Shown here piece after piece: positions 1 to 35,305 of a DNA stretch of 35,305 nt. Source of the DNA: Chloroflexota bacterium (lineage in GTDB: Bacteria > Chloroflexota > Dehalococcoidia > Lucifugimonadales > Lucifugimonadaceae); assembly GCA_018650185.1 (NCBI GenBank), contig JABIGL010000178.1, positions 1 to 35,305 of the forward strand, in the 5' to 3' direction. Both the position numbers and the translations under genes were made by a program. Every line of letters begins with the position of its first letter. The stretch's first letter is position 1. The notes under the pieces were generated by a model. That model saw only the letters and a program-made list of their open reading frames with translations, searched no databases and was not told the origin of the DNA.

Positions 1-481
1 CGATCAATCCAACCGTCTCGTCCATCGCTCCGGTTCGAGGGAAGACCTTGGCGTCATGCGTCTTGACCGAGCGGTAGTTTCGTACCGCTCTGAAGTATCC
101 GCGCAGCGACAGCAAGACTTGAGACAGGCACATCTCTGATACGGGGATGGCGTTGATGCCCCATGCGCTAACCAGGGTGATGTCATGCTCGACCAGCGGC
201 GCAGCGAAAGATTTCACGTTTCCGGCCGCGTAGAACACCGCCCGTAACTTTGGCATGGATGCGAAGTGATGCTCGGTGAAACGTGGCATGCCCCACGTGG
301 CGAATATTACGTCCGTGTCCGACAGGGATGCTGCGTGATCTTGGAAATTGGCGCCGTTCATCACGTGCGGGTAAAGGTCTGTCAGCCCGGCTATGCGTTC
401 CCGTCTCCCCTGACCAAACACATCACCATCGGCAGGCGGGTAGTCGTAGAAAATTGCCGACTTCACGGCGTTGCCCTCCAT
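1..481 (-). CDS. D-2-hydroxyacid dehydrogenase, N-terminal part (cut by window edge)
   Basis: The reading frame is open from an ATG at 481-479 leftward to the window edge and gives 160 residues without a stop. It begins MEGNAVKSAIFYDYPPADG and contains the substrate-domain pattern of NAD-dependent D-2-hydroxyacid dehydrogenases: a DTDVIFATWGMP strand-turn near residues 55-66, a PKLRAVFYAAGNVKSF segment near 77-92, and the ITLVSAWGINAIPVSEMCL stretch near 101-119 that leads into the cofactor domain. The last visible residues, DETVGLI, are the start of the first beta strand of the NAD-binding fold, so the glycine loop and the Arg/Glu/His catalytic residues lie outside the window. It is divergent from the dehydrogenase at 707 and shares a 225-bp intergenic region with it. 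The substrate cannot be told from sequence. The family call is firm, the precise activity unknown. Confidence 0.85.
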   Translation of the reverse strand, partial: MEGNAVKSAIFYDYPPADGDVFGQGRRERIAGLTDLYPHVMNGANFQDHAASLSDTDVIFATWGMPRFTEHHFASMPKLRAVFYAAGNVKSFAAPLVEHDITLVSAWGINAIPVSEMCLSQVLLSLRGYFRAVRNYRSVKTHDAKVFPRTGAMDETVGLI

Positions 482-556
482 CTCAGGATGTCCACGATCA
501 TGGCGATCCCAGGAAATTAAGGGAGATCAGATAAATTCAAGCCTTCACGAGCGCCG

Positions 557-635
557 ATTATATGGTGTGCGCCGCGCGATGGCGTCCCGCTCGTACCGGT
601 TGATGTATTACGAAGATGGTTGTCAGGGCTATAAT
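557..635. promoter_or_regulatory. Possible divergent promoter region (two TATAAT-like boxes)
   Basis: Between the divergent dehydrogenases there is a perfect TATAAT at 630-635 on the plus strand, about 70 bp before the start at 707, and a perfect TATAAT on the minus strand at 562-557, about 75 bp before the start at 481. Neither has a convincing -35 hexamer at 16-18 bp, so these are only candidate -10 elements. No clear operator palindrome was found between them. Confidence 0.3.
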
Positions 636-706
636 CCGCCTGCCCGGAACTTCAGGCTTTCTTTTTGGCCGGGTGATTTTCTGCTTGCAAAGAGGAGATT
701 CTTTCA

Positions 707-1705
707 ATGGCTCAGGCCCTGGTAGCCGTGATCGGACCGAACGACGACCGTACGCAAAAGGTGCTAGCGCGCTACGAAATGCTGGCCCAACAACACGGGG
801 GCGATGTCGAGGTCCGCTTCATTGACAACGCATCCGGAGACGAGTCCATCCTTGAGCAGGCGAAAGACGCCATTGCCTTGATCCCGGCGGGTCCACACGC
901 AGTGACCACGGAACTCGCATTGAAGTTGCCAAACTTGCGGCTTGTTCAGACCACCTCTGCGGGGACTGATTACCTGGACAAGACAGCCCTGGGGGAGAGC
1001 GGAGTACTGGTCGCCAACAACGGCGGCGGTAACTCCGTCGCCGTGGCTGAGCATGCCATTGCACTCATGATTTCCGTCTACCGGAAAATGGATCTTCAGT
1101 TGACCAGCACCCGGGCCGGAACCTGGATGGCCGGTGTTACTGGCGAGGAAGGCGAGTATCACAACCTGGTCAACAAGACCGTAGGCGTTGTCGGGCTCGG
1201 ACGCATCGGTTCGCGGGTCGCTCGACGGCTCCGCGGCTGGGAGTGCGAGGTCATCTACTCCGACGTAGTGTCCATCCCTGAAGAAGTTGAGAAGGACTCA
1301 CGGGCGCGAAAGGTCGAGCTTGACGAACTACTGAGCACTTCTGATCTGATCACACTTCACGTTCCACTAGACCGCTCCACTCACCACATGATCAGCACCC
1401 GTGAGTTCGAGATGATGAAGTCCACCGCAATCCTGATCAACGCGTGTCGTGGGCCGGTCGTTGACGAAGCGGCCCTGACCATCGCGTTGGAGTCAGGCCA
1501 GATCTTTGGCGCAGGACTTGATGTCACCGAGCAGGAGCCAACACCGCCGGACAACCCGCTTCTCACAATGGACAACGTAGTTGTGACTCCACACCTGGCG
1601 AGTCTCGCCGAAGAGTCAGGTATTCGCTCAACAGACTTCGCTATCGCCAACGTCTCTCGATTGGCCCGTGGCGAAGAACCAGAGTCGATCGTCCACGCGG
1701 TTTAG
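707..1705 (+). CDS. D-2-hydroxyacid dehydrogenase
   Basis: NAD(P)-dependent reduction of a 2-keto acid to a D-2-hydroxyacid, or the reverse, in the cytoplasm. The 332-residue protein has the usual family length and layout. A glycine-rich dinucleotide loop GLGRIG lies at residues 163-168. The catalytic trio is visible: Arg248 in NACRGPVVDEAAL, Glu275 in DVTEQEP and His296 in TPHLAS. The ATG is preceded by AGAGGAG at 691-697, a good ribosome binding site. It is followed after 2 bp by a HAD phosphatase gene, which in turn overlaps a sarcosine-oxidase-like gene, so these three form an operon. The specific substrate is not evident. The Arg-Glu-His spacing resembles phosphoglycerate/glyoxylate-reductase-type members more than D-lactate dehydrogenase. 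A role in serine synthesis is not supported because no ACT domain is present. Confidence 0.9.
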   Translation: MAQALVAVIGPNDDRTQKVLARYEMLAQQHGGDVEVRFIDNASGDESILEQAKDAIALIPAGPHAVTTELALKLPNLRLVQTTSAGTDYLDKTALGESGVLVANNGGGNSVAVAEHAIALMISVYRKMDLQLTSTRAGTWMAGVTGEEGEYHNLVNKTVGVVGLGRIGSRVARRLRGWECEVIYSDVVSIPEEVEKDSRARKVELDELLSTSDLITLHVPLDRSTHHMISTREFEMMKSTAILINACRGPVVDEAALTIALESGQIFGAGLDVTEQEPTPPDNPLLTMDNVVVTPHLASLAEESGIRSTDFAIANVSRLARGEEPESIVHAV

Positions 1706-1707
1706 CG

Positions 1708-2382
1708 ATGGCTCCGACCAGCCCGTTAAAGGCTGTCTGCTTCGATATGGACGGCGTGATCGTTGATTCTGAGCCTGTACATTACGAGGCGGACCGTCTC
1801 GCTATGGCCGCGCATAACGTTAAGTTCACCTTCGAGAACAAAAAGGCGAACTACATCGGCCGAACGGTACAGGGAACGATGTTTGAGCTGGCAGAAGTGC
1901 ATGAAATTCCGGACCCGGAAAGATTGCTACAGGAACGCCAGGATATCTTCCTAAAGCTGATCGGAACCCAACTTGCATTGCGGGACGGCCTGCGTGAGTT
2001 GCTCACGGCGCTGTCTGAGCGATCCGTCCCGTGCGCACTGGTGACTTCAGGTAGCCGTTGGTATATCGATAACGTATTCGATCGGTTTGAGCTGCGTCCA
2101 TTTTTCGCCGGGATGATCGGAGTGGAGGACGTGAGCGCACACAAGCCTTTGCCTGATCCATATCTTGCAGGTGCGCGTCTGCTGGGCGTTGACCCGGAGT
2201 CGTGCCTGGCGGTGGAAGACTCCACGGCAGGTGTGGCATCCGCCAAGGCGGCAGGTATGTACTGCATTGCGGCGCCCAGCGAGATGACGCTGGATGCTGA
2301 CCTGTCCGCCGCCGATATGCGTGTCGAGTCGTTCCATCAACTTGATTCAAAGCGGCTCGATAGCCTGTTTGGAGCGAAATGA
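1708..2382 (+). CDS. HAD-superfamily phosphatase / beta-phosphoglucomutase-like
   Basis: A 224-residue haloacid-dehalogenase-type hydrolase. Motif I is CFDMDGVIVDSEP at about residues 11-23, giving the Asp nucleophile and the second Asp acid/base; motif II is LVTSGS near 112-117; the motif III lysine sits in AHKPLPDPY; motif IV is AVEDSTAGVASAKAAGM. The helical cap inserted after motif I places it in subfamily IA, with beta-phosphoglucomutase, phosphoglycolate phosphatase and sugar-phosphate phosphatases. The start lies 2 bp after the preceding dehydrogenase stop, and its TGA overlaps the next ATG (ATGA at 2379-2382), so the three genes are probably translationally coupled. The likely role is dephosphorylating or isomerising a small phosphorylated metabolite linked to the neighbouring oxidoreductases. 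The exact substrate cannot be inferred. Confidence 0.87.
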   Translation: MAPTSPLKAVCFDMDGVIVDSEPVHYEADRLAMAAHNVKFTFENKKANYIGRTVQGTMFELAEVHEIPDPERLLQERQDIFLKLIGTQLALRDGLRELLTALSERSVPCALVTSGSRWYIDNVFDRFELRPFFAGMIGVEDVSAHKPLPDPYLAGARLLGVDPESCLAVEDSTAGVASAKAAGMYCIAAPSEMTLDADLSAADMRVESFHQLDSKRLDSLFGAK

Positions 2383-3512
2383 CCAGTTACGACGTTGCCA
2401 TAATCGGCCTCGGGGCGATGGGGTCCGCCGCGGCGTATCACCTGTCCAAACGCGGATCGAAGGTAGTCGGGTTCGATCGTTTCACACCACCGCACGTCAT
2501 GGGGTCTTCGCATGGAGACACGAGGATCATACGCGAGGCGTACCACGAGTCACCGGCATATGTTCCGGTGGTGCAGCGGTCATACGAGCTATGGGCGGAG
2601 TTGGAGGAAGAGGCCGGTCAACAGCTACTAAAGCAAACCGGCGGTGTGATGTTCGGTCCGCCTGAGGGCGAGACGGTGTCCGGGGCACGACACTCAGCCG
2701 AGTTGCACGGACTGGCCCATGAAGTGCTCGATGCCGATGAGGCGCGTAAACGCTGGCCACAGTTCAACCCTCCCGATAATTTTGCCGCCGTGTATGAGGA
2801 CCGCTCGGGGATCCTGTTCCCGGAGAAGTGCATAACCGCACAGCTTGATGGCGCTGCATCGCGAGGAGCGGAACTTCGTTACGGAACACAGGTCCTTGGA
2901 TGGTCAAGTGATGGCGATGGCGTGACGGTCCAGACCGATTCAGGCGACGTGACAGTGGGACAGCTACTCATTACGGCCGGGGCCTGGCTCCCGGGACTCG
3001 TGCCTGAGCTGGCACTCCCGATAGAGATTGAACGGCAGGTATTGTTCTGGTTTGAGCCTGACTCAGACCCGGGACTGTTCAACCCGGATAACTGCCCGAT
3101 CTACATCTGGGAGTATGAACTGGGCCACGCGTTTTATGGATTCCCGAATCTGGGAGACGGCGTCAAGATCGCCCGACACCACGATGGGAAGGTCGTGGAT
3201 CCGGATACTCTGGATCGCGATATCGTGACGGATGACGACGAGCAGGCTCTCCGCACCCGACTTACCCCGCTCATGCCCCAAGCTGCTGGACGCGTGACGC
3301 GCTCCGAAGTGTGCATGTACACGAACACCCCTGATCATCACTACATGGTCGGCTTCCACCCGGAGAACTCGTCGGTGCTGATCGGAAGCCCGTGTTCAGG
3401 CCACGGGTTCAAGATGGCGTCTGCGCTTGGTGAATCGTTTGCTGAGTTATTGCTGGACGGACAGTCCCGGCATGACCTGTCTCCGTTCGCACTGGAACGA
3501 TTGCTGGCGTAA
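2379..3512 (+). CDS. FAD-dependent amine oxidase, monomeric sarcosine oxidase / N-methyl amino acid oxidase type
   Basis: A 377-residue flavoprotein of the D-amino-acid-oxidase (DAO) superfamily, close in length to monomeric sarcosine oxidase. An FAD-binding Rossmann motif, IIGLGAMGSAAAYHL, is at the N terminus, followed by SSHGDTRIIREAYHE, which is typical of sarcosine and N-methyltryptophan oxidases. Cys312 in VCMYTNTPDHHYMVG occupies the place of the cysteine that binds FAD covalently in monomeric sarcosine oxidase. The C-terminal PCSGHGFKMASALGE segment completes the flavin site. Known members oxidise N-methylated amino acids or cyclic imino acids to an aldehyde (often formaldehyde), an amine and hydrogen peroxide. 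The gene overlaps the HAD gene by 4 bp. The family is well supported; sarcosine as substrate is only a guess, although formaldehyde release would suit the one-carbon genes further right. Confidence 0.88.
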   Translation: MTSYDVAIIGLGAMGSAAAYHLSKRGSKVVGFDRFTPPHVMGSSHGDTRIIREAYHESPAYVPVVQRSYELWAELEEEAGQQLLKQTGGVMFGPPEGETVSGARHSAELHGLAHEVLDADEARKRWPQFNPPDNFAAVYEDRSGILFPEKCITAQLDGAASRGAELRYGTQVLGWSSDGDGVTVQTDSGDVTVGQLLITAGAWLPGLVPELALPIEIERQVLFWFEPDSDPGLFNPDNCPIYIWEYELGHAFYGFPNLGDGVKIARHHDGKVVDPDTLDRDIVTDDDEQALRTRLTPLMPQAAGRVTRSEVCMYTNTPDHHYMVGFHPENSSVLIGSPCSGHGFKMASALGESFAELLLDGQSRHDLSPFALERLLA

Positions 3513-3548
3513 CTGACCCCGACGATCACTCAAGTCTGGCAACTTCAT

Positions 3549-3681
3549 GTCATTCTGAGGAGCCTGCGACGAAGCATTTCGCCGCTTGATATCGGTCCAA
3601 CGACCGACGTTCTCGCGCCCTGCTATTGGCGAGATTCCTTCGAGTACCTCAGGACAGGCTCTTCGCTTCGCTCAGGATGAC
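3549..3681. repeat. Imperfect inverted-repeat element of the GTCATYCTGAG family
   Basis: A non-coding element of about 133 bp between two convergent genes. It opens with GTCATTCTGAG (3549-3559) and closes with CTCAGGATGAC (3671-3681), the reverse complement with one mismatch. Further in, GACGAAGCATTTCGCC on the left matches, inverted and imperfectly, GGCGAGATTCCTTCGAG on the right. The right arm read on the minus strand (GTCATCCTGAGCGAAGCG) shares its first ~18 bases with the arms of the inverted repeat at 31915-32031, so they belong to one dispersed family. No transposase is present; it may be a MITE-like or folded-RNA element. The rest of the 220-bp gap shows nothing else. Confidence 0.6.
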
Positions 3682-3732
3682 TTGTTGCGGGACCAAGTAT
3701 CTCGGGAATGTCGTCCGAATCGCGGACCTGTC

Positions 3733-5370
3733 CTAAACAAGGTCCTCAGCCCAGTAGTACTGGCCGTGGGTGAACACCAGGTTTCTCGGGTTGTCGGCCA
3801 GCAAGTCGCCCATCGCCGTCTTGAATATCGTCCGGTTGGGCTTGCCCTCCGGATCACGTCCCATGGCTGTCGCTTCCTCTTCGGACGTGAAGGCGATCGT
3901 CTGACCTCGATCGTCCTCGAATCCCCACAGCGACTCGGACGCATCAACCGGAGTGTCAGGAATTACCTCAAGGAAGGGCCTGAGTCGCGCCTCGGACGCC
4001 CCGCCATCGCGTAACGCAGCGACCGCTTTCTCGTACATAGCTCTGGCACGGTCCGGGTATTGGTCGATCACGTTCGTGTTCTGGTCCGGGTCTACCTCAA
4101 GATTGAAGAGCAACGACGGCCTGCCAAGAGGACTGCAGATCATTGCCCAGTAACGCTCGGTGACGGTCAGCGCTTCAACCACGCGGTCTGACCCCACCCA
4201 GCCGTCAAAGAGGTGTCCGACCTCCAGGCTCTGGCCCGTATCGGTAGCCGCCGCCGGGTATCGTCCGGACACAGCGTGCTCTCGAACATCGTCGACCTCG
4301 CCCCGCACCATCGGCCACAGCGAATGGCCATCCATCGGGTTCGGGGCGTCCGGCGGTTCTATTTCTAGAAAGTCGAGGACGGTTGGCATGACGTCGACAG
4401 GCTGCACGATCCCCTGTGGACGTGTTCCCGCGCCGTGGCCTTCTGGATGGCGGATCATCATGGGAACCCGGGTAGTGGTCTCGTACAGGTTGCCGAACTG
4501 ACCGCCGGGCTTCCCTTCAAGGTCATGCTCACCAAAGAGGTGGCCGTGGTCCGTGATGTGGACGATCAGCGTGTCCTCCATCCGACCCGTTCGCTCCAGT
4601 GTCTCCAGAATGCGACCGACCCATCTATCGGTCATCGTCACGAGCCCTGCGTACATGGCCTTGACGTGCTGTGACTCCTCTTCCGTCATATATGTGCTGC
4701 GTCCATAAGGCGGGTAGTGGACCACCTGACCGTCGAACGCGGGGTCCGCGTACAGCTCAAGGTCGTACCAGGGTGCGTCGAACGGCTCATGAGGATCCCA
4801 CATGTCTACCCACAGGAAGAACTTTTCGAGACCGGCGTTGGCCTCAAGCCAGTCAGAGGTCTCGCCCGCGATCCGTGACACGGTGTAGTCGCGGTCGTAC
4901 TTCTGGAGGCCCTGATTCCTCCAGTACAACTTCAACGCCTCTGCCGACTTGATCTTGTAATAGTCCGCCTTGAGCGGCGTCGGGACCGTTGGGTCGGTCA
5001 CGTAAGGATCTGTGTGCTGCCCGCGGACCCATGACCAGGCATCGAACCCTCGCGTGTAGTCAAAGTTGTGATAGCCGAGTTGGGGTGGGTCGTAGATCAG
5101 TTGCGTCGTGTAACCGGCACCCGACAGCACCTGGGCCAGGGTGACGTCCTCCGGCGATAACGGCTCCCAGCCCCTGATCGGAAATCCATACCGGCCGGTC
5201 GCGAGGTCCCATCGGTTGGGGATCGTCGGATACGAAGCGATGTAGGCCCTGTCGAAAACGGCTGATTCAGACGCCAGCCGGTTCAGATTTGGCGTATGAA
5301 TCCAGTTGTTTCCGTACGCACCCATGTGGTCTCGTCGAAATGTGTCGTTCATCAAGACGATGACGTTCAT
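3733..5370 (-). CDS. Sulfatase-superfamily hydrolase with Thr in place of the formylglycine residue
   Basis: A 545-residue alkaline-phosphatase/sulfatase-fold protein. The N terminus, VIVLMNDTFRRDHMGAYG, gives conserved metal-site positions (Asp9, Asp14). THIS family's signature follows as PTIPNRWDLATGRYG: in ordinary sulfatases this is C/S-x-P-x-R-xxLLTGR, with the Cys or Ser converted to formylglycine. Here the position is Thr49 (codon ACG at 5226-5224). The distal metal motif TDHGHLFGEHD and the lysine after it are intact. With the metal site kept and the nucleophile changed, the protein may be a Thr-nucleophile phospho- or phosphonate hydrolase, or an inactive relative, rather than a true sulfatase. 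No signal peptide is seen, so it is probably cytoplasmic. It stands alone, convergent with the sarcosine-oxidase operon and divergent from the MoxR operon. Confidence 0.85.
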   Translation of the reverse strand: MNVIVLMNDTFRRDHMGAYGNNWIHTPNLNRLASESAVFDRAYIASYPTIPNRWDLATGRYGFPIRGWEPLSPEDVTLAQVLSGAGYTTQLIYDPPQLGYHNFDYTRGFDAWSWVRGQHTDPYVTDPTVPTPLKADYYKIKSAEALKLYWRNQGLQKYDRDYTVSRIAGETSDWLEANAGLEKFFLWVDMWDPHEPFDAPWYDLELYADPAFDGQVVHYPPYGRSTYMTEEESQHVKAMYAGLVTMTDRWVGRILETLERTGRMEDTLIVHITDHGHLFGEHDLEGKPGGQFGNLYETTTRVPMMIRHPEGHGAGTRPQGIVQPVDVMPTVLDFLEIEPPDAPNPMDGHSLWPMVRGEVDDVREHAVSGRYPAAATDTGQSLEVGHLFDGWVGSDRVVEALTVTERYWAMICSPLGRPSLLFNLEVDPDQNTNVIDQYPDRARAMYEKAVAALRDGGASEARLRPFLEVIPDTPVDASESLWGFEDDRGQTIAFTSEEEATAMGRDPEGKPNRTIFKTAMGDLLADNPRNLVFTHGQYYWAEDLV

Positions 5371-5629
5371 CCGGGCCCCTTTTCGGTCTTCATTGTGATT
5401 TCACGGGCGTGAATTGCCAAGTCGTCATCCACAATCCACGTACCCGGTAATGCGGGATAACCCTACATGAGCGCGACGGACAACGCAGACGATTTTCTGG
5501 TTCAACCTTGAGAAGCTGTGATTCTCGGTTGCCTGAGATCGCTGTGGGGAGTTCGATTTCAGGTGATCCCGGACGTGATATCTCCAGCGCCAACGATTAA
5601 TCCACCGCGTACCTACGGAAGAGGTCAGC

Positions 5630-6658
5630 TTGACCCAGTTGCAGAATGCCGGGGGCAGCCCCGCCGACGACTCAACCACGAACCTCAAGTCGGGTCGCGT
5701 CCTACATATGCCCGTTGAGGGCGTTACTCAGGCGGCAGTCGAATCATTCGCCGCAGATGTCGATGCCCTTATCGCCAACATCACAAATGTGGTGGTGACT
5801 TCGGATACGACCGTGAGGCTCACCCTCCTGGGGTTGTTCGCGAAGGGCCATGTGCTCTTAGAAGACCTGCCCGGCGTGGGCAAGACGCTGATCTCCAAGA
5901 CGATTGCGCAGTCGATTCAGTGTGATTTCAAGCGCATCCAGTTCACGCCGGACCTGCTACCCAGCGACATCACCGGCACGTCTGTTTTTGACATGAAGGA
6001 CAGCAAGTTCGAGTTCCTACCGGGACCGATCTTTTCCAACATCGTCCTCGCTGACGAAATCAACCGGACGGGCCCCCGCACCCAATCCGCCCTTCTGGAA
6101 GCGATGGCCGAGTACCAGGTCACTGTGGAAGGCGAAAGCCGCAAACTGCCATCTCCCTTCCTCGTGATTGCTACGCAGAACATGGCCGAGAGCCACGGGG
6201 CGTTCCCACTTCCGGAGTCGCAACTCGATCGCTTCCTCGTATCGCTTGGCATGGGCATGCCGGGCCCCGAGGACGAGGCTGAGATTCTGGCGCGGTCGCA
6301 GGGCGGAATGCCCGAGGCCGATGTGGTCATGACCGAGGAGCGAGTACGTCAGATGCAGGATGTGGTGTCCGGTGTTGAGGTCTCCTCTCCAGTACGCCAG
6401 TACATGGTTAATGTGATCCAGGCGACCCGAATTGCAGATGGAGTCCAGTTTGGCGTCAGCCCCCGGGGCGGCGCTGCACTACAACGTGCTTCACAGGGTT
6501 GGGCGGCATTCAACGGTCGCAACTATGTCGACCCTTCCGACGTGAAGGCGGTCGCTCCCTACGTACTGCCGCACCGGATCACTCTTGGCGCAGGTGCTGC
6601 GCTGCGGGCAGATCAGGTTGTTGCGAGCATCCTGAACAGCGTGGCGGTGCCGGCCTAG
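5630..6658 (+). CDS. MoxR-family AAA+ ATPase
   Basis: A 342-residue MoxR-type AAA+ ATPase, thought to act as a chaperone that assembles or activates partner proteins. Walker A is PGVGKT at residues 81-86, Walker B is IVLADE at 138-143 followed by NRTGPRTQSALLEAM, sensor 1 is IATQN near 180-184, and the arginine-finger region is PLPESQLDRF. I chose the TTG start at 5630 because GGAAGAGG lies 5 bp upstream (5617-5624); the next candidate, ATG at 5708, has no good ribosome site and would still leave the AAA+ core intact. It is followed after 49 bp by a DUF58 gene and then a transglutaminase-like membrane protein, the well-known MoxR/DUF58/transglutaminase arrangement. The 259-bp upstream gap shared with the divergent sulfatase-like gene shows no convincing promoter. 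Confidence 0.9.
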   Translation: MTQLQNAGGSPADDSTTNLKSGRVLHMPVEGVTQAAVESFAADVDALIANITNVVVTSDTTVRLTLLGLFAKGHVLLEDLPGVGKTLISKTIAQSIQCDFKRIQFTPDLLPSDITGTSVFDMKDSKFEFLPGPIFSNIVLADEINRTGPRTQSALLEAMAEYQVTVEGESRKLPSPFLVIATQNMAESHGAFPLPESQLDRFLVSLGMGMPGPEDEAEILARSQGGMPEADVVMTEERVRQMQDVVSGVEVSSPVRQYMVNVIQATRIADGVQFGVSPRGGAALQRASQGWAAFNGRNYVDPSDVKAVAPYVLPHRITLGAGAALRADQVVASILNSVAVPA

Positions 6659-6707
6659 TGCGATTAGCGAGCTCCTATGCAGCGCACCCGCGAGGAGTTG
6701 ACGCACG

Positions 6708-7970
6708 ATGATCACGCGTCGTGGCGTTGGCATAATCCTTACCGCAGTCGGGATTTTCTTCCTGGCCTCTATCACTCGCGTCGGCTGGCTACATCTCACG
6801 GACGCCGTCCTGTGGGGGATGATCGCTGTCGGCCTCGTACTTCCATGGATTACGGTGCCCGGATTAAAAGCGAACCGAAAGATTGATACAGGTCGCACCC
6901 GCGATGAGGTCGCGCCAATTGTTGGCGACGAGATCGACGTACAGGTCGATATCGCAAACCACGGCGTAGTCCCGCGCTATCTTGTGACCGCGTCGTACGA
7001 AAGTTCCTTCAGCGGCATCGACAAGAAGCGGGAACGCGTTTTCTTCACGCACCTGCCTGGTGGAACCACAACTACCGGAGCAAACACCGTCACATGCGAC
7101 CTGCGCGGGTTGCACGAGATAGGCTCTCTGACCGTGGAGTCGGCGGCGCCTTTCGGGTTGTTCAGGCGCAAGAAGCGGGTAGCCGCACCGTTCGAGGTAC
7201 TTGTGTACCCGAAGTGGCACCAGATGTCCCACGTCGGACTGTTGGAAGCCCCTCGTGGCGAGACTGAGGGACGGCGTGTCTCACGCACCGGCAATGAAGT
7301 CATGGCCGCACGTCGCTACGGCGTGGGCGACCCGATGCGTGATATTCACTGGAAGAACACGGCACGTACCGGACGGCTCATGGTGAAGGAATACGACGCT
7401 GGCGCCGATGATGGCGTCGTGATTGCTTTGGACGCTTCCTCCGTTCATGGGGAAGGGGCGAAGACGACGCTTGAATACGCGCTCTCGATAGCGGCAAGTG
7501 CGTCACGTGCACTTGTACGCAACAACCATGAGGTATCTATCGCAGCGGGCGGCATCCCCGGACCTGCTACGACCGACTGGGCGAAGATCATGGAGTCGTT
7601 GGCGCTTGTGGAAACGGGACCGCTCAAGAAACTCGGGAACGCGATCGCCAACGTGCCGGGTACGGCTCGTGTCCTGGCAATCGTCTCGGCTGATGACCGG
7701 GTGTCCGTCAAGGCGTTGGCATCGTTAGCACTAAGGGGCGGTTCTGTTTCGGCCGTTGTTCTTGGTGGGTTTACCGACAGCGACCACACCACCGCCGCCG
7801 TTGCGTCTCTCAAAGCCACGGGAGTGTCGGCTATCGAATGCCAGCGTGGTCATATCGAAGACTGCATATCTGAAATTGAGGCCGGTGAACCAACGCACGC
7901 CGACGTCAACGCACGTCGCTGGAACACGGCCGACGCACCGAATATCGGTGACCTTGGGAGGGCCGCTTGA
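6708..7970 (+). CDS. DUF58-domain membrane protein (MoxR partner)
   Basis: A 420-residue protein with two N-terminal hydrophobic segments (about residues 7-24 and 31-48) followed by a cytoplasmic or surface region. The DUF58 signature YGVGDPMRDIHWKNTARTGRL begins at Tyr204 and is followed by a von-Willebrand-A-like stretch beginning VVIALDASS. DUF58 proteins are nearly always encoded next to MoxR ATPases and are believed to be their clients or adaptors; the molecular role is not established. Its TGA overlaps the TTG start of the following transglutaminase-like gene, and a strong GGGAGGG ribosome site for that gene sits inside its 3' end (7956-7962). Family assignment is secure, function inferred from context. 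Confidence 0.88.
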   Translation: MITRRGVGIILTAVGIFFLASITRVGWLHLTDAVLWGMIAVGLVLPWITVPGLKANRKIDTGRTRDEVAPIVGDEIDVQVDIANHGVVPRYLVTASYESSFSGIDKKRERVFFTHLPGGTTTTGANTVTCDLRGLHEIGSLTVESAAPFGLFRRKKRVAAPFEVLVYPKWHQMSHVGLLEAPRGETEGRRVSRTGNEVMAARRYGVGDPMRDIHWKNTARTGRLMVKEYDAGADDGVVIALDASSVHGEGAKTTLEYALSIAASASRALVRNNHEVSIAAGGIPGPATTDWAKIMESLALVETGPLKKLGNAIANVPGTARVLAIVSADDRVSVKALASLALRGGSVSAVVLGGFTDSDHTTAAVASLKATGVSAIECQRGHIEDCISEIEAGEPTHADVNARRWNTADAPNIGDLGRAA

Positions 7971-10288
7971 ACGCCACTCTACCCATCACCGGCGTAGCGG
8001 CAACGCAGCAAACCGGGGAACGACGCACGAGCTTCCTGCGAAAAATATTCGTAGATACCCCGGAAGACTCGATAAAGCTGCGGATCGTCACGCTGATCGC
8101 CTCCATGTGGGCGGCGTTCTCTATCGCATTCGTCGGAGTAGAGCCGCTGATCCCGGCGGGCGCAATGCTGGCGCTCGCTGGCGGTCACTGGGTTAGCTAC
8201 CGACGGAGACGCGCTGGAATCGTCTGGATCTCGATGGCGATCGGGATCTTCATCGTGGTCGTCGGTATAGCCATGCGGCTTGAGTTGGTCGCCGCTGTGC
8301 GCGGGGACCGAGTGCCGATGGCATTCTTCCTGCTCGCTACGGGCGCCGCATCCAGCTTCGACATGCGAACGCGTGCCGGTCTGTACACGCAGTTGATCTT
8401 TAGCGGCATCGTGATGTTCTTCGCCGGTGAACTGGCGTTCAGCAACGACTTCTCACTGTTACTTGCCGTCTACGGAGCGATCGTAGTCAGTTTCTTCGCT
8501 GTTTCCTTCTGGGAAGATGAGGCCACTAAGGCTCGCAAGGTAAGTTTCTCCGGGCCTGTCGCACCGGTGGCTCTTACGTCATTTCTTTCACTTGTCCTTA
8601 TCGCCGCATCTGTCGGCGCGTTCATGTTGCTGCCGTGGAATAGTGCACAGACGCCACCGTCAGAGAGAACTACATTCGTTCCGTTCTCCGGCGAGGACAC
8701 ACCGCCGGGTGTCACGCCTGAACAAGCGCGACAACTTCAGGACGGGCAGGGCACATTTGGCCCCCAGTCCACGCCGCAGGTAGGAGAAGACGGACTCGTA
8801 CAGATCGACCCGTCACAGAGCACTGAGGATGGCGAAGGCGCGAAGAGCGAGGGGTTCTTCAACGGCACGTCCACGGATGAACTGGCAGCACTGGCGCGAA
8901 TCGGAGACCCACTGGACACCAGCGTGGGTGATGCCGAGGGACTGGTGATGCACGTCAGGAGTCCCATCGCCAGTTACTGGCGGGCTTCCGCATTCGACAC
9001 GTACAGCCCGGGCGGAGTGACAGGGCTAGAAGACGCCGGTGGCTGGTACGCGACATACGACGACGACAGCGCGTACTCGTCCTTCTACCAGGGGCGCAAC
9101 AATACGCCTGAAGGTGAGCGTTACCTTCAGACCTTCTTCATCAATAGCGACGTCGGCGGAGAGATTCTGACCGGTTACGATCCGATCAGCGTGCTCGCTC
9201 CGAGGGACAGTGCTCTTCGTACGGTGATCGAGGAAGGTACGACGTACCAGGTCGTTTCCCGCCGCCCCGTGTCATCTCCGACCGCTCTACGAAACGACCG
9301 CGCCAAGTGGCAAGGTCCGGAATACGTAGGCGTCCCGGATGACTTCTCCGAGGTGGCGCTGTTTACCCGCAAGCTGGTCGCCGGAGCCCCAACAGATTTC
9401 GATCGTGCGGCAGCTATCGCTTCCTACCTCGGGCAGCTTGAACTTGACGAAACCGCCGAGAACCAACTTGTTTCAAGCGCTCCGCTGGACGAGTTTGTGT
9501 TTGGTGACGTACCCGGCACAAGCATGGACTTCGCAACCGCTATGGCGTTGATGGGGCGCGTGGCCGGACTGCCGACACGCCTCGCCAACGGCTATTTGCC
9601 CGGAACATATAACCCGTTCTCCGGTGCGAACACGGTGACGCAAGCAGAGGCCCACACCTGGGCGGAAGTGGCGTTCGAACACGCCGGATGGGTGCCATTT
9701 GATGCAGCCCCGCGACCGGGCGGCACTGACGCTGCGAACGGTGGCGGTGGGTCGTCGAACCCACTACAGACTCTGCTGGCAAATCGACTTGGTGACCGGA
9801 TCGCCGGTGAAGTTGGTGGCGGTGTTGGTGGCGGAGTGTCTGGTCTCTGGAAACTGCTGACGAACGGGCTGATCGGCATCACGGTAATGATTATCTGGTT
9901 CGCTATCGGCGTGATCGGATGGTTCGCCTGGAAGCGCTGGTCACAATCGGGCGATGGTGTGTCTTCATCTCTGCGCTACTCCATCATTGACGGACGAGAC
10001 CGCGCTGCGATCCTGGACTCGCATAGACAAGTCGAGGCGATGGCCGCATCGACCGGTTTCCGTGTACGCAGACGGACCGAATCGTATGCCGAGTTCGCAA
10101 GTGCGGCGGCGGCGGCCGGTCTACCGGTACCCGCATCCTTGCGGAGCATTGCGGGTCTTGCGGGCAGGGCGGCTTACAGTGAATCGAAACTCGACGCCGG
10201 TGCGACCGGTATCGCTACCAAGCGCGTGGTCGAGATACGGCAGGCGTTCAAAGGCGTGACCGTGGCAGAGGCGGGCGAGCAGGTCTAG
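7967..10288 (+). CDS. Membrane transglutaminase-like protein (TgpA type) with Ser at the catalytic Cys position
   Basis: A 773-residue protein. Six or seven transmembrane segments lie within residues ~43-225, then a large extracytoplasmic part (~230-625), one more transmembrane helix (~630-655) and a cytoplasmic tail, as in TgpA-like proteins. The transglutaminase core appears at VPGTSMDFATAMALMGRVAGLPTRLANGY and QAEAHTWAEVAFEHAGWVPFDAAP. In active members the first block is G-x-C-x-x-F-A; here the Cys position is Ser519 (AGC at 9521-9523), while the His (EAHTW) and Asp (PFDAAP) remain. A glycine-rich linker (GGGVGGGVSG) precedes the last helix. Start is TTG overlapping the DUF58 stop, with GGGAGGG upstream. 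The stop shares a CTAG with the stop of the convergent gene. It may be a non-catalytic envelope scaffold, or use Ser as nucleophile. Confidence 0.85.
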   Translation: MNATLPITGVAATQQTGERRTSFLRKIFVDTPEDSIKLRIVTLIASMWAAFSIAFVGVEPLIPAGAMLALAGGHWVSYRRRRAGIVWISMAIGIFIVVVGIAMRLELVAAVRGDRVPMAFFLLATGAASSFDMRTRAGLYTQLIFSGIVMFFAGELAFSNDFSLLLAVYGAIVVSFFAVSFWEDEATKARKVSFSGPVAPVALTSFLSLVLIAASVGAFMLLPWNSAQTPPSERTTFVPFSGEDTPPGVTPEQARQLQDGQGTFGPQSTPQVGEDGLVQIDPSQSTEDGEGAKSEGFFNGTSTDELAALARIGDPLDTSVGDAEGLVMHVRSPIASYWRASAFDTYSPGGVTGLEDAGGWYATYDDDSAYSSFYQGRNNTPEGERYLQTFFINSDVGGEILTGYDPISVLAPRDSALRTVIEEGTTYQVVSRRPVSSPTALRNDRAKWQGPEYVGVPDDFSEVALFTRKLVAGAPTDFDRAAAIASYLGQLELDETAENQLVSSAPLDEFVFGDVPGTSMDFATAMALMGRVAGLPTRLANGYLPGTYNPFSGANTVTQAEAHTWAEVAFEHAGWVPFDAAPRPGGTDAANGGGGSSNPLQTLLANRLGDRIAGEVGGGVGGGVSGLWKLLTNGLIGITVMIIWFAIGVIGWFAWKRWSQSGDGVSSSLRYSIIDGRDRAAILDSHRQVEAMAASTGFRVRRRTESYAEFASAAAAAGLPVPASLRSIAGLAGRAAYSESKLDAGATGIATKRVVEIRQAFKGVTVAEAGEQV

Positions 10289-11268
10289 ATACCGGCCCGC
10301 GTCTTGCCAAGAACCTCCGGGTTAATCACGACCTCCGGCATCTGCCCGTTTACCACGCGCACGACCTCTTTTGCCGTTCGCTCTTCCAACTCGATGGTCG
10401 AGGCCTGGGAGAAGAACGCTGTGTGCGGAGTGATGAGTACGTTGTCGAACGCGTACAGCGGGTGATCGTCGGGTGGAGCGGTGTCCTCAAGGACGTCGAG
10501 TCCCGCGCCGCCGATCTCGTCGTTTCGGATCGCCTCTATTAGCGCAGGCTCGTCGATTAGCGGCCCGCGTGCGGCGTTGATGAGAAATGCGTCGTTCTTC
10601 ATCAGCTTGAATTCGTCCGTGCTGATCAAGCCCGTCGTTTCCGGGATCAGCGGGGCGTGCAGGGTCACGAAGTCTGACTCTGCGAGCATCGTCTCCAGTG
10701 ATGTCATCTGCGCACCGTCCGGCGCGTCCGCCTGCTCCACGAACGGGTCGTGCGCAAGGACCGTCATACCAAAGGCTCGCGCTCGGGCCGTAACGGCGCG
10801 TCCGATCCGGCCCATACCGGCGATGCCCATCGTCTTATCTCGGAGTCGGTGCATCGTGTCGGTCAGGGAGACCGATCCCCATCCAGACGACTTCACCATG
10901 GAGCTGTGTTTGACGATCTTGCGGTTGAAGGAGAGCGCCATCGCCATGACGTGGTCCGCCACTTCGTCGATGCAATAGTCAGGGATGTTCGTGACCACGA
11001 TGCCCAGCTCGGTGCAGGTTGCGATGTCGAGGTTGTCGACGCCGATGCCGTAGCGGGAGGCAACTTTGCAGTTTGGAGCGTTCTGGAGAACCTGGGCCGG
11101 GACCTGTGCGAAACAGAACATGATCGCGTCCACATCCGCTGCGAGTCGTGTAAGCGTTTCGACAGAGGAGTCTGGAGCAACGACCGGTTCAATACCGGCG
11201 GCCTTAAGGATCGCCGTCTCGGCGTCGATGTTTGGCCAGGTGTAGTCGGTGATCAGGACCTTGCTCAA
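10285..11268 (-). CDS. D-2-hydroxyacid dehydrogenase, CtBP/phosphoglycerate-dehydrogenase-like
   Basis: A 327-residue NAD-dependent D-2-hydroxyacid dehydrogenase. The dinucleotide loop is GMGRIG (residues 151-156). Catalytic residues are Arg234 (NAARGPLIDEPAL), Glu261 (LDVLEDTAPP) and His282 (TPHTAF). The N-terminal substrate domain has ASRYGIGVDNLDIATCTELGIVVTNIPDYC, a pattern shared with CtBP-like and D-3-phosphoglycerate-dehydrogenase-like members. There is no ACT or other C-terminal regulatory domain, so it is not a complete SerA. It is transcribed alone toward the transglutaminase-like gene and overlaps its 3' end by 4 bp. It sits 148 bp downstream of the metF operon on the same strand and could be read through from it, but no promoter or terminator could be assigned in that gap. 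Substrate unknown. Confidence 0.9.
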   Translation of the reverse strand: MSKVLITDYTWPNIDAETAILKAAGIEPVVAPDSSVETLTRLAADVDAIMFCFAQVPAQVLQNAPNCKVASRYGIGVDNLDIATCTELGIVVTNIPDYCIDEVADHVMAMALSFNRKIVKHSSMVKSSGWGSVSLTDTMHRLRDKTMGIAGMGRIGRAVTARARAFGMTVLAHDPFVEQADAPDGAQMTSLETMLAESDFVTLHAPLIPETTGLISTDEFKLMKNDAFLINAARGPLIDEPALIEAIRNDEIGGAGLDVLEDTAPPDDHPLYAFDNVLITPHTAFFSQASTIELEERTAKEVVRVVNGQMPEVVINPEVLGKTRAGI

Positions 11269-11416
11269 AATGATTTCCTAAGGGCTGTTTTCGTGTGGCT
11301 CGGCGTTACGCGATTCCCGCGGCGGTACAGGGTAGCGCGAAACGCATGGTTGGTCCTACTTGGGCTGCGACCGGTCAGTACCCTGAGGGTCACGAAGGGG
11401 CGTGGTGCCGTACCAC

Positions 11417-12298
11417 TCAGGCGGTAACAGCCGCTTCCTGTTGCACGATGCCCAGATTTTCGCAGGTCCTGGCGACTATCGCGGCGCGGTTGAGCGTGTA
11501 GAAGTGGAACTTATCCACGCCTTCAAGCATCAGCCGGTGGACGAACTCCGTCGCCGTACTTACGGCAATGCTGGAACGTGCCTGTGTGCCGTTACCGACC
11601 CTACCGTAGCGCGCTACCAACCAGTCCGGAATGCTCGCACCGCAACGGGCAGCGAATCGACTAGCGCTGATGATGTCGGTTACCGGCAGAACTCCGGGAA
11701 CTATTGGGACGGTGATTCCCGCGGCGCGGGCGCGATCCATGAATCGCAGATACACGTCTGGCTCGAAGAAGAACTGCGTGATGGCTCGGGTGGCACCGGC
11801 GTCTATCTTGCGTTTCAGATTGTCCAGATCCGTTGATGGGTCCGGAGATTCCGGGTGCATCTCGGGGTAAGCCGCTACCGATATCTCGAAATCGGCCACA
11901 TGTTTTAGACCATTTATAAGATCGGAAGCGTAGTGGTAACCATCGGGATGAGGCTCGTAACCCTCAGATCCGGCGGGTGCGTCGCCCCGCAGCGCCACGA
12001 TGTGCCGGATCCCCGACTCCCAGTAGTCGCGTGCGACCTGATCGACCTCTGCACGTGACGCGCCGACGCATGTCAGATGCGCCGCCGGTGGGATGTCACT
12101 CTCGCCGAGCATCCGGCGAACGATCTGGTGTGTGCGCTCACGCGTGCTTCCACCTGCGCCGTACGTGACCGAAGTGAAACGGGGTCCGTATGGCTGAAGA
12201 CGCTTGAACGACCGCCAGAGGGTGCGCGCCGCTCCCGGCGTGCGGGGAGGGAAGAACTCGAAAGATACCTGTGGCAGCCTGCGGGAAGATGAGGTCAA
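11417..12298 (-). CDS. metF: 5,10-methylenetetrahydrofolate reductase
   Basis: Reduces 5,10-methylene-tetrahydrofolate to 5-methyl-tetrahydrofolate, the methyl donor for methionine synthesis. The 293-residue length matches bacterial MetF. The N terminus has VSFEFFPPRT with Glu14 in the position of the catalytic Glu of E. coli MetF; FTSVTYGAGGSTRERT, HLTCVGASRAEV and IVALRGDAP are the further family blocks forming the TIM barrel and FAD site, and ITQFFFEPDVYLRFMDRARAAGI is characteristic. The ATG overlaps the TGA of the upstream ArsR-methyltransferase gene (12295-12298), so the two are co-translated from the promoter at 13324-13352. A second, longer MTHFR with a cysteine-rich tail is encoded at 20638-22278, so the genome has two distinct enzymes of this family within 11 kb. 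Confidence 0.95.
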   Translation of the reverse strand: MTSSSRRLPQVSFEFFPPRTPGAARTLWRSFKRLQPYGPRFTSVTYGAGGSTRERTHQIVRRMLGESDIPPAAHLTCVGASRAEVDQVARDYWESGIRHIVALRGDAPAGSEGYEPHPDGYHYASDLINGLKHVADFEISVAAYPEMHPESPDPSTDLDNLKRKIDAGATRAITQFFFEPDVYLRFMDRARAAGITVPIVPGVLPVTDIISASRFAARCGASIPDWLVARYGRVGNGTQARSSIAVSTATEFVHRLMLEGVDKFHFYTLNRAAIVARTCENLGIVQQEAAVTA

Positions 12299-13275
12299 TT
12301 GGCCGCCACCGTTGAAGCACGCTCGGAATTAGACGAGGTCAGATTGGAGGACTCTCGTGACGCAAGCCATATGTTCACCGTCAGGGGATCACCCTTCAAC
12401 TCTTGGGCGAGGCTGGATTTCAGGTCGGCATTCTCACACCACGCGGCAAGCTCTTCGTCTGCCAGTCCCAGCCTGTGGTGGGCGTGCTCTTCGATCAGCA
12501 CACGCTGTTTGTGTGGCGCGAAATCAATCACGATCAGGCTCCCGTCGGGCCTTAATACACGAGCCGCTTCGGTTATCGCCGCTTCCGGCTCCTCTGCGTA
12601 ATGCAACACCTGGTGAAATATGACCGCATCCTGCGAGGCATCGCCGAACGGCAACTCATACATATCGCCATGACGCACCTGGCAGTGCTCCAGCCCGGGT
12701 TTTCCAAGGTTCACACGCGCCACCGCTAGCATCTCGTGTGACAGGTCAATCCCGACTCCGCTCCTGATCTGCGACGCCATTACTTCTAGAATTCGTCCGG
12801 TGCCGGTTCCGATATCCAGCAGATCAGCGACTTCGCCGTCAGCAATGAGGTCCCGGACGCAGGCCTCTACCTCGGCCTCAGGGACATACATCGATCGGAT
12901 CTCGTCCCAGCGCGGAGCGTTCTCTCGGAAATACGCCGCCGCCGCCTCTGCACGCGCCTCTTTGATCTCCTCGAGTCGTTCGAGGTCCCGCAGGTACATC
13001 GGATCATTCTCCGGAACCAGGTCGACAATGGCGCGATTGAGTTGCGGGCCATCGGAGCCGTTTGCAATCCTGTAGAACGCCCACTGGCCTTCACGGAATC
13101 GGCTCAAGAGACCGGCTTCTACCAGCAATTTCAGATGGCGGGAAACGCGCGGCTGACTCTGACGCAAAATTTGCGTCAGCTCGGTAACCGTGAGTTCTGC
13201 GCGGGCACAGAGCGTCAACAAGCGCAGCCTTGTTGGCTCGCCTGCGGCTCTGAGTCCTGCCAGTAGTTGATCCAT
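12295..13275 (-). CDS. ArsR-family regulator fused to a SAM-dependent methyltransferase domain (SahR-like)
   Basis: A 326-residue fusion. Residues 1-75 form an ArsR-type winged helix: PTRLRLLTLCARAELTVTEL, recognition helix SQPRVSRHLKLLVEAGLL (about 40-57) and a wing near FREGQWAFYR. No ArsR metal-binding cysteine motif is apparent. After a charged helical linker, residues ~130-260 are a class I methyltransferase fold with SAM motif DIGTGTG at 154-160, an acidic GIDLSHEM strand end, and VLRPDGSLIVIDFAPH. SahR of Proteobacteria has this architecture and represses methionine-cycle genes, responding to S-adenosylhomocysteine. The overlap with metF, and a palindromic operator over its own promoter that recurs before two corrinoid/methionine operons, support the same role here. 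Whether the SAM domain is only a sensor or also catalytic cannot be told. Confidence 0.88.
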   Translation of the reverse strand: MDQLLAGLRAAGEPTRLRLLTLCARAELTVTELTQILRQSQPRVSRHLKLLVEAGLLSRFREGQWAFYRIANGSDGPQLNRAIVDLVPENDPMYLRDLERLEEIKEARAEAAAAYFRENAPRWDEIRSMYVPEAEVEACVRDLIADGEVADLLDIGTGTGRILEVMASQIRSGVGIDLSHEMLAVARVNLGKPGLEHCQVRHGDMYELPFGDASQDAVIFHQVLHYAEEPEAAITEAARVLRPDGSLIVIDFAPHKQRVLIEEHAHHRLGLADEELAAWCENADLKSSLAQELKGDPLTVNIWLASRESSNLTSSNSERASTVAAN

Positions 13276-13323
13276 CTGTTCCTTAGAGGTTTCGAGTGGA
13301 GTGATGCACCACTAATTAGTTGG

Positions 13324-13352
13324 ATATAAACATATCTTTATATGTGGGTCAA
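13324..13352 (-). promoter_or_regulatory. Promoter with overlapping palindromic operator (site 1), sahR-like/metF operon
   Basis: On the minus strand a TTGACC -35 box (13352-13347) is followed by 3 bp and a 20-bp near-palindrome, written on the plus strand as ATATAAACATATCTTTATAT (13324-13343). Its 7-bp arms ATATAAA/TTTATAT are perfect. The -10 hexamer at a 17-bp spacing (TTATAT) is the last part of the palindrome, so a protein bound there would block RNA polymerase. It lies 48 bp before the regulator's ATG at 13275. The same geometry is found at 16295-16323 and 20613-20641. Confidence 0.75.
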
Positions 13353-13405
13353 GCCAGAAAGTTAACGTAACCGAAAGGGTCTGATATGTAAGGGGGCCGG
13401 CCCGG

Positions 13406-15037
13406 TCAGGCCGATGCGAGGTCCGTCTTCATCGGCTTGAACTGGCAACCCTCCACGAAGAGGTCGAAGAAGTCGGCCTTGGTCTCCAGCTCGACGTGCT
13501 CGATATCACGCGTCAGTAGTTCGATCTCGCGGCGTTTAGTGCCCGAGGTGAGCATGATGGTTGCTCCCTCCAGCGCAGCATTTCCCACCTGCTCAACCCG
13601 GCTGTTAGGAACGTTGGCGATGAATCCGATGTCACGTGCATTGTCGACATTGATGTAGTTGGCGAACCCACCGGCGAGGTAGAGGCGCGTAAGGTCCTCG
13701 GGGGCAGTTCCGTGTTCACGCATGACTATCCACTGGCCGCAGTAGTTGGCGGCCTTGGCCTGCGCAAGCGCGCTCATGTCGGCGCGGGATATTGTGATTC
13801 CGCGTTCAGGCACCACGGTGAATTCGGAACCGCCGTTCTCGAGTACACCCAGCTCGTTCATATTTTTGGTCCTGACAAGCTCTGCGAGGAGATCGACAAG
13901 TCCTGAACCGCAGATGCCCTCCGGCGGAGCACCACCGATGGTCTCGAAGTGGACCCCATCGTTGTCGATATGAACGGACTCGATAGCCCCCTCATACCCG
14001 GGCATACCAAAGGTCACTTCACCGCCCTCAAACGCCGGGCCTGCCGGGCAGGACGCGGCGAGCATGCGATAGCGGTTGCCCACGATCACTTCGGTATTGG
14101 TTCCGATATCGACCAGCGCGACAACGTCTTCGGACTCGTCTATTCCCGTAGCAAGAATGTCTGCCGCAATGTCACCGCCGATGTGGCTGCCCACGAGAGG
14201 CGCTCCGTACACATTGGCGTCCGGAAAAATCCGCAGATCAAGGTCGCTCGCCTTGACGTTGAGCGCCGTGTTCTCACGTTCGCCGGATCTGAATTCCTCT
14301 TCAACCTGTGACCGATAGGGCTTCTCGCCGATCGACTGCACATCGAATCCGAAGAACAGCTCGCGCATCGTGGAGTTGCCTACTATTACGGCCTCATAGA
14401 TATGACGACGACGCACCTTCAGTCGACGCGCCATGTCACCGATCTCGAAGTTGATCGACGAGAGCATCACCTGTGCCAGTTCACCGCTGTACTCGCCACC
14501 GTCATACGAGATTCGGCGCATTGTGTCGCTGCCGCCGAAACGTTGCGGGTTTTCGAAAGAACCCGTGTGAACGATCTCGCCGGATTCGAGGTCGACTAGA
14601 TTCAGAACAACCGTCGTAGTGCCGACATCAATTGCCAGTCCGTAGATATGGCCGCGATACCGGTCGATGATATCGCCGTCAAAGACAACGTCATCCTCAA
14701 CGCGAGTTGTAAGGGGATCGAGTGCCACGCCACGTGAGACGGTACGCGTCATTATCCGAGGCTGTCTCCGCAACACCGCAAACTCGATATCCGCGTTGGG
14801 GTCAGTCACGACAGCCTGGCAGGCGAGTCGATAGTTGTCGTTCAGGAGGAATCGCTCCGACTCCGTAGGGTCGTTTAGCGCTTCCTGACCGCGTTTCACC
14901 TCGACGATGCACTCGTGGCACTCACCCGTACGACCGCACGATGTCGGCACGCGGACATCTAATGCGTCCGCGTAATCGAAGATGCTCTGGTCGGCGACCA
15001 GCTCAAGAACTTCGTCTCCGTGATGAAGGGGTGACAT
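13406..15037 (-). CDS. RACo/RamA-type reductive activator of corrinoid proteins (2Fe-2S plus ASKHA ATPase, DUF4445)
   Basis: Reductively reactivates the cobalt of corrinoid methyl-carriers from Co(II) to Co(I) using ATP. The 543-residue protein starts with a plant-type 2Fe-2S ferredoxin domain: Cys34, Cys40 and Cys43 (SCGRTGECHEC) and Cys73 (RLACQ). After a linker the ASKHA/actin-like ATPase core begins at LAIDVGTTTVVLNL (Asp137, phosphate-1 loop), continues through VIVGNSTMRELFFG and VALVDIGTNTEVIVG, and has GICGSGLVDLLAEL and LAGGFANYINVDNA further on. This is the arrangement of RACo from CO-utilising acetogens. It is downstream of a four-Cys small protein and the corrinoid protein gene in one leftward unit, so its client is most probably that corrinoid protein. 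This would replace the flavodoxin/AdoMet reactivation of canonical MetH. Confidence 0.9.
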   Translation of the reverse strand: MSPLHHGDEVLELVADQSIFDYADALDVRVPTSCGRTGECHECIVEVKRGQEALNDPTESERFLLNDNYRLACQAVVTDPNADIEFAVLRRQPRIMTRTVSRGVALDPLTTRVEDDVVFDGDIIDRYRGHIYGLAIDVGTTTVVLNLVDLESGEIVHTGSFENPQRFGGSDTMRRISYDGGEYSGELAQVMLSSINFEIGDMARRLKVRRRHIYEAVIVGNSTMRELFFGFDVQSIGEKPYRSQVEEEFRSGERENTALNVKASDLDLRIFPDANVYGAPLVGSHIGGDIAADILATGIDESEDVVALVDIGTNTEVIVGNRYRMLAASCPAGPAFEGGEVTFGMPGYEGAIESVHIDNDGVHFETIGGAPPEGICGSGLVDLLAELVRTKNMNELGVLENGGSEFTVVPERGITISRADMSALAQAKAANYCGQWIVMREHGTAPEDLTRLYLAGGFANYINVDNARDIGFIANVPNSRVEQVGNAALEGATIMLTSGTKRREIELLTRDIEHVELETKADFFDLFVEGCQFKPMKTDLASA

Positions 15038-15141
15038 GGTGTTAAGGATTCTTTTCCGAGGGGAGCTGAATTAGAGCGTCGTTGATCCGATTGCCAGAGA
15101 TTTCAGAAAGCCACGGAGCTTAAGTCCGGGTGACTTCAACT

Positions 15142-15417
15142 CTAGGTTTCCCACGCCGACCGGTAGTCGATATCGTCGCTGCCGGTGCAGATCGCCTTCT
15201 CTCCGACGACCTTGTAGAACTGGTTACGACACGGAAATTTCGCCGTGCACCGAGACTTAGCGTCTTTGTACGGACAACGTCCGATTCCCCGGGTCGCAGC
15301 CGTATCGGAGATATCAGAGTAGATACCCATTAACCGAGACATGCTGGCCTTCAGACGATCGGGATCCACCGGGTTGGTGGAGTCATCTGGCGGTAGCGTT
15401 TCCGAAGATTCCGCCAT
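15142..15417 (-). CDS. Small four-cysteine protein of unknown function in the corrinoid operon
   Basis: I do not recognise this 91-residue protein. The first ~20 residues are acidic and proline-rich and probably disordered; then a helix-like part (DRLKASMSRLMGIYSDISD) leads into a cysteine-bearing region with RCPYKDAKSRC, FPCRNQFYK and AICTGSDDIDYRSAWE. The four cysteines are at 48, 57, 63 and 77 (C-x8-C-x5-C-x13-C), enough to hold an Fe-S cluster or zinc. It lies between the corrinoid protein gene (70 bp upstream) and the RACo-like activator (104 bp downstream) on the same strand, which points to a part in electron delivery to, or assembly of, the corrinoid system. The ATG is preceded by GAAAGGACG, an adequate ribosome site. 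The open frame and context make it likely real. Confidence 0.7.
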   Translation of the reverse strand: MAESSETLPPDDSTNPVDPDRLKASMSRLMGIYSDISDTAATRGIGRCPYKDAKSRCTAKFPCRNQFYKVVGEKAICTGSDDIDYRSAWET

Positions 15418-15487
15418 ATTTACGTCCTTTCGGGATAATGGCCGGCAAGGATGTGAGCCAACCAGAACCTGAACCGGGGCGTGGCGT

Positions 15488-16231
15488 CTAGCCGCTGGCC
15501 CTGATCACTGCGATCAGTTCCTTGGCCTTGTCCACGCAGGAGATGGCGTTGTCGCCGTATCCATCCGCGCCCATGTCGTCAGCGAACTCCTGCGTTACCG
15601 GGGCACCGCCCGTCATGAACTTGTATTCGTCGCGAAGACCCATGTCTTCAAACTCGGCGATGGTTCGGCCCATGTTCGGCATGGTCGTAGTGAGCAGGGC
15701 GGACATCATTACAAGGTCGGCACCGTTTTCGTCCGCCGCCTCTATGAACTCGTCCGGCTTTGTATCTACACCGAGGTCGTGAACAACAAAACCCGCGCCT
15801 CGCATCATCATGATGCAAAGGTTCTTGCCTATGTCATGCAGGTCGCCCTTCACCGTACCGAACACTGCGGTACCGATCGGTTCGACTCCGGATGCCGACA
15901 GGATGGGATCGATATGCGCCATCCCGGCCTTCATGGCCCGGGCGGCGATCAGGACTTCTGGTACGAAGATGATGTTGTCGCGGAACTTGACGCCCACAAC
16001 AGCCATGCCGGAGATAAGGCCCTCGTCCAGGACATCGTTGGCCTCACGGCCTTCGCCAAGCGCCTTCTGGGTTAGCTCGTTCACGGCGTTGTGGTCGCCC
16101 GTGATGAGGCTGTACGCCATCTGCTGCATGAGAGCGTCACCTGCCTCGATCTGCTCGAGGATCATCGAACGCTCGTCTTCCTGCGTGACGTACTCGAACT
16201 CTTTCGCGAGTCCTTCATGAACGATTGGCAA
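15488..16231 (-). CDS. Corrinoid (cobalamin-binding) methyl-carrier protein, MtaC/MttC/MetH-B12-module type
   Basis: Carries a methyl group on cobalamin between methyltransferases. The 247-residue protein has the two expected parts: a helical cap domain (ITGDHNAVNELTQKALGEG, VLDEGLISGMAVVGVKFRDN, FVPEVLIAARAMKAGM) to about residue 110, and a Rossmann-like B12 domain containing VKGDLHDIGKN. His132 in D-x-H-x-x-G is the lower cobalt ligand, and MSALLTTTMPNMG and FMTGGAPVTQEFADDMGADGYGDNA are the remaining cofactor-contact blocks. An N-terminal extension of about 25 residues is unusual but uncharged by any motif. It is the first gene of a unit with the four-Cys protein and the RACo-like activator, driven by the palindrome-bearing promoter at 16295-16323. 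The methyltransferases encoded just upstream are the likely partners. Confidence 0.93.
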   Translation of the reverse strand: MPIVHEGLAKEFEYVTQEDERSMILEQIEAGDALMQQMAYSLITGDHNAVNELTQKALGEGREANDVLDEGLISGMAVVGVKFRDNIIFVPEVLIAARAMKAGMAHIDPILSASGVEPIGTAVFGTVKGDLHDIGKNLCIMMMRGAGFVVHDLGVDTKPDEFIEAADENGADLVMMSALLTTTMPNMGRTIAEFEDMGLRDEYKFMTGGAPVTQEFADDMGADGYGDNAISCVDKAKELIAVIRASG

Positions 16232-16294
16232 CGGTTGCTTCTCCGGGATGACTTGTTAGTAGGCGTTAAGGACTACTGAAAAGACTATATTGAT

Positions 16295-16323
16295 ACATAA
16301 ACATATCGTTATATATCTGTCAA
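16295..16323 (-). promoter_or_regulatory. Promoter with overlapping palindromic operator (site 2), corrinoid protein operon
   Basis: On the minus strand a perfect TTGACA -35 box (16323-16318) is followed by 3 bp and then a 20-mer, plus-strand ACATAAACATATCGTTATAT (16295-16314), which matches site 1 at 18 of 20 positions. The -10 at 17-bp spacing (TTATGT) falls inside it and is poor, which would fit a regulated promoter. The element is 64 bp before the corrinoid protein ATG at 16231. No cobalamin or SAM riboswitch-like structure was recognised in this 154-bp gap. Confidence 0.72.
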
Positions 16324-16385
16324 TACGGTGATCTCGCACGTTTGAACAGGAATTGGCTTCCTGTGGATATGGCGCGATCGCGGTG

Positions 16386-17420
16386 CTAGAGGCGCTCGGC
16401 GCTCCAGTCCTTGACGGCGTCTGGGATGGCCAGAAGATTTTGGAGTTTGGTCTGGAGTGGAATTGCGCACTCCGGGGCAATCATCTGGACACCAGCTTCG
16501 AGGCATGCGTACACCTCTTCCCGGACCTGTTCCGGTCCCCGGGAGTAAAGGGTCTCAGGATTGTTGATGTTGCCAACCAGCCCGATTCCGCCATCGACGG
16601 CGTCCATCGCCTCTTGCGGGTCATTTCGGGAGTCGAAGTGGAACGACGCCATGCCCGTCTGCGCTATGTAAGGCATGCGGTCCAGCGTACGACCACAGAT
16701 GTGCAGGATCAGCGGGGCTGCAATCTCGTCCGCCATCTCAGTGTGGATGTCCTGCAGGAATCGCTTGTAGTACTCACCGGACACCAGATCACCGGTGGCG
16801 TGGTCCGGGATGCAGACTGCATCTGCCCCCGCCGCGATCTGGGCGTTTGCGAAGAGGTACGTAGCCTCTTTGAGTTTGTCCAGGATGCGGATCGTCATCG
16901 CTGGATCGTCGATCGTCATCAACAGGAATGTTTCGACACCGAACACGTGATATGCCAGGGTCCACGGTCCCATCGACTTCCCAATGATCGCAACTTCGTC
17001 CCCGAATTGCTTCTTCAGGATCTCGATGGCGCCTGTGACGCTCACCATGTCCCGGTGCTCAAGGAAGTTTGAGGGGATTTTGACGTCGCTCTCGCTCTTC
17101 CAGATCGGGTTGGACATTCGTACCGTGGGCCAGTTGTCCTTCTGCTCCCACTGCATTTCGCAGCCGAGTGCTGAGGACTCCTGGATGATAGTGAAGTAGG
17201 GCTGGATGGAGTCGTAACCGAGCTCGGTGTATCCGGTCGCTGCGAGTTGTGCGTTCAACTCCGGATCACGACAGGAGTCCGGGAACGGCGCATCCACCAT
17301 GTCCATCAGCTCGACGGTCGCGACGTTGGTCGGATTGGACACGGGCGTTCGGTCGACCGGTAGCCCGGCGAGCGCGTTCATTACACGCTCCTTGGATGTC
17401 ATCGTCTCTTCATATGGCAT
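16386..17420 (-). CDS. UroD-fold zinc methyltransferase, MtaA/MtbA/CmuA-like
   Basis: A 344-residue protein of the uroporphyrinogen decarboxylase superfamily in its methyltransferase branch. It opens with TSKERVMNALAGLPVDRTPV, the usual start of MtaA-like proteins. The zinc site that activates a thiol acceptor is intact: His240 and Cys242 in LILHICGRTLDRM and Cys318 in APECAIPLQT (H-x-C-x75-C). True heme-pathway UroD enzymes lack this motif. MtaA-type enzymes move methyl groups between a methyl-corrinoid protein and a thiol such as coenzyme M; bacteria lack that cofactor, so another acceptor or donor is expected. It is the last gene of the five-gene unit that contains the homocysteine and pterin methyltransferases, and directly precedes the corrinoid operon. 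It could be a second donor-side methyltransferase feeding the corrinoid protein. The start could instead be the internal Met7. Confidence 0.85.
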   Translation of the reverse strand: MPYEETMTSKERVMNALAGLPVDRTPVSNPTNVATVELMDMVDAPFPDSCRDPELNAQLAATGYTELGYDSIQPYFTIIQESSALGCEMQWEQKDNWPTVRMSNPIWKSESDVKIPSNFLEHRDMVSVTGAIEILKKQFGDEVAIIGKSMGPWTLAYHVFGVETFLLMTIDDPAMTIRILDKLKEATYLFANAQIAAGADAVCIPDHATGDLVSGEYYKRFLQDIHTEMADEIAAPLILHICGRTLDRMPYIAQTGMASFHFDSRNDPQEAMDAVDGGIGLVGNINNPETLYSRGPEQVREEVYACLEAGVQMIAPECAIPLQTKLQNLLAIPDAVKDWSAERL

Positions 17421-17469
17421 GAGAGTGGTCTCCGTCCCCCCAATGGTATGGAGGGTGGGGTGTAAGGGA

Positions 17470-18132
17470 CTAGGTGGAGGCGAAACCGAGTGTCGAAGTA
17501 GTCATCTGGCCGCGCATTGCATCGGCTTCCAGCGCGTCTTCCACCGCACTGATGTTCCTTGAGTAGGGAAGGATAAGACGTGCGAGTCCGTCGTGACGCT
17601 GCCCACAGGGAAACGCCACGGAGGTGTCGTCGATCTTTTCCATTTCACCGTACCGAACAAACCCGGCGATGATCGCCCGAAGTCGTAATGCCGGATTGCG
17701 CGCCTCGCCTGTCGTCGAAACACGATAGACGTAGCGGTCGCCAACTTGCTCGCCGGTAAGGTCAATCATCAGGGCGCTTTTGGAGTCCTGAATCTGCAAC
17801 TCTTCCGGCCGGTCACGTTCTGCAGTTCGCTCAATTGCTGCAGTGGTGAGGAACTTGAGTGGACGGGTATGCAGGTGCCCGCACGGGAAGCGCAGCTGGT
17901 TCCAGGTGTCGGTGATCTCCATGCCGCCAAGCGTGACCAATCGGGCCACGATGTCACGCATTCGCTCTTCCACGCCGGGTTTCCTGCTGAACGTCCAAAC
18001 GGTGGAGATTCCGTCGCGTTCGTAAAGCCCCACACTGATGTCGTGGAAATTGGGATCCATCGGCACGAGTTCCACACAGTCCCCGTACCGGTCCACAACC
18101 TCCCGGGCGCTGAGCAGTTCTAGAGATGTCAT
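17470..18132 (-). CDS. Unrecognised protein with two FPCGxxH repeats, in the methionine/corrinoid operon
   Basis: I do not recognise the family of this 220-residue protein. It is made of two related halves: MRDIVARLVTLGGME...LRFPCGHLH (residues ~58-88) and LRAIIAGFVRYGEME...VAFPCGQRH (~151-180). The FPCGxxH motif occurs at 82-88 and 174-180, exactly 92 residues apart, and each is followed by a similar hydrophobic segment (RPLKFLTTAAI and GLARLILPYSRNI). Paired Cys and His residues suggest metal binding or a thiol-based job. No signal peptide or membrane segment is visible. It lies between the homocysteine methyltransferase gene (25 bp) and the MtaA-like gene (49 bp), so it probably serves the same methyl-transfer process. 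Confidence 0.75.
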   Translation of the reverse strand: MTSLELLSAREVVDRYGDCVELVPMDPNFHDISVGLYERDGISTVWTFSRKPGVEERMRDIVARLVTLGGMEITDTWNQLRFPCGHLHTRPLKFLTTAAIERTAERDRPEELQIQDSKSALMIDLTGEQVGDRYVYRVSTTGEARNPALRLRAIIAGFVRYGEMEKIDDTSVAFPCGQRHDGLARLILPYSRNISAVEDALEADAMRGQMTTSTLGFAST

Positions 18133-18157
18133 CTGGAACCCATTTCTCCTGGCTGAA

Positions 18158-19051
18158 TTAGCCTTTAATAGCGCTCACGAGGGCTTTGATGTGGTCCGGA
18201 CCGGTGCCGCAGCAACCGCCGAGTATGTTAATCCCAAGACCGTGCAACGTCTTGAAGTGATCCGCCATGAATTCAGGCGTCTCGGGATAGACGATCTCCA
18301 TATCGACGATCGCCGGGATACCTGCGTTTGAGTGGATGAGCATGTAACCGTCGTCCACTTCCCGCATTAGTCGAGCGATCTCGATCATGCGCTCGATGCC
18401 GTTACCGCAGTTGGTCCCGACGACGTCTGCTCCGGCTTCACGGAGTTTCTTCACGCCGACTTCCGGGGTGATCCCCATCATGGTGAAGTAGCCGCGTGGT
18501 CCGGGGTCATACACCATCGTGGACATCACTACGAGTTCGGTGTTGTCCTTGGCAGCTTTGACGGCGAGCGTGGCTTCTTCGATGGCGGTCATCGTTTCGA
18601 TTACGACACCATCGGCTCCGCCTTCTGCAAGGGCAGTGATCTGCTCTGCGAAGGCGTCATACATCTCTTTCTCAGACACAGGACCGAGCGGCTCCAGGAA
18701 TTCACCTGTAGGTCCCACAGAACCGATCACAAAGGCACCCGGAGGGGCGACCGATCGGGCGTGTTCCGCCGCAAGACGGTTGAACTCAGACACACGGTCC
18801 TCGTAGCCGTATTTCTTAGTCATGAACTTGGACCCGCCGAAAGAGTTGGTCAGAACCATCTCCGCACCGGCGTCGAAGTATCGTTTCGCCATCGTCTGAA
18901 CGATTTCAGGATGGCTCACGTTGAACTCTTCAGGGCAACCCCCGGGTTCGAGTCCATTTTCCTGGAGATATGAGCCGGTGGCACCGTCCGAGATGATGGT
19001 GTCGCCGCGCTCAAGGCGCTCGAGAAGTGAGGGATGTGATGTTGTTGTCAT
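18158..19051 (-). CDS. Homocysteine S-methyltransferase family protein (MetH N-terminal module / BHMT type)
   Basis: Transfers a methyl group to zinc-bound homocysteine, giving methionine. The 297-residue protein is one Hcy-binding TIM barrel: DGATGSYLQENGLEPG near the N terminus, MVLTNSFGGSKF near 65-76, IGSVGPTGEFLEP near 109-121, and VIETMTAIEEATLAVKAA near 150-167. The zinc ligands are Cys215 (GTNCGNG) and Cys280-Cys281 (GGCCGT), as in MetH and betaine-homocysteine methyltransferase. Canonical MetH has this barrel fused to pterin, B12 and activation domains; here the other parts are separate genes nearby (pterin 19523-20563, B12 15488-16231, activator 13406-15037). That arrangement favours methyl-cobalamin over betaine as donor, though betaine cannot be ruled out by sequence. 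Confidence 0.9.
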   Translation of the reverse strand: MTTTSHPSLLERLERGDTIISDGATGSYLQENGLEPGGCPEEFNVSHPEIVQTMAKRYFDAGAEMVLTNSFGGSKFMTKKYGYEDRVSEFNRLAAEHARSVAPPGAFVIGSVGPTGEFLEPLGPVSEKEMYDAFAEQITALAEGGADGVVIETMTAIEEATLAVKAAKDNTELVVMSTMVYDPGPRGYFTMMGITPEVGVKKLREAGADVVGTNCGNGIERMIEIARLMREVDDGYMLIHSNAGIPAIVDMEIVYPETPEFMADHFKTLHGLGINILGGCCGTGPDHIKALVSAIKG

Positions 19052-19166
19052 TTAGTTCCAACTTGCCGTTGGTGTCTCCGAATATGTTTCAGAAACGCCT
19101 TCGCGGCTATCTAGCTACACGCAGTTTACTTCGGTGGGACTCAGGTGGGCGCAGAATCCCCGGGGC

Positions 19167-19508
19167 TTAATCTTTCAACCAACCGTCGATTGCGCCCGGA
19201 GTTGCGTCGCGCTCGCCGGCGCGCTCCAGGTCACGAATACGGGCCACGAAATCTTCAGGGAAGCCATCGTTGAACCTTTGGGCGATAGCCGCAGCGGCTT
19301 CCTTTGCCGGCGCGTCGACCTCTCCGTAATCCTTCAACTCCCACGCCATCAAGTAGTCGTCCGTTCCTGCGCTGCCGTCCATCATGGCGATAGCGTCGGC
19401 AGCTTCCTGAAATCGGGCGTCCAACGGATGTGAGATCGTTTCACCATCGTGGCTGGCCTGAACCGTGACGGGTATTTCTTTCCAGTACATGAGGCGTACG
19501 AGTGCCAA
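19167..19508 (-). CDS. Small PF13769-type ('virulence factor' named) protein
   Basis: A 113-residue soluble protein with the pattern I associate with the PF13769 family: an N-terminal VRLMYWKEIPVTVQA, then SHPLDARFQEAADAIAMMDGSAGTDDYLMAWELKDYGEV, and a C-terminal NDGFPEDFVARIRDLERAGERDATPGAIDGWL. The family's database name ('virulence factor') is historical and tells nothing here. From memory, members in Alphaproteobacteria lie beside split methionine synthase and corrinoid genes, which is where this one is too: 14 bp after the pterin methyltransferase stop and 115 bp before the homocysteine methyltransferase. It may be an accessory subunit of the corrinoid methyl-transfer machinery. No catalytic motif is visible. 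Family call by recall, without a profile search. Confidence 0.7.
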   Translation of the reverse strand: MALVRLMYWKEIPVTVQASHDGETISHPLDARFQEAADAIAMMDGSAGTDDYLMAWELKDYGEVDAPAKEAAAAIAQRFNDGFPEDFVARIRDLERAGERDATPGAIDGWLKD

Positions 19509-19522
19509 ATCTGTGCCTCCTT

Positions 19523-20563
19523 TTAGTCCAGCCGTCCGTCGCGGAAGGCCTGTATGTAGTTCATGCAGTAGTCGTCATTGCCGCTAAGCATGTCGATGGC
19601 AAGCTTCACGGGCTCGGAATCGATGTCGAGGTCCAGAACCTTCTGGATAGAGGCGGGAATCGGGTCGATGATCCCGCTGTCCAGTCCTTTTTCGATTGCA
19701 AGGTGCAGGAACGCGTCGTTTATCAGCCGTCGTTTGGGTAGCCCGAACGAGACATTGCTAACACCGCCCGTGATATGGATCTCAGGCCCGTACTTCTCCC
19801 TGACCGCGGCAACGGCATCCAGGTAGTCGTTTCCATAGGTGGATGCGACCGATATCGGGAACGCGAGACAGTCCACATATACGTCACTCAGCGGAATTCC
19901 GGCGTTCTGGACGTGTTGCATGAGCTCGTCGATATTCTCGACTCGCTCGTCGGCGTTGTCCGGCATACCGGACTCCCCGGCTGCCGTGACGATGACATGC
20001 GCGTTGTTGTCGGTTACAAGTTTTATGGTGTCGATACGTTCAAGGGCGACGGAGTTGATCATGGGGCGGCCAGCTTTACCCGTATATGCGGCAAGCCCGG
20101 TCTCGATGATTTCGCTGTTCGATGAATCGATGCTGGCTGGAAGCGTAGAGACCTCTTCAACGGTGTTGACCAGCCATGTCATCGACTCGTTCTGGATATC
20201 GATGTAGGGGCTGACTTCGTCCACGTTTAGGTCCAGGAAGGTTGCTCCGGCCCGGGTCTGGCGCCTTACCTCTCGGTGAATATAGGCAGTGCCGAGCGCC
20301 TGCTCCTCCGGGCTTCCGTTCACGCCCTTCCAAACCGCGATCATGAAGTGTTTGACCTGGTTCTGGCGGTAAGGCTGCTGCTCCTTGAACTCGTCCGGAA
20401 TGGAGAGGAACAGGTCATTGCCATCATCGTCCTTGAACGGCACACCCTGGGTCCCGTCATCAAGCGTGCGCACGCGCCGACCGTTTAGAAGCACGATGCG
20501 CGTGGTGTGGATGTTCTCGCCGATGGTTATGAAGTCTTCGGCTGATTTCAAGTGTCGAGGCAC
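19523..20563 (-). CDS. Methyltetrahydrofolate:corrinoid methyltransferase (MetH pterin module / AcsE / MtvA type)
   Basis: Moves the methyl group of 5-methyl-tetrahydrofolate to the corrinoid protein. The 346-residue protein is a pterin-binding (dihydropteroate-synthase-like) TIM barrel: FITIGENIHTTR near the N terminus, GATFLDLNVDEVSPYIDIQ near residues 105-123, LPASIDSSNSEIIETGL, RPMINSVALER, HVIVTAAGESGMPD, and the family-specific ITGGVSNVSFGLPKRRLINDAFL near 265-287. An insert around residues 29-60 (RVRTLDDGTQ...LSIPDEF) is longer than in stand-alone AcsE. It is the first gene of the unit that includes the homocysteine methyltransferase and is driven by the palindromic promoter at 20613-20641. 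MetF at 11417 and the MetF-like protein at 20638 would make its substrate. Confidence 0.9.
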   Translation of the reverse strand: MPRHLKSAEDFITIGENIHTTRIVLLNGRRVRTLDDGTQGVPFKDDDGNDLFLSIPDEFKEQQPYRQNQVKHFMIAVWKGVNGSPEEQALGTAYIHREVRRQTRAGATFLDLNVDEVSPYIDIQNESMTWLVNTVEEVSTLPASIDSSNSEIIETGLAAYTGKAGRPMINSVALERIDTIKLVTDNNAHVIVTAAGESGMPDNADERVENIDELMQHVQNAGIPLSDVYVDCLAFPISVASTYGNDYLDAVAAVREKYGPEIHITGGVSNVSFGLPKRRLINDAFLHLAIEKGLDSGIIDPIPASIQKVLDLDIDSEPVKLAIDMLSGNDDYCMNYIQAFRDGRLD

Positions 20564-20612
20564 GGTGACCTTCCCATGTTGTGGTGGTCCAGATTGACCG
20601 AGCGGTCATAAT

Positions 20613-20641
20613 ATATAAACATTTCTTTATATATCAGTCAA
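20613..20641 (-). promoter_or_regulatory. Promoter with overlapping palindromic operator (site 3), pterin/homocysteine methyltransferase operon
   Basis: On the minus strand TTGACT (20641-20636) is followed by 3 bp and the 20-mer with plus-strand sequence ATATAAACATTTCTTTATAT (20613-20632), one mismatch from site 1, with perfect ATATAAA/TTTATAT arms. It lies 50 bp before the pterin methyltransferase ATG at 20563, almost the distance seen at site 1. The -35 box contains the TGA stop codon of the upstream MTHFR-like gene, so the promoter separates that gene from the operon. Confidence 0.75.
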
Positions 20642-22278
20642 TCAGGCTTGTCTGCGGATTGCGTGGATGGATCAGGATCTGCCGAAACTTCATCGGAAAC
20701 GGGAGCGTTATGGTCTCGACCAAGGAAGGTGTTGGCCCAGGCGGACGTGCCGCGCAGAGCGCCGTTCTTGAACACAACGGGGCGCTCAAGCATCGCCCCC
20801 TCCTCTCCGTAAGCCTTCGTGCGTTCGTAGGCTTTCACCCAGATACAACGTTTCTCGCCGACCTCGCATATACCGTTGTGTGAGCCGCCACACGGTCCGT
20901 TTCGCTGGTTCTTGACGCACTGCGACTCCGGGCAAAGGTAAGCGATGTCGGGGAGTGAACAGTCGCCGCAATCCTGGCAGCCAAACATCGGAATCTTCGC
21001 CACCTGCTCTGCTGCGTGAAGCACGGTACGAGCGTTGCGGCGATTGTCGACGTGCCCGTAAAGCCATCGGGCGGCGCGAAATCCCGGGGCGGTGTGATCA
21101 AACACTAGATTGTGAGTGGCTCGGCTGACTTTGTACTTGAGTGGCAGGAAGGCCCTCGACCTTTTGCGGCGCCCCGGTGAGGTAGTTTCCAGATATTGGT
21201 GGTTCAAATTCTCCGAGGTGAGCCCTGTTCCCGGATCTCGCTCGTAGTAGTTGAATTCACCCGGTTGCTGGTACTGGATATCTTTAGCGAACTCGCGCCA
21301 GTCGTCGGGTCCGAAGCTTGATTCCACGTCCAGGATGCGGCGGATCCGTGACAGCGGTAGACGGCCCGACAAATACGCCCCGCGATAGCCGATACCCTTC
21401 AATATGGCGACCTGTTTCGCAGCGAACTCCTCGAAGAACCCCCGACCTCTGTCCTCAGATCGGGCGTATTTCTCGACTAATGCCAGGAGCTCGTCGGAAA
21501 CCGTGACGCCGGGTATGCCTGTGCGATTGAAAAGGCGTGCCGCCGGCGCGTTGAGAACGTAGACCGAACCTATCAACGGAATATCGAGTCCGTTCGAATT
21601 CGTGTAACGCTTTAGTTCGTCCAGCTTCAGCGAGTCGTATCCGATCTGCGTGACCGCCCACTCGGCGCCTGTCCTTACCTTCAGTCCAAGTTTTAGGAAC
21701 TGTGGCAGAAGTTCGGGTTCGGTGGATTTGAAGGGGTTGATCGCCACCCCGGGATTGAACGATGTCTTCAACAGCCGAGACGGTTCAGCACCGGCGCGTC
21801 TGGATGGAACCTGAAGGCCTGCGTTCATGTTGCGCATGACATCCAACAGACCGACGGAGTCGATGTCGAATACCGGCTGTGGTCCGCCCGCATGTCCGGT
21901 CAACGGGTAGTCGCCGGTCAGCGCCAGGACGTTGTCGAACCCGAGGCTGCCAAGCGACCAGAGCCGACTCTCTACGCCGTTCCGGTTGTAGTCCTTGCAC
22001 GAGAAGTTGATGACGACTTCCTGGCCGCGCGCAAGGAGTTCGTAGCCCATCACCTCGGGCCTGATGTGTGGATTACCGCCGGGGTTGTCCGTGATGCAGA
22101 TCAGGTCCACCGGGTTGGACCCGGCTAATCTGCGGGCCAGGCTCAGAGTTCGGCTAGAACTCTCCTCCATGGCGAGACCACGGGAGGTCTCTAACTCCAC
22201 GGCGAGGATGAAGCGATCGGGCTGCTTCAGCAGGTCGCGAAATGAGCCAGATGAAGGGCTGCTTGCTGGCTGGGTCAT
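20638..22278 (-). CDS. Methylenetetrahydrofolate reductase with cysteine-rich C-terminal domain (MetF-MetV-like fusion)
   Basis: A 546-residue protein. Residues ~20-320 form an MTHFR TIM barrel (FILAVELETSRG with the catalytic-type Glu, VDLICITDNPGGNPHI, NVLALTGDYPL, FLKLGLKVRTGAEWAVTQIGYD, IPLIGSVYVLN). The C-terminal part, about residues 380-500, resembles the MTHFR_C (PF12225) domain, with a dense cysteine region starting at Cys434: FGCQDCGDCSLPDIAYLCPESQ, KNQRNGPCGGSHNGICE and KRCIWVKAYERTK. In acetogens that domain is the separate MetV subunit of MetFV and takes part in electron supply. Here the two are fused, which suggests a reductase fed by something other than NADH alone. The last ~45 residues are polar and probably disordered. 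It is divergent from the gene at 22410 and has no palindromic operator of its own. Confidence 0.87.
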   Translation of the reverse strand: MTQPASSPSSGSFRDLLKQPDRFILAVELETSRGLAMEESSSRTLSLARRLAGSNPVDLICITDNPGGNPHIRPEVMGYELLARGQEVVINFSCKDYNRNGVESRLWSLGSLGFDNVLALTGDYPLTGHAGGPQPVFDIDSVGLLDVMRNMNAGLQVPSRRAGAEPSRLLKTSFNPGVAINPFKSTEPELLPQFLKLGLKVRTGAEWAVTQIGYDSLKLDELKRYTNSNGLDIPLIGSVYVLNAPAARLFNRTGIPGVTVSDELLALVEKYARSEDRGRGFFEEFAAKQVAILKGIGYRGAYLSGRLPLSRIRRILDVESSFGPDDWREFAKDIQYQQPGEFNYYERDPGTGLTSENLNHQYLETTSPGRRKRSRAFLPLKYKVSRATHNLVFDHTAPGFRAARWLYGHVDNRRNARTVLHAAEQVAKIPMFGCQDCGDCSLPDIAYLCPESQCVKNQRNGPCGGSHNGICEVGEKRCIWVKAYERTKAYGEEGAMLERPVVFKNGALRGTSAWANTFLGRDHNAPVSDEVSADPDPSTQSADKPD

Positions 22279-22354
22279 GCCGCCCTCAAATTCAAATGTA
22301 GGACGGTTGAGGTGATCAATCCTGTGATTCGGATTTTCAGAGACCTCTAAACGA

Positions 22355-22383
22355 TGGAGTGCACGGAGTACTATGCGCTCCGT
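22355..22383. promoter_or_regulatory. Possible operator palindrome between divergent genes
   Basis: In the 131-bp gap between the MetF-MetV-like gene and the CehA/McbA-like gene, ACGGAG and CTCCGT are inverted arms separated by 9 bp (about 22362-22382). Short arms and the absence of a clear promoter nearby make this only a weak candidate binding site. Confidence 0.2.
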
Positions 22384-22409
22384 AATCGCCCGCCAAGCTG
22401 GAGCCTATT

Positions 22410-24965
22410 ATGCCGAAATTTACGCCCATCGACCTCACAAACACCTACAACCATCGGCGAACTGACGGTTCACCCTGGGATGAAGGCACGGCCGCGGCCG
22501 TGGCGGGCTTACCCGGAGGCGACAACACCTTCTGGGGGATACCGTTTTCCGGAGGGCAGGCGGGCCAACCTTCCATAGTCGTGGCCGGTGCTGATGGGGA
22601 TTCAAATGCAGTGGACATACCCATCGCTGATCCATCCACAGACGGCGTTCCCTACGTTGTGTTCCAGCACACCTGTGACGCGCGGGCACTGGATGAGGAG
22701 GGAAACCTACGAGATTCGTATCCCTTGCAGGCCGGACGGCCCCCTGTCGCGTTGAACCCGGGCGAATGGCTCGCAAACTACACACTTTTGTACGCTGACG
22801 GAACCGAACACACCGCACCCATACGACGCCAGTTTGAGATCAACAATCCGCTGAACAGGTCACAGAGCACGTACGCCGCGAAAGACCATCTAGAACCGGT
22901 GGCACTGGACTTCCGTGGCCCGTCTCCACGCAACCTCTGGGGACGAATGCAGCTCAACGTTAACGTCGGACCGCTTGAGGCACTGACCAGCGGCGAAGGC
23001 GTGTGGCTTCTCTATGCGCTGCCCAATCCAAATCCAGATCGGCAGATCACGGGTATCCGGATTACTCCAACCGGCCGGGCGTCGATCGGCATCGGCGCAA
23101 TAACCCTGTTCCACGGGGAGAACCATCCACTGCGCCATAGCAAGCTGGAAAGCGTGGCGGTTGACCTGTCATCTGACGAGAGTGCGGGCGCAACGGAACT
23201 CGACGTCGATGTTGATCTTGGAACGGTGGCGCGTTCGTACGCCGTACCTGCGTTCGATCCAGACACGTGGTTAGGGGAAGAACGGAAGGGCTGGGGAGAC
23301 GAGGTAGGTGGAGACGTTTCGCTCGTCCTGGATGTCGCCGCAAATCCGGACGCGACACTGACTGTTGGGGATCACGAGTTCGACATGTCGGGGCTTCGTG
23401 AGACAGGGGAGGTGACGGCCTCCGACGGTAACGCAACGATCAGGCTGCTAACCGCCGACAGGCAATGGGTCCATACGAAGATCATCGACTCTTCTACGGG
23501 CCAGCCGACCCCGGCGCGCATCCACTTCCGAGCTCCCGATGGCCGCTATATCCCACCGTACGGCCACCGCCACGAGGTGAACGACAACTGGTTTGAGGAT
23601 TACGGCGCGGACCTGCTGCTTGGCTCCACCCAGTACGCGTACGTCGATGGGACGTTACAGGGCGAGTTACCTGTTGGTGACGTGTATGTGGAGGTGGTGA
23701 AGGGCTTCGAATACGCCCCGGTTCGGCAAAAGCTACACATCGAACCCGGTCAGCGAGAGTTAACCATCTCGCTGGACCGCATCGCGAATACCCGTCCCGA
23801 TGGCTGGGTTACAGCGGACACCCACACGCACTTCCTGACGCCTGAAACGGCGCGACTTGAAGCGGCCGCGGAAGACACGAACATGGTCAACCTCCTGGCT
23901 GCACAGTGGGGCGACCTGTTCACTAACGTCGGCGACTTAACTGGCGCGCTCTCCGGTTCATCCACGGACGAGACTCTCGTATGGGTTGGAACTGAAAATC
24001 GGCAGCACCTTATGGGCCACATCAACCTGTTGGCCTACACGGGATCACCCATCTTCCCGCTATCGACGGGCGGTCCGTCTGAGGGTTACATCGGTGATCC
24101 AGTGCGGCGGGCGATGAGTGAGTGGGCGGAGGAGTGCCGCCGAAAAGAAGGCGTGGTCATAGTTCCACACTTCCCATTCCCTGAGTCCGAGGTATACGCA
24201 GAGGTCATCCGTGGCGTAGTGGATGGCCTGGAGATCAGAGATTTCTGGTCGCCAAGCATGGATACGTTCGCCGTTCACGAGTGGTACCACCTCCTGAACT
24301 CGGGCTACCGAGTTGCAGCCGTAGGGGGCACAGACAAGATGTCTGCTTCGATGCCTGTGGGTGGCGTGCGGACCTACGCCAACATTGGCGACGACGAGTT
24401 CTCGTTCGCTTCCTGGGGCAGGGCAGTACGCGCGGGAAAGACCGTCACGACGTCGGGCCCGATCCTCAACTTCTCGGTCAACGGACTGGTTCCCGGGGAT
24501 GAGCTACAGATGGCAAGTGGCGGCGGGACCGTCCATTTGGACGTGTCCGCGGTATCTGCGACGCCGATCCACACATTGGACGTGGTGTTCAACGGCAAGG
24601 TAATCGCCAGTGAGAGTGCTCGTGACGGGGCGCTGTCGTTGACTCTCAGTGAAGACATTCGCATCGAAGGCAGCGGCTGGCTGGCGGCGCGTTGCGGCAG
24701 CGAGAACGTGGCCTGGCATGTTTGGCCGGTCAACATGAACGCCCATACATCGCCGGTTTACGTGGTGGAGCCGGGCAGTGAGCTGTTTCAGCAACCGGCG
24801 GGTGAGCACTTGATCACGGTCATGCAGGGCGGGCTTGAGTGGTTGGACACGCTGGCGATCCCCGATAGCCCGGAACGACACGAAACAATCAAGAAGGTTT
24901 TCCACGACGCGATCCATGACGTGCACGGCAAGATGCAACGCCAGGCCCACGGACATCCGCATTAG
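22410..24965 (+). CDS. CehA/McbA-family PHP metallohydrolase, large form
   Basis: An 851-residue protein. The catalytic part is a PHP-type metal-dependent hydrolase: Asp470-Thr-His472-Thr-His474 in VTADTHTHF, then HLMGHINLLAY, GVVIVPHFPFPESEVY, DGLEIRDFW and VAAVGGTDKMS, followed by a C-terminal immunoglobulin-like region after SGPILNFSVNG. CehA and McbA hydrolyse carbamate esters and amides, but the family is broad. The first ~400 residues are beta-rich domains without recognised catalytic motifs; the ~370-460 stretch (TGQPTPARIHFRAPDGRYIPPYG) resembles a carboxypeptidase-regulatory-like or carbohydrate-associated beta domain. There is no obvious signal peptide. It is transcribed alone, with a ribosome site (TGGAG) before the ATG. 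Substrate unknown. Confidence 0.85.
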   Translation: MPKFTPIDLTNTYNHRRTDGSPWDEGTAAAVAGLPGGDNTFWGIPFSGGQAGQPSIVVAGADGDSNAVDIPIADPSTDGVPYVVFQHTCDARALDEEGNLRDSYPLQAGRPPVALNPGEWLANYTLLYADGTEHTAPIRRQFEINNPLNRSQSTYAAKDHLEPVALDFRGPSPRNLWGRMQLNVNVGPLEALTSGEGVWLLYALPNPNPDRQITGIRITPTGRASIGIGAITLFHGENHPLRHSKLESVAVDLSSDESAGATELDVDVDLGTVARSYAVPAFDPDTWLGEERKGWGDEVGGDVSLVLDVAANPDATLTVGDHEFDMSGLRETGEVTASDGNATIRLLTADRQWVHTKIIDSSTGQPTPARIHFRAPDGRYIPPYGHRHEVNDNWFEDYGADLLLGSTQYAYVDGTLQGELPVGDVYVEVVKGFEYAPVRQKLHIEPGQRELTISLDRIANTRPDGWVTADTHTHFLTPETARLEAAAEDTNMVNLLAAQWGDLFTNVGDLTGALSGSSTDETLVWVGTENRQHLMGHINLLAYTGSPIFPLSTGGPSEGYIGDPVRRAMSEWAEECRRKEGVVIVPHFPFPESEVYAEVIRGVVDGLEIRDFWSPSMDTFAVHEWYHLLNSGYRVAAVGGTDKMSASMPVGGVRTYANIGDDEFSFASWGRAVRAGKTVTTSGPILNFSVNGLVPGDELQMASGGGTVHLDVSAVSATPIHTLDVVFNGKVIASESARDGALSLTLSEDIRIEGSGWLAARCGSENVAWHVWPVNMNAHTSPVYVVEPGSELFQQPAGEHLITVMQGGLEWLDTLAIPDSPERHETIKKVFHDAIHDVHGKMQRQAHGHPH

Positions 24966-25025
24966 GGCAATAAGGAAATCTCAGCCGTCTCGGTTCCATC
25001 TCGTGCCGGACCAGTACCGGAAAAC

Positions 25026-25820
25026 TCAGGCGGTCACGCCCTGGCGTAGCTCCCAGCCTCGGATGTAGTCGCGTGCCTGGACAATTGCTGACATTGGCGA
25101 GGGCGTCGTGAGCTTGAACTCGATGCCAAGACCGCCGTCGTAAGGGATGTCCACCAGCGTTTCCAGGAAATCGTTGATCACCGGTGCCTTGAGCACACCG
25201 TCAAACAGCGCCACGTGGTCGTCAAACTGCCCGTGGTTGTCGTCCACGTGGACGTAACCCAGTCGGTCGCCTGCATTTCGAAGGCTCTCAGACGGACTCT
25301 CGTTGGTGATGAGGCAGTGACCGAAGTCCACCAGTACGTGAACGTTCTCGTGCCCGGTCTTCTTCACGAACTCCAGGCAGGCAGCGTCGTTTGGCAGTGA
25401 GCGTCCTGGATGCGGCTCTATGCAGAGCTTCAGCCCTGCGGTCGCCGCCCGATCGCCAAGCGCTCGGACGGAGTTCAGGTACTGGGTGTCATCAGCCGGG
25501 TACTCCATCGGCGTGACCATATACGCCCGTTTGGTTCCCAACGCTGCTGCCTTGTCAATCGACTGGAACATCACATCCAGCACCGCCTGCGCCTTGTCGC
25601 CGGTGATGTCGTCAAGCGACAGGCCGCCCGGGAGGGCACCGGCAAGTAACCCGAAACAACCCGGTTTGAGACCGCGTCTCGTGATCTGGTCAGCGCTGCC
25701 GATAGCGTCAAATGAGTTGGGCCAGAGATCGACCGTGTCGAACCCGGCGAGTCTTATTCGGTCCAGGGATTCAAGTGGCGGTGTAGAGAGCGCCCATGCG
25801 CATGCAGCTATCTGTAGCAA
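25026..25820 (-). CDS. Sugar phosphate isomerase/epimerase-like TIM barrel (AP endonuclease 2 superfamily)
   Basis: A xylose-isomerase-like TIM barrel protein of about 265 residues. It begins QIAACAWALSTPPLESLDRIRLAGFDTVDLWP, and the metal-ligand strands are present: LKLCIEPHPGRSLPND (Glu), VHVLVDFGHCLITNESP (Asp, His), GYVHVDDNHGQFDDH (His, Asp) and GLGIEFKLTTP (Glu). Such proteins isomerise or epimerise keto-sugars and sugar acids. I prefer the TTG at 25820 because AGAGG lies just before it and the protein then starts at the first beta strand; an upstream TTG at 25880 would add 20 residues of no character. The gene faces the CehA/McbA-like gene. Substrate not evident. Confidence 0.83.
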   Translation of the reverse strand: MLQIAACAWALSTPPLESLDRIRLAGFDTVDLWPNSFDAIGSADQITRRGLKPGCFGLLAGALPGGLSLDDITGDKAQAVLDVMFQSIDKAAALGTKRAYMVTPMEYPADDTQYLNSVRALGDRAATAGLKLCIEPHPGRSLPNDAACLEFVKKTGHENVHVLVDFGHCLITNESPSESLRNAGDRLGYVHVDDNHGQFDDHVALFDGVLKAPVINDFLETLVDIPYDGGLGIEFKLTTPSPMSAIVQARDYIRGWELRQGVTA

Positions 25821-26039
25821 AGAAACCTCTGAATTGCTGGATTGGTGGCAGTAAGTCCGTAAAATTGATCTGCCTTGCAACGTTCAGTCGTGCCGCAAGA
25901 CCGGGAAGTAACCGGGATATCAAGCTCGCCCATAGGGCGGCGGTATGTTAGCACGCAGTTCCATGAACATATTCACTTGCAGACCGACGACGAGGCTTTG
26001 GCCTTGATCGCCGGTCGTGCTTAGAACCGGGCGACGTAA

Positions 26040-27050
26040 TTGGTCAAACTGGTAGTCATAGACGACTCTCCCGCCGTATTGAGCGACACTCCGGCGTTGG
26101 TCCGGCTGCGCTCGACCGACGACCTGGAAGTCGAAATCTTCGATAGCCTGCCATCGGATGGCGATGAGGTAGTCGAGCGGATAGCAACTGCGCACACGGT
26201 CATAAACGTCCGCGCTTCGACGCGTTTCGATTACGAAGTGCTGTCCAGATGCGGTCGACTAAAACATCTTGCCGTGTGGGGCCCAAGCATCGGGCACGTT
26301 GATCTTGAGAGCGCACAGCGGTTTGGGATCGCCGTCACCAACACGCCGGGCATCGCCACGGCATCGGTGGCCGAACATGCTCTGGCATTGTTGCTAGCGA
26401 TAGCGCACCGAGTTCGCCAGCTCGACTACCGCATCCATCAGGGCGAATGGCCCCGAGGCATGATCACCCAGCTTCACGGTAAGACGGTCGGCGTGATCGG
26501 CGCTGGCCGGGTTGGTCAGCAGATGGCGGAAATTGCTCGAGGGATAGGCATGAATGTCATTGCCTGGACACTCCATCCCGAGCAGTACAACCCTGAGACA
26601 ACAGGACTGGAGTTCGTAGAACTCTCGGAGTTGCTTTCGCGCTCCGATGCGATCTCCATCCACATGCGAGGCTCCGCAGAAACACACCACATGATCGGCT
26701 CATCTGAGCTGGCCCAAATGAAGCCGTCAGCGTTCGTGATTAACACGTCACGCGGCGACATCATTGACGAAGAAGCGCTGGAAGAGGCGCTGCGGGACGG
26801 TGCGCTGGCCGGTGCCGGGCTCGATCCCTTTGAGCCCGAGCCATTATCCGCAGAGAGCACGCTCAGGACTCTGCCGAATGCGTTGCTATCCCCCCATACA
26901 GCGAGCACCACGGACGCTGCCCTCGCTGAGAGCCTCAAGATGGTCGTCGATAACGTGTTGTCTTTCCTGGACGGAGATATCCAACACCAGGTCAAATTCT
27001 CCGCAGAGCACCGACACCCTGAGTCGGGTAACGGCTCTAAACGGGCATAG
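26040..27050 (+). CDS. D-2-hydroxyacid dehydrogenase
   Basis: A 336-residue D-2-hydroxyacid dehydrogenase with loop GAGRVG (residues 154-159) and catalytic Arg238 (NTSRGDIIDEEAL), Glu265 (LDPFEPEP) and His286 (SPHTAS). The N-terminal domain starts VKLVVIDDSPAVL and carries LKHLAVWGPSIGHVDLESA. The start is TTG at 26040, immediately after an in-frame TAA, and no strong ribosome site precedes it, so translation may be weak or start slightly downstream. The 3' end overlaps the convergent bicupin gene by 14 bp. It is the fourth member of this family in the window and its sequence differs clearly from the other three, so this is not a recent tandem duplication. Substrate unknown; the neighbourhood suggests sugar acids. 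Confidence 0.9.
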   Translation: MVKLVVIDDSPAVLSDTPALVRLRSTDDLEVEIFDSLPSDGDEVVERIATAHTVINVRASTRFDYEVLSRCGRLKHLAVWGPSIGHVDLESAQRFGIAVTNTPGIATASVAEHALALLLAIAHRVRQLDYRIHQGEWPRGMITQLHGKTVGVIGAGRVGQQMAEIARGIGMNVIAWTLHPEQYNPETTGLEFVELSELLSRSDAISIHMRGSAETHHMIGSSELAQMKPSAFVINTSRGDIIDEEALEEALRDGALAGAGLDPFEPEPLSAESTLRTLPNALLSPHTASTTDAALAESLKMVVDNVLSFLDGDIQHQVKFSAEHRHPESGNGSKRA

Positions 27051-27798
27051 GAGTCGTTGGGCTCCAGTCCACCAGTTCACGAACCGGCACCACGGTCGGG
27101 TGTAGCGGCAACAGCACGGCAAGCTCGTTCGATGCATTAAACACCGTGTGACGGACTCCGGCCTCGGCGACGAACATGTCGCCCGGGCCGAACGGTATCT
27201 CCTCACCGCCGTACATGGCCATCAGTGACCCTTCGATGCAGTACATCGCCTCTTCCGTCTCCGGGTGGTAGTGAGGAGGGGCCATGGATCCGGGTTCGAA
27301 GTCAAGCTGGCTGAATGCCGTGGATAGCGCACCTCGCTCATGGTTCATCATGTCGAACCGGGTGCACTTGTCCCATGGAGTCCATGCTTCTACGCTCGAT
27401 CTCGGGACTATGTAGTCGGGCAGATCACCCGTCGCGGTGTCGTCCGGTTCTAGGTGCGTCACGTCCGGCGCTGTATGCGGGAACATTGTGACGATCCGAG
27501 CCTCGCTAGTGCCGCTGTTAGAGAAACCGTGACCGGTCCCGGGAGGGGCCATCACAAGATCTCCCGAGTGCAGCTCAACACGGTGATCGGCTACGACCGC
27601 CGATACGTCGCCCTGGAGCACGAAGTACGTGGCTTCAGTATTCCCGTGGGAGTGGTAGGGGATCTCTGCTCCGGGCGTGATCACCGCGTCATACACACGA
27701 ATTTGCGTCGCGCCGGTCGCTTCTCCCGCTGGATTTCGCTGGCTAACGCCGGGATAGGGTTCGGTGATCTTCTGGTCGCTCAGTCGGAGGATGGTCAT
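27037..27798 (-). CDS. Bicupin (two cupin domains), copy A
   Basis: A 253-residue protein with two cupin barrels. The first metal motif is IPYHSHGNTEATYFVLQGDV with the second block APPGTGHGF; the second domain has APPHYHPETEEAMYCIEGSLMAMYGGEE and MFVAEAGVRHTVFN. Each therefore keeps the G-x5-H-x-H-x3-4-E-x6-G pattern with a later His, so both domains could bind a divalent metal. Cupins of this kind include dioxygenases, isomerases and epimerases of acids and sugars, so the reaction is not determined. It follows copy B by 21 bp on the same strand, and the two are homologous along their full length, most alike in the C-terminal domain. Confidence 0.85.
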   Translation of the reverse strand: MTILRLSDQKITEPYPGVSQRNPAGEATGATQIRVYDAVITPGAEIPYHSHGNTEATYFVLQGDVSAVVADHRVELHSGDLVMAPPGTGHGFSNSGTSEARIVTMFPHTAPDVTHLEPDDTATGDLPDYIVPRSSVEAWTPWDKCTRFDMMNHERGALSTAFSQLDFEPGSMAPPHYHPETEEAMYCIEGSLMAMYGGEEIPFGPGDMFVAEAGVRHTVFNASNELAVLLPLHPTVVPVRELVDWSPTTPMPV

Positions 27799-27819
27799 GA
27801 GTCGTATGGCTCCTGTTAG

Positions 27820-28593
27820 TTACGCGTTTGGAAGGGTTGGCAACGGTGTCGTCGGCGTCCACTCCACAGGCTCCCTGACGGGTTCCGTCGTCGGGTGCAT
27901 TGCGATCAAGATGGCCGTCTCGTTAGAGGCGTTGAACACGGTGTGATGTGCTCCCGGTTCGGCGAGAAACATATCGCCGGTATGTAGCGGGATCTCCTCG
28001 CCGTTGTACATCGCCATGAGTTCACCTTTCAGGCAGTACACGAATTCTTCTGTCTCGGGATGGAAATGGGCCGGCGCGACAGAACCGGGGCTGATTATTT
28101 CTTTGCTGAACAATAGCGTGGACGAACCGAAATTGGCATCCATCGGATCGAAACGTTCAGTGCCCGGCCACGGATTGGTTGGGATCACATCTTCTTTGAA
28201 TACCACGTAGTTCGGCAAAGGTCCGTGGCTTGGTGGTTCTGTCTCGTGGTCTTCACGACCGGCACCGATGGTTGTTCCTGCAGTGATGAACCTGGCCGGG
28301 GCGCCGCTGCGGTTTTCGAATGAGTGCTTCACGTTCACGGGCGCAAGCGCCCCATCACCTGCATGCAACGAGACGCGGTGGCCGTCGATAACTCCCTCGA
28401 CATCGCCTTCTATGACGTAATGCATGATCTCGGCGTCGGGGTGCGAGTGGTAGGTGATGATCGCCCCGGGAGCGAGTGTGTTGATCCCCGAAGTCAGTTG
28501 TGTAGCTCCGGAGTTTGGACCACCGATGCGAAGCCCGACTATGCCGGGTGTTGATTCGATGGTGATCTGGTCAGCGCGGCGAAGGATCGCCAT
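27820..28593 (-). CDS. Bicupin (two cupin domains), copy B
   Basis: A 257-residue paralogue of copy A with the same beginning (MAILRRADQITIESTPG) and the same end (PVEWTPTTPLP). Domain 1 has ITYHSHPDAEIMHYVIEGDV, domain 2 has APAHFHPETEEFVYCLKGELMAMYNGEE and MFLAEPGAHHTVFNAS. The second domains of A and B share long identical runs such as HPETEE, LMAMY, GEEIP and HTVFNASNE, while the first domains have drifted, so the enzymes may act on related but different substrates, or as a heteromer. It is first in the leftward pair; its promoter would lie in the 218-bp gap it shares with the divergent operon starting at 28812, where a palindrome at 28748-28767 may regulate one or both directions. Confidence 0.85.
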   Translation of the reverse strand: MAILRRADQITIESTPGIVGLRIGGPNSGATQLTSGINTLAPGAIITYHSHPDAEIMHYVIEGDVEGVIDGHRVSLHAGDGALAPVNVKHSFENRSGAPARFITAGTTIGAGREDHETEPPSHGPLPNYVVFKEDVIPTNPWPGTERFDPMDANFGSSTLLFSKEIISPGSVAPAHFHPETEEFVYCLKGELMAMYNGEEIPLHTGDMFLAEPGAHHTVFNASNETAILIAMHPTTEPVREPVEWTPTTPLPTLPNA

Positions 28594-28703
28594 TCGTGGA
28601 CTCCCGGTGATGTTGGTGGCAGCTCAGAGACGTTTTGAGGCTCTTGAAAGTGACTGGATGTTAGTACAACTTCCGGCCGGTCGGTCTAGGCGGACCCGGA
28701 GTA

Positions 28704-28767
28704 TATAATCGCAGCCGATTCGACCGGGCCCGTTCTGGTTCGCGTCCGTGGTCAGTACCGTGACCAC
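28704..28767 (+). promoter_or_regulatory. Candidate promoter -10 and 20-bp palindrome before the 28812 operon
   Basis: TATAAT at 28704-28709 is followed by GTGGTCAGTACCGTGACCAC at 28748-28767, whose 7-bp arms GTGGTCA/TGACCAC are perfectly inverted around GTACCG. The palindrome lies about 40 bp after the -10 and 45 bp before the ATG at 28812. Position and symmetry suit a dimeric repressor such as a GntR- or LacI-type protein, but no regulator gene is nearby. No good -35 was found. Confidence 0.5.
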
Positions 28768-28811
28768 ACAATCCATCGTCAGGAACACGTTCGCCGAGGG
28801 CCGCACCTGTT

Positions 28812-29696
28812 ATGCCAGCCAGCAAAGTAGGGTTCATCGGAGTTGGAAGCATGGGCCGCCCGATGGCGGAAAACCTGCTAAATGCTGGGACGACCTTGAT
28901 GGTGCATAACCGCAGCCAGCAGGTCGTCCGAGCATTGGCCGACATCGGGGCCGAAGCCGCAACAGGCGTAGCGCAACTGTCCGCAGAGTGTGACCGCGTG
29001 TTTGTTTGCTTGCCGAACGAAGAGACGTGCGAGTTGATATTGATGGGGGAAGATGGCGTCTTCGCCAACGTCCGGCCGGGTTCGATAGTTGTTGATCACA
29101 GCACGGTCAGCGTGGGGCTATCGAGAAAGGTGGCGGAGCGTGCAGAGAGTGTCGGCGCGAAATTTCTTGACGCCCCCATATCCGGGGGGCCGGTTGGCGC
29201 CACCGACGGTACGCTCTCGATAATGGTCGGTGGAGAGCAGGGTGCTTACGACGATGTGTTGCCGGAGTTCGAGAAGATGGGGACCAATGTCGTTCGGTTC
29301 GGAGATTCCGGCGCAGGCACCGCTATGAAGTTAATCAACCAGCTTTTGACCTGCGTCCACACCGTGGCAGCGGCAGAGGCCTTCAACCTTGCGAACAGCG
29401 CCGGAGTCGACATTTTGAAGGCCACGGATCTGCTTCAGAAGAGCTTCGGGGGCAGCACCATGGTCGGCCGGTCCGGGCCAATTACGGCAGACCGGGATTT
29501 TGAGAATTCAGGCGCAGCCATGCGCAACCTGATCAAGGACATCGGCATCATCATGACGATGGCTGATGAGATGAAATTGTCGATGCCAACAGGTAGTGCC
29601 GCTGCGGAGATCCTGTATGAAGGTAGGGATACGGGTCTGTCGGACCTAGACATCGCAGCGACCATCATTCCAATCGAAAATCGTTCGGGTAAGTAA
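28812..29696 (+). CDS. 3-hydroxyisobutyrate / tartronate semialdehyde reductase-type beta-hydroxyacid dehydrogenase
   Basis: A 294-residue NAD(P)-dependent beta-hydroxyacid dehydrogenase. N-terminal VGFIGVGSMGRPMAENLL holds the dinucleotide loop (GVGSMG, residues 10-15). The substrate signature DAPISGGPVGATDGTLSIMVGG spans ~120-141, and Lys173 in GAGTAMKLINQLL is the catalytic lysine of the family. The C-terminal helical domain keeps the DRDFENSGAAMRNLIKDIGI segment. Relatives reduce tartronate semialdehyde to D-glycerate or oxidise 3-hydroxyisobutyrate; the tartrate/D-malate-type dehydrogenase next to it (49 bp) favours sugar-acid or hydroxydicarboxylate metabolism. First gene of a rightward three-gene operon. 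Confidence 0.88.
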   Translation: MPASKVGFIGVGSMGRPMAENLLNAGTTLMVHNRSQQVVRALADIGAEAATGVAQLSAECDRVFVCLPNEETCELILMGEDGVFANVRPGSIVVDHSTVSVGLSRKVAERAESVGAKFLDAPISGGPVGATDGTLSIMVGGEQGAYDDVLPEFEKMGTNVVRFGDSGAGTAMKLINQLLTCVHTVAAAEAFNLANSAGVDILKATDLLQKSFGGSTMVGRSGPITADRDFENSGAAMRNLIKDIGIIMTMADEMKLSMPTGSAAAEILYEGRDTGLSDLDIAATIIPIENRSGK

Positions 29697-29745
29697 ACCC
29701 GGCAACGGACAAGCAACTCCACACATCAGCTAGACAGGCGGGAAC

Positions 29746-30810
29746 ATGAGCGAACACAAGATTGCCGTTATCAAGGGTGACGGGATTGGCGTGGAAGTGG
29801 TCGACGAGGCGGTGAAAGTTCTCAACGCCGCAGGCGAGAAGTACGGCATCACCTGGAATTTCGATGAGCTGCCGTGGAGCTCCGACTACTACGATCAGCA
29901 CCAGCAAATGATGCCGGATAACGGCGTTGAACAACTGAGAGACTACGATGCCATTTTCCTGGGCGCCGTGGGTCGGCCCGACATCCAGGACCACATCACC
30001 CTCAACGGGCTACTGCTACCGATTCGCCGCACATTCGACCAGTTCGTTTGCGAGCGACCATCGGTGCTCTACCCCGGAGTGACATCTCCGTTGTCCGGGA
30101 AGAAGCCGTTCGATATCGACATGGTCGTCATCCGGGAGAACACCGAGGGCGAGTACGCCAACATGGGCGGACACCTGTATGAGGGCGATCCTAACGAGGT
30201 TGCGATACAAACCTCGGCATTTACGCGGCGCGGCTGCGAGCGGATCATTCGCTACTCGTTTGAACTGGCCCGGAGACGGGGCAAGAAGAACCACGTCACC
30301 TCCATCACAAAATCGAACGCACTCGGATACGGCATGGTGCTCTGGGACCGGACATTTCAGGCCGTGGCCGAAGACTACCCGGACATCACAACCAATTCAT
30401 TGCTGATCGACGCTGCATGCATGGACTTCATCCGTCGACCGGAAGCATTTGACGTTGTAGTCGCCAGCAACCTTTTTGGAGACATCCTCACCGATATCGG
30501 CGCGGTTGTTACCGGTAGTGTCGGGTTGGCGTCCAGTGCCAACTTCGACCCGACGCGGGCCAACCCATCTATGTTCGAGCCCACGCACGGCAGCGCACCT
30601 GATATCGCCGGGCAGGGGCTGGCCAACCCGATGGCGCAGATATTGACCTCGGTCATGATGGTCCGCCACCTCGGTGAAGACGCTGCCGCTGACGCCATAG
30701 AAGAGAGCGTTAAGAGAGTTCTGGAGGTTGGAGAGATTCTCACACCGGACCTCGGCGGAAGCGCTAGCACCTCCAGCGTCGGCGATGCCATAGCAGCGAA
30801 CATCAGCTAA
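29746..30810 (+). CDS. Tartrate / D-malate dehydrogenase-type isocitrate-isopropylmalate dehydrogenase family protein
   Basis: A 354-residue decarboxylating beta-hydroxyacid dehydrogenase dependent on NAD and a divalent metal. It starts KIAVIKGDGIGVEVVDEAVKV and has PWSSDYYDQHQQMMPDNGVEQLRDYDAIFLGAVGRPDIQDH near residues 43-83, features I recall from tartrate dehydrogenase/D-malate dehydrogenase rather than leucine-pathway LeuB. Tyr137 (NTEGEY) and Lys189 (SITKSNAL) are the catalytic pair, and Asp222, Asp246 and Asp250 (SNLFGDILTDIG) the metal ligands. The loop FEPTHGSAPDIAG recognises the cofactor. No leuC/leuD genes are nearby, which also argues against LeuB. The reaction would give glycerate from tartrate or pyruvate from D-malate. 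Confidence 0.87.
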   Translation: MSEHKIAVIKGDGIGVEVVDEAVKVLNAAGEKYGITWNFDELPWSSDYYDQHQQMMPDNGVEQLRDYDAIFLGAVGRPDIQDHITLNGLLLPIRRTFDQFVCERPSVLYPGVTSPLSGKKPFDIDMVVIRENTEGEYANMGGHLYEGDPNEVAIQTSAFTRRGCERIIRYSFELARRRGKKNHVTSITKSNALGYGMVLWDRTFQAVAEDYPDITTNSLLIDAACMDFIRRPEAFDVVVASNLFGDILTDIGAVVTGSVGLASSANFDPTRANPSMFEPTHGSAPDIAGQGLANPMAQILTSVMMVRHLGEDAAADAIEESVKRVLEVGEILTPDLGGSASTSSVGDAIAANIS

Positions 30811-30838
30811 ACACCTACATCCAGGCAGGAGTGATCAC

Positions 30839-31849
30839 GTGAATCCGTTTGAGAGCATCCCCGTCGGTGACTATGGCGCAGAAGTGACACGCCTCGGGAT
30901 GGGTGGGGTCTTTATCTCGGGCCGTGGCCCGGCGGACGGCAGTGCTGAGGCACCTGCTTATGAAACGGGTTTAGCGACTATTGCGAAGGCGCATGAAGTC
31001 GGGATCAAGTACTTCGACACGGCGCCCCTGTACGGCAACGGACGGAGTGAGGCGCGTTACGGCAAGGTACTTGGCCGGTACCCAAGGGACTCCTTCGTGC
31101 TGTCTTCAAAGGTTGGGCGAGTGCTCGTGCCGGACGAGGATGACCCGGGGGAGTGGGCGGTCGACGGCATCCCTCATCTCACGGCGAAATTTGACCTTTC
31201 TCGCGACGGAATCTTGCGTGCGCTAGATGAGGGGCTCGAGCGGAGCGGACTCGACCATGTTGAGATCCTCTACCTCCACGACCCTGATGTAGAGGACATG
31301 GAGGACGAGGCGATCGCGACGGCGTTTCCGACGATGATCGAACTACGCGAGCAGGGGGTTGTGAAGGCGATCGGTACCGGGATGAACCAGTGGCAGATGC
31401 CTGCCCGCTTTGTCGAACGATTTGATCTGGACATCATCCTGCTGGCGGGTCGGTACACGCTTCTGGACCATGACGCGTATCCCGAATTCCTGCCGCTATG
31501 TGTCGAGAGAAACGTAAAAATTGCGACCGGTGGTCCGTACAACTCCGGCATTCTTGCGGCGCAGGATCTGGACGGACCACTGGCGTTTAATTACGAGCAG
31601 GCCGCGCCGCAGTGGATCGAAAAGGCTAGAGGACTCAAGCGGGTTTGTGACGCACATGGTGTCGACATGCGGGCGGCCGCATTGCAGTTCCCCCTGGCAC
31701 ATCCCGCGGTTGCGTCGGTCATCCCAGGAGCGGCCACGCCGGAGCAGGTCGTCGAGAACGTGGAGTTCATCCGTACCGATATTCCTGATGCGATGTGGGC
31801 GGATATGAAATCTGAAGGGCTGATACCGGCGGACGCGCCTACTCCTTAG
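30839..31849 (+). CDS. Aldo/keto reductase (D-threo-aldose 1-dehydrogenase-like)
   Basis: A 336-residue NAD(P)-dependent aldo/keto reductase TIM barrel. The catalytic tetrad is visible: Asp60 and Tyr65 in YFDTAPLYGNGRSE, Lys91 in VLSSKVGR, and the His in VEILYLHDPD. The family's C-terminal cofactor region is PAVASVIPGAATPEQVVENVEF. The run GLERSGLDHVEILYLHDPDVE, and the length, fit the D-threo-aldose/L-fucose 1-dehydrogenase branch, which oxidises aldoses to lactones for sugar-acid pathways. Start is GTG at 30839, with AGGAG shortly upstream (around 30826-30831), 28 bp after the tartrate/malate-type gene; it closes this operon. Substrate not certain. Confidence 0.87.
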   Translation: MNPFESIPVGDYGAEVTRLGMGGVFISGRGPADGSAEAPAYETGLATIAKAHEVGIKYFDTAPLYGNGRSEARYGKVLGRYPRDSFVLSSKVGRVLVPDEDDPGEWAVDGIPHLTAKFDLSRDGILRALDEGLERSGLDHVEILYLHDPDVEDMEDEAIATAFPTMIELREQGVVKAIGTGMNQWQMPARFVERFDLDIILLAGRYTLLDHDAYPEFLPLCVERNVKIATGGPYNSGILAAQDLDGPLAFNYEQAAPQWIEKARGLKRVCDAHGVDMRAAALQFPLAHPAVASVIPGAATPEQVVENVEFIRTDIPDAMWADMKSEGLIPADAPTP

Positions 31850-31914
31850 TTCATTTTGGGGTCGGGGAGTGACCGAGGAGTTCCGAACGAGCCTCCCAGG
31901 ATGAATGGTGCGCT

Positions 31915-32031
31915 GGTGAAGGTCCCTCGGCTTCGCTCGGGATGACATTGGGGCGTGCGGCGGCTTAACACCATCTAATACCGGAAACACATGAATGTGG
32001 TCATCCCGAGCGAAGCCGAGGGACCTTCACC
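31915..32031. repeat. Perfect 32-bp inverted repeat in a 415-bp gene-free stretch
   Basis: The arm at 31915-31946 (starting GGTGAAGGTCCCTCGG, ending GGGATGAC) is exactly the reverse complement of 32000-32031 (starting GTCATCCCGAGCG). The two arms are 53 bp apart. The gap 31850-32264 holds no other recognisable feature; open frames in it, such as the one running MNVVIPSEAEGPSP, are translations of the repeat. The arm resembles the right arm of the element at 3549-3681, so it belongs to the same dispersed family. Confidence 0.8.
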
Positions 32032-32264
32032 GGAACCGCATCAGCCAAGTCATCTGGGATTCGGCTCATACGGTAGTCCCGCGCTGCCTTCCATCAAGGC
32101 CACCACAAACAACGATAAGCGCGCGTTTTATCGCGCCTTTTGTCTTCACGGATTTCTCACGAAGGCCGGAGTACAATCTTCGCCGCCGCTCCTTCGCGGT
32201 TTGATTCACAATCGATCACACATCTGGCAGTCCCGCCGAAATCTGACGAAGTAAAGGTCGACGA

Positions 32265-33110
32265 ATGTTCTACGACACCTCCCCCTATCTCAAGACACTC
32301 CAGGGAATTCGGGATGACCGAGCCCATGCAATGGTGATGCTTCGTCCCACTGAGGGAAAGCGTCTCATCGCAAAGGCGATCATGGAACTTGAGGAAGTTA
32401 TGCGAGTCATGGACAAGGGCTGGTTCGTCGTCTCTCGTGGCGTCACCATGGCCTATGTACTGGACGAGCTTGGTATCCACGTCGACAAGCAGAACGCCAC
32501 GGCGGGAATTGTCACCGCCGGCCGACTGGCTTCAATCATCGAGGAAGACCGACTTGGCCCCTGGGTGTTCAAGGACGGTCAGCTTTCTGAGACGCCCCCG
32601 GACGTGGCGCTTAACCAGTTTTCGCACACCGATGTGTCCATCAAAGGTGCTAACGCCGTAGACCCTGAGGGTCACGTAGGCGTTCTGGCAGCGCACCCCG
32701 CCGGTGGAACCGTCGGCGGCATCTGGCCGGTGCTAACCGCCCGCGGAGCACACTGGATTACCCCGGTTAGCCTCGAACGCTTGATCCCGTCCGTACTTGA
32801 AGCGTCCAAGTACACCGGTAACTACCTCCACAACTACGTGATGGGCTCGGTGGCCGGTTTTATGCCGATCACCACAGCGAAAGTGGTTACGGAAATTCAG
32901 GCGCTTGAGCGACTGACCGGCGTCAAGGCGGTACATGTCGCTTCCGGTGGGGTTGCCGGGTCGGAAGGCGCCGTCATCATGGCGCTGGAAGGTGACGATG
33001 AAACGGTTCGCACGGCATTCGAATTGTGCGAGTCGGTCAAAGGCGAGCCGGACATCGATGAGGCACGATTGCTGGATTACGTCCGAGAGCCTGTCGAGGC
33101 GTCTCTGTAA
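32265..33110 (+). CDS. Conserved-looking protein of unknown function
   Basis: I do not recognise the family of this 281-residue soluble protein. Dense, evenly spread motifs suggest an enzyme: an N-terminal helical part (RLIAKAIMELEEVMRVMDKGWFVVSRGVT), a glycine-rich stretch (VALNQFSHTDVSIKGANAVDPEGHVGVLAAHPAGGTVGGIWP near residues 119-160), ARGAHWITPVSLERLIPSV, and a C-terminal VHVASGGVAGSEGAVIMALEGDDE. No metal-binding, nucleotide-loop or membrane pattern is clear. The ATG is preceded by AAAGG. It stands alone between the repeat and a strong bidirectional terminator. It may take part in the acid and sugar metabolism of its neighbours, but nothing proves it. Confidence 0.75.
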   Translation: MFYDTSPYLKTLQGIRDDRAHAMVMLRPTEGKRLIAKAIMELEEVMRVMDKGWFVVSRGVTMAYVLDELGIHVDKQNATAGIVTAGRLASIIEEDRLGPWVFKDGQLSETPPDVALNQFSHTDVSIKGANAVDPEGHVGVLAAHPAGGTVGGIWPVLTARGAHWITPVSLERLIPSVLEASKYTGNYLHNYVMGSVAGFMPITTAKVVTEIQALERLTGVKAVHVASGGVAGSEGAVIMALEGDDETVRTAFELCESVKGEPDIDEARLLDYVREPVEASL

Positions 33111-33129
33111 GTAACCACATGCGCAGATT

Positions 33130-33165
33130 AAAAAGAGGGCGTCCCGTGTGGGGCGCCCTCTTTTT
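33130..33165. terminator. Bidirectional rho-independent terminator
   Basis: A 16-bp stem with loop GTGT. AAAAAGAGGGCG (33130-33141) pairs with CGCCCTCTTTTT (33154-33165) and TCCC with GGGG (one T-G wobble). The outer A-run and T-run provide a U-tract on either strand, so it can end the gene at 32265-33110 and the convergent leftward operon that stops at 33192. Confidence 0.92.
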
Positions 33166-33191
33166 GTATGAACCGATTCGGTGTGGCCTTC

Positions 33192-33719
33192 CTAGACGGC
33201 TAACTTGTCGAGCCGCATGCGGGTGATTTTGCCTATCTCTGTGAACGTGAAATAGAGCTCCATGTCCGTGGAGTCGTTTCCGAGGTGTTGTTCCGCCAAT
33301 GCCAGTATCTCGGTAGCGTTTCGGCCCCTGAGCGCAGCGATGAACGGGAACCCGAAGCGTGTCTTGTAGGACTTCACGAGCGAGTCGATCCGCTGCTGCT
33401 GTTCCTCTGTGAGCTTGTCGAAACCGGCCGCGATGTGCTCTTGCTGGGAGTCCGGGGTCATCGCCGCGATAGCTTCCGGGGTGACCTGCATGTCCGTATG
33501 CCCGCGCAAGAACTTGAGCTGATCCTCTCGGTTCGCGTCTTTCAGAGCCTGGAGCATCGCTTCGTGAAGGGCATCTACGGTCTCGAAAGGTCTTTCATCC
33601 CACGTGTTGGCCGCGACCCCGGGTGCATACTCAAAAACCTGGCCTATCGCGTCGACAAACTCTTGCTGATTCATGTCATTGAGCACCGATATCGTGAACC
33701 GTTGGGCTTCTTGAGTCAC
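33192..33719 (-). CDS. uraD: 2-oxo-4-hydroxy-4-carboxy-5-ureidoimidazoline (OHCU) decarboxylase
   Basis: Catalyses the last step of uric acid breakdown to (S)-allantoin. The GTG start at 33719 overlaps the TGA of the preceding methyltransferase gene (GTGA at 33719-33716) and gives 175 residues; a longer reading from an ATG at 33749 would add an arginine-rich tail inside that gene and is less likely. The family pattern is clear: LNDMNQQEFVDAIGQVFEYAPGVA, then a His in FLRGHTDMQ at the place of the catalytic HP-x-L His (the proline is Thr here), and SYKTRFGFPFIAALRGRNATEIL near the C terminus. No urate oxidase or HIU hydrolase gene lies in the window, so it may work with genes elsewhere or on a related substrate. 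Confidence 0.87.
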   Translation of the reverse strand: MTQEAQRFTISVLNDMNQQEFVDAIGQVFEYAPGVAANTWDERPFETVDALHEAMLQALKDANREDQLKFLRGHTDMQVTPEAIAAMTPDSQQEHIAAGFDKLTEEQQQRIDSLVKSYKTRFGFPFIAALRGRNATEILALAEQHLGNDSTDMELYFTFTEIGKITRMRLDKLAV

Positions 33720-34378
33720 GTTTGTTGCACCTTCTCTGCGACGACCCACTGGAACGTTGTGGGATCACCGTCTACGTCGAATTCGATTACTTCGTTTTTG
33801 TCGCTGATGATCCGAAGCCCGGCGGCCTCGACCATCGACCGATTGTCATCCGGTCCATACCCGCTCCAGTACATCGGAGCGCCAAGCCAGTCAGGGTTGT
33901 AGTCCTCTTCGCTGGCTCCCGTCATGAAGGTGCCGATGAAGCGACCGCCGGTCCGCAGCCAGGAAGCGATCTTATTCAGAAGCCCTGGCTGTAACTCCCT
34001 TGGCACGTGGATGATCGAGTAGAACGCTGTAACGGCATCAAAGCTGTCCGGCGGAAATTCGACCGCGGCAATGTCCTCCACGATGAAATTAGCTGCCGGG
34101 ACATTCTCTCTCGCCAGAGTGATCTGCCCCGGAGAGATGTCCACACCGGTGGTGTCGAAGTACATCGAGAGCATCTTGGTTCCGGGGTCGCCCGCGCCAC
34201 ACCCAAGGTCAAGCACTTCAGCACAGCCGGGGAAGCCGTCTGTCAGAAACCCGATATATTGCTGTCTTAGCCCGCTTAGGTCCTTCCGCGCCGCCTCCAG
34301 GTAGGTCGCTCCGATGGCGTCATAACCATCAGCGACAACCTGTCTGGGATCGGCGTCGGCTGGTAGGGGAGTCGTCAT
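33716..34378 (-). CDS. Class I SAM-dependent methyltransferase
   Basis: A 220-residue methyltransferase of the type-11 kind. SAM motif I is VLDLGCGAGDPG (Asp57 to Gly66), the acidic strand end is TGVDISPGQI, motif II is FDAVTAFYSIIHVPRE, and motif III is WLRTGGRFIGTFM, followed by MYWSGYGPDDNRSMVEAAGL. The N-terminal helix holds the YDAIGATYLEAARKDLSGL pattern of small-molecule methyltransferases. It lies 5 bp after the sugar-acid dehydratase stop and overlaps uraD by a GTGA, so it is the middle gene of a tight operon. The methyl acceptor cannot be predicted. Confidence 0.85.
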   Translation of the reverse strand: MTTPLPADADPRQVVADGYDAIGATYLEAARKDLSGLRQQYIGFLTDGFPGCAEVLDLGCGAGDPGTKMLSMYFDTTGVDISPGQITLARENVPAANFIVEDIAAVEFPPDSFDAVTAFYSIIHVPRELQPGLLNKIASWLRTGGRFIGTFMTGASEEDYNPDWLGAPMYWSGYGPDDNRSMVEAAGLRIISDKNEVIEFDVDGDPTTFQWVVAEKVQQT

Positions 34379-34383
34379 GGTCT

Positions 34384-35305
34384 CTATGCGTGCATCTCGG
34401 CGTGCGTTTCGACCGGGTCGTTGCCGACCAGGAAATCGAAGTCACACCCGTACTGCGCCTGCATCACGTGTTCTGAGAACATCAAGCCGTAGCCACGTGT
34501 GTACCGAGGTGCGGGTGCTACCCACGCCGCCTTGCGTCGCTCCATCTCGGCATCGTCAACAAGCAGGTCGATACGCCGACCCTCAACGTCCAATTCGATC
34601 ATGTCACCGTTCTGAACCAGTCCCAGGGGGCCTCCAAGCGCGGACTCCGGCGATATGTGCAGCACGACCGTGCCAAACGCAGTCCCGCTCATGCGGGCGT
34701 CGCTGATCCGGACCATGTCTCGGATTCCCTGTTCCAGAAGTTTCTTCGGAATCGGTAGCATGCCCCACTCCGGGATACCGGGCCCGCCGACCGGGCCCGC
34801 CGATTTCAGGACCAGAACGTCATCCTTGGTGACATCAAGATCGTCGTCGTCGATCCGCGCGTGCAGGTCCTCGTAGCTCTCGAACACAACGGCCCGGCCG
34901 GTGTGGTGGAGCAGCTCTGGTGACGCCGCACTTTGCTTGATCACCGCACCATCCGGCGCGAGAGAACCGTTCAGCATCGCCAATCCGCCTTCGGGATACA
35001 TCGGCGTTTCAAGCGTCTTCACGATCTTGTCGTCTATCGCTTCCGTGTCGGCTATGTTCTCGCCCAGCGTCTTGCCGTTTACTGAGATTGCGTCCTTGTG
35101 CAGCAGAGGACCGAGCCGGTTCAGGACCGCCTCGATGCCGCCGGCATAGAACAGGTCCTCCATCAGGTACTCACCTGAGGGCTTCAGGTTGACGATGGTT
35201 GGAGTGGACCGTGAGATCTCGTCGAACTTGTCCGGCGTGAGCGTGATGCCCAGCCGTCCCGCAATAGCGGTGAGGTGGACGATGGCGTTAGTGGAGCCGC
35301 CGGCC
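34384..35305 (-). CDS. IlvD/Edd-family dehydratase, sugar-acid type (C-terminal part; cut by window edge)
   Basis: The frame is open from the window's right edge to a stop at 34384 and gives 306 residues, the C-terminal half of a dehydratase of ~570-600 residues. It begins AGGSTNAIVHLTAIAGRLGI, the conserved block before the C-terminal domain, and continues with PTIVNLKPSGEYLMEDLFYAGG, the ISDARMSGTAFGTVVLHISPE motif and GGPLGLVQNGDMIELDVEGRRIDLLV. The RMSGTAFGTVVLH wording and the closing QYGCDFDFLVG match pentonate and other sugar-acid dehydratases (arabinonate/xylonate type) better than IlvD of valine-isoleucine synthesis. The iron-sulfur cysteines lie outside the window. Such an enzyme turns an aldonate into a 2-keto-3-deoxy acid and fits the aldose dehydrogenase-like gene at 30839. 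The genes at 34378 and 33719 follow it in the operon. Confidence 0.87.
   Translation of the reverse strand, partial: AGGSTNAIVHLTAIAGRLGITLTPDKFDEISRSTPTIVNLKPSGEYLMEDLFYAGGIEAVLNRLGPLLHKDAISVNGKTLGENIADTEAIDDKIVKTLETPMYPEGGLAMLNGSLAPDGAVIKQSAASPELLHHTGRAVVFESYEDLHARIDDDDLDVTKDDVLVLKSAGPVGGPGIPEWGMLPIPKKLLEQGIRDMVRISDARMSGTAFGTVVLHISPESALGGPLGLVQNGDMIELDVEGRRIDLLVDDAEMERRKAAWVAPAPRYTRGYGLMFSEHVMQAQYGCDFDFLVGNDPVETHAEMHA

Follow-up and report, generated by a model that had tools for sequence, protein, structure and literature searches.

A two-repeat protein, probably a stable component of a split methionine synthase system in the Lucifugimonadales

The locus and its genes

The window analysed here, the whole stretch of 35,305 nucleotides from a Chloroflexota bacterium of the order Lucifugimonadales, carries on its minus strand a block of genes whose domains together suggest a split, B12-dependent methionine synthase. 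Embedded in this block is a gene for a 220-residue protein, the subject of this study. Its reading frame runs from an ATG at 18132 down to 17473, with the stop codon at 17470-17472, and the product consists of two homologous repeats followed by a conserved C-terminal tail. The features that matter for the argument are the following, in the order in which the block is read.

20638..22278, minus strand: MetF2-like MTHFR with a DUF5981 C-terminal domain (domain matches)
19523..20563, minus strand: pterin-binding methyltransferase, MeTr-like, in the role of MtgD; its place differs between genomes
19167..19508, minus strand: 113-residue PF13769 protein, a conserved member of the block
18158..19051, minus strand: homocysteine S-methyltransferase HcyS (PF02574), with the zinc-ligand motifs GTNC and GGCCG, directly upstream of the 220-residue protein gene
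17470..18132, minus strand: gene of the 220-residue repeat protein (open reading frame, orthologue alignment, structural model, profile comparison)
17869..17883, minus strand: first-repeat motif, C84-G-H-L-H88
17593..17607, minus strand: second-repeat motif, C176-G-Q-R-H180, which covaries with the first
17482..17511, minus strand: residues 208-217 (GQMTTSTLGF) of the C-terminal tail, the best conserved part of the protein, modelled with low confidence
16386..17420, minus strand: MtaA/CmuA-type methyltransferase (URO-D family) with an intact HxC...C motif, directly downstream
15488..16231, minus strand: corrinoid protein with B12-binding domains and DxHxxG, MtgC/MtbC-like (domain matches)
15142..15417, minus strand: 91-residue protein with invariant C48, C57, C63 and C77, between the corrinoid gene and the activase gene, previously unlisted
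13406..15037, minus strand: RACo-like reductive activase with an N-terminal 2Fe-2S domain (PF14574)
12295..13275, minus strand: ArsR-type DNA-binding domain fused to a SAM-dependent methyltransferase, adjoining metF
11417..12298, minus strand: MetF, methylenetetrahydrofolate reductase (TIGR00676 above cut-off)

The gaps on either side of the 220-residue protein gene are short, 25 bp from HcyS and 49 bp to the MtaA/CmuA-type gene. The initial annotation had placed the gene within a split methionine synthase operon, a siting that the domains of the neighbours and their common strand bear out. Antisense reading frames overlapping the gene were taken as chance.

Three other features of the region deserve mention. 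PF13769 is the Pfam family ‘Virulence_fact’, a name that is probably misleading for a fixed member of a methionine block. The ArsR-methyltransferase fusion is a likely regulator of the methionine genes. On the plus strand, 22410-24965 encodes an 851-residue protein with no Pfam match at E 0.1, in which D-T-H-T-H and PHFP motifs suggest a PHP-like metallohydrolase.

A tandem repeat outside the known families

The 220-residue protein is real and was previously without a name. It has no match of convincing score in Pfam, NCBIfam or the PDB sequences, and 18 members of its family scanned one by one against Pfam and NCBIfam gave no convincing family either, in keeping with the initial annotation, which had been unable to assign one. 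The top solved structure by sequence profile, ribosomal eL22 at E 0.088, was taken as chance.

The two halves of the protein are homologous repeats, beyond chance. A profile-profile comparison of residues 12-110 with residues 112-200, built from 125 orthologues, gave a probability of 93%, a P value of 2.8e-7 and a score of 40.6. None of 12 column-shuffled controls exceeded 14.4, and a reversed half scored 9.3. With the motif Cys, Gly and His masked the score is still 27.4. The repeat had been proposed in the initial annotation from two motifs, which are indeed where it put them: FPCGHLH at residues 82-88 and FPCGQRH at residues 174-180, spaced by exactly 92 residues, each preceded by a helix and a G-x-M-E segment (GGME and GEME).

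An AlphaFold2 model built from a shallow alignment of 10 close sequences (pLDDT 78.8, pTM 0.73) predicts a comparable succession of elements in both halves, namely two strands, a helix, a strand or hairpin, and a second helix. The C-terminal helix ends in a low-confidence tail. Searches with this model gave no convincing match to a known fold. Foldseek found no convincing match for the whole model (best E 0.089) and nothing below E 0.6 for the C-terminal half. In the VIA structural comparison, the top match of the whole model was EtuB, a tandem-BMC shell protein, with Z 6.0 and an rmsd of 3.8 over 76 residues, where the background lies at 7-8; a half model compared with EtuB reached Z 6.1 and an rmsd of 2.8 over 74 residues, again for a shallow-alignment model and against a background of 7-8. 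The C-terminal half had urea amidolyase as its top match, with Z 6.5, also below the background of 7-8.

Conservation within the family is concentrated elsewhere than in the two motifs. Residues G17, C19, L22, D26, R57, F94, D116, Y136, R150, G157 and N193 never or hardly vary, and neither does the tail GQMTTxTLGF. The mean fraction of the majority residue is 0.92 in the tail and 0.57 in residues 8-207. The AlphaFold2 pLDDT falls below 50 for residues 212-220. A segment so highly conserved and yet predicted to lack a fixed structure has the usual signature of a binding segment, and the tail may be one.

The invariant polar residues are open to a different interpretation, in which the protein would be an enzyme or sensor for a small ligand (SAM, homocysteine or methionine, for instance) that regulates the pathway, with C19, D26, R57, R150 and Y161 forming its pocket. 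Besides these residues, a weak and non-significant likeness of the model to small α/β domains is in its favour, seen with the regulatory domain of aspartate kinase (Z 4.8, whole model) and with the tandem-BMC protein mentioned above. However, no fold match rises above background, and the obligate operon partners described below are better explained by a subunit of a larger system. We consider a ligand-binding role improbable.

A Cys/His quartet that comes and goes

The most conspicuous features of the protein are the two FPCGxxH motifs. The initial annotation had suggested that their Cys/His pairs bind a metal, a corrinoid or a thiol intermediate, and had named their absence from orthologues as what would count against this. 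Among 125 distinct full-length orthologues, on which all motif counts here are based, the full set C84, H88, C176 and H180 is kept in 62 and at least one of the four is missing in 63. Both cysteines are present in 69 sequences and neither in 51; C176 stands alone in five and C84 alone in none. Orthologues lacking the motif Cys and His sit in the same gene neighbourhood, with HcyS and the MtaA-type gene still beside them. Because about half of the orthologues lack the quartet, it lies outside the core function and is dispensable, and metal, corrinoid or thiol chemistry at FPCGxxH was rejected as what the family does.

The four residues nevertheless behave as a unit. H88 occurs only together with C84, and wherever both cysteines are kept but a histidine is missing (seven sequences), both histidines are gone. 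H180 is the loosest of the four, being kept without the other three in 17 sequences. Ranked by covariation among 9453 pairs of variable columns, C84-C176 comes second (phi 0.92), C84-H88 third (phi 0.89), H88-C176 tenth and H88-H180 26th. A tree built without the four columns places four changes at C84 and three at C176. Deep lineages carry the full quartet, which makes loss the likelier direction. With only two independent pairs located on well-supported branches, an independent-pairs test on this tree had too few changes to reach significance. Since gain or loss affects the four residues jointly, a single metal site is plausible where they are present, predicted to lie between the repeats and probably a structural zinc. 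What survives of the metal-site claim is thus an optional site, suggested by the covariation of the quartet as a unit and carried by the protein of the window.

Structural Cys/His zinc sites can be present in part of a protein family and missing from the rest, as is familiar, for example, from some ribosomal proteins. The nearly all-or-none pattern of the four putative ligands across orthologues resembles that of zinc-bearing and zinc-free ribosomal proteins, although the 220-residue protein is not ribosomal and its metal site is a predicted one. The case illustrates that conspicuous cysteines can lie outside the functional core of a protein.

The quartet could also be a carrier site, the protein then handling zinc or another metal for HcyS and the MtaA-type enzyme. 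Both of these neighbours have zinc-ligand motifs, and the co-variation of the quartet fits such a task. Yet about half of the orthologues in the same operon do without the quartet while HcyS and the MtaA-type gene are still present, and we regard metal handling as highly improbable.

As the operon's candidate metal or Fe-S protein, the 91-residue protein is the stronger of the two. Its cysteines follow the pattern RCPYK-x5-C-TAxFxC-RNQ ... C-x-GSD. The protein occurs in 96 loci; its position could be measured in 95, and in every one of these it is encoded after the corrinoid gene, on the same strand. It has no match in Pfam or NCBIfam. Its cysteine pattern makes it a candidate for an Fe-S or zinc protein in the corrinoid system.

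Distribution, linkage and complementarity

The 220-residue protein gene is confined to one order in the samples that we searched. In the window's order, 128 of 250 genomes carry it. A sample of the class contained it in 14 of 294 genomes, all 14 inside the order, and a profile search of 400 genomes across the phylum matched only the order's own members. No relative was found on plasmids and none was confirmed on viral contigs. Named records with homologues are Chloroflexi, Dehalococcoidia and SAR202 metagenome-assembled genomes, and several members of the order come from marine metagenomes (SAR202-type).

Within the order, the gene and HcyS are nearly inseparable. HcyS, counted at E 1e-80 or better, is present in 127 of the 250 genomes, and 123 have both genes. 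In 117 of these 123, HcyS is the immediate upstream neighbour on the same strand, at a median gap of 65 bp. Five genomes have the gene and no HcyS; in four of them the gene is near a contig end on the upstream side, and the fifth has a fragmentary match. Four have HcyS and no 220-residue protein gene; three of these form one group (family f8), and in genome G157 the contig ends 385 bp past HcyS. Where enough sequence is visible, the neighbours include HcyS in 116 of 119 loci, the MtaA-type gene downstream in 120 of 122, the PF13769 gene upstream in 107 of 114, the corrinoid protein in 103 of 116 and the RACo-like activase in 56 of 86. Among 50 genomes chosen for quality and spread, the activase (PF14574) turned up in 24 of the 25 that carry the gene and in one of the 25 that lack it. 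The co-occurrence with RACo-like and homocysteine genes that the initial annotation had proposed to examine is therefore strongly positive. Two proteins without a family, the 220-residue and the 91-residue four-cysteine protein, travel with the methionine block.

The distribution of the block largely complements that of MetH and MetE. The MetH activation domain (PF02965) was found in 88 of the 250 genomes, 20 of which have the 220-residue protein gene. Strong matches to PF01717 (MetE-type; E < 1e-60, a line set at a gap in the scores) were found in 33 genomes, two of them with the gene; weaker matches are common and probably represent other members of that superfamily. Either PF02965 or a strong MetE-type match is present in 22 of 128 genomes with the gene versus 97 of 122 without (Fisher 4.8e-24, a value that is not tree-corrected and includes shared ancestry). 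None of the three was seen in 25 of the 250. The order thus holds three largely separate methionine solutions, MetH, MetE-type and the block, and a few genomes show two of them.

In the window's genome, which is 94% complete, there is no PF02965 above cut-off and no PF01717 match, and PF02574 occurs only once. With no MetH, MetE or second homocysteine methyltransferase found, no methionine synthase other than the block is recognisable there. It is present in about half of the order's sampled genomes, and since most of these lack both MetH and a strong MetE-type match, it is likely their methionine route. The 20 block genomes that also have the MetH activation domain differ from the window's genome in this respect. 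In them, methionine synthesis cannot alone explain why the gene is kept, and it is chiefly these genomes that suggest a possible further methyl-transfer task for the block.

A possible accessory subunit

Taken together, the 220-residue protein looks like a lasting part of the split methionine synthase system. Our preferred reading, to which we assign a probability of about 0.45, is that it serves as an obligate but non-catalytic accessory subunit in a split, B12-dependent system of methyl transfer whose product would be methionine. This system would comprise HcyS, the MtaA/URO-D-type methyltransferase and the corrinoid protein, kept active by the RACo-like activase. The 220-residue protein, a predicted tandem α/β unit with a conserved flexible tail, would most likely act in docking, bringing the corrinoid protein together with the methyltransferases or with the activase by means of a surface around C19, D26 and R57 and of the GQMTTxTLGF tail. 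It would then act in trans, much like the linkers and the activation domain do within the single chain of MetH. In about half of the family, C84, H88, C176 and H180, probably with zinc, would staple the two repeats together, an addition that the other half does without. Against this reading, the invariance of C19, D26 and R57 may point to an enzymatic activity of the protein's own.

Because some genomes have no pterin-binding methyltransferase in the block, the methyl donor may differ from methyl-folate. We tentatively propose, as a possible extension, that this order has its own variant of the split synthase, in which the URO-D/MtaA methyltransferase and two accessory proteins, the 220-residue and the 91-residue one, would feed and reactivate the corrinoid protein, possibly moving methyl groups directly from an environmental methyl compound to homocysteine.

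Comparison with known systems

Split methionine synthases are known from roseobacters. In Phaeobacter inhibens, mutant fitness revealed that methionine synthesis depends on three separate subunits together with a RamA-like protein and a DUF1638 protein, and in Phaeobacter and Ruegeria DUF1638 is predicted to recharge B12 as the partner of RamA (PMC5764234). The corrinoid and pterin subunits of Ruegeria pomeroyi also serve in glycine betaine demethylation (PMC12478193). The window has the hallmarks of this type, as it encodes separate PF02574, PF00809 and PF02607/PF02310 proteins and a RACo-like activase. Shared with the split synthase of P. inhibens and with MtgC-MtgD-MtgE of R. pomeroyi (PMC5764234, PMC12478193) are the separate homocysteine, pterin and corrinoid subunits, the RamA/RACo-like activase, MetF2 and a small accessory protein. 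In contrast, an MtaA/URO-D methyltransferase is fixed in the block described here, DUF1638 is absent from the window's genome, and the fixed members further include the 220-residue protein, the 91-residue four-cysteine protein and the PF13769 protein. Searches of a literature library returned no account of such a system in SAR202.

The parallel with DUF1638 invites a more specific role, namely that the 220-residue protein specifically helps the RACo-like ATPase to reactivate the corrinoid, and thereby stands in for DUF1638 and for the activation domain of MetH without being homologous to either. The RACo-like gene tracks the 220-residue protein gene closely, the split synthase of P. inhibens needs both a RamA-like and a DUF1638 protein (PMC5764234), and the window's genome has neither DUF1638 nor PF02965, the former occurring in only six of the 250 genomes of the order. 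But the gene adjoins HcyS and the MtaA-type gene rather than those of the activase or the corrinoid protein, and RACo tracks the whole block, so that the link is unspecific. All six DUF1638 genomes also carry the 220-residue protein gene; the two are not alternatives there, and a strict replacement of DUF1638 within the order is not supported. Profile similarity is lacking as well: membership in PF02965 and in DUF1638 (PF07796) was rejected, as the protein matches neither in Pfam and hhalign gives a probability of 0.1% for each. We regard a dedicated reactivation role as rather doubtful.

The accessory-subunit reading is broader and accommodates the same likeness, as DUF1638 is, and the 220-residue protein would be, an accessory protein to a split methionine synthase that also has a RamA-like activase. 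By this analogy, the best reading is that the 220-residue protein would hold the place in this order that DUF1638 has in roseobacters. Compared with MetH, the block has the same domains distributed over several chains instead of one, and the two are largely complementary in the order. The function of accessory proteins of the DUF1638 kind in split methionine synthases becomes testable in a second, independent system.
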